The notes beneath the pieces are model-generated. The model saw only the letters and a list, made by a program, of their open reading frames with translations, was not told where the DNA came from and did not search any database. This document shows positions 1 to 64,000 of a stretch of DNA of 64,000 bases, piece after piece (the first letter of the stretch is position 1; every line of letters begins with the position of its first letter). This DNA is from Streptomyces sp. NBC_00162. GTDB lineage: Bacteria > Actinomycetota > Actinomycetes > Streptomycetales > Streptomycetaceae. The position numbers and the translations under genes are program-made. The DNA is taken from assembly GCF_024611995.1 (NCBI RefSeq), contig NZ_CP102509.1, forward strand, positions 1,550,001 to 1,614,000. The letters run 5' to 3'.

Positions 1-593
1 TTCCCGCTGGAGGTCTCCTTCGAGAACGGCAGACTACGCGTGGCTACCACGGCGAGGTCGCGGGCTTCACAGACGAAACGGGCGGTGGCTGCGAGCTGCC
101 TGCCGTCCCTCTGGCGATCGAGGGTTCCGAGCAGAGTTCGGAAGCGGGGGTCCCGCTCAAGGAGACGGAGCGCGGCTGCTGCATACGCCTCGTCATCGAC
201 TGCCTGGATCTCAACACCCAGGGCCCGCACAGCGGGTAGAGCAAGGAAGGTGTTGGCGAACGATTGGATCGTCCCAATGAAGTGTGGATAGGCCAGAAGT
301 CTTCGGCCGGCGGGGGTTGCGGCAAGTCGTGCAGTGATTTCAGTCTTGGCTGTGTTGGTGTGCGAGAGAACGCATATGCCTCTCGTCCGTGAGCTCCAAC
401 CTGCGGCAAGCAGTGCAAGCTTCAGGCCTATGAGGCTGGTTTTCCCCGACCCAGGTGCCGCTTGTAGATCAAGAGAGATCATGCTCTGCAGAAAGTCCCA
501 CTGTTCCTCGTGGGGAAGGGTGAGGCCCATCGCGGAAGCCAGCGCCTCAATCCTATCCTTGGCGAAGGCGGCCTGCTCGTAGGGGATCGTCAT
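1..593 (-). CDS. UvrD/PcrA-like helicase, GajB-type, C-terminus outside window
   Basis: Only the first 197 or so residues are in the window; the frame is open to base 1. The N-terminus carries a Walker A motif APGSGKT at about residues 46-52, followed about 30 residues later by a motif Ia-like segment (LSHTNTAKTEI), the arrangement of superfamily 1A UvrD helicases. The ATG overlaps the stop of the upstream OLD nuclease gene (ATGA, 590-593), so the two are translationally coupled. In Gabija systems GajB is a UvrD-like protein that senses or processes DNA together with the GajA nuclease. Assignment as GajB-like rests on the N-terminal motifs plus the neighbour; the motor and C-terminal domains cannot be seen. 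Confidence 0.85.
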   Translation of the reverse strand, partial: MTIPYEQAAFAKDRIEALASAMGLTLPHEEQWDFLQSMISLDLQAAPGSGKTSLIGLKLALLAAGWSSRTRGICVLSHTNTAKTEITARLAATPAGRRLLAYPHFIGTIQSFANTFLALPAVRALGVEIQAVDDEAYAAAALRLLERDPRFRTLLGTLDRQRDGRQLAATARFVCEARDLAVVATRSLPFSKETSSG

Positions 594-2464
594 GGCTCAC
601 CGCAAAGGTGGGCAAAGGCGCGACGGAGGTACGCCGGGATGTGTGCCTCTGTGAGTGGCGTGGACTTGAGCAGCCTGGCCGCATGCTGGGCTGCGATGGC
701 CTTGCTCGCATTGCCTTTCTTCAGTGGTCGGTAGATTCGCAGGGCCGCCTCAGGACGATTGACGCCCGCGGCCCGCCATTCTTCGACCTCCTGTGCCGCC
801 TCACCATCGAGCTCTGCAAGCCTTTCAGCATCAGGCCACGACCGCTCCGAAGCTCGGGCAGCACGTACGGCCTGGTGCATCACCCTAGCCATGGTCCATG
901 ACGCAGCTGCCAGATCGTACTCGAGGGTCCAGTGGTCGGAAACGAATGTCTTCACATTCCCGTCGTCTCCACGCGTAAGGGCATCAACGTGTGCGGCAAT
1001 CTGCTCCGCAGTCATGTCTGATACACACGGCAGCTCGCCTCTCATGTCCGTGGGAGTACCATCCGGCAGCAGATCTCTGTCGCGGATGCAGGCCACAGTG
1101 ACGGGGATCTGCCGACCCTCCCGCTGGAAGATCCGGCTATACCGGAACAGGCCCGTGTGACCGACATTGACGACGCTGACCCCACTCTCGTTGAAGGAGC
1201 GGCCGACAGCCTGCGCGAGGGCAGGAAGCAGCAACGCCTCCGCATCGCCTTCCACCACAGCGACGGAGCGGGCAAAGAACAGATTGGCCTTGGTCACGTC
1301 AAGGAAGCGAGAAAGGAAAGCATAGTCGCCCGCATCGAGCCGGGTGTGTCCCGGAGCCAGGCTGAACGTGCTGCCACGCGCTACGAGGGTGAGCCATTCG
1401 ACAGGGACCGCGGAGGCCAGGTTGGGGCTGTGGGTAGTGAGAATGACTTGGACGCCTGCGGCCGCTCCGGCCGTCCCGGCCGCCCGCTCGTACAGAAGGT
1501 CCATCACACGAGTCTGCAACTGAGGATGCAGGTGGGCCTCGGGTTCCTCGATGAGCAGCAAAGGCGCGGTCTCGCTGTTCCCCAGCAGTAGCAGCTCGGC
1601 AGCCATGAACAGAGCGTTGTTGTAGCCCAGCCCCCGACGGGTCCATTCGCCAGTACCAGCGAAGAGCGTGAGCTCCAGCCGTTCCAACGCCCGAGCGAGC
1701 GTGGCATCGCCGGCCACCCCGATCTCGCCCCGGAGGACATCTGAGCCAATCGAGAACTTTTCGAGGTAGTTGGTGTTGATGTCGTCGCGAGCCGCAGCGA
1801 CGGCAGCATTGCTTGTGATGTGGTGTTCAGCTCGCCGCAGGATGCCCACAAGGGTGTCGGCTGTGTCGGTCTCAGCGTTGAAGTCGTCCTGCTCTTCCTT
1901 GAGGATCGCCGGATAGCTGGCCAGGATCTGGGAAAGCCTGGATCCACGTCCCGAGCGAAGCTCTGCCTCCGCATCCCGTAGCGGCCTCAGGTAGGTCGCT
2001 TTCAGGAGCTCACGGGCGGCACCGTCCAAAGCGGGTCCCTTGCCGTCCGGTCCGGTCCGCGTGGTGACAGAGACACGATTCGAGCGCTGCGGATCCATGA
2101 GTTGCGCTCTGAATGTGACATACAAGGCGCTGCCACTCGCGTCTGTAGTGAGCAGCTCGAGGAAGGTACCCTTCTCCTCCGCGGAAAGCCCTCTGAACCC
2201 ACAGGTAATCGTGAAGGTGTCCGAGCGGCCCCCGGCCCCGACATGGAAGTCGTCCTTGGTGACGCGGTAGTAGTCCGCTGCAGTTGTGAGGAGGCAGACC
2301 CGGATGGCATCCACGATGGCCGTCTTACCGCTGTCGTTCTCTCCCACTAGTACGGTGGTGCCCGGAGCGAAGTCAACGCGAAGCGAGCGGTCCGCGTCGC
2401 CGCCCTCCTGCCCAGCCGGGCCGAAGATGCGAAAGTTCTCGGCGCGCAGATGAGCCAGATACAC
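590..2464 (-). CDS. OLD-family ATP-dependent nuclease, GajA-like (ABC ATPase plus TOPRIM)
   Basis: 624 residues. The N-terminal half is an ABC-type ATPase: Walker A GENDSGKT at about 41-48, Walker B region LLLIEEPEAHLHP at about 302-314, and the switch histidine in TTHSPN at about 343-348. The C-terminal half is a TOPRIM nuclease: the acidic VVEGDAEALLLP strand at about 403, IRDRD at about 460, and the TLEYDL segment typical of OLD proteins. I chose the GTG at 2464 because GGGGGA lies just upstream and the product then begins YLAHLRAENFRIFG, as OLD proteins usually do; an in-frame ATG at 2491 would add nine residues. Partnered with a UvrD-like gene it matches class 2 OLD/Gabija GajA, a phage-defence nuclease. 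Its GC content is visibly lower than that of neighbouring genes, which suggests acquisition by transfer. Confidence 0.9.
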   Translation of the reverse strand: MYLAHLRAENFRIFGPAGQEGGDADRSLRVDFAPGTTVLVGENDSGKTAIVDAIRVCLLTTAADYYRVTKDDFHVGAGGRSDTFTITCGFRGLSAEEKGTFLELLTTDASGSALYVTFRAQLMDPQRSNRVSVTTRTGPDGKGPALDGAARELLKATYLRPLRDAEAELRSGRGSRLSQILASYPAILKEEQDDFNAETDTADTLVGILRRAEHHITSNAAVAAARDDINTNYLEKFSIGSDVLRGEIGVAGDATLARALERLELTLFAGTGEWTRRGLGYNNALFMAAELLLLGNSETAPLLLIEEPEAHLHPQLQTRVMDLLYERAAGTAGAAAGVQVILTTHSPNLASAVPVEWLTLVARGSTFSLAPGHTRLDAGDYAFLSRFLDVTKANLFFARSVAVVEGDAEALLLPALAQAVGRSFNESGVSVVNVGHTGLFRYSRIFQREGRQIPVTVACIRDRDLLPDGTPTDMRGELPCVSDMTAEQIAAHVDALTRGDDGNVKTFVSDHWTLEYDLAAASWTMARVMHQAVRAARASERSWPDAERLAELDGEAAQEVEEWRAAGVNRPEAALRIYRPLKKGNASKAIAAQHAARLLKSTPLTEAHIPAYLRRAFAHLCGEP

Positions 2465-2638
2465 ACGTTCCCCCGGGCGGCAAGAGTGCACCCCTGAGGA
2501 TGCAGGCGTCGGCTACCGCCCCAAGTTCCCCACCCGTACGCGGCTTGAAGCAGATAATACGGCCGCCAACGTCGTCTTTTCGGTGAATTCCAGAGATTCA
2601 CCCAGGCCCACTGATGCAGTCCCCATCACCGGACCCTC

Positions 2639-4213
2639 TCAGCGCGGTCGGCGCTTCGGAGGGACCGGACCCGGGATGACATCGAGGTCGAGATGTTCCT
2701 TGAACAGGTGAACCAGGTTGGCGCCGTCCAGGAGTTCAAGGCGTCCGTGGTCGTTCGCGAACGCCTCGCTCGCCCGGCCGAACCACGAGGTCGTCACCAG
2801 GATGCCCTTGGCTGCCCGCTTGTGCTCCACGACGCCGGCGAGGGCGGAGACCGATTCGAAGGGCACCACCTTGGCAGTGCGTTTGGCCTGAATGATGCAC
2901 AGGCCTCGCATGACCGGGTCGGTGTTCATCGCCACAGCATCCACACCCTCGTCCTGCGACGGTCGCGTGTTGACACTGTCGAGGCCGATGGCTTCGAACA
3001 ACTGCCGGACCAAATGCTCGAATTCCGTGGGCGAGAGGTCCATCAGCACGGGACGGCTGTCCAGGCCCGCCACGACGTCCATGCTGTCCATCAGCCGGTA
3101 CTTGCTCAAGTCGAAGGTGACCAGCGCGCGCACCGGCTCCAGCTGGTACGGATTCGGTGAGATCAGCGATCGCAGCCGCTTCAGGCAGGCCTGCGGATCG
3201 ACTTGGGTCAGCACCAGTTCGCTGAACTCCTGCCTCCCCGCCTGGAGAGTGATCAGACAGGGGTGCACCTCGCGGCCCGTGGCACGGTCGATGGTCGCCA
3301 CGTGCCCGTTCAGCGCCACGGACCTCACCACCCCGTCGGTGTCCGCCGCGAACAACTCGTGGACGGTCCTCAGCGCCGTCTGCGCCAGTACGGACGCGTA
3401 CAGCTCGTGGCGCTCCTTCTCGGGCCTCGGGACAAGCGTGATCTCGTCGCGCGTCTTCACGTACCGGTAGGCGCGGGCCGCCGGGACCACATCTTCCAGC
3501 GGCAGGTCGATCTCGACCAGCAGGTCTCCCGTATCTGCCTGGTAGGAGACCTGGTGCGCCTTCGGGAAGCCGTGGGGATACGTGGAGGCGGCCAGGACCT
3601 GGTCGATGAACCACTCGACCGCTTCGACGTCGCGCTCCTGGTAGGCGACGCGGCGTGCCTCGATCCCGGCATTCCACTCCTCGATGCGGGCGGCCTCCTG
3701 CTGGTTGCGCTCGTCATGGCGGGCCTGCGCCGCATCCAGCTTCCCGACCCGCTTGTGCTCCTCGCGAGCATGGTCACGCAGCGCCTCGTCGAACCGCTTG
3801 CGTGCAGCCTCCACCTCCGCGTCGTACGAACGGCGCCCGAAGCCGAGCGCGCCCAACCATCCACGCGGCGGCTCGGGCTCGTACTCTCCCCACCGCGGGA
3901 GGGGAACGGGCTTCGTGCGGCTCTTGGACGGCGCGAAGACCGCAGGGACGAAGTGCTGCCTGAGACTGTCGAAGCTCAGGGGCCGGCCCTCCAGCACCGC
4001 CGCACGTAACAGTCCCGCCAGCTGCTCGACGTCGTGCTCGGTCACGCTCGTCTTGTCGACGGCCTCCTGGGCACGTGCGGCCTCGTAGGCAACCTTCTCG
4101 TCGCGCGCCTTGCGCTTGGCCTCCGTCTCAGCAGCCTTCTGGCGCCGCTCACGTTCCTTGGCCTGCCGCGCCCGCTCGCGCGCGTACTCGTCGCCCCCAC
4201 CCGCCACCGCCAC
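2639..4213 (-). CDS. Mrr-type restriction endonuclease with long coiled-coil N-terminus
   Basis: 524 residues from the chosen GTG. The N-terminus is rich in Arg, Glu, Lys and Ala (about residues 5-50 and 140-185) and should form coiled coil. The C-terminal 130 residues hold an Mrr_cat domain: LSPTEFEHLVRQLF, then the D-(E/Q)-K nuclease signature seen as EGVDAVA followed by IIQAKR, then a VSALAGVVEHK helix. Such proteins cleave DNA, often modified DNA. The frame is open to 4396, but the GTG at 4213 has an AGGGA purine stretch upstream and gives the N-terminus known for Streptomyces relatives. It lies 174 bases upstream of the OLD nuclease on the same strand, so it may belong to the same defence islet. 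Confidence 0.8.
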   Translation of the reverse strand: MAVAGGGDEYARERARQAKERERRQKAAETEAKRKARDEKVAYEAARAQEAVDKTSVTEHDVEQLAGLLRAAVLEGRPLSFDSLRQHFVPAVFAPSKSRTKPVPLPRWGEYEPEPPRGWLGALGFGRRSYDAEVEAARKRFDEALRDHAREEHKRVGKLDAAQARHDERNQQEAARIEEWNAGIEARRVAYQERDVEAVEWFIDQVLAASTYPHGFPKAHQVSYQADTGDLLVEIDLPLEDVVPAARAYRYVKTRDEITLVPRPEKERHELYASVLAQTALRTVHELFAADTDGVVRSVALNGHVATIDRATGREVHPCLITLQAGRQEFSELVLTQVDPQACLKRLRSLISPNPYQLEPVRALVTFDLSKYRLMDSMDVVAGLDSRPVLMDLSPTEFEHLVRQLFEAIGLDSVNTRPSQDEGVDAVAMNTDPVMRGLCIIQAKRTAKVVPFESVSALAGVVEHKRAAKGILVTTSWFGRASEAFANDHGRLELLDGANLVHLFKEHLDLDVIPGPVPPKRRPR

Positions 4214-4636
4214 CCCCAGGTCCCTGCACGCCGGTCCGCTCAGGACTTCCCCCACCCAGGGTCGTGCAATCCGCTTGCCTACCCACTCGATCACTGGAAC
4301 GCCCGCAAGCGCCCTCTGCGTCCAGGCCGGGCGAGAAGAACTTTGACGGCTACGCTCTGTAGAACCTGCGGCGCCGTGCCCGAGGAGCCCGTCCACGGTT
4401 CATTCGGGACCATCGGAAGACATCCCTCGACCTGACGAACCGTCATCAAAGTCAGCATTGGGTCAGCATTGGTCCTGGCAAAGCTGACCCCAGCTGGTCA
4501 CACCTGGGAAACGTCGAGAGCCCGGAGAGGGCCTCTCGCAGCCCGCGTCGCCCACCCCGGCGGAACGATCTCCGCGCGGGATACGGCCCCTCTCAGGCTG
4601 ATCTCGACTTGTCGGGCTACTTTGAAAAACCGCAGG
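4214..4636. other. Gene-poor spacer between defence islet and pirin gene
   Basis: About 420 bases without a convincing gene. The Mrr frame stays open as far as 4396, but that extension lacks a good start. The spacer contains a tandem 11-bp duplication (4451-4472) and a small inverted repeat (TGACC/GGTCA) near 4484-4499. No tRNA or integrase gene is visible, so this edge of the islet shows no recognisable attachment site. Confidence 0.5.
4451..4472. repeat. Perfect tandem duplication of an 11-bp unit
   Basis: GTCAGCATTGG occurs twice head to tail with no spacer. It sits in the spacer upstream of the Mrr gene. The function is unknown; it could be a regulator site pair or a simple slippage product. 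Confidence 0.7.
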
Positions 4637-5601
4637 TCAACGCACCCGTCCGCGTGCCTTAAGCGGCCCCGGCGGGAGCTGCGGCGCCGGGATCGGAGGG
4701 CCGTCGTAACCCTTCACTTCGCCGTACCGGGAGCCTTCCATCCAGTCCTTGCGGGCTTGTACGATCTCCTCGTTGCTCCGGCCGATCCAGTTCCAGAACA
4801 TGACGATCTCCTCCTCGAACGGCTCGCCGCCCAGGAGCATCAGGCTCGCGTCCGAGGCTGCCCGCAGGGGAGTTCGGTGCGGCCGCAGCCGAGGTAGAGC
4901 ATCGAGCCCGGGAGGACCGGGACGTCGTCGACGTGGGCCTCGCCCGACATCGACAGGACCGCGTACTCGAAGTCCGGGTCGAGCGGGAGCCGGGTCTCGG
5001 TGCCCGCCGCGAGGGAGAGGTCCGCGCCGACGATCGGGCTGTACGCCGTGCCCGGCGAGGTGGCCGTGTCCAGGGTGCCCAGGATGACCGTCGCGGTCAG
5101 GCCCGGGGAAGTCACCCGCGGGAGCTCCGCGTGGTGCTGGAAGTGCGGTTCCACATCGCGGTGGGCGTCCGGCAGGGCCACCCACAGCTGGGCGCCGTGC
5201 AGGAAGCGGGCGTGCGGGCGCGGGCTCTCCTCGGAGTGGCTGATGCCGCGGCCGGAGGTCATCAGGCCCAGCTCGCGCGGGCGGATCGTGGCGAGGCTGC
5301 CCACGCTGTCGCGGTGCAGCACCTCGCCCTCGTGGAGCCAGCTCACGGTCTGGAGGCCCGAGTGGGGGTGGGGGGCGACCTGCATGCCCGGCTCGTCCGC
5401 GATGTCGTCCGGGCCGTAGTGGTCGACGAAGCACCAGGCGCCCACCATGCGGCGGCCCAGGTTCGGCAGGAGTCGTCGGACCTCGGTGGACTCCCCGAGC
5501 TTGACCGTGCGGGGGCTGAGGAGCTCGCGTACCGGTTCGGCGACGACGAACCCGCGGCCGCCGCAGACGGAGAGTGCGGGCTGGCGATCGAGATTGCTCA
5601 T
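4637..5601 (-). pseudogene. Pirin family protein, frameshifted near the 3' end
   Basis: The main frame (from 5601) encodes a pirin: an N-terminal cupin with VDHYGPDD, APHPHSGLQTVSWL and GRGISHSE metal-binding segments, then a C-terminal cupin. Pirins are iron-binding cupins, some with quercetin dioxygenase-like activity. At 4867-4870 (GGGG on the plus strand) the frame breaks; one additional G would continue directly into the typical pirin tail (LLGGEPFEEEIVMFWNWIGR) and stop at 4637, for about 321 residues. The break is therefore most likely a one-base homopolymer sequencing error. As written, the protein ends early at 4840 with a non-homologous tail of eight residues. Confidence 0.85.
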
Positions 5602-5713
5602 GCGGACAACCTAACGGCGGGACGGCGGCCGCGGTCAGTGGAATGTTCCCCCGGCCTTGCGTGTTGGAGGCACCGGACAGAGACACGAGAGCGGGAAAAG
5701 CGGAAGGGACGCG

Positions 5714-6058
5714 ATGAGCACGCCGTACTTCGAGCACGGGACGGCAGCCGAGCGCTGGGCACGGGCCCGGCTCTTCTTCGACGCGAAGGAGTACGCGACG
5801 GCCGCCCGCATCCTGGACACGCTGGCGGGCGAGGCCCCGGAGCAGCTGGCGCCCCGCCTGCTGCTGGCCCGCGCCTACTACCACTCCGCCCAGCTCTCCC
5901 GCGCCGAGCGCGAGCTCCGCGCCATCCTGGAGCGCTGGCCGGTGGAGGACTACGCACAGCTGATGCTCGGTCGCACACTGGAGCGGAGCGGCCGGGCCGC
6001 CGAGGCCCGCCCGTACCTGCGGATGGCCGCCGCGATGGCCGGTGAGTTCCCGGAGTAG
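5714..6058 (+). CDS. Small tetratricopeptide-repeat protein
   Basis: 114 residues. The start ATG is preceded by GGAAGGGA. The sequence is almost entirely helical hairpins of TPR type (for example AERWARARLFFDAKEYATAARILDTL and a following ARAYYHSAQLSRAERELRAIL), giving about three TPR units. There is no signal peptide. Proteins of this kind are scaffolds for protein contacts; no partner is obvious. It is divergent from the pirin gene, with 112 bases between starts. Confidence 0.85.
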   Translation: MSTPYFEHGTAAERWARARLFFDAKEYATAARILDTLAGEAPEQLAPRLLLARAYYHSAQLSRAERELRAILERWPVEDYAQLMLGRTLERSGRAAEARPYLRMAAAMAGEFPE

Positions 6059-6118
6059 GGGCCGCTCGGCCCGGCGCATGCGGGGCCCGGGCTCCGGCTC
6101 GGATAGCCTGGGTCCCAT

Positions 6119-7321
6119 ATGAACCGCCTGACCACGCCTTTCGGCTCCTACGAGCTCACCCGCTTCCCCGAGGACCCGCGCGACCGGCTCCGTGCCTGGG
6201 ACGCCGCCGACGAGTACCTGCTGCGCCATCTCGACGCCGGTACCGGCGAGCGCGGGCCGGTGGACCTGGCCGGCGCCGGGCAGATCACCGTGCTCGGGGA
6301 CCGCTGGGGGACGCTGACGACAGCGCTCGCCGCGTACCGGCCGACGCAGATCACCGACTCCTCCCTCACCCGCTCCGCCACCGCGGCGAACCTGGACCGG
6401 AACGGGATCGGGACCTCCAAGGCGACGGTCACGCTGCTGACCACCCAGGATCCGCCGCCCGGGAAGATCGACGTACTGCTGGTGCGCGTGCCCAAGAGCC
6501 TGGCGCTGCTCGAGGACCAGCTGCACCGGCTGGCCCCGCACGTGCACGCGGGCACCGTGGTCGTCGGCACCGGCATGGTGAAGGAGATCCACACCTCCAC
6601 CCTGCGGCTCTTCGAGCGGATCCTGGGCCCGACGAAGACCTCGCTCGCCGAGAAGAAGGCGCGGCTGATCTTCTGTACGCCGGGCACCCCCGGCGCCACG
6701 CGGCCCACGACCCCCGGGCCGTGGCCGCTGACGTACACGGTGGACGAGGACGCGGGGTCCGCTTCCGGGCTGACCGTCGTCAACCACGCCGGGATCTTCT
6801 GCGCCGACCGGCTCGACGTCGGCACCCGCTTCTTCCTGCAGAACCTGCCGACCAACACCGACGGCGCCCGGGTCGTGGACCTCGGCTGCGGCAACGGCGT
6901 CGTCGGCGCGGCCGTGCAGGTCCACGACCCGGACGCCGAGGTCGTCTTCACCGACGAGTCCTACCAGGCGGTCGCCTCGGCGCAGGCCACGTACCGGGCG
7001 AACGTCCGCGAGGGCCGGCGGACGGCCGAGTTCCTCGTCGGGGACGGGGTCGCGATGCTGCCCCCGGCCTCCGTGGACCTGGTGCTCAGCAACCCTCCGT
7101 TCCACTCCCACCAGGCGACCACGGACGCGACGGCGCTACGGATGTTCGCGCAGTCGCGCAAGGTGCTGCGGCCGGGCGGCGAGCTGTGGATCGTCGCCAA
7201 TCGGCACATGGGCTACCACACCCACCTGCGCCGGCTGTTCGGCAACAGTGAAGTCGTCGCGAGCGAACCGAAGTTCGTGATTCTGCGGGCAGTCAAGGAG
7301 GACCGGCCGCGGCCCATGTGA
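6119..7321 (+). CDS. RsmC/RlmG-like class I methyltransferase
   Basis: 400 residues with two Rossmann-like halves, as in RlmG/RsmC rRNA guanine-N2 methyltransferases. The C-terminal half has the SAM-binding motif VVDLGCGNGVVG and the catalytic NPPF motif (LVLSNPPFHSH), followed by VLRPGGELWIVANRHMGYH. The N-terminal half lacks these motifs, as expected of the degenerate domain. Probable substrate is a guanine in 16S or 23S rRNA; which one cannot be told from sequence. The TPR gene lies 60 bases upstream in the same direction. Confidence 0.85.
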   Translation: MNRLTTPFGSYELTRFPEDPRDRLRAWDAADEYLLRHLDAGTGERGPVDLAGAGQITVLGDRWGTLTTALAAYRPTQITDSSLTRSATAANLDRNGIGTSKATVTLLTTQDPPPGKIDVLLVRVPKSLALLEDQLHRLAPHVHAGTVVVGTGMVKEIHTSTLRLFERILGPTKTSLAEKKARLIFCTPGTPGATRPTTPGPWPLTYTVDEDAGSASGLTVVNHAGIFCADRLDVGTRFFLQNLPTNTDGARVVDLGCGNGVVGAAVQVHDPDAEVVFTDESYQAVASAQATYRANVREGRRTAEFLVGDGVAMLPPASVDLVLSNPPFHSHQATTDATALRMFAQSRKVLRPGGELWIVANRHMGYHTHLRRLFGNSEVVASEPKFVILRAVKEDRPRPM

Positions 7322-7361
7322 CCTGCCGGTATCCCCGCCGGTATCTCCTACACTCTGGCGC

Positions 7362-8138
7362 GTGACCAACCAGGCAGCCGACGGCGAGGACACGGGCGGC
7401 GACGAGGCTACGCGCGGCGGGCGCTACCGCCGGGAGGACGTGGCCCGCGCGGCCGGCGTCAAGGTGCGCAACCTGCGCTACTACCAGGAGCGCGGGCTGC
7501 TGCCGCCGCCGCGCCGCGAGGGCCGGATCGCCTGGTACTCCGAGGACCACCTGATCCGGCTGCGGCTGATCAGCGACCTGCTGGGGCGCGGCTACACGGT
7601 CAACGGCATCGCCGAACTCCTGCAGGCCTGGGAGGACGGCGGCGGCCTGTCCCGACTGCTGGGCCTGGAACGGGAGATGACCCGGGACTGGGTGCGGGAG
7701 GAGCCGGTGACGATGACCCGGGCCGAGCTGCGGGAGCTGTTCGGCCCCACGGCCACCGCCCAGGACACCCGGCGGGCGGCCGAGCTGGGGTACGTCACGG
7801 TCGACGGGGACCTGGTCACCCACCCGAGCCCCCGGCTGCTGGACGCGACTCTGGCACTGGTGCGCCAGGGCGTGCCCCTTGCGGAGATCCTGGACGCCGG
7901 GGAGTTCGTACAGGCGCAGGCGGCCGCCCTCGCGGACCGGTTCGTCGGACTGTTCCGGCGGCATGTGATCGGCCCGGAGGGGCTGGAGCAGCTTTCGGCC
8001 ACCCAGCTCCAGCACATCACGGCGGCGGTGACGGCCCTGAGGCCGGTGGCCGGGGACGTGGTGGCCACGGAGTTCGCGCGGGCGATGGCGCGCCGGGTGG
8101 ATGCGGAGGTCTCCGAACTGCTGCGTACGGAGCAGTAG
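7362..8138 (+). CDS. MerR family transcriptional regulator
   Basis: 258 residues from a GTG start. After about 20 disordered residues comes a MerR winged helix (YRREDVARAAGVKVRNLRYYQERGLLPPP, about residues 22-50) and the second helix-turn region (LIRLRLISDLLGRGYTVNGIAELL). The C-terminal 150 residues form a helical sensor region without an obvious metal-binding cysteine pair, so the ligand is probably organic. The next operon (DUF6230) follows after 107 bases on the same strand and may be a target; this is inference. Confidence 0.85.
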   Translation: MTNQAADGEDTGGDEATRGGRYRREDVARAAGVKVRNLRYYQERGLLPPPRREGRIAWYSEDHLIRLRLISDLLGRGYTVNGIAELLQAWEDGGGLSRLLGLEREMTRDWVREEPVTMTRAELRELFGPTATAQDTRRAAELGYVTVDGDLVTHPSPRLLDATLALVRQGVPLAEILDAGEFVQAQAAALADRFVGLFRRHVIGPEGLEQLSATQLQHITAAVTALRPVAGDVVATEFARAMARRVDAEVSELLRTEQ

Positions 8139-8170
8139 GAGTCGGCCGAAAAGGTGCGCTCGCACAACCT

Positions 8171-8188
8171 TGCCAACCGTCATTGGCA
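8171..8188. promoter_or_regulatory. Palindromic operator candidate before the DUF6230 operon
   Basis: TGCCAA and TTGGCA form perfect 6-bp arms with a 6-bp spacer, 58 bases before the DUF6230 start. The right arm (TTGGCA) resembles a -35 element. A regulator bound here would cover the promoter. Which protein binds is unknown. Confidence 0.4.
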
Positions 8189-8245
8189 CTCTTACATTCA
8201 ACTCGTCGGTAACAACGGCGCACAGCCGAAATAAGGGACGATCTC

Positions 8246-10049
<1,804 letters not shown>

Positions 10050-10058
10050 CCCCACGTG

Positions 10059-10108
10059 CGACAGGGCCCGCCGCCCCGGAGATCGTCCGGAGCGGCGGGC
10101 CCCTGTCG
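10059..10108. terminator. Bidirectional terminator between convergent genes
   Basis: A long hairpin with an 8-bp outer stem (CGACAGGG/CCCTGTCG) and an inner GC stem of about a dozen pairs (one bulge, one mismatch) around the loop GATCG. It lies between the secreted-protein gene and the convergent acylase gene. Confidence 0.8.
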
Positions 10109-10118
10109 TGCCACGGCC

Positions 10119-12872
10119 TCAGCGGTGTGCCGGGAACTCCACCACCTGCTGGTACGTCGGCCTGTTCTGCCAGTTGATCTGCGGGTGGGACAGCCCGCCG
10201 ACCGGGCGCTGGACGATCGAGTCAGCGCACCACTGGTTGCCCGCCGCGCAGGTCCCGTCTGCCGGGTACACCGCCGCCGGGGTGGCCGCTGCCGCCTGCC
10301 TGAGCGTGGCGGTCATGGCCTCGCGGCATGCGGCGAGCGAGCCGCCGCCGCAGTACACCTGGGACGGCGGATCGGCCACCGGCCGGCCGAGGACCATCCG
10401 CAGGTCCTCGTCCGCGTAGCTCCACCAGCCGTACTGGAAGGCCGACCCGGCGTGCGAACCGGTCGGCCCGTGACCCGCGTTGGGCGCCTCGTCGACGGTG
10501 AGCGAGGCACGCAGGGCGTCGTACAGCGGGGCGCCGAGGCCCGGTTTGAACTCGGCCTCGATCAGCAGCGGCCACCAGGCGTCCATGATCCGGATCGCGT
10601 CGGCGTGCGCGTACGTCTTCGAACCCTGGGCGGTCTCCTTGCGCTTGGTACCGCTCGCCTGCCACGCGGCCAGCTTGTCGACGGCCGTGGCGACCGCCGG
10701 GTCGGCGATCGGGCCGCTGCGCAGGACGGCCAGGAGTTCGGGCAGCAGGTTCTCGGCGCGCAGGTCGGTGACGGCGGCTTCGGCCATCGCCTGCGTGAGC
10801 GTGGCGCGGGTGACCCCGCCGGCCGTGACGAGCTGCTTGACCCGGCGGTCGAGGAGGTCGCCGCGGTGGACGGCGCCCATGCCGAAGCCGGCCGCGCTGT
10901 AGTCCTTGGCCTGCTTGTTGTTCCAACTGATGTAGTAGTCCTGTCCGATGGACTGCGGGTGCTCGGCGGGCGGGGTGTAGACGGCGGTGTTCGCGGCCGG
11001 GTCGAAGCCCTGCCACTCGTACTGCTGCCGGGCGTGCACGGGCAGGGCCGCGTCCACGCCCGCCGGACGCACGGGGTTCAACCCGCTGTTGTAGTAGGCG
11101 GCTTCGCGCGAGTCGGCGTAGAACCAGTTGAAGGCGTAGCCGATGTGCTGGGCCGCCTGCTGGAAGGTGCGGGCGTCCTTGACATACGAGGGGTCGTTGA
11201 GCATCTGGAAGCCGATGATCGAGTCGGCCTCGTGACGGTAGGTGGAGCGCAGCGCGGTGTAGGCGACGGGCTTTCCGGCGACCGTGGCGCGGTGGGTCAC
11301 GATGCCGTAGTGCGTGCGCCAGACCTGCATCCGGTAGGAGCCGTCGGGGGTGGGGTCGGCGACCGACTTCTTCCAGGCGTTGGTGTGTTCCAGCTTCTCC
11401 ATGGGGGTGCAGGTGCCGCGGTAGAGGTACGAGGTGCTCGCCTTGGTCGGTGTCCCGCCGCCGGGCTCGCACAGCTCGGCGGCGAAGGTGTCGGTGATGT
11501 CCTGGCCGGCGGAGGTGGCGCTCCAGGCGTAGTCCTGGCCGCGGCCCAGCTGCACGTACATGCTGACACCCGCGAACGAGGCGCCGCGGGCGCTGATGCC
11601 GGGGCCCTGGAGCTCCTGGAGCATGAGGAGCTGGGGCGCGAGGTAGCCGGTCTGCGGCCCGAAGACGGCTACGGGGTGGCCGCTCGCGGTGCGGGCGCCG
11701 GAGACGAGCAGGGCGTTGGACATGCTCTGCTTGACGGGTTTGGGCGGGCTCGCGGCCTCCTTGGCGGTCGCCGCGCCCGTACGGTCGTACACGAGCTGTT
11801 CGGCAACCACGGATCCGGCGTCGGGGAGGGCGGTGCCCTGCGGGTTCGCGGGCTTCTGTGCGTACGGGAAGCTCGTGCCGTCGTGGACGGTGAGCACGGC
11901 CTCGGCGTCGTTGCGCTGGCGGAAGGACTCCCAGACCCTGGTCCCCTCCTCCAGGCCGTACTTCTGCTGCGCGGACAGCAAGGACAGCGCGGCCTGGACC
12001 TCGCCACCGCCTCCGCCGCCGAACAGGCCGCCGACGACGGAGGCGAGGGCGATCAGGTCGGTGATCTTGAAGGGCTGGATCTCGCCGGCGTTGGTGATCG
12101 AGTCGATGTGGCCGGTGAGGACGTACTCGCCGGGGAAGTACCGGCCGCTCTTGGACTGCGTGCGGTAGAGGTTGATGCCGTCGACGTAGGCCTGCGCGTC
12201 CTCCATCGCGAGCCGTCCGCGCTCGCCCTCGGTGGTGCGGATCCGGTCCACCTGAGCCTGTAAGTCGGCCTCGGTGTACGGGGCCTGCGGCCAGAACTGC
12301 TGCTCCAGGCCCTGGTTGGCGAGGGCGCCGCCCGCGAAGGGGGTCAGGTCGCCGCGTCCCACGTGCCGGAAGAGGTCCATCTGCCAGAGCCGGTCCTGGG
12401 CGGCGGCGTAGCCCGCGCCGAAGGAAGTCCCGTAGCGAGTGGTGCCCTTGATGTGAGGGACGCCGGTCTTCTTGTCGCGGGTGATGGTGACGTCGGAGCG
12501 CGGGCTGGCGGTGGATTCGACCTGGTCGGCGGGCACGCCGAAGGCCGCGTTGTTGAAGAAGTCGCTGACCTTGGCGTCGGTCAGACCCGGATACCCGGCC
12601 ACCAGGGAGTCGTAGCGTGCCAGTTGGTCCGAGGTGTGGGCGGGCATCGTGCCGAACGCCTTGTGCAGCAGGATCTGCGCGAGCGTGGCGTTGCCGTTCT
12701 GGCCCGGCGGCAGGACGTCCGAGCACTGGCCGCCGCAGTAGTCGGCGATCGGGAGCGGCACCGGGTCGGCGGCGCCCGCGGCAGCGGCGGCGGGCGGTGT
12801 CAGCAGGGTCGCGCCGAGGGCGATCAGTGCGGCGGCGAGGGCAGTTCTCAGGCGAGCGGTGGGGCGTCGCAT
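10119..12872 (-). CDS. Penicillin acylase family Ntn-hydrolase, secreted
   Basis: 917 residues. A signal peptide (RLRTALAAALIALGATLL, cleaved near AAAAGA) is followed by the alpha chain, with VTITRDKKTGVPHIKGTTRYG and the AQDRLWQMDLFRH helix. The Ntn nucleophile is the serine of MSNALLVSGARTASG at about residue 385, where self-cleavage would create the beta chain. The family hydrolyses acyl amide bonds, including beta-lactam side chains and acyl-homoserine lactones; the substrate here is unknown. Length is slightly above the family norm of 750-850. It is monocistronic and faces a terminator. Confidence 0.9.
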   Translation of the reverse strand: MRRPTARLRTALAAALIALGATLLTPPAAAAAGAADPVPLPIADYCGGQCSDVLPPGQNGNATLAQILLHKAFGTMPAHTSDQLARYDSLVAGYPGLTDAKVSDFFNNAAFGVPADQVESTASPRSDVTITRDKKTGVPHIKGTTRYGTSFGAGYAAAQDRLWQMDLFRHVGRGDLTPFAGGALANQGLEQQFWPQAPYTEADLQAQVDRIRTTEGERGRLAMEDAQAYVDGINLYRTQSKSGRYFPGEYVLTGHIDSITNAGEIQPFKITDLIALASVVGGLFGGGGGGEVQAALSLLSAQQKYGLEEGTRVWESFRQRNDAEAVLTVHDGTSFPYAQKPANPQGTALPDAGSVVAEQLVYDRTGAATAKEAASPPKPVKQSMSNALLVSGARTASGHPVAVFGPQTGYLAPQLLMLQELQGPGISARGASFAGVSMYVQLGRGQDYAWSATSAGQDITDTFAAELCEPGGGTPTKASTSYLYRGTCTPMEKLEHTNAWKKSVADPTPDGSYRMQVWRTHYGIVTHRATVAGKPVAYTALRSTYRHEADSIIGFQMLNDPSYVKDARTFQQAAQHIGYAFNWFYADSREAAYYNSGLNPVRPAGVDAALPVHARQQYEWQGFDPAANTAVYTPPAEHPQSIGQDYYISWNNKQAKDYSAAGFGMGAVHRGDLLDRRVKQLVTAGGVTRATLTQAMAEAAVTDLRAENLLPELLAVLRSGPIADPAVATAVDKLAAWQASGTKRKETAQGSKTYAHADAIRIMDAWWPLLIEAEFKPGLGAPLYDALRASLTVDEAPNAGHGPTGSHAGSAFQYGWWSYADEDLRMVLGRPVADPPSQVYCGGGSLAACREAMTATLRQAAAATPAAVYPADGTCAAGNQWCADSIVQRPVGGLSHPQINWQNRPTYQQVVEFPAHR

Positions 12873-13025
12873 ACGTGCTCCTCCGTGGGGGGCAGGAACC
12901 GGTCACGGGGGAGGGTACTGGCGGATCTACCGCTCAGTAAGATGAACGACCGTCACTTTTTGCGGAGGCGCAGGGCATTCGAAATTGCGTTGCCTGGCGG
13001 CGGGGGCTGAGGGAGGCTCCCTGGC

Positions 13026-13328
13026 ATGTCACAGAGCACCGAGCATCAACAGCCCGCCGTCCGAACCCACCGGGACGTCTCCGGCCTCTTCTCCGGCGGC
13101 TGCCTCACCTCGATCCCGCGCAAGGCGGCCCGGCGCGAGCAGTTGCTCGTACACCTCACGGAGACCCTCTTCACGGCGGACCGGGCGTACACCGAGCCCG
13201 AGGTGAACGACGCGCTGCGCACGGTGCACGAGGACTGCTCGGCACTGCGGCGCTATCTGATCACCTCGGGCCATCTCACCCGGACCCGGGACGGCAGCAG
13301 CTACCGGCGGGCGACGACCACCCGGTAG
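13026..13328 (+). CDS. DUF2087 domain protein
   Basis: 100 residues. The whole protein is a DUF2087 domain (SIPRKAARREQLLVHLTETL, then YTEPEVNDALRTVHEDCSALRRYLI), a winged helix-like fold often found next to ArsR or acetyltransferase genes. No partner regulator is adjacent. Its 3' end overlaps the convergent metallophosphatase gene by 28 bases. Confidence 0.85.
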   Translation: MSQSTEHQQPAVRTHRDVSGLFSGGCLTSIPRKAARREQLLVHLTETLFTADRAYTEPEVNDALRTVHEDCSALRRYLITSGHLTRTRDGSSYRRATTTR

Positions 13329-14083
13329 TGGGTCGTCAGCCGGCCGTCGTCACCGATGACGTGGAAGGCAACGGCCGGCGGCTCGTCGAGGTGGACGTGT
13401 TCGGAGGTCCCGGTCGGCGCCTCCCACGGGAGCCGGACGGTGGAGACCACTCCGGGCGCGACCAGCAGCGGCCTGCCCGCGAAGGTGGTGGCCGCCGCGG
13501 TGTGGGCGTGCCCGCACAGGAACGCGGTCAGGTGCGGGTGCCGCTCGACGAGAGCGGCGAGACGCTCCTCGCCGAACTGGCGGATCTTGTCCACGTAGGG
13601 AACGTGCAGCGGGACCGGCGGGTGGTGGAAGGCGACCAGGACCGGGGTCTCGCGCGGGGTGTCGGCGAGGACTCCGTCCAGCCAGGCCAGCGTGGACTCC
13701 TCCAGGAGGCCGTGGTCTTCACCGGGGACGGACGAGTCGCACACCGCGAGCACGAATCCCTCCCCGCGCAGCACCTGGTCGACGGGCTCCGCGGACGGGG
13801 TCTCCTCCCCCAGCAGCCCCTGCCGGAAGGCGACCCGCTCGTCGTGGTTGCCGGGACAGACGACCACCGGGTGCCGCGAGCGCAGCAGCTTGGCCGCCTC
13901 CTCGTACTCGTCGGCGGCGGCGTGGTCGGCTATGTCCCCGCTCACCAGCACGGCGTCCAGGTCGTGGGGCAGGGCGTCGAGGTAGTTCATGACGGCGCGG
14001 GTACGGTCGGCCGCCCGCGGGCCGCCGTCGAGATGGATGTCGCTGAGGTGGGCGATCACGATCACCGGCGGTTGCTCCTTCAT
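13301..14083 (-). CDS. Calcineurin-like metallophosphoesterase
   Basis: 260 residues from the ATG at 14083. All family motifs are present: AHLSDIHLD, VLVSGDIAD, VVCPGNHDE, VAFHHPP and FLCGHAHTAA, which ligate two metals. It resembles CpdA-type 3',5'-cyclic nucleotide or phospholipase-like members. An in-frame GTG at 14122 would add 13 residues and overlap a 10-bp tandem repeat; the start is therefore uncertain. No signal peptide is seen, so it is cytoplasmic. Confidence 0.85.
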   Translation of the reverse strand: MKEQPPVIVIAHLSDIHLDGGPRAADRTRAVMNYLDALPHDLDAVLVSGDIADHAAADEYEEAAKLLRSRHPVVVCPGNHDERVAFRQGLLGEETPSAEPVDQVLRGEGFVLAVCDSSVPGEDHGLLEESTLAWLDGVLADTPRETPVLVAFHHPPVPLHVPYVDKIRQFGEERLAALVERHPHLTAFLCGHAHTAAATTFAGRPLLVAPGVVSTVRLPWEAPTGTSEHVHLDEPPAVAFHVIGDDGRLTTHYRVVVARR

Positions 14084-14121
14084 CTGGATGAGTCTTTGAT
14101 CGGTCTTTGACGGCGTGCGCA

Positions 14122-14151
14122 CGCCCTTGGCCGCCCTTGGCCGCCCTTGGC
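14122..14151. repeat. Three perfect copies of a 10-bp tandem repeat
   Basis: CGCCCTTGGC is present three times head to tail between the metallophosphatase and the disulfide oxidoreductase genes, just upstream of the former. Slippage origin is likely; a regulatory role is possible but unsupported. Confidence 0.8.
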
Positions 14152-14174
14152 CGCCGACGTGCGCGCCGTTCCTG

Positions 14175-15605
14175 CTAGCCCCGGTACGTCTCCAGCAGCC
14201 TGAGCCAGATCTCGCTGATCGTCGGGAAGGCCGGGACCGCGTGCCACAGCCGCTCGACCGGGACCTCCCCCGCGACGGCGACGGTGGCCGCGTGCAGCAG
14301 CTCGGCGGCGCCCGGGCCGACGAAGGTGGCCCCCAGCAGGATCCCGCGGTCCAGGTCGACGACCATCCGGGCCCGGCCGCGGTAGCCGTCGGCGTAGAGT
14401 CCGGCGCCCGACACCTTGGACATGTCGTAGTCGACGGCGCGCACCCGGTGGCCCGCCCGTTCTGCCTCGGCCAGGCTCAGGCCGACCGCGGCGGCCTCCG
14501 GATCGGTGAAGACCACCTGCGGGACGGCCCGCGTGTCGGCGGTCGCCGCGTGCGCGCCCCAGGGTCCGGTGTCGAGCGGGGCTCCGCCGGCGGCGCGCGC
14601 GGCGATGGCGGCTCCCGCGATCCGGGCCTGGTACTTGCCCTGGTGGGTCAGGAGCGCGCGGTGGTTGACGTCCCCGACGGCGTACAGCCAGTCGTGCCCG
14701 GGCACCAGGCAGCTGTCGTCGACGCCGATCCACTGCCCCGCGGGCAGCCCGACGGTGTCCAGCCCGATGTCCTCGGTCCGCGGCGCGCGGCCGGTCGCCA
14801 CCAGCAGCTCGTCGCCCTCGAGGATCTCGCCGCCCTCCAGCACCACCGTGACCGGGCCGGTGGATCCGTCGCGTACGACGGCCTCGACGGCCACGCCCGT
14901 ACGGACCACCGCGCCCGCCTCGCGCAGCGCCTCGGCGACCAGCTCGCCCGCGAAGGGCTCCATCCGCGGCAACAGCCCCGAGCCGCGGACGAGTACGGTG
15001 ACCTGCGATCCGAGGCCCTGCCATGCCGTGGCCATCTCCGCGGCCACCACCGAGCCGCCCACGATCAGCAGCCGGCCCGGCGCCGCCTGGGCAGAGGTCG
15101 CCTCCCGGCTGGTCCAGGGACCGGCCCCGGCCATCCCCGGCACGTCGGGGATCACGGCCCGGGTACCGGTGGCGACCACCACCGCGTGGCGGGCGGACAG
15201 CACGTGGTGCTGGCCCTCGGGGCTGGTGACGGCGACCTTCCGGACCCCGTACAGCCGGCCGTGGCCCCGGTACACATGGGCGCCGACCGAGTCGAGCCAG
15301 TCGATCTGGCCCTCGTCCTTCCAGTTCCCGGTCCAGTAGTCGCGGTGCGCGAACACCGCCGCCGTGTCCAGCGGTCCTTCGGCGGCGCCCGCCAGGCCCG
15401 GCACCCGGCGGGCATCGGCCCGGGCCAGCACCGGGCGCAGCAGCGCCTTGCTCGGGACGCATGCCCAGTACGAGCACTCTCCGCCCACGAGCTCGCTCTC
15501 GACCAACGCGGTGCTCAGCCCGGCGGCGCGGGTCCGGTCGGCGACGTTCTCGCCGGCCGGTCCCCCGCCGAGCACCACTACGTCGTACTCCACGGCCTCA
15601 GTCAT
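14175..15605 (-). CDS. FAD-dependent pyridine nucleotide-disulfide oxidoreductase
   Basis: 476 residues. An N-terminal FAD-binding motif (VVVLGGGPAGENVA), redox cysteines in GGECSYWACVPSK (C-x4-C), a mid-protein NAD(P) motif (LLIVGGSVVAAEMA), the second FAD motif YAVGDVN, and a C-terminal dimerisation domain. This is the dihydrolipoamide dehydrogenase/mercuric reductase fold. The C-terminal His-Glu pair of lipoamide dehydrogenase is not evident (the end reads LWHAVPAFPTISE), so HAVPAFPT may supply it; the true substrate is unclear. A GTG at 15620 is an alternative start. A thioredoxin gene lies 41 bases upstream on the same strand. Confidence 0.85.
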   Translation of the reverse strand: MTEAVEYDVVVLGGGPAGENVADRTRAAGLSTALVESELVGGECSYWACVPSKALLRPVLARADARRVPGLAGAAEGPLDTAAVFAHRDYWTGNWKDEGQIDWLDSVGAHVYRGHGRLYGVRKVAVTSPEGQHHVLSARHAVVVATGTRAVIPDVPGMAGAGPWTSREATSAQAAPGRLLIVGGSVVAAEMATAWQGLGSQVTVLVRGSGLLPRMEPFAGELVAEALREAGAVVRTGVAVEAVVRDGSTGPVTVVLEGGEILEGDELLVATGRAPRTEDIGLDTVGLPAGQWIGVDDSCLVPGHDWLYAVGDVNHRALLTHQGKYQARIAGAAIAARAAGGAPLDTGPWGAHAATADTRAVPQVVFTDPEAAAVGLSLAEAERAGHRVRAVDYDMSKVSGAGLYADGYRGRARMVVDLDRGILLGATFVGPGAAELLHAATVAVAGEVPVERLWHAVPAFPTISEIWLRLLETYRG

Positions 15606-15646
15606 ACGGGTCAGTGTCACCGCCCGGCGGGGGCGGCGTCACGCAC

Positions 15647-16039
15647 TCAGGCCTCCGGCGTGCCGCCGTCCTGCGCGCGCTTCTGGTCCGCGGCGATCTT
15701 CGCGCGCACCTCGTCCATGTCGAGGGCGCGGGCCTGCCCGATGAGGTCCGTCAGTGCGGCCTCCGGCAGGGCGCCGGGCTGGGAGAAGATGGCCACCTGG
15801 TCCCGGACGATCATCAGGGTCGGGATCGAGGTGATCTGGAACGCTCCGGCCAGCTCCTGCTGTGCCTCGGTGTCCACCTTGGCGAAGACCAGGTCGGGGT
15901 GGGCCTCCGAGGCCTTCTCGTAGACCGGGGCGAACTGCAGGCACGGCCGGCACCAGCCCGCCCAGAAGTCGATCAGCACGAACGGGTTCTCGCTGACCGT
16001 CTGGTCGAAGTTTTCCTTGGTGAGCTCGACTGTAGCCAC
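15647..16039 (-). CDS. Thioredoxin with WCRPC active site
   Basis: 130 residues. The GTG start is behind a near-perfect AGGAGGT. The thioredoxin fold is clear: ATVELTKENFDQTV, FVLIDFWAGWCRPCLQFAP, VDTEAQQELAGAFQITSIPTLMI with the cis-proline. The active site is WCRPC rather than the usual WCGPC; an Arg there should change redox potential or partner choice. The C-terminus extends about 20 residues past the fold. Its neighbour is a disulfide oxidoreductase, which might act with it, though that enzyme is not a normal thioredoxin reductase. Confidence 0.9.
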   Translation of the reverse strand: MATVELTKENFDQTVSENPFVLIDFWAGWCRPCLQFAPVYEKASEAHPDLVFAKVDTEAQQELAGAFQITSIPTLMIVRDQVAIFSQPGALPEAALTDLIGQARALDMDEVRAKIAADQKRAQDGGTPEA

Positions 16040-16136
16040 GGTGTCCTGACCTCCTGATTGAGCGTTCTGCTCCTTGAACGAACGACCTGTCCGCATCATT
16101 CCGCCCGCGATCATCGCGCCCGCGACCGGACGACTC

Positions 16137-17576
16137 CTAGAACGGATGCCCTGCGGGAGTGGAGCGGGTGGTGGTCCAGCGAAGCTCGGTGAAGGCGTCC
16201 AGGTTCGCCTCGCCGCCGAATCGGGCACCGGTGCCCGAGACGCCGACCCCGCCGAACGGGGCGACGGCCTCGTCGTTGACCGTCTGGTCGTTGACGTGCG
16301 CGATCCCGGTCGGGATCCGATCGGCCAGGTCCAGCCCGCGCGCCGCGTCCCGGGTGACGATCCCGAGGGAGAGCCCGTACGGACCGGCCGAGGCCAGCTC
16401 CACCGCCTCCTCCTCCGTCGCGAAGGACCGTACGGGCGCGACGGGGCCGAAGACCTCCTCGGCGTAGGCGGGGGTGTCGTCGGAAACCCCCGCCAGCACG
16501 GTCGGGCGGTAGAAGAGGTCCCGGTGGGTGCCGCCCGCGACGAGCTTGGCGCCCTGTGCGGTACTGGCCTCCACCAGGGCGTGTACGCGCTCCGCCTGGG
16601 CGCGGTCGATGAGCGGGCCCAGGTGGACCGGCTCGCGGTACGGGTCCCCCACCGCCAGGGCCTCGGCGCGCACGGCGAGCCGCTCCACGTACTCGTCGTA
16701 GAGCGAGGCGTGCACGAGGTGGCGGCCGGCGGTCATGCAGATCTGGCCCTGGTGGAAGAAGGAACCCCAGGAGGCCTGCGCCACGGCGGCCTCGACGTCC
16801 GCGTCGCGGAGCACGACGAGAGCGGAGTTGCCGCCCAACTCGAGGTGGGCGCGGGTGAGATGACGGCCCGCCAGTTCGCCGACGGACCGGCCGGCGGCGG
16901 TGGATCCGGTGAAGGAGACCACCCGGACCCGGGGGTCGGCGACCACCGCGGCCCCCGTCTCGGCGCCGCCCGGCAGAACGTGCAGCAGCCCGCCCGGCAG
17001 CCCCGCTGCGGCGAAGACGGCGGCGAGGGCGAGGCCGCCGCAGACGGCGGTGCGCCGGTCCGGCTTGAGCAGCACCGCGTTGCCGAGGGCCAGCGCGGGC
17101 GCCACCGAGCGGATCGACAGGATCAGCGGGGCGTTGAACGGGGCCACGACCCCGACCACCCCGGCCGGCACCCGGCGGGTGAACGAGAGCCGGGGCGCCT
17201 CGCTCGGCAGCACCTGCCCGGTCGGGCGGGAGGCCAGCGCGGCGGCCTCGTAGCACTCCTGCGCGGCGACGTGCAGTTCGAAGTCGGCCTTGCCGGGTAT
17301 CGAGCCGGACTCGCGCACCAGCCATTCCCGCAGTTCTTCGGCGTGCGCGGTGAACAGGTCCCCGGCGCGGCGCAGCACGGCCGCCCGCTCGAGGTGGGTG
17401 GCGTGCGCCCAGTCGCGCTGCGCGGCCAGGGCCCGTACGGCGGCCTCCGCGACATCGGCGGGCGCGGCCAGGTCGATGGTGGCGAGGGTGCGGCCGGTGG
17501 CGGGTTCGACGACCGGGGCGGCGCCGCCGGTGAGGGTGGGTCCGTCCTGCCAGAGCGTCGGATCGAGGAGCGGCAT
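16137..17576 (-). CDS. Aldehyde dehydrogenase, benzaldehyde dehydrogenase-like
   Basis: 479 residues, start ATG behind GGAGG. Motifs: VVAPFNAPLILSIRSVAPAL, NAD-binding FTGSTAAGRSVG, catalytic Glu in LELGGNSALVVL, catalytic Cys in GQICMTAGR, and the EEVFGPVAPV region. The closest recalled subgroup is the NAD-dependent benzaldehyde (vanillin-type) dehydrogenase. Together with the upstream thiolase it suggests oxidation of aromatic aldehydes feeding the beta-ketoadipate route; this is contextual. Confidence 0.85.
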   Translation of the reverse strand: MPLLDPTLWQDGPTLTGGAAPVVEPATGRTLATIDLAAPADVAEAAVRALAAQRDWAHATHLERAAVLRRAGDLFTAHAEELREWLVRESGSIPGKADFELHVAAQECYEAAALASRPTGQVLPSEAPRLSFTRRVPAGVVGVVAPFNAPLILSIRSVAPALALGNAVLLKPDRRTAVCGGLALAAVFAAAGLPGGLLHVLPGGAETGAAVVADPRVRVVSFTGSTAAGRSVGELAGRHLTRAHLELGGNSALVVLRDADVEAAVAQASWGSFFHQGQICMTAGRHLVHASLYDEYVERLAVRAEALAVGDPYREPVHLGPLIDRAQAERVHALVEASTAQGAKLVAGGTHRDLFYRPTVLAGVSDDTPAYAEEVFGPVAPVRSFATEEEAVELASAGPYGLSLGIVTRDAARGLDLADRIPTGIAHVNDQTVNDEAVAPFGGVGVSGTGARFGGEANLDAFTELRWTTTRSTPAGHPF

Positions 17577-17727
17577 GGCGCGGGGCCTCCGGGTGGGGAT
17601 GGCGGGTGCGGGGGGCGGCAGCACGCGCCATCGTGCCAGACCGAAGGCTCCACTTCTGTTCAGTTATTGGGCAGTTGACATGTGACCGTGACCGGAAACG
17701 ATCGACACCCCCGGGCCTGGGGCAGGT

Positions 17728-18927
17728 TCAGCGCTCCAGGACGAGCGCGATGCCCTGCCCGACCCCGATGCACAGCGCCGCCATGCCGGTACCGGAGCCC
17801 GCCGCCGCCAGCTGGTGCGCGACCGAACCGGCCAGCCGGGCACCCGACGCGCCGAGCGGGTGGCCGATCGCGATGGCGCCGCCGCGCGGGTTGACCACGG
17901 CGGGGTCGAGCTCCGGCCAGGCCGCCAGGCAGCCCAACGCCTGGGCGGCGAAAGCCTCGTTGAGCTCGAAGGTGGTGAGATCGGCGAACTCGCGGCCGGC
18001 CTTGCCGAGCGCCCGCTGGACGGCGTCCACCGGGCCCAGCCCGAAGAGCTGGGGCTCGATTCCGGTGACGGCGGAGGCGCTGATCCGGGCGAGTGGCTCC
18101 CGGCCGGTGGCGGCCAGTCCCGCCTCGTCGGTCAACAGCAGTGCGGCGGCCCCGTCGTTGAGCGGGGAGGCGTTGCCGGCCGTGACCGTACCCCGGCCGT
18201 CCGTACGGAAGGCGGGCTTCAGCCGGGCCAGCGCCTCGGGCGTGGAACCCTCCCGGATGCACTCGTCCCGTACCAGGTCCACGCCCTCGTACGGCACGAC
18301 CTCGTCGTCGTACAGACCGGCGGCCCAGGCGGCGGCCGCGTTGCGGTGGCTCTCGAGGGCGAAGGCGTCCTGCGCCTCGCGGGTGATGGCGTACTTGTCG
18401 GCGACGAGTTCGGCGCCCTCGCCGAGGGAGACGGTCCACTCCGCGGGCATGCGCGGGTTGGTCATCCGCCAGCCCAGGGTGGTGGACCACATCTGCTGGT
18501 GGCCGGCCGGGAAGGTGCGTTCGGGCTTCTGCACCACCCAGGGGGCGCGGGTCATCGACTCGACTCCGCCCGCGATGGCGACGGAGGCGTCGCCGAGCGC
18601 GATGGCGCGGGCGGCCTGGATCACGGCTTCGAGGCCGGATCCGCAGAGCCGGTTGACCGTGACCCCGGGGACGCTCACCGGGAGGCCGGCCAGCAGCACC
18701 GCCATGCGGGCGACGTCGCGGTTGTCCTCGCCCGCGCCGTTGGCGTCACCGAAGACGACGTCGTCGATGCGCGCCGGGTCGAGGTCGGGCGTACGGTCCA
18801 CCAGCGCGCGGACCACGTGCGCGGCGAGGTCGTCCGGCCGGACTCCGGCGAAGGCCCCGCCGAACTTGCCGATCGGGGTGCGGACGGCGTCGACGACGTA
18901 GACGTCGCGGACGGTGCGGATGCTCAT
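17728..18927 (-). CDS. Acetyl-CoA acyltransferase, 3-oxoadipyl-CoA thiolase-like
   Basis: 399 residues, ATG preceded by AGGAG. Thiolase signatures: the nucleophilic Cys in VNRLCGSGLEAV, GGVESMTRAPWV, ELNEAFAAQALG, the NPRGGAIAIGHPLG histidine loop and the second Cys in ALCIGVGQGIALVLER. The DANGAGEDNRDVARMA segment and overall similarity favour the PcaF/PaaJ branch, which cleaves 3-oxoadipyl-CoA to succinyl-CoA and acetyl-CoA. It is followed by the aldehyde dehydrogenase on the same strand. A fatty-acid thiolase role is the alternative. Confidence 0.85.
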   Translation of the reverse strand: MSIRTVRDVYVVDAVRTPIGKFGGAFAGVRPDDLAAHVVRALVDRTPDLDPARIDDVVFGDANGAGEDNRDVARMAVLLAGLPVSVPGVTVNRLCGSGLEAVIQAARAIALGDASVAIAGGVESMTRAPWVVQKPERTFPAGHQQMWSTTLGWRMTNPRMPAEWTVSLGEGAELVADKYAITREAQDAFALESHRNAAAAWAAGLYDDEVVPYEGVDLVRDECIREGSTPEALARLKPAFRTDGRGTVTAGNASPLNDGAAALLLTDEAGLAATGREPLARISASAVTGIEPQLFGLGPVDAVQRALGKAGREFADLTTFELNEAFAAQALGCLAAWPELDPAVVNPRGGAIAIGHPLGASGARLAGSVAHQLAAAGSGTGMAALCIGVGQGIALVLER

Positions 18928-19116
18928 GGGGTCGCTCCTGGGCGGATCCGTACGGGCGGTGGCGCTTCGGTGCGTGTGTGGGCACCTCAAGACGCCGCCG
19001 GGCGCGCCCGGTGGGACGCGCCCGCAGTCTCCGTCCGCAGGTCACCGCCTGTCAACGGCCCCCGTATTCTGTCGCGCCCCGGACTCTGTCGCGAAAGTGG
19101 TCTCGGCCGCCGGCCG

Positions 19117-20112
19117 TCAGGTCGACTCGCGCTGGACGGCCGCGGCCGCCATCAGGTCGTGCCGCTCCGTGGCCTCCGACGGCTCCCGCACCGCGCGGTC
19201 CACCAGGGAGGCCAGGTGGTCACCGGTCGGCAGCTCGATCTGCACCGTGCTCAGCCGGGGCCGCAGCAGCCGTCCGATGAGCAGGTCGTCGGCGCCGATG
19301 ACGGCGACGTCCTCGGGGACGCGCAGTCCCTCGTCCTGCAGGGCCCGCATCAGCAGCATCGCGTACTCGTCGTTGTACGCGAAGGCCGCGTCCAGGCCGA
19401 GTCCTCGCCAGCGGGCCGCGAGCGCCGCGGCCGACTCCTCGGAATAGGCCATCGGAAGGGCCTCGATCTCCGCCCCGGCCCCCGCCGCAGCCCGCACCGC
19501 CGAGCGGGCACCGGTCAGACGGGGTACGGAGAACAGCCCCAGCCCGTCCTCCTCGGGCACGATCACGCCGATCCGGCGCCGGCCGCGCTCGACCAGGTGG
19601 GCGGCGGCCCGGGCGCCGACCTCCTCCTGGTTCATGACCAGCGCGTGCGCACCCGGCACGCTGACCGGGCCCATGGTGATCACCGCGCGGGCCCCGGCCC
19701 GCTTGAGGGTGGCGACGTTGTGCGCCGAAAGCGTGATCTCGCCCAGCGAGATCACCGCCACCGGGCGCAGCTCCGCCCAGGCGCGCGCGGCCTCGTCGCC
19801 GCTGAGGCCGAGACTCCCGTACTGGACCACGGTGTAGTCGAGCCGGCGCAGCGCCCACTGGAGCTCGTTGAGGAAGGTGCTGTACAGCGGCCCGATCGGC
19901 ACGTGCGAGGTGGGCAGCAGCACGATCCGGGTGTGTCCGGCGCGCAGGCTGCGGGCCGCCGCGTGCGGTACGTACCCGAGTTCCTCGGCGGCCTCGCGCA
20001 CCTTGCGGCGGGTCGGCTCGCTGATGCGCACGGCTTCCGCGTTGTTCAGGACGTACGAGACCGTCGCGCGCGACACGCCCGCGAGCCGGGCCACGTCGGC
20101 GCTGGTCGGCAC
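19117..20112 (-). CDS. LacI family transcriptional regulator
   Basis: 331 residues from GTG. The helix-turn-helix and hinge (TSADVARLAGVSRATVSYVL to LGYVPHAAARSL, residues 3-58) are followed by a periplasmic-binding-protein-like effector domain ending in VIGADDLLIGRLLRPRLSTV. It is divergent from the MFS transporter/hydrolase pair; a strong inverted repeat lies in the shared spacer. It most likely represses the transporter operon and relieves repression on binding a small ligand; the family usually senses sugars. Confidence 0.9.
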   Translation of the reverse strand: MPTSADVARLAGVSRATVSYVLNNAEAVRISEPTRRKVREAAEELGYVPHAAARSLRAGHTRIVLLPTSHVPIGPLYSTFLNELQWALRRLDYTVVQYGSLGLSGDEAARAWAELRPVAVISLGEITLSAHNVATLKRAGARAVITMGPVSVPGAHALVMNQEEVGARAAAHLVERGRRRIGVIVPEEDGLGLFSVPRLTGARSAVRAAAGAGAEIEALPMAYSEESAAALAARWRGLGLDAAFAYNDEYAMLLMRALQDEGLRVPEDVAVIGADDLLIGRLLRPRLSTVQIELPTGDHLASLVDRAVREPSEATERHDLMAAAAVQREST

Positions 20113-20264
20113 GGGGGCGGCGTGGGCGGCGCCGCGGGGGGCCCGGAGGCGGGTGCCGGTGCCGGCGGCTTCGGCGATTTCGATGACTGAGACATTGCCG
20201 TGGCATCTTTCCAGACCGGTTGGGGCCGGGGGCTAGCGGATGGCCGGAAACGAATGCTACACAG

Positions 20265-20295
20265 TGGTTACACGATTCATTGACACGTGTAACCA
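20265..20295. promoter_or_regulatory. LacI-type operator candidate overlapping a -35 element
   Basis: Perfect 10-bp arms TGGTTACACG and CGTGTAACCA separated by 11 bases, which include TTGACA (20280-20285), a consensus -35. The site lies between the divergent LacI and MFS genes, 153 bases from the LacI start. Occupancy would block the transporter promoter. Confidence 0.7.
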
Positions 20296-20447
20296 GGCGT
20301 CACATCCCCTTCACCGGGCGTGCCGCTTGACGTGTCCTGTCGTGTCGTCGCCCTGTCGCGCTCCGTCGCACCCCCGCCGTCGCGACAGGGCGGCGCGCCT
20401 CCTCCCCGCCCCACCCCTCATCCCTCGTACCAGCCCAGGAGGGCACC

Positions 20448-21763
20448 GTGGGCCTTTCCTCCCCTCCCCCGACACCGGCACCGGCACCGGCACCGGCACG
20501 GCCGCCGGCACCGCCACCGCCACCTCCGACGCGTCCGAGGCCGCCGACGCCGCCGGCACGTCCGGCCCGTCCCGCCCCGGACGCGGCCTGCTCCCGCTGC
20601 TGCTGGTCGGCAACAGCGCCATGTACGCGCTGTACGTCGGCGTGGCGGGCGTCCTGCTCGCGCTCCAGGTGGAAGACATCGATCCGGCGAACAAGGTGGC
20701 GAACTTCGGCCTGATCGCAGGGGTCTCGGCGATCTTCGCCACGGTGTTCAACCCCGTCGCCGGAGCCCTGTCCGACCGCACCGGACGGCGCAACCCCTGG
20801 ATCCTCGGCGGCGGACTCGCCGCCGTACCGGCGATGTTCCTGCTCGGCTTCGCCGACACGATCCTGCTGATCACGATCGCCTGGTGCCTCGGCCAGGCCG
20901 TCATGAACATCTACCAGGCCGCCATCACCTCCGTGGTGCCCGACCGGGTGCCGGTGAACGCGCGCGGCAAGGCCTCCGCGGCCGTCGGCCTGGGCCTGCC
21001 CTTCGGCTCCACGCTCGGCGCGCTGGTCGGCGCGGCCTTCTCCGAGGACTACCGCACCGGGTACCTCGTCTTCGGCGCACTCGTGGCGGGCTCCGCGGTC
21101 CTCTTCACCGCCTGCACCCGCGAGCAGCGGCTCCCGGCCCGCGCCCCGATGCCCGTCAAGGCCCAGCTCGCCGCCTTCGTGGGCGCGCTGCGCGACCACG
21201 ACTTCCGGTGGGCCTTCATCGGGCGCGCGCTGCTCGTCCTCGGATACTTCGCGGTGAGCGGCTACCAGCTCTACATCCTCCAGGACCACACGGTGCTGCC
21301 CGAGGGCATGGCGCCGGAGGCCGCGGTGGCGGTGCTGATGCCGCTGACCAGTGTGGCGATGGTCGTCTCCACGGTCCTCGGCGGCTACCTCTCCGACCGG
21401 TTCGACCGCCGCAAGCTCTTCGTGGGCGCCTCCGCGCTGCTGTCGGCGGTGGCGCTGGTGATCCCGGCCGTGTCGACCAGCTGGACCGCGATGCTGGCCT
21501 TCTCGGTCGTCAACGGGCTCGCGTTCGGCTGCTACATGGCCGTGGACACCGCGCTCGTGACGATGGTGCTTCCCAAGGCCGAGGACGCGGCCCGCGACAT
21601 GGGCGTGCTCAACATCGCCAACGCCGGTCCGCAGATCGTCGCGCCGTTCATCGCCTCGGTCATCGTCTCGCTCAGCGGCGGGTACACCGCCCTGTTCGTC
21701 GTCGCGGCCGTACTGGCGGTGGCGGGCGCCCTGGCCGTGAAGCCGATCCGCAGCGTGCGCTGA
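20448..21763 (+). CDS. MFS transporter (12 TM), N-terminus probably frameshifted
   Basis: The transporter frame holds the MFS loop signatures GALSDRTGRRNPW and GGYLSDRFDRRKLF and twelve hydrophobic segments from about residue 50 on. A perfect AGGAGGG precedes a GTG at 20448, but that GTG reads in another frame than the transporter body. One extra C in the runs at 20461-20470 would join them and give an N-terminus rich in Thr-Gly repeats encoded by a GGCACC hexamer array. Without repair the only in-frame starts lie far upstream and lack a ribosome site. It is followed by an alpha/beta hydrolase gene after 82 bases, presumably in the same operon. Confidence 0.8.
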
Positions 21764-21845
21764 CCTCTGCGCGCCCTCCCGTTCGCCTCCTCCCGTTCAC
21801 CTCGTTCCATGCACCTCGTTCCATTCACCTCAGAAAGGCACCACC

Positions 21846-22541
21846 TTGCTGCTGCACACCCAGAGCTGGGGCGAGGGCGACCGCATCGCCCTCCTGATCC
21901 ACGGGATCATGGCCGACCACCGGACCTGGCGCCGGGTCGGTCCCGCCCTCGCCGACCGCGGATACCGCGTCATCGCCGTGGACCTGCGCGGCCACGGGGC
22001 CAGCGGCCGCGGCGAGTACAGCCCGCAGCTCTACGCGGACGACGTGGTCGAGACCCTCCCGGCCGGCGCCGAACTCGCCATCGGCCACTCCCTGGGCGGC
22101 CTGACCCTGTCGCTCGCGGTGGACCGGCTGAGGCCGCGGCGCGCCGTGTTCTCCGACCCGGCGTGGTACCTCGCCGCTCCGGTGGAGGGCTTCGGGCCGG
22201 AGATGCTCGCGCAGTTCAAGTCGGCGCCCAAGGAGCAGATCCGGGCGATGAACCCGCGCTGGGAGGAGGCCGATGTGGACATCGAGCGGGAGACGCTGGC
22301 GGTGTGGGACGAGGCCACCGCACTGAGCCTCGGCCCGCTGATGGGAGCCGACCTGATGCCGGCGGCGCCGGTGGTCCCCTCGCTCGTACAGCTCGCCGAC
22401 CCGAGCACCCTGATCTCGGAGGAGCGCGCGGCGATCCTCAAGAGCCGTGGTTTCGAGGTGCGTTCGGTCGCCGGGGCCGGACACACCATCCACCGCGACG
22501 ACTTCGACGGGTTCATGGCGTCTCTGGAGGGCTGGATCTAG
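21846..22541 (+). CDS. Alpha/beta hydrolase
   Basis: 231 residues from a TTG start preceded by AGAAAGG. Signatures: oxyanion HGIMADHRTW, VDLRGHGASG, nucleophile elbow GHSLGG (Ser at about residue 81), and the catalytic His in GAGHTIHRDD near the C-terminus. No secretion signal. It follows the MFS transporter, so it probably hydrolyses the imported compound, such as an ester or lactone; no better substrate clue is present. Confidence 0.85.
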   Translation: MLLHTQSWGEGDRIALLIHGIMADHRTWRRVGPALADRGYRVIAVDLRGHGASGRGEYSPQLYADDVVETLPAGAELAIGHSLGGLTLSLAVDRLRPRRAVFSDPAWYLAAPVEGFGPEMLAQFKSAPKEQIRAMNPRWEEADVDIERETLAVWDEATALSLGPLMGADLMPAAPVVPSLVQLADPSTLISEERAAILKSRGFEVRSVAGAGHTIHRDDFDGFMASLEGWI

Positions 22542-22547
22542 TCACCC

Positions 22548-22598
22548 CGACCACTCCCCACTACCGTCTTCCTACCGATCGGTAATGGGGAGTGGTCG
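22548..22598. promoter_or_regulatory. Stem-loop with nested palindrome over the amidase ribosome site
   Basis: Perfect 13-bp arms (CGACCACTCCCCA at 22548-22560, its complement at 22586-22598) enclose a 25-base loop containing the 12-bp palindrome TACCGATCGGTA (22573-22584), which looks like a TetR-type operator. The right arm contains the GGGGAG that serves as the amidase Shine-Dalgarno. The structure could end hydrolase transcription, mask translation of the amidase, or both. Confidence 0.65.
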
Positions 22599-22600
22599 CG

Positions 22601-24073
22601 GTGTCCGATACTTCAGCGTCAACAGTCCCGGCGGCCGGCCCGGTCGCCCGCAGCTCAAGCTCAGGCACAGGCTCCGCAGGCGGGCCCTCGGGCCTGGTGG
22701 AGATGGCGGTGGCGCTCGCCGAAGGCAGCGTCTCCGCACGGCAGTTGACCGAGCGCGCGCTGGACCGGATCGCGGACGCCCAGCCGGCGCTCAACGCCTT
22801 CCGGACCGTACGCGCCGAGGCCGCCCTCCTGGAGGCGGACGCGGCGGACCGGCGGCTGGCCGCGGGCGAGCGGCTGCCGCTGCTCGGCGTCCCGCTCGCC
22901 GTCAAGGACGACATGGACGTGGCCGGCGAGCCGACTTCCTTCGGCTGCGGCGGGAACTTCCCCGCGAAGACCACCGACAGCGAGGCGGTACGCAGGCTGC
23001 GCGCGGCCGGAGCCGTGATCGTCGGCAAGACCCAGACGCCGGAGCTGGGCCAGTGGCCCTTCACCGAGGGCGAGGCCTTCGGCGAGACCCGCAATCCGTG
23101 GAACACCGCCTACACGCCCGGCGGTTCCTCGGGCGGCTCGGCGGCGGCGGTGGCGGCGGGGCTGGTCCCGGCGGCGCTCGGGTCCGACGGCGCGGGCTCG
23201 GTACGGATCCCCGCCGCCTGGACGCACCTGATCGGCGTGAAGCCGCAGCGCGGACGCATCTCCACCTGGCCGGAGCCGGAGTCCTTCCACGGGCTCACCG
23301 TCAACGGCGTACTGGCCCGTACGGTCGCCGACGCGGCGCTGCTGCTGGACGCGGCGAGCGGCCCGCACCCGGAGGACCTGCACCGCCCGGCCCGCATCTC
23401 GGCCGTCGAGGCGGCCCATCGCACCCCGCGCCGGCTGCGCATCGCCCTCTCCTTCGCGATGCCTTTCACGGCGACGCCCAAGTCCCTTGATCCGGAGGTC
23501 CGTTCGGCGGTGGAGCGGCTGGCCGGGCGGCTGGAGTCGCTGGGCCACGAGGTGGTCCCCGAGGATCCCCGGTACGGACCGATCGGCCTGACCTTCGTCC
23601 CCCGTGCGACCAGCGGCGTCCGGGACTGGGCGTCGCGGGTGCCGGATCCCGGGCTGCTGGACCCCCGTACGCACGAGGCCGTACGGTCGGGCCGGATCCT
23701 GGGCGGCCTGCCCCTGCGGGTGTCCCGACGGGCGGAGGCGGTACTGGCCCGGCGGGTCGGGGAGATCTTCGGCCGCTTCGACGTGGTCCTGACCCCGACG
23801 ACGGCCACCCCGCCCCTGCGGATCGGAGCACTGGCCGGCCTGGGGGCGATGGCCACGGACCGGGCGATGATCGCTGCCTGCCCGTACGCCTGGACGTGGA
23901 ACGTCCTGGGCTGGCCGGGGGTCAACATCCCTGCGGGCTTCACGGAAGACGGCCTGCCGCTGGGGGCGCAGCTACTGGGCCCGGCGGACTCCGAACCGAC
24001 CCTGCTCGGGCTCGCGGCGCAGGTGGAGTCGGCGGAGGGGTGGGCCGAGAGGCGCCCTCAGCCCTGCTCCTGA
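22601..24073 (+). CDS. Amidase signature family enzyme
   Basis: 490 residues from GTG with GGGGAG 8 bases upstream (a GTG at 22592 is possible). The Ser-cisSer-Lys triad is visible: Lys in LAVKDDMDVAGEP, cis-Ser in TPGGSSGGSAAAVAAGL, nucleophile Ser in SDGAGSVRIPAAW. The family hydrolyses amides and includes GatA; absence of gatB/gatC neighbours and the sequence argue for a stand-alone amidase. Its end overlaps the convergent RidA gene by 16 bases. Confidence 0.9.
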   Translation: MSDTSASTVPAAGPVARSSSSGTGSAGGPSGLVEMAVALAEGSVSARQLTERALDRIADAQPALNAFRTVRAEAALLEADAADRRLAAGERLPLLGVPLAVKDDMDVAGEPTSFGCGGNFPAKTTDSEAVRRLRAAGAVIVGKTQTPELGQWPFTEGEAFGETRNPWNTAYTPGGSSGGSAAAVAAGLVPAALGSDGAGSVRIPAAWTHLIGVKPQRGRISTWPEPESFHGLTVNGVLARTVADAALLLDAASGPHPEDLHRPARISAVEAAHRTPRRLRIALSFAMPFTATPKSLDPEVRSAVERLAGRLESLGHEVVPEDPRYGPIGLTFVPRATSGVRDWASRVPDPGLLDPRTHEAVRSGRILGGLPLRVSRRAEAVLARRVGEIFGRFDVVLTPTTATPPLRIGALAGLGAMATDRAMIAACPYAWTWNVLGWPGVNIPAGFTEDGLPLGAQLLGPADSEPTLLGLAAQVESAEGWAERRPQPCS

Positions 24074-24462
24074 CCCGTCACCGCGTCGATCTCCACCTCG
24101 ACGAGCCAGTCGGGTTCGATGAACCGGGAAACCTCCATGAACGTGCACGCAGGCCGAGTGGAGGCGAACCGCTCCCCGTGCGCCCGCGCGGCCTCCTTCC
24201 ACCGCGTCACGTCGGTCAGCATGACGCGGGTCCGCACCACGTCCTCGATGGATGCCCCTGCCTCCCGCAGTGCCGTCTCGGCGATGTCCAGGCACCGCAC
24301 TGTCTGCGCATAGACGTCGCCGGGCCCGACGGTGGCCCCGTCATCCCCGATCGGAGCCGTTCCCGCAACGGCGACGTACTGCCCTGCCCGCACCGCACGG
24401 GAAAACCCGACCTGCGGCTCCAACGGCGACCCTGAACTGACGATCTGACGCACATCTCCCAT
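24058..24462 (-). CDS. RidA/YjgF family protein
   Basis: 134 residues, the normal length. GFSRAVRAGQYVAVAGTAPI opens the fold and RTRVMLTDVTRWKEAARAHGERF carries the conserved Arg (RTRVM) that binds the substrate carboxylate; the CTFMEVSRFIEPDWLVEVEI end includes the active-site Glu region. RidA proteins deaminate reactive enamine/imine intermediates. The gene is divergent from an O-methyltransferase; two palindromes lie between. Confidence 0.9.
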   Translation of the reverse strand: MGDVRQIVSSGSPLEPQVGFSRAVRAGQYVAVAGTAPIGDDGATVGPGDVYAQTVRCLDIAETALREAGASIEDVVRTRVMLTDVTRWKEAARAHGERFASTRPACTFMEVSRFIEPDWLVEVEIDAVTGQEQG

Positions 24463-24482
24463 CTCGCCATGGTGCCAGAGCT

Positions 24483-24499
24483 TTCAACGGACTGTTGAA
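24483..24499. promoter_or_regulatory. Palindromic operator candidate upstream of RidA gene
   Basis: TTCAAC and GTTGAA arms around a 5-bp spacer, 21 bases upstream of the RidA start. Probable binding site of a dimeric repressor; family unknown. Confidence 0.45.
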
Positions 24500-24517
24500 G
24501 AAAGCCGATCTGATGTA

Positions 24518-24534
24518 AGTTCCCTTTGGGAACT
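24518..24534. promoter_or_regulatory. Palindromic operator candidate upstream of O-methyltransferase
   Basis: AGTTCCC and GGGAACT form perfect 7-bp arms with a 3-bp spacer, 24 bases before the methyltransferase start. This compact form suits a MarR/HxlR-type regulator. No such gene is adjacent, so the regulator would act from elsewhere. Confidence 0.5.
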
Positions 24535-24557
24535 CATTGGAGCGAGAGGGGATGCCA

Positions 24558-25220
24558 ATGGCTCAGCAGACCTGGACGGCCGTCGACGCATACTTCGACG
24601 GGCTGTTGGTCGAGGAGGACGAGGCCCTGACGGGCGCCGCGGCCGACAGCGAGGCGGCGGGGCTGCCGGCCCATCAGGTCGCTCCGAACCAGGGGAAGCT
24701 GCTCCATCTCCTCGCCCGGATCCGCGGGGCCCGCAGGATCCTGGAGATCGGCACCCTGGGGGGATACAGCACCATCTGGCTCGCCCGGGCCCTGCCTGAA
24801 GGCGGGCAGTTGGTCACGTTGGAAGTCGACGAGCGGTGCGCGGAGATCGCCGCCGCGAACATCGCCCGCGCCGGGTTGCAGGACAGCGTCGACATCCGTC
24901 ACGGCAGGGCCATCGACCTCCTCCCGCAGCTCGCGGGCACCGCGCCGTTCGACCTGGTCTTCATAGACGCCGACAAGCCGTCCAATCCCGAGTACCTCGA
25001 GTGGGCGCTCAAGCTCACGCGGCCCGGCAGCGTCATCATCGGTGACAACGTCGTCCGCGACGGCGCCGTGGTCGACGCGACCAGCTCCGACCCCCGCGTG
25101 CAGGGCGTCCGCCGCTTCACCGAGCTGATCGCGGAGCACCCCCGGCTGACGGCCACCGCCCTGCAAACCGTCGGCAGCAAGGGCTACGACGGCCTCGTCA
25201 TGGCCCTCGTCACGCAATGA
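24558..25220 (+). CDS. Class I O-methyltransferase (methyltransferase 3/COMT-like)
   Basis: 220 residues. GAGGGG sits 6 bases before the ATG at 24558 (an ATG at 24552 is also possible). The SAM-binding ILEIGTLGGYSTIWLARALP, the metal-binding DLVFIDADKPSNPEYLEWAL and the IIGDNVVRDGAV segments define the cation-dependent caffeoyl-CoA type family. It methylates a hydroxyl of a catechol-like acceptor. The physiological acceptor is unknown. Confidence 0.9.
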   Translation: MAQQTWTAVDAYFDGLLVEEDEALTGAAADSEAAGLPAHQVAPNQGKLLHLLARIRGARRILEIGTLGGYSTIWLARALPEGGQLVTLEVDERCAEIAAANIARAGLQDSVDIRHGRAIDLLPQLAGTAPFDLVFIDADKPSNPEYLEWALKLTRPGSVIIGDNVVRDGAVVDATSSDPRVQGVRRFTELIAEHPRLTATALQTVGSKGYDGLVMALVTQ

Positions 25221-25280
25221 CCGCACCACTCGGGTCCCTGCTGCCGGGCAAGCGGATCCCGACCCGCTAACCTCACCCGG

Positions 25281-25739
25281 ATGACGGCTATTTCCCCCCA
25301 CGGCAACCACCACACCGACCAGCCCGGCCGCGACGGAGCCACCACCGAGGCCGATCCGCGCGCCATCGGGCCGGTGCGGACCTCCTACGCCCCGGACCCC
25401 GACGGGGATCCCGACCCCGGTGAAATCGTCTGGACCTGGGTCCCCTTCGAGGAGAACGACGGCCGCGGCAAGGACCGCCCGGTGCTGGTCGTGGCCCGGG
25501 AACCGGGCGGGCCGACGCTGCTCGCCGTACAGCTGTCCAGCAAGCGGCACGACCAGGACCGGGAGTGGGTGCCCATCGGCACCGGTCCGTGGGACAGCGC
25601 GGGGCGGGAGTCATGGGTGGACGTCGACCGGGTGCTGCGGGTGCACGAGGCGGGGATGCGGCGCGAGGCCTGCGCGCTGGACCGGGGACGCTTCCAACTG
25701 GTGGTCGACCGGCTGCGCGAGCGCTACGGCTGGCGGTAG
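25281..25739 (+). CDS. PemK/MazF-like toxin-family protein
   Basis: 152 residues. After about 35 disordered, Asp/Pro-rich residues comes the MazF-like barrel: GEIVWTWVPFEENDGRGKDRPVLVV, LLAVQLSSKRHDQDREWVPI, then SWVDVDRVLRVHE. MazF toxins are mRNA-cleaving RNases. No antitoxin-sized gene lies next to it, and the long N-terminus is unusual; a non-toxic domesticated member is possible. Confidence 0.75.
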   Translation: MTAISPHGNHHTDQPGRDGATTEADPRAIGPVRTSYAPDPDGDPDPGEIVWTWVPFEENDGRGKDRPVLVVAREPGGPTLLAVQLSSKRHDQDREWVPIGTGPWDSAGRESWVDVDRVLRVHEAGMRREACALDRGRFQLVVDRLRERYGWR

Positions 25740-25843
25740 CCGCCCGGGGGTCCCACCCGCCCGGGGATCCCACCCGCCCGGCTCCTTCGCCGCGACGCCC
25801 TCTAGCCTGGGCCGCGTACGTGATCAAGGGGAGCGGGAAAACA

Positions 25844-27598
25844 GTGCGCATGGAACGACACCGGGTGGACGAGGCCGCGTTGTCGGCGGCCCGTGAGGAC
25901 TTCGCCAACCGGATCGGCGGGCAGGTCCACTCCATGGCGAAGGCCGGTCCGGTGACCGGCCACGAATGGTGGCTGATCGCGAAGGAGTTCCTCGACTACC
26001 TGGGCGCGCTCTCCGTCGAGAACCCCGACCTCGACACCCCGGAGGCGAAGGCGGCCCTCGGCGACGCCGCCGAGGCCGCCGCCGGAGCCGTGGCGTACGC
26101 CGCGTACTACCCGCACAACCCCTTCGACGTCTTCCTCACCTACGCGGACTTCGGCCTGCGTTACGACCCCGAGGCGGACGGCAGCCCGGAGCCCGTCGGC
26201 GCGGACCGCTGGATCGAGGCCTTCTGTCTCGCGGTTCTCGTCGGCAAGACCGAACACCACGGCGAGGCCTTCCACTTCGCCCGCCCGGCGCCTCAGCCGG
26301 GAAGTCCTTCGGCCGAGTTGATCAATGGTCTGCTCGCCTGCGTGAGCGGTGACATCGGGAAGGAATACCAGAGGGTCCCGCCGTCCCGCGAGGAGAAGCT
26401 CGCCGCGCTCGACGCCGCGCTCGCCCGGATCGGCAGTCGGCAGGCCGGGAGCGGGGAGGACCTCGCGGGCCACCCGCACAGCGCCGGACTCCGCGCGCTG
26501 CGCGCCCTGACCCGTGGCGACCGGGAGGCGTTCCGCGGCGAGTTGGCCGCGCTGCTGCTCCCGTACGCCTCCCTGGACGGAGGCCCCGCCGCCGCGCCCC
26601 GCACCCTGCTCCCCCTCCTGCCCCTGGCACTGACCGCGCTCGCCCGTCGCCTCGAGGGCTGGCAGCCCCCCATCGACACCGGCTACCTGCCGCGGGCGCT
26701 GGTCACCGGATTCGAGACCGCGGGACCGCGGGTGGCGGCGTACGGCCGGGCCCGCCGGCCGGATGCGGTCGCCGCGCTGGCCGCCGGTCCGCTGACGGTC
26801 GAGCGGCCCGCGCGCCCGCGGCCCGTCGACCCCGAGGCGGAGGCGCTGGTCGAGCAGTACGCCCGGGAGGCCATCACCCCGGCGCCGGGGGAAGCCTCCG
26901 CGGTCTGGAATCTGGCGCAGGCCGTCGGCTACCAGAAGCTCCTGTTCAAGGCACGCGCCGCGCAGTCCGCGGACGCCACGGACGCGCAGTGGGAGGGCCT
27001 TCGCCTCGCGGCCCGGCTGAGCTCCACGATCTTCCGTGCGGCACTCGCCGAGCCCGGCACCGAGGTCGAGGTGACGGTCGACGGGCAGCGGCTCGCGGTC
27101 CCGGCCGACCGGAGTGTGGAGACGGGCCCCGGGCCGTGGCACGAGGGGGTGATCCTCGCCCTGATCACAGGCCGCCGCGAGGATCTCGCCCCGTTCGTCC
27201 TCACCGGTCCCGCGTTCCACCAGGAGGACCGTTCCGCCTACGCCTCCTACCGCCGGGCCCTGCACGCCTACCTGCTCGCCGACGATCCCGAGCCCGCCAC
27301 CGGCCAGGCGCTGGCCGACGCCGTGAAGGCCAGGGATTGGGGCTTCCCCGAGCCGCCGGTCGTCCTCCTGTCGCAGTTGGTCGAGGGGGACGAGGAGAGC
27401 TTCAACCTGGCCCTGCTGGACGCCCTCGAAGCCCATCGCGACCACTACCTCGTCGGGGACCGCGCCGAGCGCCCCGACACGGCGGTCGCCCTCGACGTCC
27501 TGGCGCTGGCCTGCCACGCCCGCCGCCGGGGCTGGAACATCAAGGTCTCGTCCGCCTACCTGCCGCCGCGCCTGCTCGAGGCCGCCGAACCGATCTAG
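25844..27598 (+). CDS. Imm49-like immunity family protein
   Basis: 584 residues from GTG (ATG at 25850 is the alternative). The N-terminal 290 residues (for example MAKAGPVTGHEWWLIAKEFL and AYYPHNPFDVFLTYADFGL) match the actinobacterial Imm49 family, predicted immunity proteins of polymorphic toxins. The second half seems to be a related helical repeat. No signal peptide or TM. No polymorphic toxin gene with secretion modules lies nearby, so it would be an orphan. Its stop overlaps the convergent TIGR02452 stop (CTAG at 27595-27598). Confidence 0.75.
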   Translation: MRMERHRVDEAALSAAREDFANRIGGQVHSMAKAGPVTGHEWWLIAKEFLDYLGALSVENPDLDTPEAKAALGDAAEAAAGAVAYAAYYPHNPFDVFLTYADFGLRYDPEADGSPEPVGADRWIEAFCLAVLVGKTEHHGEAFHFARPAPQPGSPSAELINGLLACVSGDIGKEYQRVPPSREEKLAALDAALARIGSRQAGSGEDLAGHPHSAGLRALRALTRGDREAFRGELAALLLPYASLDGGPAAAPRTLLPLLPLALTALARRLEGWQPPIDTGYLPRALVTGFETAGPRVAAYGRARRPDAVAALAAGPLTVERPARPRPVDPEAEALVEQYAREAITPAPGEASAVWNLAQAVGYQKLLFKARAAQSADATDAQWEGLRLAARLSSTIFRAALAEPGTEVEVTVDGQRLAVPADRSVETGPGPWHEGVILALITGRREDLAPFVLTGPAFHQEDRSAYASYRRALHAYLLADDPEPATGQALADAVKARDWGFPEPPVVLLSQLVEGDEESFNLALLDALEAHRDHYLVGDRAERPDTAVALDVLALACHARRRGWNIKVSSAYLPPRLLEAAEPI

Positions 27599-28406
27599 CC
27601 GAAGGCCCGCTCGAAGGCCTCCCGGGTCTCCGGCTTGCGGTCAAGGATCCCGAACACCACCCGGTCGAACACGCCCGCGAAGCGGTCCGCCAGCAGCCCC
27701 CGGAAGGCCTCCGCCACCACCGCGGGCTCGTTCTGGAACACCCCGCACCCCCACGCGCCGAGCACCAGGCACCGGTAGCCGTGCAGGGCGGCCACCTCCA
27801 GGACGAGCCCGGCCCGCCGTACCAGCGCCCCCGGGATCTCGGCGGCCCGCTCCGGCTCCTGGCGGCGGATCGTGCCCGCGTTCGGCGCCGGCGAGGTCAG
27901 GAAACCGACCTGGAACGGGGTCTCCAGCAGCTCGCCGCGGTCGTCGCGGAAAACGGGGACGCCGGGCGAGTGAATCACCCGGTCGGTGTAGAAGGTGCTG
28001 CGCTCCGCGCGGTGGATCTCGTAGTACTCCGGAGCCTGAAGCAGGGTCTCGTACAGGGCCGAGGCGCGGCACAGCGCCTCCTCCTGGGCCTTGGCACCGC
28101 GGACGTAGCCGCCCCCGGGATTCCGGGCCGAAGCGAAGTTCAGCACCGCCACCGGGGCGCCCTCCGCCGCGAGCCTGCGGGCTGCGACCGTACTGCTCTC
28201 CCCGGTGACCTCGACGGCCGTCTCACCCCCTCACCCGCGATCTCCCCGCCTGGAATCACCCGGTTTGGTCCATATATCCTGGTTCCTGCCTTGGCTTCCG
28301 CCAGGGCGGCGGCCAGTTCGACCCGCCGTCCCGACCGCGTCCGGTAACCGCCGGCCGCCACGATCTCCGCATTTTCCCGCGCGATCTCACGCAATCTGCT
28401 GCTCAC
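27595..28406 (-). pseudogene. TIGR02452 family, PARG-like ADP-ribose hydrolase, frameshifted
   Basis: The first part (from 28406) reads SSRLREIARENAEIVAAGGY and RIYGPNRV, the usual TIGR02452 N-terminus. The rest, in another frame, holds the macrodomain core: VAVLNFASARNPGGGYVRG, then AQEEALCRASALYETL with the catalytic Glu pair of microbial PARG, and LVLGAWGCGVFQNEP. At 28226-28230 (CCCCC on the plus strand) one extra C would fuse both parts into about 270 residues, the family length. It is probably an intact gene with a base-calling error. The enzyme would remove ADP-ribose polymers. Confidence 0.8.
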
Positions 28407-28477
28407 ACCAGCATCCTGCGCACCACGCCCCCCAGAGGTAAAAGGATTTTGCAGGCGACAGACGGGTAGGCACGGGT

Positions 28478-28499
28478 GATGTCACGAGCGATGTCACGA
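28478..28499. repeat. Direct repeat upstream of the egt operon
   Basis: GATGTCACGA occurs twice with a 12-bp period, 28-49 bases before the egtA start. Such phased repeats may bind a regulator of the ergothioneine operon, but there is no independent support. Confidence 0.4.
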
Positions 28500-28526
28500 C
28501 CGACGACAGGAGAAGAGGACCCGGTC

Positions 28527-29830
28527 ATGCCCATGAACTCACCCGCTCCCCCGCCCTCGCCCATATCCGAGAGCCAGGCCGAGGATCTGATCCACGGCAT
28601 CTGTTTCAAGACCGGCCCGCCCCGCCTCCTCGGTGCCGAGCTCGAATGGCTCGTCCTGGACGCCGAGCGGCCCGGTCGGCCCCCGTCCCCCGAGCGGCTG
28701 CACGCCGCGCACGCCGCCGCTCGCGCCCTGCCCCTGAACTCCCGGGTCACCGTCGAACCGGGCGGCCAGTTGGAGCTCAGCTCGGCCCCCGCCACCTCCC
28801 TCAGCGGCTGCGTGAACGGCCTCCAGGCCGATCTCACCGCCGTACGGGCCGCCCTGCTCGCCCAGGGCCTGGTCCTGGAGGGAAACGGCCGGGATCCGCG
28901 CCTCCCCCATCGCCGGCTGCTGGCCAGCCCGCGCTACGACGCGATGGAGGCCTACTTCGACCGCACCGGCCCGGCCGGGCGCACCATGATGCGCGCCTCC
29001 GCCTCCGTGCAGGTGTGCGTCGATGCCGGGTACGAGGAGCCCGGCGCGCTCGGCCACGGCCGGCGCTGGCGGCTCGCGCACCTGCTGGGCGCGGTCCTGG
29101 TGGCCGCGTTCGCCAACTCCGCCGTGTCCGAGGGTCCGTACGCCGGCTGGCGGTGTGCCCGCCAGGGGAACTGGGCGGACATCGACAGCCGACGCTCGCT
29201 CGCCCCGCCGCCGGACGTCCCGCCGCGGGACGGCTGGACCCGGCACGCGCTGGACACCGAGGTGATGTGCGTGCGGTCGTACGACGGCGAGCCGTGGACG
29301 ATCCCGCAGGGCCTGACCTTCCGCGACTGGCTGCGCACGGGCGGCGATCCGGCGTACCCGGGGCTGCGGCCCCCACCGCGGAGGACCTGGACTACCACCT
29401 GACCACGCTGTTCCCGCCGGTGCGGCCGCGCGGCCACCTGGAGCTGCGGATGATCGACGCGCAGCCCGGCGACGACGGCTGGCTGGTCCCGGTGGCCGTC
29501 GTGCACGCGCTGTTCGACGATCCGGAGGCCTCGGAGACCGCGTACCGGGTGACCAAGGCGCTGGCCGACACGTACGGCTCCGCACCCGCGCCCCGCAATC
29601 CGCTGTGGCGGTCCGCCGCCCGGCGCGGTCTGAGCGATCCGGAGCTGCGGGCCGCCGCCAAGGCCTGCTTCCGGGCCGCCTCCGAGGCGCTGCCCCGGCT
29701 CGGCGCGAGCGCCCACGTCCGGGAGACGGTCGGCGCCTTCACCGAGCGCTTCGTGCTGCGCGGCCGCTGCCCGGCCGACGACCCGCCACGGCTGCAGTCC
29801 GCCGGTGCCGGGAAGGAGGCCGGCCGATGA
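28527..29830 (+). pseudogene. egtA: EgtA, glutamate-cysteine ligase of ergothioneine synthesis, frameshifted
   Basis: Makes gamma-glutamylcysteine, the sulfur donor for EgtB. AGGAGAAGAGG precedes the ATG at 28527. Family motifs include RLLGAELEWLVLD, RVTVEPGGQLELSSAP, MMRASASVQVCVDAG and FANSAVSEGPYAGWRCAR. At the C run 29370-29374 the frame is lost; one more C gives [19 protein letters not shown] and continues to 29830, total about 434 residues, the family length. The restored stop overlaps egtB (ATGA). Read as a sequencing error in a working gene. Confidence 0.9.
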
Positions 29831-31139
29831 CCACCGAATCCCACCCCGGCCTGCGGGAGCGGGCGGCCGCCGCACTGACCGCCGCGCGGGCCCGGACGGC
29901 CGCGCTCACCGACCCGGTGACCGACCAGGACCTCACCGCGCAGCACTCGCCCCTGATGTCCCCGCTGGTCTGGGACCTGGCGCACATCGGGAACCAGGAG
30001 GAGCTCTGGCTGCTGGGCCGCGTCGCCGGACGCGAGTCGCTGCACCCCGAGATCAACCCCTCTACGACGCGTTCGAGCATCCCCGCTCCGAGCGGCCGAA
30101 ACTGCCGCTGCTCGGGCCCGCGGAGGCCCGCCGGTACGCGGCCGAGGTGCGCGGCCGGGTCTTCGACCTGCTGGAGCGCACCCCGCTGGAGGGCAGCGCG
30201 CTGCTCGACGACGGTTTCGCCTTCGGGATGATCGCCCAGCACGAGCAGCAGCACGACGAGACGATGCTGATCACCCATCAGCTCCGGCGGGGCGAGCCCG
30301 TGCTGACGGCTCCGGAGCCCGAGGCCCCGTACGAGGCGCCACTGGTGGCCGAAGTCCTGGTGCCGGGCGGCCCGTTCACCATGGGCACCTCCACCGAGCC
30401 GTGGTCACTGGACAACGAACGGCCCGCGCACCCCCGGGACACGGCGCCGTTCTGGATCGACACGGTGCCGGTCACCAATGCAGCGTACGAGGCGTTCATC
30501 GCGGACGGCGGTTACCGCGAGCCCCGCTGGTGGGCCGCGGCGGGCTGGCGGCAGATCCGCGAACACCACATCGAGGCACCGCTGTTCTGGCACCGGGAGG
30601 GCCCCGGGGACGGCCAGTGGCTGCGCCGCCGCTTCGGGGTGACCGAGCCGGTGCCTGGCGACGAACCGGTGCTGCACGTCAGCTGGTACGAGGCGGACGC
30701 CTATGCCCGCTGGGCGGGGCGCCGGCTGCCCACGGAGACCGAGTGGGAGAAGGCGGCGCGGCACGATCCGGCCACCGGCCGCTCGACCCGCTATCCGTGG
30801 GGTGACGCCGATCCGACGTCCGCCCACGCCAATCTGGGCCAGCGCCACCTGCGTCCGGCTCGGGCGGGCAGCTACCCGGCCGGGGCCTCCCCGCTCGGGG
30901 TGCGCCAGCTGATCGGCGACGTGTGGGAGTGGACGGCCTCCGATTTCCTGCCCTACCCGGGGTTCCGGGCCTTCCCGTACCGCGAGTACTCGGAGGTGTT
31001 CTTCGGCCCCGAGCACAAGGTGCTGCGCGGCGGTTCCTTCGCGGTCGACCCGGTGGCCTGCCGGGGCACCTTCCGCAACTGGGACCTTCCGGTGCGCCGG
31101 CAGATCTTCTCGGGCTTCCGCACCGCGAGGGACGTCTGA
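29827..31139 (+). pseudogene. egtB: EgtB, iron-dependent sulfoxide synthase, frameshifted
   Basis: Joins gamma-glutamylcysteine (or cysteine) with hercynine using O2. The N-terminal DinB-like domain gives His53 and the HX3HXE iron site (HEQQHDE, about residues 139-145); the C-terminal formylglycine-generating-enzyme-like domain runs from VPGGPFTMGTST to VLRGGSFA. At 30057-30060 (CCCC) one C is apparently missing: repair changes INPSTTR into [10 protein letters not shown] and restores a frame of about 437 residues. Its stop overlaps egtC by one base (TGATG at 31137-31141). Confidence 0.9.
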
Positions 31140-31914
31140 TGTGCCGTCATCTCGCCTACCTGGGCCCGGAGATGGCGCTCGGGCGGCTGCTGTGCGACCC
31201 AGAGCACTCGCTGGTGCACCAGTCCTGGGAACCGCGCCGCCAGCGCAGCGGCACGGTCAACGCCGACGGCTTCGGCGTCGGCTGGTACGCGGAGGGCGAC
31301 CCGGTGCCCGCGCGCTACCGCCGGGCCGGGCCGATCTGGTCCGATCTGACCTTCGCCGATCTCGCCCGCGTGGTGCGCAGCGGGGCCGCGCTGGCCGCCG
31401 TACGCGATGCCACCCGGCCCGGGGCCGACGGGGAGGCCGCGGCGGCTCCGTTCGCGGACGGGCGGTGGCTGTTCAGCCACAACGGCGCGATACGGGACTG
31501 GCCGGACGCGGCGGCCCCGCTCGCGCTCGGCCTGCCGCCCGAGGAGCTGCTCCAGTTGGAGTCGCGCACCGATTCGGCGCTGATCTGGGCGCTGGTCCTG
31601 CACCGGCTGCGGTCCGGGGAGGAGCTGGGCGCGGCGCTGGCCGGGACGGTCCTGGAGCTGGCCGCGGCCGCTCCCGGTTCGCGGCTGAACCTGCTGCTGA
31701 CGGACGGCGCGGCCATCGCCGCGACGGCCTGGGGCGATTCGCTCTGGTACCTGGTCGACGCGGATGCGCGGCGCACGGTGGTGGCGTCCGAACCGTACGA
31801 CGACGACTCCCGCTGGTACGAGGTACCCGACCGGACCCTGCTGACCGCCACCTGTACCCGGGTCGATCTGACCCCCTCAAGGAAACCCCGTCGGGGGAGA
31901 AGGAGCGCCCGTGA
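31139..31914 (+). CDS. egtC: EgtC, gamma-glutamyl-hercynylcysteine sulfoxide amidohydrolase
   Basis: About 258 residues after repair. It starts MCRHLAYLG, with Cys2 as the class II glutamine amidotransferase-type nucleophile, then NADGFGVGWY and LFSHNGAI. It removes the glutamyl group from the EgtB product. Near the end a C is apparently missing at 31872-31876; as written the protein would end PSRKPRRGRRSARE at 31918, whereas repair gives LTPLKETPSGEKERP and a stop at 31914 that overlaps the egtD GTG (GTGA). I annotate the repaired end. Confidence 0.9.
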
Positions 31915-32885
31915 GTGACTTCCAGATGACCCGGACCCTCGACGAGCACGCCGCCGAGGCGGCGCTACGCGCGGACGTGCTGCACGGGCTGACGCAGAAT
32001 CCGAAGGTGTTGCCGCCGAAGTGGTTCTACGACGCGCGGGGCAGTGAACTCTTCGAGGAGATCACCCGGTTGCCCGAGTACTACCCGACGCGCGCGGAGC
32101 GGGAGATCCTGCTCGAGCGAGCGCAGGAGATCGCCTCGGCGAGCGGGGCGCGGACGCTGGTCGAGCTGGGCTCGGGATCCTCGGAGAAGACCCGGCACCT
32201 GATCGAGGCGATGCCCGCGCTGGACACCTACATCCCGGTGGACGTGAGCGAGAGCGCCCTGGCCGGTGCGGCCGAGACGCTGCTGGCGGCTCATCCGGGG
32301 CTGCGGGTGCACGCCCTGCTGGCCGACTTCACGAGGGCGATGCAGCTGCCCGAAACGCCCGGACCCCGGCTGGTGGTGTTCCTCGGCGGCACGATCGGGA
32401 ACCTGCTGCCGCCGGACCGGGCGGTGTTCCTGGCGTCCGTACGGGCGATGCTCTCGCCCGGGGACACGCTGCTCATCGGAACGGACCTGGTCAAGGACGA
32501 GGCCGTGCTGGTGGCGGCGTACGACGACGCGCAGGGGGTGACGGCCGAGTTCAACCAGAACGTGCTGGCCGTGATCAACAGGGAGTTGGGCGCGGACTTC
32601 CACACCGCCGACTTCGCGCACGTGGCGGTGTGGAACCGGGAGCAGGAGTGGATCGAGATGCGACTGCGTGCCCGGTCGGAGCTGCTGGTGAAGATCCGGG
32701 CGCTGGATCTGGTGGTGCCGTTCGCGGCGGGTGAGGAGATCCTGACGGAGGTGTCCGCGAAGTTCCGTCAGGAGGGCGTGCGCAAGGAACTGGCATCGGC
32801 GGGGCTGGAGTTGGTCCAGTGGTGGACGGACGCGGCGGGCCGTTTCGCGCTGTCCTTGTCGGTCGCCGACGGCGCGGAGCGCTGA
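31911..32885 (+). CDS. egtD: EgtD, histidine N-alpha-trimethyltransferase
   Basis: 324 residues from GTG. Converts histidine to hercynine with three SAM. Motifs: PPKWFYDARGSELFEEITRL, the SAM site LVELGSGSSEKTRHLIEA, FLGGTIGNLLPPDR and the C-terminal WIEMRLRARS region that holds the substrate. Last gene of the egt operon. Its 3' end overlaps the convergent acyltransferase gene by 118 bases, an unusually long overlap. Confidence 0.95.
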   Translation: MSDFQMTRTLDEHAAEAALRADVLHGLTQNPKVLPPKWFYDARGSELFEEITRLPEYYPTRAEREILLERAQEIASASGARTLVELGSGSSEKTRHLIEAMPALDTYIPVDVSESALAGAAETLLAAHPGLRVHALLADFTRAMQLPETPGPRLVVFLGGTIGNLLPPDRAVFLASVRAMLSPGDTLLIGTDLVKDEAVLVAAYDDAQGVTAEFNQNVLAVINRELGADFHTADFAHVAVWNREQEWIEMRLRARSELLVKIRALDLVVPFAAGEEILTEVSAKFRQEGVRKELASAGLELVQWWTDAAGRFALSLSVADGAER

Positions 32886-33697
32886 GTCGGGATGCCGGGA
32901 AGGGACGCGGCTGAGGTGATCGCCGTCTGAGCCGCGGCCGCGAGGTCCCGCCGGTCCGCGTACCGGCCCGGCGGGATCCGCGGCAGCAGTGTGACCTCGG
33001 CCCGCACTCCCCGGGCCCGCGCGATCCGCCAGAGCGAGGCGGTCAGCGGGTCGTCCCCGACGAAGGCGGGCTCCCCGGCCGTGTCCCCGTCGCACCGCAG
33101 GTACGCGAGGCGAATGGGCTGTACGGGGACCCGCGCGTCCAGTGCCGACTGGAAGGCCGCCCTGCGGAAGGGCCCCTGGGCGCGCCCGCACCAGGTGGAG
33201 CCCTCGGGGAAGACGGTGACCCGGTCACCGGCCAGCAGCGCGCGGGTCATGGTCTCGACGGTGGCGGGCAGGGCACGGATGCGCTCGCGTTCGATGAACA
33301 GGGTCCCGGACTGTCCGGCGAGGCGGCCGAGGACCGGCCAGGCCCGGATGTCGCTCTTGGCGAGCATCCGGCAGGGCATGACGGCGGCGACGAGCGGGAT
33401 GTCCAGCCAGGAGATGTGGTTGGCGACGATCAGGCGCCCGCCGCCCTGGCCGGGGCTTCCGTGCACGGTGATGCGTATGCCGAAGGCCCGGACCAGCGCG
33501 GCCGACCAGGCCCGCACCACCGCGTGCCGGGGCCCGGCCGGCAGCAGCCGCACCGGCGGGGCGCCGAGGATCCCGGCCAGGATCAGGAACACGGCGGCAA
33601 CGAGCCGGAGCACCGCGAGCGGGATGCTCGCCGTGCGCCCCTCGTGGCCGGCGCAGGCCTCGGGGGTGCAGGGCGAGGTGGGCAGCCAGACGCTCAT
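32768..33697 (-). CDS. PlsC-type 1-acylglycerol-3-phosphate acyltransferase
   Basis: 309 residues. One or two N-terminal membrane helices (about 25-55) precede the acyltransferase motifs: catalytic NHISWLD (H-x4-D), TLFIERER, and FPEGSTW, with a PIRLAY motif. It esterifies lysophosphatidate or an ornithine-lipid precursor. The ATG overlaps the stop of the upstream GNAT gene (ATGA). The pairing recalls OlsB-OlsA of ornithine lipid synthesis. The C-terminal 35 residues lie antisense to egtD and are low in conservation. Confidence 0.85.
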   Translation of the reverse strand: MSVWLPTSPCTPEACAGHEGRTASIPLAVLRLVAAVFLILAGILGAPPVRLLPAGPRHAVVRAWSAALVRAFGIRITVHGSPGQGGGRLIVANHISWLDIPLVAAVMPCRMLAKSDIRAWPVLGRLAGQSGTLFIERERIRALPATVETMTRALLAGDRVTVFPEGSTWCGRAQGPFRRAAFQSALDARVPVQPIRLAYLRCDGDTAGEPAFVGDDPLTASLWRIARARGVRAEVTLLPRIPPGRYADRRDLAAAAQTAITSAASLPGIPTQRSAPSATDKDSAKRPAASVHHWTNSSPADASSLRTPS

Positions 33698-34540
33698 GCG
33701 CCCGGGACGAGCGAGAGGAAGTGCTTGAGGTAGCGCGGGTTCGTGCGGCGCAGGGAGAGCAGCACGTACAGGTCGGCGCAGCCGAACTCGGCGTCGAGGG
33801 CGGGCTCGCCGCAGACCCAGGCACCCAGGCGCAGGTAGCCGCGCAGCAGCGGGGGCAGTTCCATGCGGGCGGGGAAGGTGATGCCCTCGGGGTTCCAGGG
33901 GAGGTGGGGGGTGACCCGGTACTCCTGGGGGGCGGAGGCGCGGGCCAGGGCGGCCTCGCGGGTGGCGGCTGCCAGGACCCCGCCGTCGGCGAGCGGTATC
34001 GAGCAGCAGCCGGCGAGCCAGTTGTGCCCGGAGCGGTCCATGTAGCGGGCGAGGCCGGCCCAGATCAGGGCGATGACGGCGCCGTTGCGGTGGTCGGGGT
34101 GGACGCAGGAGCGGCCGACCTCCACCAGGTCGGGGCGGATGGGGGCGAGGGCGGAGAGGTCGAACTCTCCCTCGGAGTAGAGGCGCCCGGCGACGGCGGC
34201 ACGCTCCGGGGAAGCAGCCGGTAGGTGCCGACGACCTGCTCGGTCTCCTCGTCCAGGACGAGGAGGTGGTCGCAGTACGCGTCGAAGGCGTCGATGTCGA
34301 GGCCGGGCTCGGGCCCGTCCAGGCGGGCGCCGAGCTCGCCGGCGAAGACCTGGTGGCGCAGCCGCTGGGCTGCGCGCACCTCGGTCTCGTTGCGGGCGAG
34401 CCGTACGGCGTAGCGGGGGCCCTGGGCGGGGGCGGGGGCACTGCCGGTGGCGGGGGCGGTGGCGGTGCCTGTCGCGGTGACTGTTGCGCTGGCTGTGGCG
34501 GTGGGGGAAAGGGGGACGGGGACAGGGGTGCGATGGTCAT
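33694..34540 (-). pseudogene. OlsB/hemolysin-like GNAT acyltransferase, frameshifted twice
   Basis: Segments in different frames together make one protein: a Pro-rich N-terminus from the ATG at 34540 (AGGAG upstream), then VRAAQRLRHQVFAGELGARL and DHLLVLDEETEQVVGTYRLL, then LVEVGRSCVHPDHRNGAV and YLRLGAWVCGEPALDAEFGCA. This is the GNAT family that includes OlsB. A missing base at 34208-34211 (GGGG) explains one break; a second one-base loss lies somewhere in the G runs between about 34390 and 34530. The gene is coupled to the PlsC gene and likely starts acyl transfer to ornithine or a similar acceptor. Confidence 0.75.
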
Positions 34541-34728
34541 GGCGGCTCCTGATCCGGGCGCGGAGAGCCAGGCCGGCAGGTGTGCGACCTGGCTCCTTTA
34601 CTTCTTCCGTGACCGGCTGGATTCGACATGACCGCTCAGCGGCACGCGGATGTGCGGACGCTGAACTCGGTGGTGGAGCAGGTGGCGGACTCGGTGGCTC
34701 CGGGGGTGAGCGGCGGGTAAGCGGCGGC

Positions 34729-35991
34729 TCAGCGGTCGGAGCTGAGCACCTTGCTGATGGTCTCGGAGGCCGTCCGGGCGGCCTGCTTCGGGTCCTGCCC
34801 GGTCAGGACGGCCGTCATGAAGGGCTTGATCGGGTTCTTCGCCTCGATCTCGGCCCAGCGGGCGGACTTCGGGGTGGCCCGGCCCTGGGCGGCGCCCACG
34901 GCCATGGTGGCGGCGCCCTCGTTGCCCTCGACCACGTGCGCGAGGGTGGTCTTGTTCGGTACGTAGCTCATCGTGCGGGCGAGCTCGGTCTGCCACCTCT
35001 CGCTGACCAGGGCCGTGATCACGTCGACCGCGTTCCTGCGCTGCTTCGTGCGCTCCGGGATGATCAGGTCCGAGCCGCCGGTGAACACGGCGCCCGCCTT
35101 GTCGGAGGTCTTGCCGGGGATGGGGAAGTAGCCGAGCTTGCCCTTGAGGGCGGGGTTGGCGGCCTCGATCTCGGCGACCTGGCCGGGCGGGGCGATGATC
35201 TGGGCGACCTCGCCGCGGGCGAACACCTCCGACTGCGGGGGCGTCTCCTCGTCCGCGTCCTTGGGCCCGTCGCCGAGGGCCTGGAGCTGCTTGTAGAACT
35301 CCATGCCGGCCAGGGCCTTCTCGTCGTCGAGGCTGCCGACCCACCGGCTGCCGGTCTCGACGGCGAGGTCGCCGCCCTCGTCCCAGATGAAGCCGGCGAG
35401 GACGTACCAGTTCTGGCCGGCCAGGTAGATGCCCTGCTGCTCCGCCTTGTCGAGCTTCTGGGTGGCCTGGACCCACTCGGCGCGGTTCCTGGGGGTGTTC
35501 TTGATCCCGGAGTTCGCGAAGAGTTCCTTGTTGTAGATCACCACCCGGTTGGCGGCGTACCAGGGGACTCCGTACTGGGCGCCGTCGATGCTTCCCGGGT
35601 CGGAGAGGCCCTTGAGCCAGTCCTTGCTGCCCCATTCGCGCAGCCCTTCGAGGGTGAGCTCGGAGAGGCCGCCGGTCTCGATGTACTGGGCGACCTGGGT
35701 GTTGCCGACCTCGATGACGTCGGCGCTCTCCTTGCTCCTGCCCTCCAGCACGGCGTTGACCTTCTCGCCGATGCCCGTCCACTCCTGGATCCTGACGTCC
35801 AGGTCGACGCCGGGGTGCTCCTGCTCGAAGGACGCGGTGAACTTCCCGATGAAGTCTTCCGAGGCGCTGCCCTTCATCAGCCAGAGGGTCACCTTCTGCG
35901 CACCTCCGGCCGGGTCACCCGACTGGCCGCAGCCCGTCAGGGCGGTCACGGCGGCAAGGGCGGTACACACGGCAAGGAAGCGCATCTTCAC
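34729..35991 (-). CDS. Extracellular solute-binding lipoprotein, sugar ABC type
   Basis: 420 residues from GTG. A lipoprotein signal (FLAVCTALAAVTALTGCG, lipobox LTGC, Cys about 21) is followed by a family 1 solute-binding protein: VTLWLMKGSASEDFIGKF, GVPWYAANRVVIYNKELF, GGSDLIIPERTKQRRNAVDV. These bind oligosaccharides for ABC import. No permease or ATPase genes adjoin, so it would share a transporter encoded elsewhere. A DasR-like palindrome lies 41 bases upstream. Confidence 0.9.
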   Translation of the reverse strand: MKMRFLAVCTALAAVTALTGCGQSGDPAGGAQKVTLWLMKGSASEDFIGKFTASFEQEHPGVDLDVRIQEWTGIGEKVNAVLEGRSKESADVIEVGNTQVAQYIETGGLSELTLEGLREWGSKDWLKGLSDPGSIDGAQYGVPWYAANRVVIYNKELFANSGIKNTPRNRAEWVQATQKLDKAEQQGIYLAGQNWYVLAGFIWDEGGDLAVETGSRWVGSLDDEKALAGMEFYKQLQALGDGPKDADEETPPQSEVFARGEVAQIIAPPGQVAEIEAANPALKGKLGYFPIPGKTSDKAGAVFTGGSDLIIPERTKQRRNAVDVITALVSERWQTELARTMSYVPNKTTLAHVVEGNEGAATMAVGAAQGRATPKSARWAEIEAKNPIKPFMTAVLTGQDPKQAARTASETISKVLSSDR

Positions 35992-36031
35992 GAAAGGTCA
36001 CCTTCTGGGGACGGATCTCGGATGGCTTGAA

Positions 36032-36047
36032 ATTGGCATAGACCAAT
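36032..36047. promoter_or_regulatory. DasR-like (dre) operator upstream of the solute-binding protein
   Basis: ATTGGCATAGACCAAT has outer arms ATTGG/CCAAT and the TAGACCA half-site of the GntR-family DasR consensus (ACTGGTCTAGACCACT), with four differences. It sits 41-56 bases before the gene start, where dre sites of sugar-uptake genes lie. Control by aminosugar phosphates is inferred. Confidence 0.5.
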
Positions 36048-36157
36048 AGGCGGGTCAAGGGCCTTTCGCTCGGGACTGTTCACGCAAAGTTCGCGGAGCC
36101 GGACTTACTGGGGCACCGTAGAACGAGGCAAAAGCCACCCAGCGTCGGGAGACCCCC

Positions 36158-36373
36158 ATGTCCAATCACACGTACCGGGTGACCGAAATCGTCGGCACCT
36201 CCCATGAGGGCATCGATCAGGCCATCCGCAACGGGATCGCCCGTGCGGGCCAGACCGTGCGCAATCTCGACTGGTTCGAGGTCGTCCAGGTGCGCGGGCA
36301 CCTCGAGAACGGCGAGATCGCCCACTACCAGGTGGGGCTCAAGGTCGGCTTCCGCCTCGACGGCGAGGACTGA
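36158..36373 (+). CDS. Dodecin, flavin-storage protein
   Basis: 71 residues, full length for the family. HTYRVTEIVGTSHEGIDQAI, NLDWFEVVQVRGHLENGEI with the flavin-stacking Trp, and HYQVGLKVGFRL give the single helix on a three-stranded sheet. Twelve subunits make a hollow sphere that binds riboflavin/FMN. Its ATG is close behind GGGAGACCCCC. Monocistronic, with a terminator after it. Confidence 0.95.
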   Translation: MSNHTYRVTEIVGTSHEGIDQAIRNGIARAGQTVRNLDWFEVVQVRGHLENGEIAHYQVGLKVGFRLDGED

Positions 36374-36385
36374 CCCGGGCGTTCA

Positions 36386-36407
36386 CCCGGGGCGCGCTCG
36401 CCCCGGG
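36386..36407. terminator. Hairpin terminator between dodecin and HAD genes
   Basis: CCCGGGGCG and CGCCCCGGG form a 9-bp stem with a 4-base loop, directly after the dodecin stop and facing the convergent HAD gene. Confidence 0.75.
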
Positions 36408-36421
36408 CCTTCCGGCCGTGC

Positions 36422-36913
36422 TCAGGTCCGCCCTTCGCCCTCCTGGGCGGCCTTGAGCTCCGGTGCCTCCGCCGCCCAGTCGGCGAGGACCACCCGGAAA
36501 CCGGCGGCGCGGGCGGCCTGGCAGACCAGTTCGTCGTCGTCCACGAGCATGCGCACCTCCCGGCCCCGGGCGATCCGCTTCAGCACCTCCAGCTTGGTCG
36601 TCCGGGCCGGGCGCCGGTCCTGGTTCCCGCGCATCCACACCCGGCCCTCGGGCAGCCCGTGCCGCGTGAGCCAGTCCACGGTGTCCGCCCGGCACCGCTC
36701 CGGGCGCCCGGTCAGGTAGACCACCTCGCAGTCGGCCGCGCTCTCCACCGCCAGGGTCACCCCGCGCCCCAGCGGCGGATCGGCCGGCGCCGCACCGAAG
36801 AAGCCGCTCCAGTCGCGGGGACGGCGCTCCAGGAAGTGCTGGCGGTGGCCGGTGTCCGCCAGGGTGTTGTCGATGTCGAAGACGGCCAGCGGCCGGTGGG
36901 TGTTCTCAGTCAT
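36422..36913 (-). CDS. HAD-superfamily phosphatase, polynucleotide-kinase-like
   Basis: 163 residues. The catalytic DxD is in LAVFDIDNTLADTGHRQHFL; motif II is VVYLTGRPERCR and the acidic motif III is MLVDDDELVCQAA. The TGRPERCR motif and small size resemble the phosphatase part of T4 polynucleotide kinase-type proteins. There is no kinase domain. It is divergent from the LLM oxidoreductase with 47 bases between starts. Confidence 0.85.
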   Translation of the reverse strand: MTENTHRPLAVFDIDNTLADTGHRQHFLERRPRDWSGFFGAAPADPPLGRGVTLAVESAADCEVVYLTGRPERCRADTVDWLTRHGLPEGRVWMRGNQDRRPARTTKLEVLKRIARGREVRMLVDDDELVCQAARAAGFRVVLADWAAEAPELKAAQEGEGRT

Positions 36914-36960
36914 CCCGCAACCCTAGGGAATCCTCGCGGGCCCCCGGCGTTGAGACCTGT

Positions 36961-37959
36961 GTGATCCGAAAACTCTTCCGACTCTCCATACTCGACCGGT
37001 CCCGCACCCGCGAGGGCCACCCGGCCCCCGAGGCCCTGCGGGACACCGTGGACCTGGCCCGGACGGCCGAGGAGCTCGGCTACCACCGCTTCTGGGTTTC
37101 GGAGCACCACAGCGTGCCCGGCGTCGCCGGATCCGCGCCGGCCGTGCTGGCCGCAGCCGTGGCCGGAGCCACCCGGCGGATCCGGGTCGGCACCGGCGGG
37201 GTCATGCTGCCCAACCACCAGCCGCTGGTGGTCGCGGAGCAGTTCGGGGTCCTGGAGGCGCTGTTCCCCGGCCGGATCGACATGGGGCTCGGCCGTTCGG
37301 TCGGCTTCACCAACGGCATCCGGCGGGCCCTGGGCCGCGACACCGGGGACGCCGACCGGTTCGAGGAGCAGCTGGCCGAGCTGCTGGGCTGGCTCGACGG
37401 CAGCCAGCAGGCCCATCCGGAGGTGCACGCGCATCCCGCCGAGGGGCTGCGGATCCCGGCGTACGTGCTCGCCACCGGCGAAGGGGCCGGGATCGCCGCC
37501 CGGGCCGGGCTGCCGATGGTGGTGGGAGACCTGCGGGCGCGCGGCCGGGTCACGGACATCATCGAGACGTACCGCAAGGAGTTCCGGGCCTCCGCATGGG
37601 GCGCGGAGCCGTACGTGGTGGTCTCGGGGACGGTGGCGGTCGCCGCCACCACCGCGGAAGCCCGGCGGATGCTGGTCCCCGAGGCCTGGTCCCTCGCGTA
37701 CTCCCGCACCCGGGGCAGCTTCCCGCCGCTGCGGCCGGCCGAGGAGGTCGAGGCCCTGTCCATGACCCCGAAGGAGCGGGAGCTGTACGAGGGCGCGCTG
37801 ACCGGGCACATCCACGGCACGGAAGAGCAGGTCGCGGCGGAGCTGGCCGAGGTCGCCGCGCTGACCGGCGCCGACGAGCTGCTGGTCACCACCTCCACCT
37901 ACGACCGGGCGGCGCTGCTGGACTCCTACCGCAGACTGGCCCGGATCGCGGGCCTCTGA
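36961..37959 (+). CDS. LLM class flavin-dependent oxidoreductase (luciferase-like)
   Basis: 332 residues from GTG. The TIM-barrel bacterial-luciferase-like fold is clear: GYHRFWVSEHHSVPGVAGSAP, IRVGTGGVMLPNHQPLVVAEQFG, LFPGRIDMGLGRSVG, and a C-terminal LTGADELLVTTSTYDRAALL. This is the MsnO8/YhbW-like subgroup that uses reduced FMN or F420. Substrate unknown. It reads toward the UvrA-like gene, 21 bases further on, so both may be cotranscribed. Confidence 0.9.
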   Translation: MIRKLFRLSILDRSRTREGHPAPEALRDTVDLARTAEELGYHRFWVSEHHSVPGVAGSAPAVLAAAVAGATRRIRVGTGGVMLPNHQPLVVAEQFGVLEALFPGRIDMGLGRSVGFTNGIRRALGRDTGDADRFEEQLAELLGWLDGSQQAHPEVHAHPAEGLRIPAYVLATGEGAGIAARAGLPMVVGDLRARGRVTDIIETYRKEFRASAWGAEPYVVVSGTVAVAATTAEARRMLVPEAWSLAYSRTRGSFPPLRPAEEVEALSMTPKERELYEGALTGHIHGTEEQVAAELAEVAALTGADELLVTTSTYDRAALLDSYRRLARIAGL

Positions 37960-37980
37960 AGGGCCTCTAAAGTAGGACGA

Positions 37981-40386
37981 ATGCACCAGTCTCCCGATCC
38001 CCGTTCCGCCCCTGATTCCCGCGTACGCGTCCGGGGCGCCAGGGAGCACAACCTGCGCGGTGTCGACGTGGACATTCCGCGCGACGCGCTGACCGTGTTC
38101 ACCGGGGTCTCCGGATCCGGGAAGAGCTCGCTCGCGTTCGGCACGATCTACGCCGAGGCCCAGCGCCGGTACTTCGAGTCCGTGGCCCCGTACGCCCGCC
38201 GGCTCATCCACCAGATCGGCGCCCCGAAGGTGGACTCCATCACCGGGCTGCCGCCCGCCGTCTCCCTGGAGCAGCGCCGTTCCTCGCCGGGATCGCGGTC
38301 CTCGGTCGGCACGGTGACCCTGCTGTCCAACTCCCTGCGGATGCTGTACTCCCGGGCCGGCAGCTATCCGCCGGGGGCCGAGCGGCTCGACTCCGACGCC
38401 TTCTCCCCCAACACCGCGGCCGGGGCCTGCCCTTCGTGCCACGGGCTCGGCCGGATCCACCGCACCACCGAGGAACTCCTCGTCCCCGAGCCGGAACTGT
38501 CGATCCGTCAAGGTGCCATCGCCGCCTGGCCCGGCGCCTGGCAGGGCAAGAACCTGCGGGACATCCTCGAGGTGCTGGGGCACGACGTCGACCGGCCGTG
38601 GCGGGAGCTGCCGGCCAAGGACCGCGAGTGGATCCTGTTCACCGAGGAGCAGCCGGTGGTGACCGTGCACCCGGTGCGGGACGCGAACCGGATCCAACGG
38701 CCGTACCAGGGCACGTACATGAGCGCGCACCGCTATGTGATGCGGACCTTCTCCGACACCAAGAGCGCCACCCTGCGGGCCCGCGCGGAGGGCTTCCTCA
38801 CCGACTCCCCCTGCCCGGTGTGCGAGGGGCGGCGGCTGCGCCCCGAGGCCCTGGCCGTGACCTTCGCGGGGTACGGGATCGCCGAGCTGGCGGCCATGGC
38901 ACTGACCGGCCTGGACGGCGTACTCGCCGCCGCGCCCGTGGAGGGCGAGGCGGCGCGGGTGCTCGCGCAGGACCTGCGCTCGAGGATCGGGCCCATCGTC
39001 GAGCTCGGGCTCGGCTATCTGAGCCTGGACCGCGCCGCGCCGACCCTGTCCGCGGGCGAGCTCCAGCGGCTGCGGCTGGCGACGCAGCTGCGGTCGGGGC
39101 TGTTCGGGGTGGTGTACGTACTGGACGAGCCGTCGGCGGGGCTGCACCCGGCCGACACCGAGGCGCTGCTCGGCGTACTGGACCGGCTGAAGGAGGCCGG
39201 GAACACGGTGTTCGTCGTGGAACACGACATGGCGGTGGTGCGGCACGCGGACTGGCTGGTGGACGTGGGACCGCTGGCCGGGGAGCACGGCGGGCAGGTC
39301 CTGTACAGCGGGCCGCCGCGGGAGCTGGCCGGCGTCGCGGAGTCGGCGACGGCCCGGCACCTGTTCGCGGCGCCGGTGCCGGCCGGGGCACGGCGCCCGG
39401 TGCGCGAGGCCACCGGGCAGGTGCGCTTGAGCGGGGCCGACCGGCACAACCTGCGCGATGTACACGTGCCGTTCCCGCTCGGTGTGTTCACCGCCGTGAC
39501 CGGGGTGTCGGGGTCGGGGAAGTCCACGCTGGTGGGCCAGGTGCTGGCCCGGGAGGTCGCCGGGCGGCTGGCGGAGCCGGACTTTCCGGTACGGCGGCTG
39601 GTGGAGGTGGACCAGAAGCCGATCGGCCGCACCCCGCGGTCCAACCTGGCCACCTACACCGGGTTGTTCGACGTGGTGCGCAAGCTGTTCACGGCGGCGC
39701 CGGAGGCGCGGGCGCGCGGCTGGAAGGCGGGCCGGTTCTCCTTCAACGTGCCGGGCGGCCGGTGCGAGACCTGTCAGGGCGAGGGCTTCGTCTCGGTGGA
39801 GCTGCTCTTCCTGCCGAGTACGTACGCCCCCTGCCCGGAGTGCGGGGGTGCGCGGTACAACGCCGAGACCCTGGAGGTCCGGTACGCGGGGCTGGACATC
39901 GCGGAGGTGCTGGGGCTGACGGTGGAGTCGGCGGCCGCGTTCTTCGCGGAGGTTCCGGCGGCGGCCCGCAGCCTGCGGGCGCTGGAGGACATCGGGCTGG
40001 GCTACCTGCGGCTGGGGCAGCCGGCCACCGAGCTGTCGGGCGGCGAGGCGCAGCGGATCAAACTGGCCACGGAGCTGCAGAGGCTGCGCCGGGACCACAC
40101 GCTGTACCTGCTGGACGAGCCGACGACCGGCCTGCATCCGGCCGATGTACGGGTGCTGCTGCGGCAGTTGCACGGGCTGGTGGACGCCGGGCACTCGGTG
40201 GTGGTCGTGGAGCACGACATGGAGACGGTGGCGGGCGCGGACTGGGTCATCGACCTGGGTCCGGGCGGGGGAACGGAGGGCGGCCGGATCGTCGCCTCGG
40301 GGACCCCGGCGCAGGTGGCCGCGTCGGGGACGGGCCGCACGGCGCCGTACCTGGCGCGGGCGATCGGCGGCCGGACGGGTCGTTAG
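37981..40386 (+). CDS. Short UvrA-like ABC ATPase (UvrA paralogue)
   Basis: 801 residues against about 950-1000 for UvrA. Two ABC ATPases: Walker A GVSGSGKSSLAFG at about residue 42 and GVSGSGKSTLVGQ at about 508; signatures LSAGELQRL and LSGGEAQRIKLA. Zinc modules CPSCHGLG, CPVCEGRRL, CETCQGEG and CPECGGARY remain. The shortness indicates a reduced UvrB-interaction or insertion region, as in class II UvrA/DrrC-type paralogues linked to drug resistance rather than to general excision repair. Confidence 0.9.
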   Translation: MHQSPDPRSAPDSRVRVRGAREHNLRGVDVDIPRDALTVFTGVSGSGKSSLAFGTIYAEAQRRYFESVAPYARRLIHQIGAPKVDSITGLPPAVSLEQRRSSPGSRSSVGTVTLLSNSLRMLYSRAGSYPPGAERLDSDAFSPNTAAGACPSCHGLGRIHRTTEELLVPEPELSIRQGAIAAWPGAWQGKNLRDILEVLGHDVDRPWRELPAKDREWILFTEEQPVVTVHPVRDANRIQRPYQGTYMSAHRYVMRTFSDTKSATLRARAEGFLTDSPCPVCEGRRLRPEALAVTFAGYGIAELAAMALTGLDGVLAAAPVEGEAARVLAQDLRSRIGPIVELGLGYLSLDRAAPTLSAGELQRLRLATQLRSGLFGVVYVLDEPSAGLHPADTEALLGVLDRLKEAGNTVFVVEHDMAVVRHADWLVDVGPLAGEHGGQVLYSGPPRELAGVAESATARHLFAAPVPAGARRPVREATGQVRLSGADRHNLRDVHVPFPLGVFTAVTGVSGSGKSTLVGQVLAREVAGRLAEPDFPVRRLVEVDQKPIGRTPRSNLATYTGLFDVVRKLFTAAPEARARGWKAGRFSFNVPGGRCETCQGEGFVSVELLFLPSTYAPCPECGGARYNAETLEVRYAGLDIAEVLGLTVESAAAFFAEVPAAARSLRALEDIGLGYLRLGQPATELSGGEAQRIKLATELQRLRRDHTLYLLDEPTTGLHPADVRVLLRQLHGLVDAGHSVVVVEHDMETVAGADWVIDLGPGGGTEGGRIVASGTPAQVAASGTGRTAPYLARAIGGRTGR

Positions 40387-40419
40387 GGGGCACCGCCCCC
40401 GGGCCCGGTCACCCCATGG

Positions 40420-41088
40420 TCACGCGTCGCCGGCAAGCAGGTGCTGCGGCAGTTCGCGGAAGCTCCACTGCCCCTGGCGGCGGGTGAACATCCAGACGAG
40501 GTCGTGGCGGTCGGGCCAGGTGGCCGGGACACCGAGGACCCGGTCGGCGCCGAGGGCGCGGACCAGCCGGGGGATGCCGCTGTGCTCCCAGCAGACCAGC
40601 ACAGGCATCGGGGCGAGCAGCGCGGCGCGGACGAGGGCCGGTTCGGCGCCGACGGCGAACTCGGTGCGGACGGGGGTGCGCAGGGCGGTGGCCAGTGCCG
40701 CCACGGTCTGCTTGCAGCGGGCGGGGGCGGCGGCCTTCCCGCCGGCCGCGAAGACGGCGGCGGGGCGGGGCAGCGAGGAACCGCGGGCGGGCGGGAAGAG
40801 GCGGGTGAGCTCCTCGGCCCGGCGCCAGCCGCGGCCGGCCAGCGAGCCGGGGTCGTCCTCGCCCTCCTCGTCCCAGCCCGAGTCGCCGGCGTACGGCTTC
40901 TCGGCGTGCCGGATCACCATGACCAGGGCGTCCTTGGCCCCGGCCTGGGGGCCGGGGGCGGGGCCGCCGGGGTGGTCGTCCGTGGAGCAGCCGGCCACCG
41001 CGAGCGGGGCGAGGGCGGCGGCCAGCAGGCTGCGGCGGCACGGTCCGGACCCGGCGGGGGCTTCTGGCATGGGGCCACTGTCCGCCAT
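40420..41088 (-). CDS. Histidine phosphatase-like exported lipoprotein
   Basis: 222 residues (an ATG at 41070 would remove six). An Arg-Arg pair and hydrophobic stretch (CRRSLLAAALAPLAVAGCS) end in a lipobox AGC, so it is probably a Tat- or Sec-exported lipoprotein. The RHAEK motif (VMVIRHAEKPY) matches the RHG-type phosphohistidine motif, and CWEHSGIPRL supplies the second histidine. Substrate unknown. It lies downstream of sdhB on the same strand with 96 bases between. Confidence 0.75.
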   Translation of the reverse strand: MADSGPMPEAPAGSGPCRRSLLAAALAPLAVAGCSTDDHPGGPAPGPQAGAKDALVMVIRHAEKPYAGDSGWDEEGEDDPGSLAGRGWRRAEELTRLFPPARGSSLPRPAAVFAAGGKAAAPARCKQTVAALATALRTPVRTEFAVGAEPALVRAALLAPMPVLVCWEHSGIPRLVRALGADRVLGVPATWPDRHDLVWMFTRRQGQWSFRELPQHLLAGDA

Positions 41089-41184
41089 GGGCCGTGCGCC
41101 GCCGGGACGCGGCGCGGCGTACGGCCCGTACGAGCGCCCGGTCGGCGCATCGGGTCAGCCGATCGGCCCAGACCGGGACCCCGG

Positions 41185-41921
41185 TCAGCCCTTGCGGACC
41201 GCCCGCAGCCACTCCTTGTTCATGGCGGCGATGGACGGGAGCGGGATGCCCTTCGGACAGGCCGTGGCGCATTCTCCGGTGAGGGTGCAGCCGCCGAAGC
41301 CCTCCTCGTCCATCGCGGCCACCATGTCCAGTACGCGGGTCTCGCGCTCGGGCGAGCCCTGCGGGAGGACGTTGAGGTGGTTGATCTTGGCGGAGGTGAA
41401 GAGCATCGCGGAGCCGTTGGGGCAGGCCGCCACGCAGGCGCCGCAGCCGATGCACTCGGCGTGCTCGAAGGCGAAGTCGGCGTCGGCCTTGGGCACGGCG
41501 GTGGCGTGCGCCTCGGGGGCGGCGCCGGTGGGGGCGGTGATGTAGCCGCCGGCCTGGATGATGCGGTCGAAGGCGCCGCGGTCGACGACGAGGTCCTTGA
41601 CCACCGGGAAGGCCGCGGCCCGCCAGGGCTCGACGTCGATGGTGTCTCCGTCGGCGAAGGACCGCATGTGGAGCTGACAGGTGGTGGTGCGTTCCGGTCC
41701 GTGGGCGTCGCCGTTGATGACGAGGCTGCACGCACCGCAGATGCCCTCGCGGCAGTCGTGGTCGAAGGCGACCGGGTCCTCGCCGCGCAGGATGAGGTCC
41801 TCGTTGAGGGTGTCGAGCATCTCCAGGAAGGACATGTCCTTCGAGATGCCGTCGACCTCGTAGGAGGCCATGGCGCCGGGGGCGTCGGGGTTCCGCTGGC
41901 GCCAGACGCGCAGGGTGAGCT

Positions 41922-41925
<4 letters not shown>
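41185..41925 (-). CDS. sdhB: Succinate dehydrogenase/fumarate reductase iron-sulfur subunit
   Basis: 246 residues. Carries the three clusters that pass electrons from FAD to the membrane: [2Fe-2S] ligands in [15 protein letters not shown] plus a following Cys, [4Fe-4S] in [14 protein letters not shown], and [3Fe-4S] in [16 protein letters not shown]. The ATG overlaps the sdhA stop (ATGA). Order C-A-B fits the b558-type enzyme of Gram-positive bacteria. Confidence 0.95.
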
Positions 41926-43883
<1,958 letters not shown>

Positions 43884-43885
43884 GG

Positions 43886-44590
43886 TCAGTTCACCACTCC
43901 GGTCATGACGGCCACGGGGACGGAGACGAAACCCGCGAAGAGGACGAGGGCCAGGGCGTTGGCCAGGAACTTCAGCGCCCGCTCGCGGCGGGCGTTGCCC
44001 GCGCCGAGGGTCTGGGCGGCGCTCCAGAAGCCGTGCCGGACGTGCAGGCCGAGGGCGGCCATCGCCACGATGTAGATCGTGTTGCCGTACCAGGTGGAGA
44101 AGGTGGCGAGGACGTTCTCGTACGGGTGGCCGGCCCAGGCGCGCTCGTTGACGGTGAGCGTGGTGAGGTCGAGTACGTGCCAGACGATGAACAGGCCGAG
44201 GATGACCCCGCCCCAGCGCATCGTGCGGGTGGCGTAGCTCGCGCGGCGACGCTTGTGGGCGTACTTCACCGGGCGGGCCTGGATGCCGCGGCGGCTGAGC
44301 TGGTACGCGGACACGGCGTGCGCGACGACTGCGGCGAGCAGCACCACGCGGACGATCCACAGGGCCCACTCGTGGTGGAGGAAGGGCGAGCCGAGGGTGC
44401 GCAGCCAGTGGGCGTAGCCGTTGAACTCCCCCGCCCCGAAGAAGATCTTGAGGTTGCCGAGCATGTGCACGACGAGGTAGCCGAGCATGATCAGGCCGGA
44501 GACGGCCATCACGGACTTCTTGCCGACGGATGAGTCCCAGATCGTGCGCGTGGTGGACGGCCGTCGACCCGTCCGCGTTGCCAGAGCCAT
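43886..44590 (-). CDS. sdhC: Succinate dehydrogenase cytochrome b558 subunit
   Basis: 234 residues with five transmembrane helices. Heme-ligating histidines are expected in [53 protein letters not shown] and GLHVRHGFW. The gene belongs to the fused single-anchor b558 family, so no sdhD is needed. It heads the sdhCAB operon and is divergent from a LysR gene 94 bases away. Confidence 0.9.
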
Positions 44591-44649
44591 GCCATTGACC
44601 GTAAGGACTAAGGTCCCGAAAGGTCCAAGACATGATGAGGCTGATCTCG

Positions 44650-44664
44650 ATAGCTGTTGCCTAT
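44650..44664. promoter_or_regulatory. LysR-type T-N11-A box between sdhC and lysR
   Basis: ATAG-N7-CTAT forms an interrupted palindrome of the LysR T-N11-A type in the 94-bp divergent spacer, 20 bases before the LysR gene and 60 before sdhC. Position suits autoregulation and control of the sdh operon. Confidence 0.5.
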
Positions 44665-44684
44665 GAAGGGCGTATCCTGGGCCC

Positions 44685-45563
44685 ATGCAGTTCCAGCAGC
44701 TTCTGTACTTCGTCGCCGTAGCCGAGACCCGGCACTTCACGCGGGCCGCGGAGCAGGTGCATGTGGCACAGCCCTCGCTGTCCCAGCAGATCAGGGCGCT
44801 GGAGCGGGAGCTGGGTGCCGAGCTGTTCAGCCGGGCGCGGGGCAACATCGCACTGACGGACGCGGGCGAGGCGCTGCTGCCGCTGGCCCGGCGGATCCTG
44901 GCGGACGCGGACACCGCACGGCTGGAGGTCCAGGAACTGGCGCAGCTGCGGCGCGGGCGGGTCCGGCTGGGCGCCACACCGAGCGTCTGCACGGGCCTGC
45001 TGCCGGACGTGCTGCGCGCCTTCCACCGCGCGCATCCGGGGATCGAGCTGCTGATCGAGGAGAGCGGTTCGCTCGATCTCGTACGGGAACTGGCGCGCGG
45101 GGCCCTGGACCTGGCCCTGATCGCGCTGCCACTGCCGCCCTCGGCTCCGGCGCTGACCACGGTGGAGCTGCTGACGGAGGATCTGGTGGTGGTCTCCTCC
45201 GCGGAGTTGCCGGCGCCCGGCGGGGGCGGGGCGCTGACGATCTCCAGGTTGCGCGACGAGCCGATGGTGATGTTCCGGCACGGGTACGACCTGCGGGAGC
45301 TGACGGTGGCAGCCTGCCGGGCGGAGGGCTTCGAGCCGGTGTTCACGGTGGAGGGCGGCGAGATGGACGCGGTCCTGGGCTTCGTACGCGCGGGGCTGGG
45401 CGTCGCGGTGGTCCCGGCGATGGTGGTGGACCGCGCGGGTTCCGGCCTGCGGGCGACCCCGTTGGCGGGCTCCCCGCTGCGCCGCACGATCGCGCTGGCC
45501 CACCGCACCGACGTGGCTCCCCCGCGCGCGGCCCGCGAACTGAAGCGGATCCTGCTGGGCTGA
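44685..45563 (+). CDS. LysR family transcriptional regulator
   Basis: 292 residues. The winged helix (LYFVAVAETRHFTRAAEQVHVAQPSLSQQ, residues 6-34) is followed by a two-lobe effector domain (VRLGATPSVCTGLLPDVLRA, GLGVAVVPAMVVDRAG). It is divergent from sdhCAB, an arrangement known for Streptomyces succinate dehydrogenase loci, so it likely regulates them in response to a carboxylate; the ligand is not known. Confidence 0.9.
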   Translation: MQFQQLLYFVAVAETRHFTRAAEQVHVAQPSLSQQIRALERELGAELFSRARGNIALTDAGEALLPLARRILADADTARLEVQELAQLRRGRVRLGATPSVCTGLLPDVLRAFHRAHPGIELLIEESGSLDLVRELARGALDLALIALPLPPSAPALTTVELLTEDLVVVSSAELPAPGGGGALTISRLRDEPMVMFRHGYDLRELTVAACRAEGFEPVFTVEGGEMDAVLGFVRAGLGVAVVPAMVVDRAGSGLRATPLAGSPLRRTIALAHRTDVAPPRAARELKRILLG

Positions 45564-45596
45564 CCGGCCCGGACAGGGCGGCCGGCCGGCCCGGGC

Positions 45597-46259
45597 CTAA
45601 GCCTGGGCCTGGGCCTGGGCGGAGCGTATGGGCAACACCTGGTCGAGCCCTCCGGCCAGCATGCCGAACGCGGCCTCCGCATCGGCGACGGCTGCCGGAT
45701 GGGCTTCGTCGGCGCTCCGCCCGGCTTCGATCCGGCGCCAATTCTCCCGGCCCAGCTCCTGGCGGACGGTCACCAGGTGCAGCGCCGCCAGCCGGGCGGT
45801 GAGCGGCGGGGCGGACTCGGCTTCGAGGGCGGCGGCGAGCAGTTCCACCTCGCGGGCGGTGTAGAGGGCGAGGCGGGAATCCAGGCTGGCGGTGGAGAAG
45901 ACCAGCCGCTCGAAGGCGAGGACGGCGGGGTGGTCACAGAGCCCGGTGATCGGGTCCCGCCGGTCGAGGGCTGCCAGGAAGTGCTCGCGCACGGCGCCGA
46001 CGGGGCCCTGCCCGGCCGGCCGCTCGCGCACGATGCGCGCCGCCTCGTCCTGATGGTCGGCGAAGCTGTCCAGCACCAGGTCCTCCTTGCTCGGGAAGTA
46101 CCGGAACAGCGTGGGTTTGGAAACCTCGGCCGCAGCGGCGATATCCGCCACGGAGACGGCATCGAAGCCCCGTTCCAGGAAGAGTTCAAGCGCCGTGGCC
46201 GCCAGTCGGCGGCGCGTACGGAGCTTCTTGTTCTCGCGCAGACCCGTCGTGTTGTCCAT
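45597..46259 (-). CDS. TetR family transcriptional regulator
   Basis: 220 residues. N-terminal helix-turn-helix (ALELFLERGFDAVSVADIAAAAEVSKPTLFRYF, about 22-56), then a ligand-binding helical domain and a short QAQAQA tail. It is divergent from an FAD monooxygenase gene, 125 bases between starts, the standard layout for a repressor that controls a detoxifying oxygenase and senses its substrate. Confidence 0.9.
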   Translation of the reverse strand: MDNTTGLRENKKLRTRRRLAATALELFLERGFDAVSVADIAAAAEVSKPTLFRYFPSKEDLVLDSFADHQDEAARIVRERPAGQGPVGAVREHFLAALDRRDPITGLCDHPAVLAFERLVFSTASLDSRLALYTAREVELLAAALEAESAPPLTARLAALHLVTVRQELGRENWRRIEAGRSADEAHPAAVADAEAAFGMLAGGLDQVLPIRSAQAQAQA

Positions 46260-46284
46260 GCCTCACACCCTACCACGGATTCGT

Positions 46285-46335
46285 TACCGAGTTATTTTTT
46301 GTACCGAGTTATTTTTTTAACCGGGTTGCTTTTTT
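46285..46335. promoter_or_regulatory. Three T-rich direct repeats, 17-bp period, in tetR/monooxygenase spacer
   Basis: TACCGAGTTATTTTTT (46285-46300) recurs at 46302 and, degenerate (AACCGGGTTGCTTTTTT), at 46319. Period is about 17 bases. Long T tracts are rare in this GC-rich DNA. The TACCGAG/ACCGGG cores may be TetR half-sites and the T tracts may bend DNA or form promoter elements. Confidence 0.6.
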
Positions 46336-46384
46336 GTCGGGGAGCCGCTTTCCTTGAGTCATCGACGCGACGAGAGGACTTCCG

Positions 46385-47455
46385 ATGACCGACGTACTGA
46401 TCGCGGGCTCCGGCCCCACCGGACTCACCCTGGCCTGTGAACTGGCCCTGCGAGGCGTCTCCGTCCGGATCCTCGAGCGGCGTTCCCGACCCCACCGCGA
46501 GTCCCGGGGCAAAGGCCTCACCCCGAGCAGCCTGGGGGTCTTCGCGCGGCTCGGCGTCGCCGAGCGGCTCTCCGCGATCGGCACCCCCGACCTGGTCCTG
46601 CGCAAGTACTTCGACGGCGCTCACATCAACGACACGCCGGCCGGCAACGGCGGCCTCCTGATCGGCCAGTGGCAGGTCGAGGAGGTACTCCGCGAGCGGC
46701 TCGCCGGCCTCGGAGTCCGGGTCGAGTACGAGGCCCAGGTCGTCGGGATCGCCCAGGACTCCGCCGGGGTCACCGCGCGGCTGGCCGACGGCCGCTCGGT
46801 CCGCGCCGAGTACGCCGCGGGGTGCGACGGCGGCCACAGCCCGACCCGGGAGCTCCTCGGGATCCCCTTCGAGGGACACACGGAGGAGGCGCCGTCGATG
46901 GTGCTCGGGGACGTGACCGCGCCGGGGCTGAGCCGGGACTACTGGCACCAGTGGTTCACCTCGGACGGCGGCGGAATCCTGCTCTGTCCGATACCGGGGA
47001 CGCAGACCTTCCAGCTTCAGGCCTCGCCGGAGCCGGACGGGCGAGGAGAGCCGCTGCCGCCGTCACTGGAGAGCTTCCAGCGGCTCTTCGACCGGCACGC
47101 CCGGGTGCCGGGGATCCGGCTGGCGGATCCCACCTGGCTCTCGTCGTGGCGGGCCAATGTCCGCATGGCTGCCCGGATGCGCGAGGGCCGGGTCTTCCTC
47201 GCCGGGGACGCGGCGCACGTCCACCCGATAGCCGGCGGGCTGGGCATGAACACCGGGATCCAGGACGCGGCCGCCCTCACCCGGACCCTGGCCGCCGCCC
47301 TCACCGGCCCGGCTCCGGACGGCGTGCTCGACACGTACGAGGCCGAGCGGCTGCCGGTGGCGGCCGAGGTGCTGGCCGACACCACCCGGCGGATGGAGCG
47401 GGTGACGGCGGCGGTCCGTGAACCGGGGCGCGGGACGGAGGCGGGCATGAACTGA
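46385..47455 (+). CDS. FAD-dependent aromatic monooxygenase (PHBH fold)
   Basis: 356 residues. FAD motifs are GSGPTGLTLACELALRGVSV at the start, the DG motif GCDGGHSPTRELLGI in the middle and GDAAHVHPIAGGLGMNTGIQDA near the end. The family hydroxylates phenolic or polyketide substrates and includes rifampicin- and tetracycline-inactivating enzymes. It is shorter than typical members (about 500) and lacks the thioredoxin-like C-terminal domain. The divergent TetR gene probably controls it. Confidence 0.9.
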   Translation: MTDVLIAGSGPTGLTLACELALRGVSVRILERRSRPHRESRGKGLTPSSLGVFARLGVAERLSAIGTPDLVLRKYFDGAHINDTPAGNGGLLIGQWQVEEVLRERLAGLGVRVEYEAQVVGIAQDSAGVTARLADGRSVRAEYAAGCDGGHSPTRELLGIPFEGHTEEAPSMVLGDVTAPGLSRDYWHQWFTSDGGGILLCPIPGTQTFQLQASPEPDGRGEPLPPSLESFQRLFDRHARVPGIRLADPTWLSSWRANVRMAARMREGRVFLAGDAAHVHPIAGGLGMNTGIQDAAALTRTLAAALTGPAPDGVLDTYEAERLPVAAEVLADTTRRMERVTAAVREPGRGTEAGMN

Positions 47456-47464
47456 CCGGCGGGC

Positions 47465-47498
47465 CCGCTCGCCACCCCCATCCCGGGCGGGCGAGCGG
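47465..47498. terminator. Terminator between monooxygenase and GGDEF-EAL genes
   Basis: CCGCTCGCC and GGCGAGCGG form a 9-bp stem around a 16-base loop between two convergent genes. Confidence 0.65.
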
Positions 47499-47504
47499 CC
47501 GGTG

Positions 47505-49772
47505 TCAGGACGGCGTGGGCACGGCGTCGCAGAGGGAGAGGGTGTGGATGCGGTCGGGGGCTCCGGGGCGGGCGTAGTACCAGCCCTGGGCGGTGTCGCA
47601 GCCGAGGGCGCGCAGCTGGGCGGCCTGGGCTCCGGTCTCCACCCCCTCGACGGTGACGGCGAGTTCGAGGCTGTGGGCCAGGGCGACGATCCCCTCCACG
47701 ATCTTGACGTCTACCGGGTTGGCCGGGCTCTGCTGCATCCCCTGGGTGAAGGAGCGGTCCAGCTTCAGGACGCTGACCGGGAGGCGGCGCAGGTTGGCCA
47801 GGTTCGAGTAGCCGGTGCCGAAGTCGTCGAGCGCGATGTCGACACCGAGAGCGGCGAGCCGGCGCAGCGGTTCCAGGAGCTCGTCATCGGCGCCGATCAG
47901 GGCCGACTCGGTGACCTCCAGGCACAGCGCACCGGGGGCGAGGCCCGACTTCTCCAGCACGGCGACGGTGTCGGCGACCAGGCCGGGGTGGTGCAGCTGG
48001 GTCGGCGAGAGGTTGACGTTGATGCGCAGGGACGAGCCACCGAGCTGGCGCTGCCAGTTGCGGGCCTGGCGGACGGCCTCCTCCAGGACCCAGCGGCCGA
48101 GCGGCACGATCAGTCCGGTCCGTTCGGCGAGCGGGATGAAGCGGTCCGGGCCGAGCACCCCGTACTGCGGGTGCGACCAGCGCACCAGCGCCTCCGCGCC
48201 GTGCACGCTGCCGTCGTGCATGTGGACCAGCGGCTGGTACTCGATGAAGAACTCGCCGCGCTCCAGCGCCGCCGGCAGGGCGTTGGTCAGTCCGTGGCGG
48301 GTGATGGCCCGGGCGTCGGCCTCGGCGTCGGCGAACTCGAAGCGGTTGCCGCCGGCCGCCTTGGCCCGGTACATCGTGATGTCCGCGCTGCGCAGCACCT
48401 CCGCGGGGGTGCGCTCGCGGGCCGGGCCCTCGACGATGCCGATGCTGCCCCGGACCGTCAGCTCGCGGCCCTCGATCCGGATCGGCGTCGACAGGGCGGA
48501 CAGGATGCGGACCGCTAGGTCGGTCACCTCCTGCTCGGTGTCGGGGCCGGTGGTCAGGGCGACGAACTCGTCTCCGCCGAGCCGGGCGACCACCTCGCCG
48601 GGGCCGGTCGCGCAGCTCTGCAGCCGGTCGGCGACCTCCACCAGGAGCCGGTCGCCCGCCGAGTGGCCGAGGCTGTCGTTGACCGTCTTGAACCCGTCGA
48701 GATCCAGGTAGCACAGGCCGAAGCGGCTGCCCCCGGCCCCGCTCAGGGCCTTCTCCAGCCGTTCGAAGAACAGCGTGCGGTTGGGCAGCCCGGTCAGGGC
48801 GTCGTGGGTCGCCTCGTAGCGCAGGCGCAGGTTCAGCAGCCGGCGTTCGGTGGTGTCCTCCATCAGCGCCAGCTGGTAGCGCGGCACCCCGTCGGCGTCA
48901 CGCAGCAGGGACACCGTCAGGTTGGTCCAGAGCACGGTGCCGTCGTGCCGGTAGTACGGCTTCTCCACGCGGAAGTTCTCACGCTCGCCGCGCACCAGCT
49001 CGCCGTGCATCCGCCAGACGTGCGGGGTGTCGTCGGGGTGTCCCCACTCGCTGACCTTGCGGCCCCTGACGTGCCCTTCCAGGCCGCCGAACATCTGCAG
49101 CAGTGCGTCGTTGACCTCGAGGATGTTGCCGTCCAGGTCGGCGATGCCGATCCCGACGGCCGCCCCCTCGAAGACCGCCCGGAAACGCGACTCGCTCGCG
49201 TGCAGGGCCTCCTGCGCGTCGGCGCGGGCGGTCAGCGCCGAGCGGGCGATGGCCTCCTGCTCCTTGAGGGTGCGCTCGCGCAGGGCGCGGGCGAAACCCG
49301 CCGCGATCCCGTGCTGGAGGCGAGCACAGCGGGCCCGGTACTCCTCGGTGTCCTCCGCCCCGGAGCCACCGGAGCCCGTGGGCCCGCAGTAGAGCACCAG
49401 GTACGACTCGATCACCCCGAGGGTGCCCGACAGCGCCTCGGGGTCGGTGCAGTGCACGGCGACGAGCTCCGCGCCGACCCGCTGGGCGACGCCGGCGTCG
49501 AAGGGCCGGGCGTGCAGGGCCTCGGCAAGCGTCCGGGTGAGGGGGAGGAGGTGCCGTTCGAACTCGACGCGGGTCAGCGAGGTCGCCGTGACCGGAAAGA
49601 TCGCCCGCCCCCAGATGGTCGCGAAGCGGGCGATCCGGTCCTCGATACCGCCTTTGGGAGCCGCCGGTGGCTCCGCCGCCGCGGATTGCGCTGCCCCGGG
49701 CCCGGGGGCCGGGGCTCCGGCGGGCGCCGCGGCGGCGTCCGGCGCGCCCGCCGTCTGTGCCGGGAGTCTCAC
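47505..49772 (-). CDS. rmdA: PAS-GGDEF-EAL cyclic-di-GMP enzyme, RmdA-like
   Basis: 755 residues from GTG. After an Ala/Pro-rich start and a helical region comes a PAS domain (about 190-310), then GGDEF (RLGGDEFVAL at about 398) and EAL (EALVRW at about 526, with DDFGTGYSNL later). Both catalytic motifs are intact, so it can in principle make and break c-di-GMP, which controls development in Streptomyces. Domain order and closeness to sdhCAB match S. coelicolor RmdA as I recall it. The GTG overlaps the methyltransferase stop (GTGA). Confidence 0.85.
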   Translation of the reverse strand: MRLPAQTAGAPDAAAAPAGAPAPGPGAAQSAAAEPPAAPKGGIEDRIARFATIWGRAIFPVTATSLTRVEFERHLLPLTRTLAEALHARPFDAGVAQRVGAELVAVHCTDPEALSGTLGVIESYLVLYCGPTGSGGSGAEDTEEYRARCARLQHGIAAGFARALRERTLKEQEAIARSALTARADAQEALHASESRFRAVFEGAAVGIGIADLDGNILEVNDALLQMFGGLEGHVRGRKVSEWGHPDDTPHVWRMHGELVRGERENFRVEKPYYRHDGTVLWTNLTVSLLRDADGVPRYQLALMEDTTERRLLNLRLRYEATHDALTGLPNRTLFFERLEKALSGAGGSRFGLCYLDLDGFKTVNDSLGHSAGDRLLVEVADRLQSCATGPGEVVARLGGDEFVALTTGPDTEQEVTDLAVRILSALSTPIRIEGRELTVRGSIGIVEGPARERTPAEVLRSADITMYRAKAAGGNRFEFADAEADARAITRHGLTNALPAALERGEFFIEYQPLVHMHDGSVHGAEALVRWSHPQYGVLGPDRFIPLAERTGLIVPLGRWVLEEAVRQARNWQRQLGGSSLRINVNLSPTQLHHPGLVADTVAVLEKSGLAPGALCLEVTESALIGADDELLEPLRRLAALGVDIALDDFGTGYSNLANLRRLPVSVLKLDRSFTQGMQQSPANPVDVKIVEGIVALAHSLELAVTVEGVETGAQAAQLRALGCDTAQGWYYARPGAPDRIHTLSLCDAVPTPS

Positions 49773-50638
49773 GCCTTGCGTCCCACGCCGCCGTAGCCCG
49801 AGAAGGCGTACGGGTCCTCTTGAACGCCGCCGTCCTCCGCCGCCTCGGCGCCGTCCGGCCGCCACTCGGGCATGGACACCAGCCCGGGCTCCACCATCTC
49901 GAACCCGTCGAAGAAGCCGCGGATCTGCTCCCCGCCGCGCATGACGAGGGGGTTGCGGATGTCCCGGTAGACGCCGACGGCCCCGCCCGCGACCTCCTCC
50001 GAGAGCGGGATCCCCTCGAACGAGGCGTGCGTGAGGATCAGCAGACTGCCGGGGGCCAGCGCGTCGCGCAGCTCGGCCACGGCCGCGTACGGATCGTCCG
50101 CGTCCTCCAGGAAGTGCAGGACGGCGACGAGCAGGAGCGCCACCGGCCGGTCGAAGTCGAGCAGCCGGGTGACCTCCGGGGCGGCCAGGATCTCCCGCGG
50201 CTTGCGGAGGTCGGCGGCGACGACACCGCTGCGCTCGTCGCCGGCCAGGACGGCCTGGCTGTGCGCTACGGCCACCGGGTCGTGGTCGACGTAGACCACG
50301 CGCGCCTCGGGGCTGGCGGCCTGGGCGACCTCGTGGACATTGCCGAAGGTGGGGATGCCGGAGCCGATGTCGAGGAACTGCGTGATGCCCTGGGCGACGG
50401 CGTGCCGCACGGCCCGGCGCATGAATGCCCGGTTGGCCTGCATGATCTTGGGCAGGCCCGGCATGAATTCCATGGCACGGCGGGCCGCCTGGCGGTCGAC
50501 CTCGAAATTGTGGGAGCCGCCCAGGTAGTAATCGTAGATGCGGGACACGCTCGGCACCGATATGTCGATGCCTGGCGGGGCCCAGGCGGGGCGCTCCATC
50601 GGGGTCTCCAAGCGTTGTTCCTGCTGTGGTCCGTCCAC
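49769..50638 (-). CDS. SAM-dependent methyltransferase, DUF574 (Methyltransf_19) family
   Basis: 289 residues; GTG preceded by AGGAG. The family signature SVSRIYDYYLGGSHNFEVDR is followed by FLDIGSGIPTFGNVHEVAQ (SAM site), VVYVDHDPVAVAHSQAVL and LILTHASFEG. This actinobacterial family has no proven general substrate. The stop overlaps the start of the c-di-GMP gene, implying joint expression. About 290 bases upstream are free of genes. Confidence 0.9.
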   Translation of the reverse strand: MDGPQQEQRLETPMERPAWAPPGIDISVPSVSRIYDYYLGGSHNFEVDRQAARRAMEFMPGLPKIMQANRAFMRRAVRHAVAQGITQFLDIGSGIPTFGNVHEVAQAASPEARVVYVDHDPVAVAHSQAVLAGDERSGVVAADLRKPREILAAPEVTRLLDFDRPVALLLVAVLHFLEDADDPYAAVAELRDALAPGSLLILTHASFEGIPLSEEVAGGAVGVYRDIRNPLVMRGGEQIRGFFDGFEMVEPGLVSMPEWRPDGAEAAEDGGVQEDPYAFSGYGGVGRKA

Positions 50639-50926
50639 GGTCGGACTCCTGTCCGAGCCGAATGTACTGATCATTGCCCAACGGGGCGAGCAAAAGCGGA
50701 AATTGGCGATCCGTTCTTCGTCACACACCAAACACACCTGCCGCACCCCTCGGGCACATTGATCGATACCGACAAATCCCTTTTGGGAATTGCGCGGTGA
50801 GCGTCCGGACCTGCCCGCCGAGCGACCCATGATTGGCTCAAACCTTTCCGGTCGGCACTCCACCCGATCAGGCGAACCGAGGCGGACCCGCGCCTGCGCG
50901 GGCGCACGCGGGCCCATGCTCCCCGG
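50639..50926. other. Divergent intergenic region, 288 bases
   Basis: Separates the DUF574 methyltransferase from the exported Gly/His-rich protein. Its middle (about 50650-50800) is richer in A and T than the surroundings and should hold two divergent promoters. I could not assign -10 and -35 elements with confidence and see no gene in it. Confidence 0.4.
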
Positions 50927-51598
50927 GTGAACAAAGCCTGTGCCAGGCGCCTGCTGGTGGTCCCGGTCCTGCTGTGGGCGGCCCTCTCCGTCACGCCGGC
51001 CGTGGCTGATAGCTGCGCCTACGCGACGACCGACTCCGGCGACGGCGCTGCCGCCGTCACCCTGGTCGCGTCGGCCTCCGGCGGTGGCCGCGGAGGCGGC
51101 CCGGGTGGCGGACATCACGGCGGACATCACGGCGGCGGCCACCACGGCGGCAAGCCCGGCGGACACGGCGGGCACGGCGGGCACCACTGCCCGCCACCGC
51201 CACCGCCGCCCTGCCCGCCGAAGCCGTCACCGTCGCCGCCTCCGAAGCCCACGCCGAAACCCACGCCGCCGCCGTCGCCGGCCCCACCGCCCAAACCCAC
51301 GCCGCCGCCACCCCCGCCCCCGCCCAAACCGGCGCCGAAGCCCGTACCCAGGCCGGTGCCGAAGCCCGTCGCGCCGAAACCTGCGCCGCCCCGGCCCGCC
51401 CCGCCCCGGGTGTTCGAGACCCCCGCCCCGCCCGAGCCCACCCCGGTGACGCCACCGCCCGTAACCAGGCCGGTAGCCCGCCCCACCTATCACGCACCGG
51501 CCCGCAAACCGGTCGAACACCACGTCTCACCGGTGACCTTCACCCTGCTGACCGCGGCTCCCGCGGTCCTGGCGATCGTCGCGCTGCGCCCCCGGTAG
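50927..51598 (+). CDS. Exported protein with Gly/His-rich and Pro-rich segments
   Basis: 223 residues from GTG. A signal peptide (ARRLLVVPVLLWAALSVTPA, cleavage near AVA-D) is followed by a Gly/His stretch of GGHHGG-type repeats (about 50-88), a long Pro/Lys-rich segment (about 88-195) and a C-terminal hydrophobic helix ending in a short basic tail. The Pro-rich part could span the cell wall, and the His-rich part could bind metal ions. I recognise no enzymatic domain. Composition-biased DNA makes homology weak evidence here. Confidence 0.65.
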   Translation: MNKACARRLLVVPVLLWAALSVTPAVADSCAYATTDSGDGAAAVTLVASASGGGRGGGPGGGHHGGHHGGGHHGGKPGGHGGHGGHHCPPPPPPPCPPKPSPSPPPKPTPKPTPPPSPAPPPKPTPPPPPPPPKPAPKPVPRPVPKPVAPKPAPPRPAPPRVFETPAPPEPTPVTPPPVTRPVARPTYHAPARKPVEHHVSPVTFTLLTAAPAVLAIVALRPR

Positions 51599-51634
51599 CT
51601 CTTCTGCCCCACCTGTACCCGATTGGGAGTCATC

Positions 51635-52405
51635 TTGTCGGAATGGCTCGTCCTGACCATCGCGATGGCGGCGGCCTGCGCCGTGGTGCTGTCCATTGCC
51701 TTCTTCAACCACCGCAGGATCGGCGAGGACGACGATCCGAACGAAACCCCGGACGTCATCGAGTACATGACGATGATGATCGGGGTGATCTACGCGATCG
51801 TCCTGGGCCTGGCCATCGCCGGTGTCTGGGAGGGCCGCGGAGCCTCCCAGGAGTACGTGCGCCAGGAGGCGCAGGCCCTCCACGAGATCAGCGTCCGCTC
51901 CGAGGTCTATCCGGCCGAGGTCCGCAAGACGATCCGGTCCGACGTCGACGCGTACGTGACGTACGTGGTGGACACGGAGTGGAGGGAGATGGCCGACCAC
52001 GGCAGGCTCACGGACCGCGGCGGCGAACTGCTGGAACGCATCCGCCGGGACGTCACCGACTACGAGCCGAAGACCGACCACGAGGGGCAGGCGTACCAGC
52101 CGCTGGTCGACCAGGTCGCCGTGGTGGACGACGCCCGCAGTGCGCGCGGCCAGGGCGCCGGAGCCACGATGCCGGGGGTCGTGTGGTTCGGGCTCATTGC
52201 CGGGGCCCTGGTGACGGTCGGTCTGATCTTCACCCTGCAGATCCGGCGCTCGTTCCGGGAGCTGCTGCTGGCCGGTCTGTTCAGCGCGCTGATCGCCTTC
52301 CTGCTGTTCCTGATCTGGGACTTCGACGCGCCCTTCGGGAGGGGCATCTCGGCCACCGCCGAACCGTTCCTCGCGCAGTTCCCGCATCTGGGTCTCGGGG
52401 ACTGA
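51635..52405 (+). CDS. DUF4239 family membrane protein
   Basis: 256 residues. The TTG start follows GGGAG by five bases. Two hydrophobic segments at the N-terminus (about 3-22 and 45-65), a soluble middle with charged helices, and two further TM segments near the C-terminus (VVWFGLIAGALVTVGLIFTL, LLAGLFSALIAFLLFLIWDF) are typical of DUF4239 (bestrophin-like). The role may be ion-channel-like, but this is unproven. It follows the Pro-rich exported protein after 36 bases. Confidence 0.85.
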   Translation: MSEWLVLTIAMAAACAVVLSIAFFNHRRIGEDDDPNETPDVIEYMTMMIGVIYAIVLGLAIAGVWEGRGASQEYVRQEAQALHEISVRSEVYPAEVRKTIRSDVDAYVTYVVDTEWREMADHGRLTDRGGELLERIRRDVTDYEPKTDHEGQAYQPLVDQVAVVDDARSARGQGAGATMPGVVWFGLIAGALVTVGLIFTLQIRRSFRELLLAGLFSALIAFLLFLIWDFDAPFGRGISATAEPFLAQFPHLGLGD

Positions 52406-52453
52406 GAGCCCTGCCGGAAGCCGGCGGCAGCTGTCGGTGGACGGCGTCCGGCA

Positions 52454-52482
52454 AACCGGGGACGGGCCTCCCGTCCCCGGTT
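52454..52482 (+). terminator. Strong hairpin after DUF4239 gene
   Basis: AACCGGGGACGGG and its exact complement make a 13-bp stem with a 3-base loop, 48 bases after the DUF4239 stop. Confidence 0.8.
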
Positions 52483-52625
52483 CGGCCTAAGGTCATGCCC
52501 CATTCGCCCGTTCCTGATCGCGGGTCAAGGCACCGGGACCTAGCGTGGCGGACATCGAGGCGCACGACCCCCCACGTGCGGAAACCCCTTCCGCGGCTGC
52601 TCCTCGGGGATCCGGAGAATCAACC

Positions 52626-53204
52626 ATGGGTGCGATACGTACCTCCGCCACAGCCCTGCTGAGCGCCGGCGCCACGGGCGCCGTACTCGTGCTCGGCGCC
52701 CTCGGCGCGACCCCCGCGACCTCCGCCGAGGCAGCCCGGCAGATCACCTCGTTCGGCTTCTCACTCACCCCGTCCACGGTCGCTCCCGGCGGCCAGACGG
52801 TCCTCTCGGTCACCGGATGCAACGCCGCCTACGCCACCGCCTCCTCCGGGGTCTTCGACACCGTGAGCATCGCCCGTGGCCAGACCGTACGGGTCACGGT
52901 GGACCGGGACGCCCGGCGCGGAGCCGTGTACTCCGTCTCGTTCACCTGCAACGGGGAGACCGGCTCGGCCGATCTGACGATCGCGGGCGGCACCACCAGG
53001 CCGACCACCAGTTCCACGCGGACCGCCACCACCGCCGCGACCGGCGCCATCACCTCCTCCGCCCGGGGCGTTCAGGGAGGCGTGGGCGGCAGTGTGGCCG
53101 GCATGGACCCCGTGGAGCTCGGCGCGGGCGCGGGCCTCCTGCTCGCCGCCGCGGCCGGCACGGCGTACACCCTGCGCCGCCGCCGCAACGGCCGCGGCCA
53201 CTGA
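52626..53204 (+). CDS. Exported, C-terminally membrane-anchored protein, sortase-cluster paralogue A
   Basis: 192 residues. GGAG precedes the ATG. Signal peptide (ATALLSAGATGAVLVLGALG to SAEA), a compact Ig-like domain (FSLTPSTVAPGGQTVLSVTG, two Cys), a Thr-rich linker, then QGGVGGS, a hydrophobic helix and a basic tail (LRRRRNGRGH). That tail order is like a sortase sorting signal but lacks LPXTG. A related protein and a class F sortase gene lie within 1.7 kb. The link to the sortase is inferred. Confidence 0.75.
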   Translation: MGAIRTSATALLSAGATGAVLVLGALGATPATSAEAARQITSFGFSLTPSTVAPGGQTVLSVTGCNAAYATASSGVFDTVSIARGQTVRVTVDRDARRGAVYSVSFTCNGETGSADLTIAGGTTRPTTSSTRTATTAATGAITSSARGVQGGVGGSVAGMDPVELGAGAGLLLAAAAGTAYTLRRRRNGRGH

Positions 53205-53267
53205 AGCCCCCCGCCATGCCTCGTCATGCCCCGCCGTGCCTCCGTTCCCGGACTGCACATGACCGGT

Positions 53268-53311
53268 CGCCGGTCGCCCCGGGTCCTGGCCAGGACCCGG
53301 GGCGACCGGCG
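53268..53311. terminator. Perfect 44-bp palindrome, bidirectional terminator
   Basis: Two 22-bp arms are exactly complementary with no spacer (centre between 53289 and 53290, core TCCTGGCCAGGA). It lies between the two convergent exported-protein genes and would stop transcription from both sides. Confidence 0.85.
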
Positions 53312-53368
53312 GCGGGGGTGCGTTCCCGGAAGACACCCCCGAGGGGACTGACCGGGGAGGTCGGCCGG

Positions 53369-53934
53369 TCAGGCCCGGCCGCGGATCGGGCGGCGACGGC
53401 GCAGCACGTGTGCTCCGGCGCCGAGGGCCGCCGCGCCGACGAGGCCGGCACCCATGGCGGTCTCGGCGGTGGACGGGCCGATGGAGCCGCCGATGCCGCC
53501 CTGCGAGGGGTTGCCCTCGAGGATCCTGAAGCGGGCCGTGGCGACCAGGCTGTTGTCGTTGCACTTGACCGACAGCGTGTGGGTGCCCGGAGAGGCGTGG
53601 TTGAAGATCCGGACGGTGGCGAAGCCGATCGAACCCGCGGACAGGTTGGCCGGCGGAAAGTTGCCGTGCGAGGCGACGGTACCGCCGTGTCCGCAGCCCG
53701 ACGCGCTCACCTGCATCGTGGATCCCTGGTGCACGGCGAAGGGGTTGACCGAAACATTGCTGGGGCCGCGACCGCCGTCCCCGCCGCGGCCGCCGTCCCC
53801 GCCACGGCCGCCCCCTCCCCGCCACGGCCGACGTCCCCGCCGAGCGGGGAGACGTTCGCAGCGGCGATTGGAGTACTGAGGCCGATCGCGGCGCAGGTTG
53901 CCGCCGCCACAATGAGAGCGCGCATAACACGCAT
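53369..53934 (-). pseudogene. Exported, C-terminally anchored protein, sortase-cluster paralogue B, frameshifted
   Basis: The ATG at 53934 has GGAGG upstream and starts a signal peptide (MRALIVAAATCAAIGLSTPI). After a Gly/Arg/Asp-rich stretch the frame breaks at the C run 53811-53815; one extra base leads into VSVNPFAVHQGSTMQVSASG, an Ig-like domain related to paralogue A, then SQGGIGGS, a hydrophobic helix and LRRRRPIRGRA. Repaired length is about 188 residues. The repair fits the same homopolymer-loss pattern seen elsewhere in the window. Confidence 0.7.
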
Positions 53935-54298
53935 GATGGAACCTCCAGCGGAAAGCGCCCCGGAGCGTCGGCCCCGGATGATCGACGAGAACGCCTCCCA
54001 TCTCGAACCCTCGGGGCGGCCCGCAAGCTCCGCATTTCCGCCTTTGGGCCGCCCGGTTGAGCGACACGCCGAAGCGCGGGCCACGCAACTGACGGATCCG
54101 CAGGTCACGACCCGTCAGGCATTTATGTGACGATTACCTGGATGGGCGCACCCCTTCCGGCCCCCTTCCGGCGGCGCCACCCGTTCGCCCCTCCCCTCTC
54201 GCCGTCCTGCCGGGGCGGCCTTAGCGTGCGTGAAGTAGGGCGTACACGGGGTGGGACAGGATCGCGGGTCGGGACCCCCGCGTCGGGAAGGGAGAACG
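53935..54298. other. Divergent spacer, 364 bases
   Basis: Lies between paralogue B and the sortase gene and should contain promoters for both. No conserved gene is seen in it. A CCTTCCGGC segment is repeated around 54157-54173. No clear operator stands out. Confidence 0.4.
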
Positions 54299-54967
54299 AT
54301 GGGCGAGGACGAGGACGAGACCGGGAAGTCACGCAAGTTCTCACCATGGGGCGTACTCGCCCTGGTCATGCTGAGCGGCCTCGCCATGGTGCGCAACGGT
54401 GTGGGCATCGACGACGGGCCGCCCCAGCCCACCGCGGCCTCGGCCGTCGCGGTGACGGCCGACCAGTTGCCGGCGAATCCTCCGCAGGCGCCGACGGATC
54501 TGGAGGTGCTGGAGCACTCGTCGGTGCAGCGCATCCGGATCCCCACGATCAGCGTGGACGCTCCGGTGATGACGGTCGGGCTGGACGCGGAGGGCTGGAT
54601 CGACGCCCCGCCGCCGCAGGACCGCAATCTGGCCGGCTGGTACCTGAACGGCATCTCGCCGGGCCAGCGGGGCTCCGCGGTGATCGTGGGGCACGTGGAC
54701 AACGCGCAGGGCCCGGCGGTCTTCTACGGCCTGGGTTCGGTCAAGCCGGGCAACCAGATCGAGGTGGAGCGGTACGACGGGCGCACGGCGGTGTTCGAGG
54801 TGTACGGCGTGGAGGTGTTCTCCAAGGACGCCTTCCCCGGAGCCCGGGTGTACGGGGACACCGGGCACGCGGAACTCCGGGTGATCACGTGTGGCGGCGG
54901 CTACTCGAAGTCCCGGGGCTACGAGGGCAACGTGGTCGTCTTCGCCCGGATGGTGGAGGCCCGCTGA
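54299..54967 (+). CDS. Class F sortase
   Basis: 222 residues; GGGAAGGGAG before the ATG. One N-terminal TM anchor (about 15-35), then the sortase beta-barrel: IRIPTISVDAPVM, catalytic His in SAVIVGHVDN, catalytic Cys in LRVITCGGGY and Arg in EGNVVVFARM. Sortases join sorting-signal proteins to the cell wall; class F members of actinobacteria have poorly known substrates. Two exported proteins with sorting-like tails sit next to it. Confidence 0.9.
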   Translation: MGEDEDETGKSRKFSPWGVLALVMLSGLAMVRNGVGIDDGPPQPTAASAVAVTADQLPANPPQAPTDLEVLEHSSVQRIRIPTISVDAPVMTVGLDAEGWIDAPPPQDRNLAGWYLNGISPGQRGSAVIVGHVDNAQGPAVFYGLGSVKPGNQIEVERYDGRTAVFEVYGVEVFSKDAFPGARVYGDTGHAELRVITCGGGYSKSRGYEGNVVVFARMVEAR

Positions 54968-55018
54968 GCGGCGGCCGCGGCCGGACGGCCTGAGCCGCCT
55001 CGCCGGGGAGAATCCTCC

Positions 55019-55897
55019 TCAGCGGGGCGGCAGCGTCGGCAGGGTCATCCGGTAGCCGTGCGCGAGCAGTTGGGGCAGGTACGAGGTGATGGCCCGGACG
55101 CTCTGCGACCGGTCGCCGCCCGCGTCGTGCGACAGCACGATCACGCCGGGCCCGGCGCCCGCCAGGACCCGGGAGACGATCGTGCCGGTCCCCGGCTCCT
55201 TCCAGTCCAGGGTGTCCACGGTCCAGGCGAGCGGCTCCATGCCGAGTTCCGCCCCGATCTCGAAGGCGGCCCGGTTCCACGCCCCGAACGGCGCGCGGAA
55301 CCACACGGGCGCCTCGCCCACCGTCTGCTGTACGACCTCGCTGGTGCGGCCGATCTCGGAGACCAGGGCGGGCCGGCTGAGCTTGGGGATGAGCGGGTGG
55401 GTCCAGGTGTGGTTGCCGATGACGTGGCCCTCGGCGGCCATCCGGCGCAGCAGGTCGCGGTTCTCGGTGGCCATCTCCCCGCAGACGAAGAACATGGCGC
55501 GCACCCCGTACCGGGCGAGGGTGTCGAGGATCCCGGGGGTGTAGCGGGGGTCGGGCCCGTCGTCGAAGGTGAGCACCATGGAGCTGCCCGTTGCGGTGCC
55601 GGGCGGGAGTTCGAGGATGGGGCGGGTCCGTACGGCCGGTTTCGCGACGGGCGGCCGGGCAGGGGCCTCGGCCGTCATCGGCCTCAGCCGGTAGGACTTC
55701 TCGAGTCTCCCGTCGGGGAGCATCCCGGGGGGTCCCGCCGCCGGATGCGGCCCCGGCCCGGCCGCAGGAGCGGGCCCGGGCCCGGGCGTACCGCCCTCGC
55801 CGCCCGCGTCGATCAGCCCGGCGGCGGCCGCGACTCCGAGGAAGACGGCGGTGCGCAGGAGCGCGCGCCGCCCTACTGTCGGCTCGTCATTTTTCAT
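55019..55897 (-). CDS. Polysaccharide deacetylase (NodB domain), Tat-exported
   Basis: 292 residues. Twin-arginine signal (VGRRALLRTAVFLGVAAAAG), a Pro/Gly linker, then the NodB domain: motif 1 LTFDDGPDPRYT, motif 2 HVIGNHTWTHPLI (H-x3-H zinc site), motif 3 WFRAPFGAWN, motif 5 VLSHDAGGD. It removes acetyl groups from cell-wall glycans such as peptidoglycan GlcNAc or chitin-like chains. Convergent with the sortase gene and upstream of lysX on the same strand. Confidence 0.9.
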   Translation of the reverse strand: MKNDEPTVGRRALLRTAVFLGVAAAAGLIDAGGEGGTPGPGPAPAAGPGPHPAAGPPGMLPDGRLEKSYRLRPMTAEAPARPPVAKPAVRTRPILELPPGTATGSSMVLTFDDGPDPRYTPGILDTLARYGVRAMFFVCGEMATENRDLLRRMAAEGHVIGNHTWTHPLIPKLSRPALVSEIGRTSEVVQQTVGEAPVWFRAPFGAWNRAAFEIGAELGMEPLAWTVDTLDWKEPGTGTIVSRVLAGAGPGVIVLSHDAGGDRSQSVRAITSYLPQLLAHGYRMTLPTLPPR

Positions 55898-55967
55898 TAT
55901 TACTACGTATCAACGACATCGCCGCGGATGTCGAGAGGCGCGGACGCGCCTCCTCCCCCTCACCCGA

Positions 55968-59270
<3,303 letters not shown>

Positions 59271-59438
59271 GGTTCGCACTGTAGGGAGGCCGACGGCGCT
59301 CCGCGCGCCGAGCCCGGTGTACGTCCGGCCGGTGCGCCTCGGAACAGGCGGGCCACTGCTTCGTGGGTTCGTTGGCGATCCGCCTGGTCAAGGCCTGCCG
59401 CCGGCCCGTGACCGTCGTCCCCTGAGGGACCCGGTCCG

Positions 59439-60632
59439 CTACTTCGCCACGATGAGGCCGTCCTTGGCCGCGCCGCGGCTGAGGACCGCCTCGGTGATGG
59501 CGTCCTGAGCGGTCTCGTAGTCGCTCTGGTCGGGATCCTTGGCCAGAGCGGCGGGGAGGTTGACGACCCGGCCGATGGAGAGGTCCATCATCTGCGGGAC
59601 GAACTCGGCCTTGGTGACCTGCCAGCGCTGTCCGGCGGCGGCCGGCGGGGCGAAGGTGAAGCGGCCGATCGATCCGTAGTTGCCGCGCATGTCCCGCGCA
59701 CCCGAGTAGTTGAACATCTCACCCGCGACCTGGTCTCCCATGCCGTAGATGATCCACGTCCCGTTGACCTTCTCGTACGGCTGCGGGATGTGCGCGTGGG
59801 TGCCCAGGATCATGTCGATGTCCGGGCGCCCGCCCGTCTGCGAGGCGGTCAGCGCCTTGCCGAGGGAGAGCTGCTTCTCGTCCGGTTCGGTCTGCCACTC
59901 GGTGCCCCAGTGGAGGCTGACCAGCACCACGTCCGCGCCCGCCTTCCGGGCCGCCCGCGCGTCCGCGACGATCTTGTCCTGTTCCATCAGGTTGACCGCC
60001 CACGGCTGTCCCGGCGGCAGCGGGTAGCCGTTGGTGTCGTAGGTGTACGCGAGGTGCGCGACCTTGGCGGAGCCGGCCGTGTACGTGGTCACCGTGGCCG
60101 CCTCCGCCGCCGTACGGGCCGAGCCGGCGTGCTTCAGGCCGACCTTGTCGAACCGGTCCAGCGTGCGGCGCAGCCCGTCGGCCCCGTCGTCCAGGGTGTG
60201 GTTGGAGGCCGTGGAGCAGCCGTCGTATCCGGTCTCCTTCAGCGCGTCGGCGACGCTCGGCGGGGAGACGAAGGCCGGGTAGCCGGAGAAGGGCCCGCCC
60301 TCTTCCCCGTAGATGGTCTCCATGTGGCAGAGGGCCAGGTCGGCCCCGGAGACCACGGGCTTGACGCCGGAGAACATCGGCCGGAAGTCGTGCCCGTCGC
60401 CGTCCGCGTCGTTGGCCGCCCGCTGGATGACCGAGGTGTGGGGCAGTACGTCGCCGCTCGCGACCAGCGTGAACCCCTTGGCCGCGGGAGACCCGGCGGC
60501 ACTGGAGGCAACCGGTCCGCCGGATTCACCCAGGCGTGCCGGTGCCGATTCCCCCGCGGCCGAACAGCCTGCGGCCGCCGACAGCAGGAGGGCCGACAGG
60601 AGCGCGGCAGCCTGTCGGGTGCGCTTGGTCAT
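59439..60632 (-). CDS. CapA family lipoprotein (metallophosphatase fold)
   Basis: 397 residues. Lipoprotein signal ALLSALLLSAAAGCSAAG. The CapA/PgsA domain shows VASGDVLPHTSV, the SNHTLDDGADGL loop, VVLVSLHWGTEW and ILGTHAHIPQPYEKVNGTWIIYGMGD. CapA proteins take part in poly-gamma-glutamate or capsule export, but many actinobacterial members have unknown roles. The capBC genes are absent nearby. The 299 bases upstream up to the sigma gene contain an A/T-rich stretch around 60645-60705 that probably holds the promoter. Confidence 0.85.
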   Translation of the reverse strand: MTKRTRQAAALLSALLLSAAAGCSAAGESAPARLGESGGPVASSAAGSPAAKGFTLVASGDVLPHTSVIQRAANDADGDGHDFRPMFSGVKPVVSGADLALCHMETIYGEEGGPFSGYPAFVSPPSVADALKETGYDGCSTASNHTLDDGADGLRRTLDRFDKVGLKHAGSARTAAEAATVTTYTAGSAKVAHLAYTYDTNGYPLPPGQPWAVNLMEQDKIVADARAARKAGADVVLVSLHWGTEWQTEPDEKQLSLGKALTASQTGGRPDIDMILGTHAHIPQPYEKVNGTWIIYGMGDQVAGEMFNYSGARDMRGNYGSIGRFTFAPPAAAGQRWQVTKAEFVPQMMDLSIGRVVNLPAALAKDPDQSDYETAQDAITEAVLSRGAAKDGLIVAK

Positions 60633-60931
60633 CTGCCCCAGCTCTCATTAGTACGACTATCCGATCTCTCGTAATCCACATAACAAGACGTCAATAGTCA
60701 AGGAACGGCTCCGTCCACTTGAGGCGCGACCACTCCGATGGCCGCCGCCGGGCGCCCTGCCGTTCGCCGCGCCGTTCGACCGTTCACCGCCCGGCCCGGC
60801 CGCCCACCGGATGACCCGGGTGCTTGGGCGCACCGGCCGGACCGGACGGTTCCCGTCGGGGCTCCGTGCAGGTCAGGGTGAATGCGTCGACTCCCCGCAC
60901 GGACATCCACGCACCCCGGAAGGAGCCCCTC

Positions 60932-61471
60932 GTGCCGCTCTCCCCCGCCCTCCGGCGTACCGACCCCGAGGCGCTGGCCGAACTCCAGCGCGACCACGGG
61001 CGGGCCCTGTTCGGTTTCCTGGTCGGGCTCACCGCCGGGGACGCCCAGCGCGCGGAGGACCTCGTACAGGAGACCCTCGTACGGGTCTGGCAACACCCGG
61101 AGGTCCTGTCGAGCGAGCACGAATCCATGCGGCCCTGGCTGTTCACGGTGGCCAGGCGGCTCGCCATCGACGCCCGGCGCGCCCGCCTGTCACGGCCGCA
61201 GGAGGTGGACCCGGAGGGGCTTGAGCAGGCACCCGCTCCCGAGGACGCGGTGGCCGGGTCGGTCACGGCGATCGACGTCCGGCGGGCCGTCGGTTCGCTG
61301 GGCCCGGAGCACCGCGAGGTGCTGATGCAGGTCTACTTCCAGGACCGCTCGGTGGCCGAGGCCGCCGCCGAGCTCGGAATCCCGGCCGGGACCGTCAAGT
61401 CCCGTACGTACTACGCCCTGCGCGCCCTGCGCAAAGACCTCCAGGGGTACGGGTACGGCCTCGGCGCCTGA
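60932..61471 (+). CDS. ECF-type RNA polymerase sigma factor
   Basis: 179 residues from GTG with GGAAGGAG six bases upstream. Region 2 (QRAEDLVQETLVRVWQHPEV) and region 4 (LGPEHREVLMQVYFQDRSVAEAAAELGIPAGTVKSRTYYAL) are complete. It resembles SigK/SigL-type group IV factors. No anti-sigma gene follows directly; the next gene begins 213 bases on and lacks anti-sigma features. Confidence 0.9.
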   Translation: MPLSPALRRTDPEALAELQRDHGRALFGFLVGLTAGDAQRAEDLVQETLVRVWQHPEVLSSEHESMRPWLFTVARRLAIDARRARLSRPQEVDPEGLEQAPAPEDAVAGSVTAIDVRRAVGSLGPEHREVLMQVYFQDRSVAEAAAELGIPAGTVKSRTYYALRALRKDLQGYGYGLGA

Positions 61472-61684
61472 GCCGGCCGGCTGCACGGGCCCCTGCCAAG
61501 AGGGCTGCCAAGAAGACGGCGAAGACGACGAGGACCGCCTCGAATACATGTGAACCGGACACAAACCGCATGGAATGAGGCATCAGACCGTTCAAGTTGA
61601 GTAAACATCCCCCGCCCGGCGAGCCGCTCGGTGAAGGCTCAGGGCTGACGGCGGGACGCTGAACGCGCGGGAGAAGGTGGAACG

Positions 61685-62200
61685 GTGCAGCCCGAGGGTA
61701 TGAACGGCACCAGTGACGGCGGGCTCGCGGTGCCCATGGCTTGGCTTTACGCCGAGTACATCGCAGACGAACTGCTGCGCACGGGCCGGCTGATCCCGGT
61801 CAGCACCCTGGAGTTCCGGGCCGGGCGGGACACGCTCGCGCTGACGATCTACCTCTCGGACGCGGCCGGGGAACTCTCCGGGATCCGCGTGGTCTCCCAG
61901 CTCGACGAGTGGCTCTCGCTGACGGCGTACGGTCACCCCTGGCGCGACTGGGTGCACACCCGGTTCCTCGCGCTGGGCGAGGAGGCCCGGGAGCGCGGCC
62001 GTGCCGAGGAACCGGACCTGGAACTGGCCCGGGCGGCCTGGCGCTGGCTGGACCGCACGGAGCTGTTCGCCACCAACCTCGACCCCGGACGGCACGGCCA
62101 CGCCGACACCCCTGCGGGACTGGACGAGAACGCCCGCGTGTGGACCCCGGCCTGGCAACTCGGCCTGCCGCTGGGCCACTTGGCGATGCACCTGTTCTGA
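61685..62200 (+). CDS. Conserved hypothetical protein of Streptomyces
   Basis: 171 residues from GTG behind GGAGAAGGTGGA. No signal peptide or TM. The fold appears alpha/beta, with MAWLYAEYIADELLRTGRLI, then a beta segment (TLALTIYLSDAAGELSGIRV) and a Trp-rich end (RAAWRWLDRTELFATNLDPGRHG). I do not recognise a functional domain. The gene follows the sigma factor and could belong to its regulon. Confidence 0.75.
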   Translation: MQPEGMNGTSDGGLAVPMAWLYAEYIADELLRTGRLIPVSTLEFRAGRDTLALTIYLSDAAGELSGIRVVSQLDEWLSLTAYGHPWRDWVHTRFLALGEEARERGRAEEPDLELARAAWRWLDRTELFATNLDPGRHGHADTPAGLDENARVWTPAWQLGLPLGHLAMHLF

Positions 62201-62212
62201 GGACCCGCCGGG

Positions 62213-62290
62213 GCCACACGGGACGGCCCGGGCTGCACGAGACGGCTCGGAGCCACACGGGACGGCCCGGGGCTACACAGGACGGCGGGG
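62213..62290. repeat. Four imperfect tandem repeats of about 20 bp
   Basis: Units such as GCCACACGGGACGGCCCGG follow each other at 62213, 62232, 62252 and 62272 with small differences. They lie after the hypothetical gene and run into the 3' end of the convergent membrane-protein gene. Confidence 0.7.
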
Positions 62291-62674
62291 GCCCGGGGCC
62301 TCCGCCGGGTCCATCACCAGGCCGGTGAAATCAGCCTCGTTGCGCTCGGCGCACATGACGTACCAGCGGGCGATCAGCCACATCACCGGATACACCAGCA
62401 GGCCCAGCGCCAGCCACACCAGCGGCCCGGACGCCGCGCGCGGCAGCAGCAGCACCAGCGGCAGCGCCCCGACCGTCAGCGCGAGTGCGGCCAGCGCCCA
62501 GATCCCCGCGCGCAGCTGGCTGCGCATGAGGGCCCGTACGTAGGTGGCGCCCAGGGTGGTCTGCTCGGAGATCTCCGAGCGGGCCGGGGTGTGCGCGGGC
62601 GGCCGGCGGCGGGTGCCCCGGGGCACCCCGGTGACGATCTCGCGCCGGGGCGGCGACTGCTGGTCCTCGGCCAT
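62273..62674 (-). CDS. Small two-TM membrane protein
   Basis: 133 residues. A basic, Pro/Arg-rich cytoplasmic N-terminus (about 1-50) precedes two TM segments (GIWALAALALTVGALPLVLL, LVWLALGLLVYPVMWLIARW), then the short cytoplasmic tail YVMCAERNEADFTGLVMDPA. The tail and TM arrangement resemble the DUF485-like small subunits found with solute symporters, but no symporter gene adjoins. It is 27 bases downstream of the glycosylase gene and may be cotranscribed with it. Confidence 0.7.
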   Translation of the reverse strand: MAEDQQSPPRREIVTGVPRGTRRRPPAHTPARSEISEQTTLGATYVRALMRSQLRAGIWALAALALTVGALPLVLLLPRAASGPLVWLALGLLVYPVMWLIARWYVMCAERNEADFTGLVMDPAEAPGPRRPV

Positions 62675-62700
62675 GGTGCCGGAGTCTACGCAGCGCCCCG

Positions 62701-63558
62701 CTATTTGAGGAGGCGCGAAAGCCGCCGGTCGGCGAGCGGCTTCCCGCCGGTCTGGCAGGTGGGGCAGTACTCGAGCGAGGAGTCGGCGAAGGAGACCGAG
62801 CGGACGGTGTCCCCGCACACCGGGCACGGCTCCCCGGTCCGGCCGTGCACCCGCAGCCCGCTCTTCTTCTCGGCCTTGAGCTTCCCGGCGGCCACTCCGT
62901 GCGCCCGGCCGACGGCCTCCCGCAGGGTGTCCTGGACGGCCGCGTAGAGCCGGGTGGTCTGCTCCTCGTCGAAGGACGCGGCCAGTTTGAAGGGGAGACC
63001 TTGGCGCGGTGCAGGATCTCGTCGCTGTAGGCGTTGCCGATACCGGCGATGACGCTCTGGTCGCGCAGCACGCCTTTGATCTGGCGCCGCTCCCCGCGAG
63101 CAGGGCCGCGAACGCGTCCCGGCCGAAGGCACCGTCGAGCGGATCGGGGCCGAGGCGGGCGATGCCGGGCACGTCCTGGGGATCGCGTACGACGTACACC
63201 GCGAGGCGCTTTTGGGTGCCGGCCTCGGTGAGGTCGAAGCCTCCCCGCCCGCCAGGACCACGCGCAGCGCGAGCGGCCCCTTGCCGGGGCGCGGCGGCTG
63301 GGCGGGCAGGGTGTCCTGCCAGCGCAGCCAGCCGGCCCGGGCCAGGTGGGTGACGAGGTGGAGCTCGCCGATCCGCAGGGCCAGGAACTTGCCGTGCCGG
63401 GCGGTGGCGCCGGCCGTCTGCCCTTCGAGGGCGGTCAGCGGCGGGTCGTACGTCTTGAGCACGCTCACCGCGAGCGGGAGGACGCGTTCCACCACCCGCC
63501 CGGTGAGGTGCTCGTCGAGGTACTCCCGCAGGGCCTCGACCTCGGGCAGCTCCGGCAT
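62701..63558 (-). pseudogene. Fpg/Nei-type DNA glycosylase, frameshifted three times
   Basis: Starts MPELPEVEALREYLDEHL, with catalytic Pro2/Glu3 of the family, and ends with a zinc finger (CPVCGDTV and YCPTCQ). The middle changes frame three times. One missing base each at 63243-63246, 63092-63095 and 62992-62995 (short C or G runs) explains everything: repaired segments read GGFDLTEAGTQKRLAVYVV, then LAGERRQIKGVLRDQSVIAG, then GNAYSDEILHRAKVSPFKL, which is the expected helix-two-turn-helix region. The three losses sum to a codon, so the ends share a frame. It is almost certainly an intact gene in the organism. Confidence 0.9.
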
Positions 63559-63657
63559 GGTCCCAGCCTGCCCCCGGCCCGGGGGAAACGCGAGCCGTGC
63601 CCGGGCGGCGGCTTCCCGGAACCGGGGTCCGCCCCGCACCCCGCCGCCGTCGGGGCG

Positions 63658-64000
63658 TCAGCCCACCACGAACTCGCACCACACGCACTTGCCGCTCCCC
63701 CGCGGCTCCACGCCCCACACGTCCGCCAGCCGGTCCACCAGCATCAGGCCCCGTCCCGACACCCCCGACTCCCCGGCCTCGCGACGCCTCGGCAGCGCGC
63801 TGGAGCGGTCCTCGACCTCCACCCGCAGCCGCCGTTCGAGACCGTTCAGGACCCGCAGGGTCACGATCGCCGGGCCGTCCGTGTGCATCAGGGCGTTCAC
63901 GATCAGCTCGTCCGCGACGAGTTCGATCTCGTCGGCCCGTTCCCGCGCGCCCCACGCCCGCACCGCCGCCCCGATCATGTGGCGCGCCGCCACCAGGGCC
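63658..64000 (-). CDS. RsbW-like ATP-binding protein (anti-sigma/serine kinase fold), partial
   Basis: The N-terminus lies beyond the window. Visible are the GHKL ATPase motifs: N box ELVADELIVNALMHTDG, the G1 box region as VEVEDRSSALPR, and G2 as SGVSGRGLMLVDRLADVWGV, then KCVWCEFVV at the end. Streptomyces carries many such single-domain proteins, which act on sigma or anti-sigma-antagonist partners. No partner gene is visible. Confidence 0.85.
   Translation of the reverse strand, partial: ALVAARHMIGAAVRAWGARERADEIELVADELIVNALMHTDGPAIVTLRVLNGLERRLRVEVEDRSSALPRRREAGESGVSGRGLMLVDRLADVWGVEPRGSGKCVWCEFVVG

What the first reader, a model, noticed from the sequence alone, without database searches (positions are those of the whole stretch)
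1..2464. Gabija-like OLD nuclease/UvrD helicase pair at the window edge
An OLD-family ATPase-TOPRIM gene overlaps (ATGA) a UvrD-like helicase gene, the defining layout of Gabija anti-phage systems. Both carry intact visible motifs, and the region is less GC-rich than its surroundings. Actinobacterial versions with a 624-residue nuclease are less studied than the Bacillus type.
Basis: partly seen in the sequence, partly recalled or inferred. Interest (0 to 1): 0.7.

Follow-up and report, generated by a model that had tools for sequence, protein, structure and literature searches.

The report
Ordinary Gabija anti-phage gene pair
This soil-bacterium chromosome carries a standard two-gene Gabija system, a DNA-cutting protein and a partner helicase thought to stop invading viruses; it looks complete but is an ordinary example of a known kind.

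Summary
Window 590-2464 (-) encodes a 624-residue OLD-family ATPase-TOPRIM protein; the downstream helicase overlaps it by ATGA and, in the host genome, is complete (634 aa). PADLOC calls them GajA (7.9e-186) and GajB (1.4e-128). The class 2 OLD catalytic residues and the helicase motifs are intact. RecF, AddA and RecB models score far below their cut-offs. The pair is GC-poor (62% against 72% for the window) and sits in a 9.9-kb stretch that is 1.8 kb in the best-scoring relative, so it was probably acquired horizontally. The Mrr-like restriction gene just upstream is not a conserved partner. This is a genuine Gabija system of an actinobacterial subtype, with a GajB about 140 residues longer than the solved Bacillus one. 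One point is worth a specialist's time: the host has an AdnAB-type pair and no RecC match, so the proposal that Gabija spares DNA handled by RecBCD could be tested in a host without RecBCD. Interest is low.

The parts
590..2464 (-). gajA: class 2 OLD-family ATPase-TOPRIM nuclease, 624 aa from GTG at 2464 (longest frame starts at 2491)
   Evidence: PADLOC GajA PDLC00099 7.9e-186; Pfam AAA_15 and OLD-like_TOPRIM above cut-off; Walker A GENDSGKT 41-48, Walker B LLLIEEPEAHLHP 302-314, H-loop 343-347; K47, E306, E307, H345, E405, E409, D462, D464, T513, E515, K588 identical in 26 of 26 aligned sequences, itself included
1..593 (-). gajB, first 197 codons; the gene continues outside the window to C1:1548689 (634 aa in all) and overlaps gajA by ATGA
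   Evidence: PADLOC GajB PDLC00147 1.4e-128 over residues 14-629 of the complete protein; UvrD-helicase PF00580 above cut-off; motifs I, Ia, Ib/Ic, II, III, IV, V, VI found and largely conserved in 24 aligned sequences, itself included
2639..4396 (-). neighbouring gene, not part of Gabija: Mrr-type (type IV) restriction endonuclease, same direction, 174 bp upstream of gajA; its true start is probably downstream of 4396
   Evidence: PADLOC mREase_IV PDLC03663 9.2e-192, Mrr_cat PF04471 4.8e-27; close relatives in 8 of 8 fetched loci (79-86% in the best piece) lie without Gabija

Best explanation
The two genes are a Gabija anti-phage system. Shown here: an OLD-type ABC ATPase joined to a TOPRIM nuclease with the class 2 OLD catalytic residues, overlapping a complete SF1A (UvrD-like) helicase gene. 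Inferred from the Bacillus and Pseudomonas systems: GajA forms a tetramer that binds GajB into one complex, which stays inactive in a healthy cell. On infection it acts on phage DNA, sensed either through falling nucleotide levels or through DNA ends not handled by the host end-processing enzyme, and the TOPRIM centre cuts or blocks that DNA by two-metal catalysis before it can circularise or replicate. In this host the end-processing enzyme appears to be AdnAB, not RecBCD.
For: GajA and GajB models are the top PADLOC hits. [quoted passage not shown] Seven residues assigned to Burkholderia OLD catalysis (E400, E404, D455, D457, T506, E508, K562) correspond to E405, E409, D462, D464, T513, E515 and, by inference, K588, each identical in 26 of 26 aligned sequences. 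The profile alignment to chain 6nk8 places the EGDAE, DxD and TLE stretches in register; the lysine lies outside it. GajB lies next to GajA in 5 of 5 near-full copies: own, L003, L052, L053, L054. Within the genome the GajB model reaches 1.0e-127 here and 1.4e-12 at the next place. The host has two adjacent frames with helicase and PDDEXK matches that match both chains of 6ppj/6ppr/6ppu, and no RecC match.
Against: No activity was measured and no structure could be predicted. Similarity to the solved Bacillus proteins is low. For GajA the best PDB profile hit is another OLD endonuclease, 6p74 (1e-17), then class 2 OLD domains; Bacillus GajA comes at 7.3e-11 (3.2e-4 by single sequence). For GajB the PDB profile hits UvrD, Rep, PcrA, RecB and AddA chains first (from 1.1e-8) and Bacillus GajB only at 0.05. 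GajB is 634 aa against 493-499 for the solved chains. NCBIfam's best hits for GajA are retron PtuA (46 bits) and the Eco8 effector (35.5), both far below cut-off. GajB models hit 11 of 14 control genomes, so a hit alone is not specific. Four of the eight genomes of the genus search with this GajA subtype hold only fragments, without GajB, and a fifth (G023) has a frame break.
Confidence: 0.9

Rival explanations
1. A three-gene composite defence operon, mrr-gajA-gajB, in which the Mrr-like type IV restriction enzyme works together with Gabija.
For: The three genes run in one direction with 174 bp between mrr and gajA; no promoter-like site was found in 2300-4900 (0 found, 0.2 expected), though the scan does not cover actinobacterial promoters well.
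Against: None of the four other near-full GajA loci has mrr in the fetched stretch, and none of the eight fetched loci with close mrr relatives has GajA or GajB. GC3 is 0.85 for mrr and 0.72 and 0.68 for the pair. Mrr-type matches at 1e-20 occur in 180 of 392 genomes, most of the listed ones at 34-40% identity, so chance neighbourhood is plausible.
Confidence: 0.06
2. A RecF/AddA-like DNA repair module rather than a defence system.
For: ABC ATPase plus UvrD-like helicase is a combination also used in repair; weak hits to RecF (21.5 bits), RecB (23.7) and AddA (21.5).
Against: These lie far below the cut-offs of 172, 696 and 708 bits. The TOPRIM domain matches OLD-like_TOPRIM. The genome has its own AdnAB-type pair elsewhere. 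Distribution is patchy: 16 of 392 genomes match at 1e-20, eight of them with this subtype.
Confidence: 0.02
3. A silent or decaying Gabija copy with no protective activity.
For: Fragments of the same GajA without GajB are found in four other genomes, and one copy has a frame break.
Against: Here both frames are full length without stops, and every tested catalytic residue and motif is present.
Confidence: 0.05

Closest known systems
Gabija of Bacillus cereus VD045 (GajA/GajB; PDB 8jq9, 8jqb, 8sm3, 8u7i and others)
   Same: OLD ATPase-TOPRIM nuclease plus UvrD-like helicase; TOPRIM glutamate and DxD as described for GajA, and the Walker A and DEXQD box described for GajB (passages of PMC10781630)
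   Different: Only distant sequence similarity; GajA 624 aa against about 578, GajB 634 aa against 493-499; complex formation, sequence specificity and nucleotide inhibition not tested here
Class 2 OLD nucleases of Burkholderia and Xanthomonas (PDB 6nk8, 6njv)
   Same: Helicase gene in tandem (passages of PMC6755086); best single-sequence PDB matches of this GajA (8.6e-12 for 6njv, 2.8e-11 for 6nk8); two-metal residues in register with 6nk8
   Different: The PDB chains are C-terminal pieces of 230 aa; I saw no phage test of them in the passages read
PADLOC Gabija models PDLC00099 (GajA) and PDLC00147 (GajB)
   Same: Nearly full-length matches to profiles of 626 and 637 positions, so this subtype is already catalogued
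   Different: No difference found; the models themselves say nothing about experimental tests
Gabija of Pseudomonas aeruginosa PA14 (PMC12407980; abstract, Discussion and passages seen)
   Same: Same system type by name; proposed to act on linear DNA lacking RecBCD. Its sequence was not compared here
   Different: This host has no RecC match and an AdnAB-type pair instead

Membership tests
Gabija | GajA: OLD-family ABC ATPase plus TOPRIM nuclease | tested here: met
   PADLOC GajA 7.9e-186; Pfam AAA_15 and OLD-like_TOPRIM above cut-offs
Gabija | GajB: UvrD-like SF1A helicase encoded next to GajA | tested here: met
   PADLOC GajB 1.4e-128, residues 14-629; eight motifs present; ATGA overlap
Gabija | Intact TOPRIM catalytic residues (E, DxD, metal B residues, lysine) | tested here: met
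   E405, E409, D462, D464, T513, E515, K588 identical in 26 of 26 aligned sequences; register with 6nk8 seen for all but the lysine
Gabija | GajA4-GajB4 complex | not testable with these tools
   Structure prediction switched off
Gabija | Phage protection requiring both genes | not testable with these tools
   Needs an infection experiment
[quoted passage not shown]
RecF/AddA/RecB-type repair module | Match to the curated RecF, AddA or RecB model above its cut-off | tested here: not met
   21.5 of 172, 21.5 of 708 and 23.7 of 696 bits
Composite mrr-gajA-gajB unit | Conserved gene neighbourhood across genomes | tested here: not met
   0 of 4 other near-full GajA loci carry mrr in the fetched stretch; 0 of 8 fetched mrr loci carry gajA or gajB

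The most novel reading that the evidence does not exclude
This actinobacterial Gabija subtype, with its longer GajB, tells self from non-self by the presence of AdnAB on DNA ends instead of RecBCD, so it restricts phages that keep AdnAB away and is toxic to, or misdirected in, an adnAB mutant.
Probability: 0.25. Interest if true: 0.5.

Novelty: new member of a known kind. Interest (0 to 1): 0.2.

Why it matters
As a system it adds one more Gabija locus to a large family (7,020 of the 8,000 candidates scored match this GajA at E <= 1e-3, which must include other OLD proteins). Its use would be as a tool. The proposal that Gabija spares DNA occupied by RecBCD comes from Pseudomonas; [quoted passage not shown] A Gabija copy in a host that has an AdnAB-type pair and no RecC match makes that generalisation directly testable.

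Tried and rejected
Structure prediction of GajA and GajB was attempted and is switched off, so there is no complex model, no fold search and no comparison with the GajA tetramer.

A conserved mrr-gajA-gajB unit was considered and rejected on neighbourhood evidence.

A defence hotspot beside the pirin gene was considered. In 13 relatives I called 107 ORFs near the site and scanned 73 of them; dropped were the pirin-side ORFs, most ORFs under about 165 aa and one of 225 aa. PADLOC at 1e-10 matched 15 models: five members hit mad3, three mad8, two PDC-M01A; one member each hit six cyclase models, two 1TM effector models, two PDC-M37B models, PprDinG and DolB. Which locus held which hit is not shown by that call. 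The mad3 hits may reflect the five ABC transporters (inference). The 25 most frequent Pfam families (of 72) are mostly metabolic and transport families. Not a clear hotspot.

Direct repeats that could be attachment sites at the island ends were sought; nothing convincing was found. Integrases were not searched for systematically.

The genome-collection scan gave only one relative, so neighbourhood statistics rest mainly on the genus search and are small.

Full report
What is there. The window is C1:1550001-1614000 of a 9.02-Mb, two-contig genome. The minus-strand ORF at 590-2491 most likely starts at the GTG at 2464, which has GGGGGA a few bases upstream and gives 624 aa, the length of a near-identical database protein, P0001. 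The next gene starts with the ATG at 593, overlapping the nuclease stop (ATGA). The window shows only its first 197 codons. The adjoining host DNA (L002) completes it as a 634-aa frame at L002:12689-14593, i.e. C1:1548689-1550593.

Identity. PADLOC gives GajA (PDLC00099, 7.9e-186, 617.7 bits) for the first protein and GajB (PDLC00147, 1.4e-128, residues 14-629) for the complete second protein. Pfam gives AAA_15, AAA_21, OLD-like_TOPRIM and DUF2813 above cut-off for GajA and UvrD-helicase for GajB. GajB models also match 11 of 14 control genomes, so I looked at the margin: in this genome seven places match, this locus at 1.0e-127 and the next at 1.4e-12. In NCBIfam no model reaches its cut-off for either protein: for GajA the best are retron PtuA (46 bits of 500) and the Eco8 effector (35.5 of 250), for GajB uvrD (35.6 of 1144); RecF, AddA and RecB stay at 21.5, 21.5 and 23.7 bits against 172, 708 and 696.

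Anatomy. In an alignment of 26 GajA proteins, itself included (A2), K47 of Walker A, E306/E307 of Walker B, H345, and E405, E409, D462, D464, T513, E515 and K588 are identical in all 26. Class 2 OLD work assigns E400, D455 and D457 to metal A, E404, T506 and E508 to metal B, and K562 to catalysis in the Burkholderia enzyme (passages of PMC6755086). The profile alignment to chain 6nk8 puts the EGDAE, DxD and TLE stretches in register; the lysine lies beyond that alignment and its equivalence is inferred. In 24 aligned GajB proteins, itself included (A3), motifs I, Ia, Ib/Ic, II (DEMQD in this protein), III, IV, V and VI begin at residues 46, 76, 105, 244, 271, 303, 542 and 595, with most positions invariant; the motif labels are recalled. 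About 230 residues separate motifs IV and V, where UvrD-like helicases carry subdomain 2B (recalled).

Distance from the characterised systems. The best single-sequence PDB matches of GajA are class 2 OLD nuclease domains (8.6e-12, 2.8e-11); Bacillus GajA follows at 3.2e-4. With the profile the best is another OLD endonuclease, 6p74 (1e-17), and Bacillus GajA comes at 7.3e-11. For GajB the profile finds UvrD, Rep, PcrA, RecB and AddA chains first and Bacillus GajB only at 0.05; those GajB chains are 493-499 aa long, against 634 here. This is a diverged Gabija subtype, but PADLOC already models it over nearly its full length.

Distribution. In 392 genomes of the genus, the own one included, 16 have a GajA-like match at 1e-20. 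Eight are of this subtype (65% identity or more): the own genome, G023, G311 and G334, and fragments in G090, G252, G067 and G291. The other eight, at 30-38%, were not examined further. GajB lies beside GajA in 5 of 5 near-full copies: own; L003 from Rhodococcus globerulus (only residues 109-630 of GajA aligned); L052; L053; L054. L052 has a frame break near residue 59. None of the four fragment loci has GajB in the 17 kb fetched. In the protein database some GajA and GajB hits share organism and contig length, e.g. P0008 with P0123 and P0006 with P0134.

Neighbourhood and origin. The Mrr-type restriction gene at 2639-4396 (PADLOC mREase_IV 9.2e-192) runs in the same direction, but none of the four other near-full GajA loci has it in the fetched stretch, and none of eight fetched loci with its close relatives has Gabija. 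Mrr-type matches at 1e-20 occur in 180 of 392 genomes, most of the listed ones at 34-40% identity; I fetched eight of the closest. GC3 is 0.72 for gajA and 0.68 for gajB, 0.85 for mrr, and 0.905 on average (sd 0.049) for the 40 other called ORFs of the window, mrr included. In the relative that scores best over window 4500-9000 (G039, 88% identity) homology stops at window coordinate -5308 and resumes at 4613, with 1.83 kb in place of our 9.9 kb. In the other 12 relatives the right flank matches and no collinear match to our left side was found in the fetched 10-17 kb (one 355-bp inverted match in L085). Horizontal acquisition of the pair is the simplest reading. The only tRNA gene of the window is far away (60441-60541), and no convincing flanking repeat was found; integrases were not searched for systematically.

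How it works. For the Bacillus system (abstracts and passages only): GajA and GajB form a 4:4 ring, both genes are needed, and the nuclease is inhibited by nucleotides, with a preference for circular DNA (PMC10822852; see also PMC10781630). For Pseudomonas PA14 a different model is proposed: Gabija blocks circularisation of linear DNA that lacks RecBCD, and the authors present this as contradicting the nucleotide-depletion model (PMC12407980, abstract and Discussion). I cannot decide between them here. The host does bear on the second model: it has no RecC match (also 0 of 4 carriers, itself included; the same model finds RecC in E. coli only among 14 controls), and it has two adjacent frames of 1161 and 1174 aa, both with helicase and PDDEXK matches. 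These match the B and A chains of 6ppj/6ppr/6ppu at up to 3.2e-185 and 5.3e-128; that these entries are mycobacterial AdnAB is recalled. The PA14 authors mention AdnAB as an analogous system.

Literature. Five searches of the held library (all but one search list fewer papers than they found) showed no experimental study of an actinobacterial Gabija in their listings. Two listed papers come near and were not read: a Rhodococcus erythropolis genome that mentions Gabija (PMC12915292) and a Mycolicibacterium Druantia system that blocks phage DNA circularisation (PMC13316683). The survey of actinobacterial defence systems PMC10482375 does not use the word Gabija in its held main text (passages seen). 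Subscription papers are mostly not covered.

Verdict. The finding is real and correctly named. It is a new member of a known kind, of low interest in itself, with one useful experimental angle.

Noticed in passing
L002:9214-12046 (about window -4786 to -1954, outside the window): A cyclophane RiPP cluster lies beside gajB: AmcB-type radical SAM maturase (NF041718, 446 bits, cut-off 425), AmcA precursor (NF041721, 72.5, cut-off 40) with a 39-nt tandem repeat at 10474-10551, a pentapeptide-repeat protein and an unassigned protein. The maturase and the last two proteins gave no match in the other fetched Gabija loci (the precursor was not a query).
   Followed up: partly
window 4277-4396: The first ~40 codons of the mrr ORF lie in DNA that two relatives without mrr at this site share as flank (homology down to 4347 in L084 and 4277 in L089), and the ten best longer mrr matches align only from residue 40-65 on; the true start is probably downstream and an insertion boundary may lie near here.
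   Followed up: partly
L055, L056, L057, L058: Four genomes hold fragments of the same GajA subtype without GajB, apparently relics of lost Gabija systems.
   Followed up: partly
L102:5305-12350 (-): AdnAB-type pair of helicase-nucleases of the host.
   Followed up: yes
own genome (G000), place not listed: The own genome has two matches to the Mrr-type protein at 1e-20; the second was not examined.
   Followed up: no
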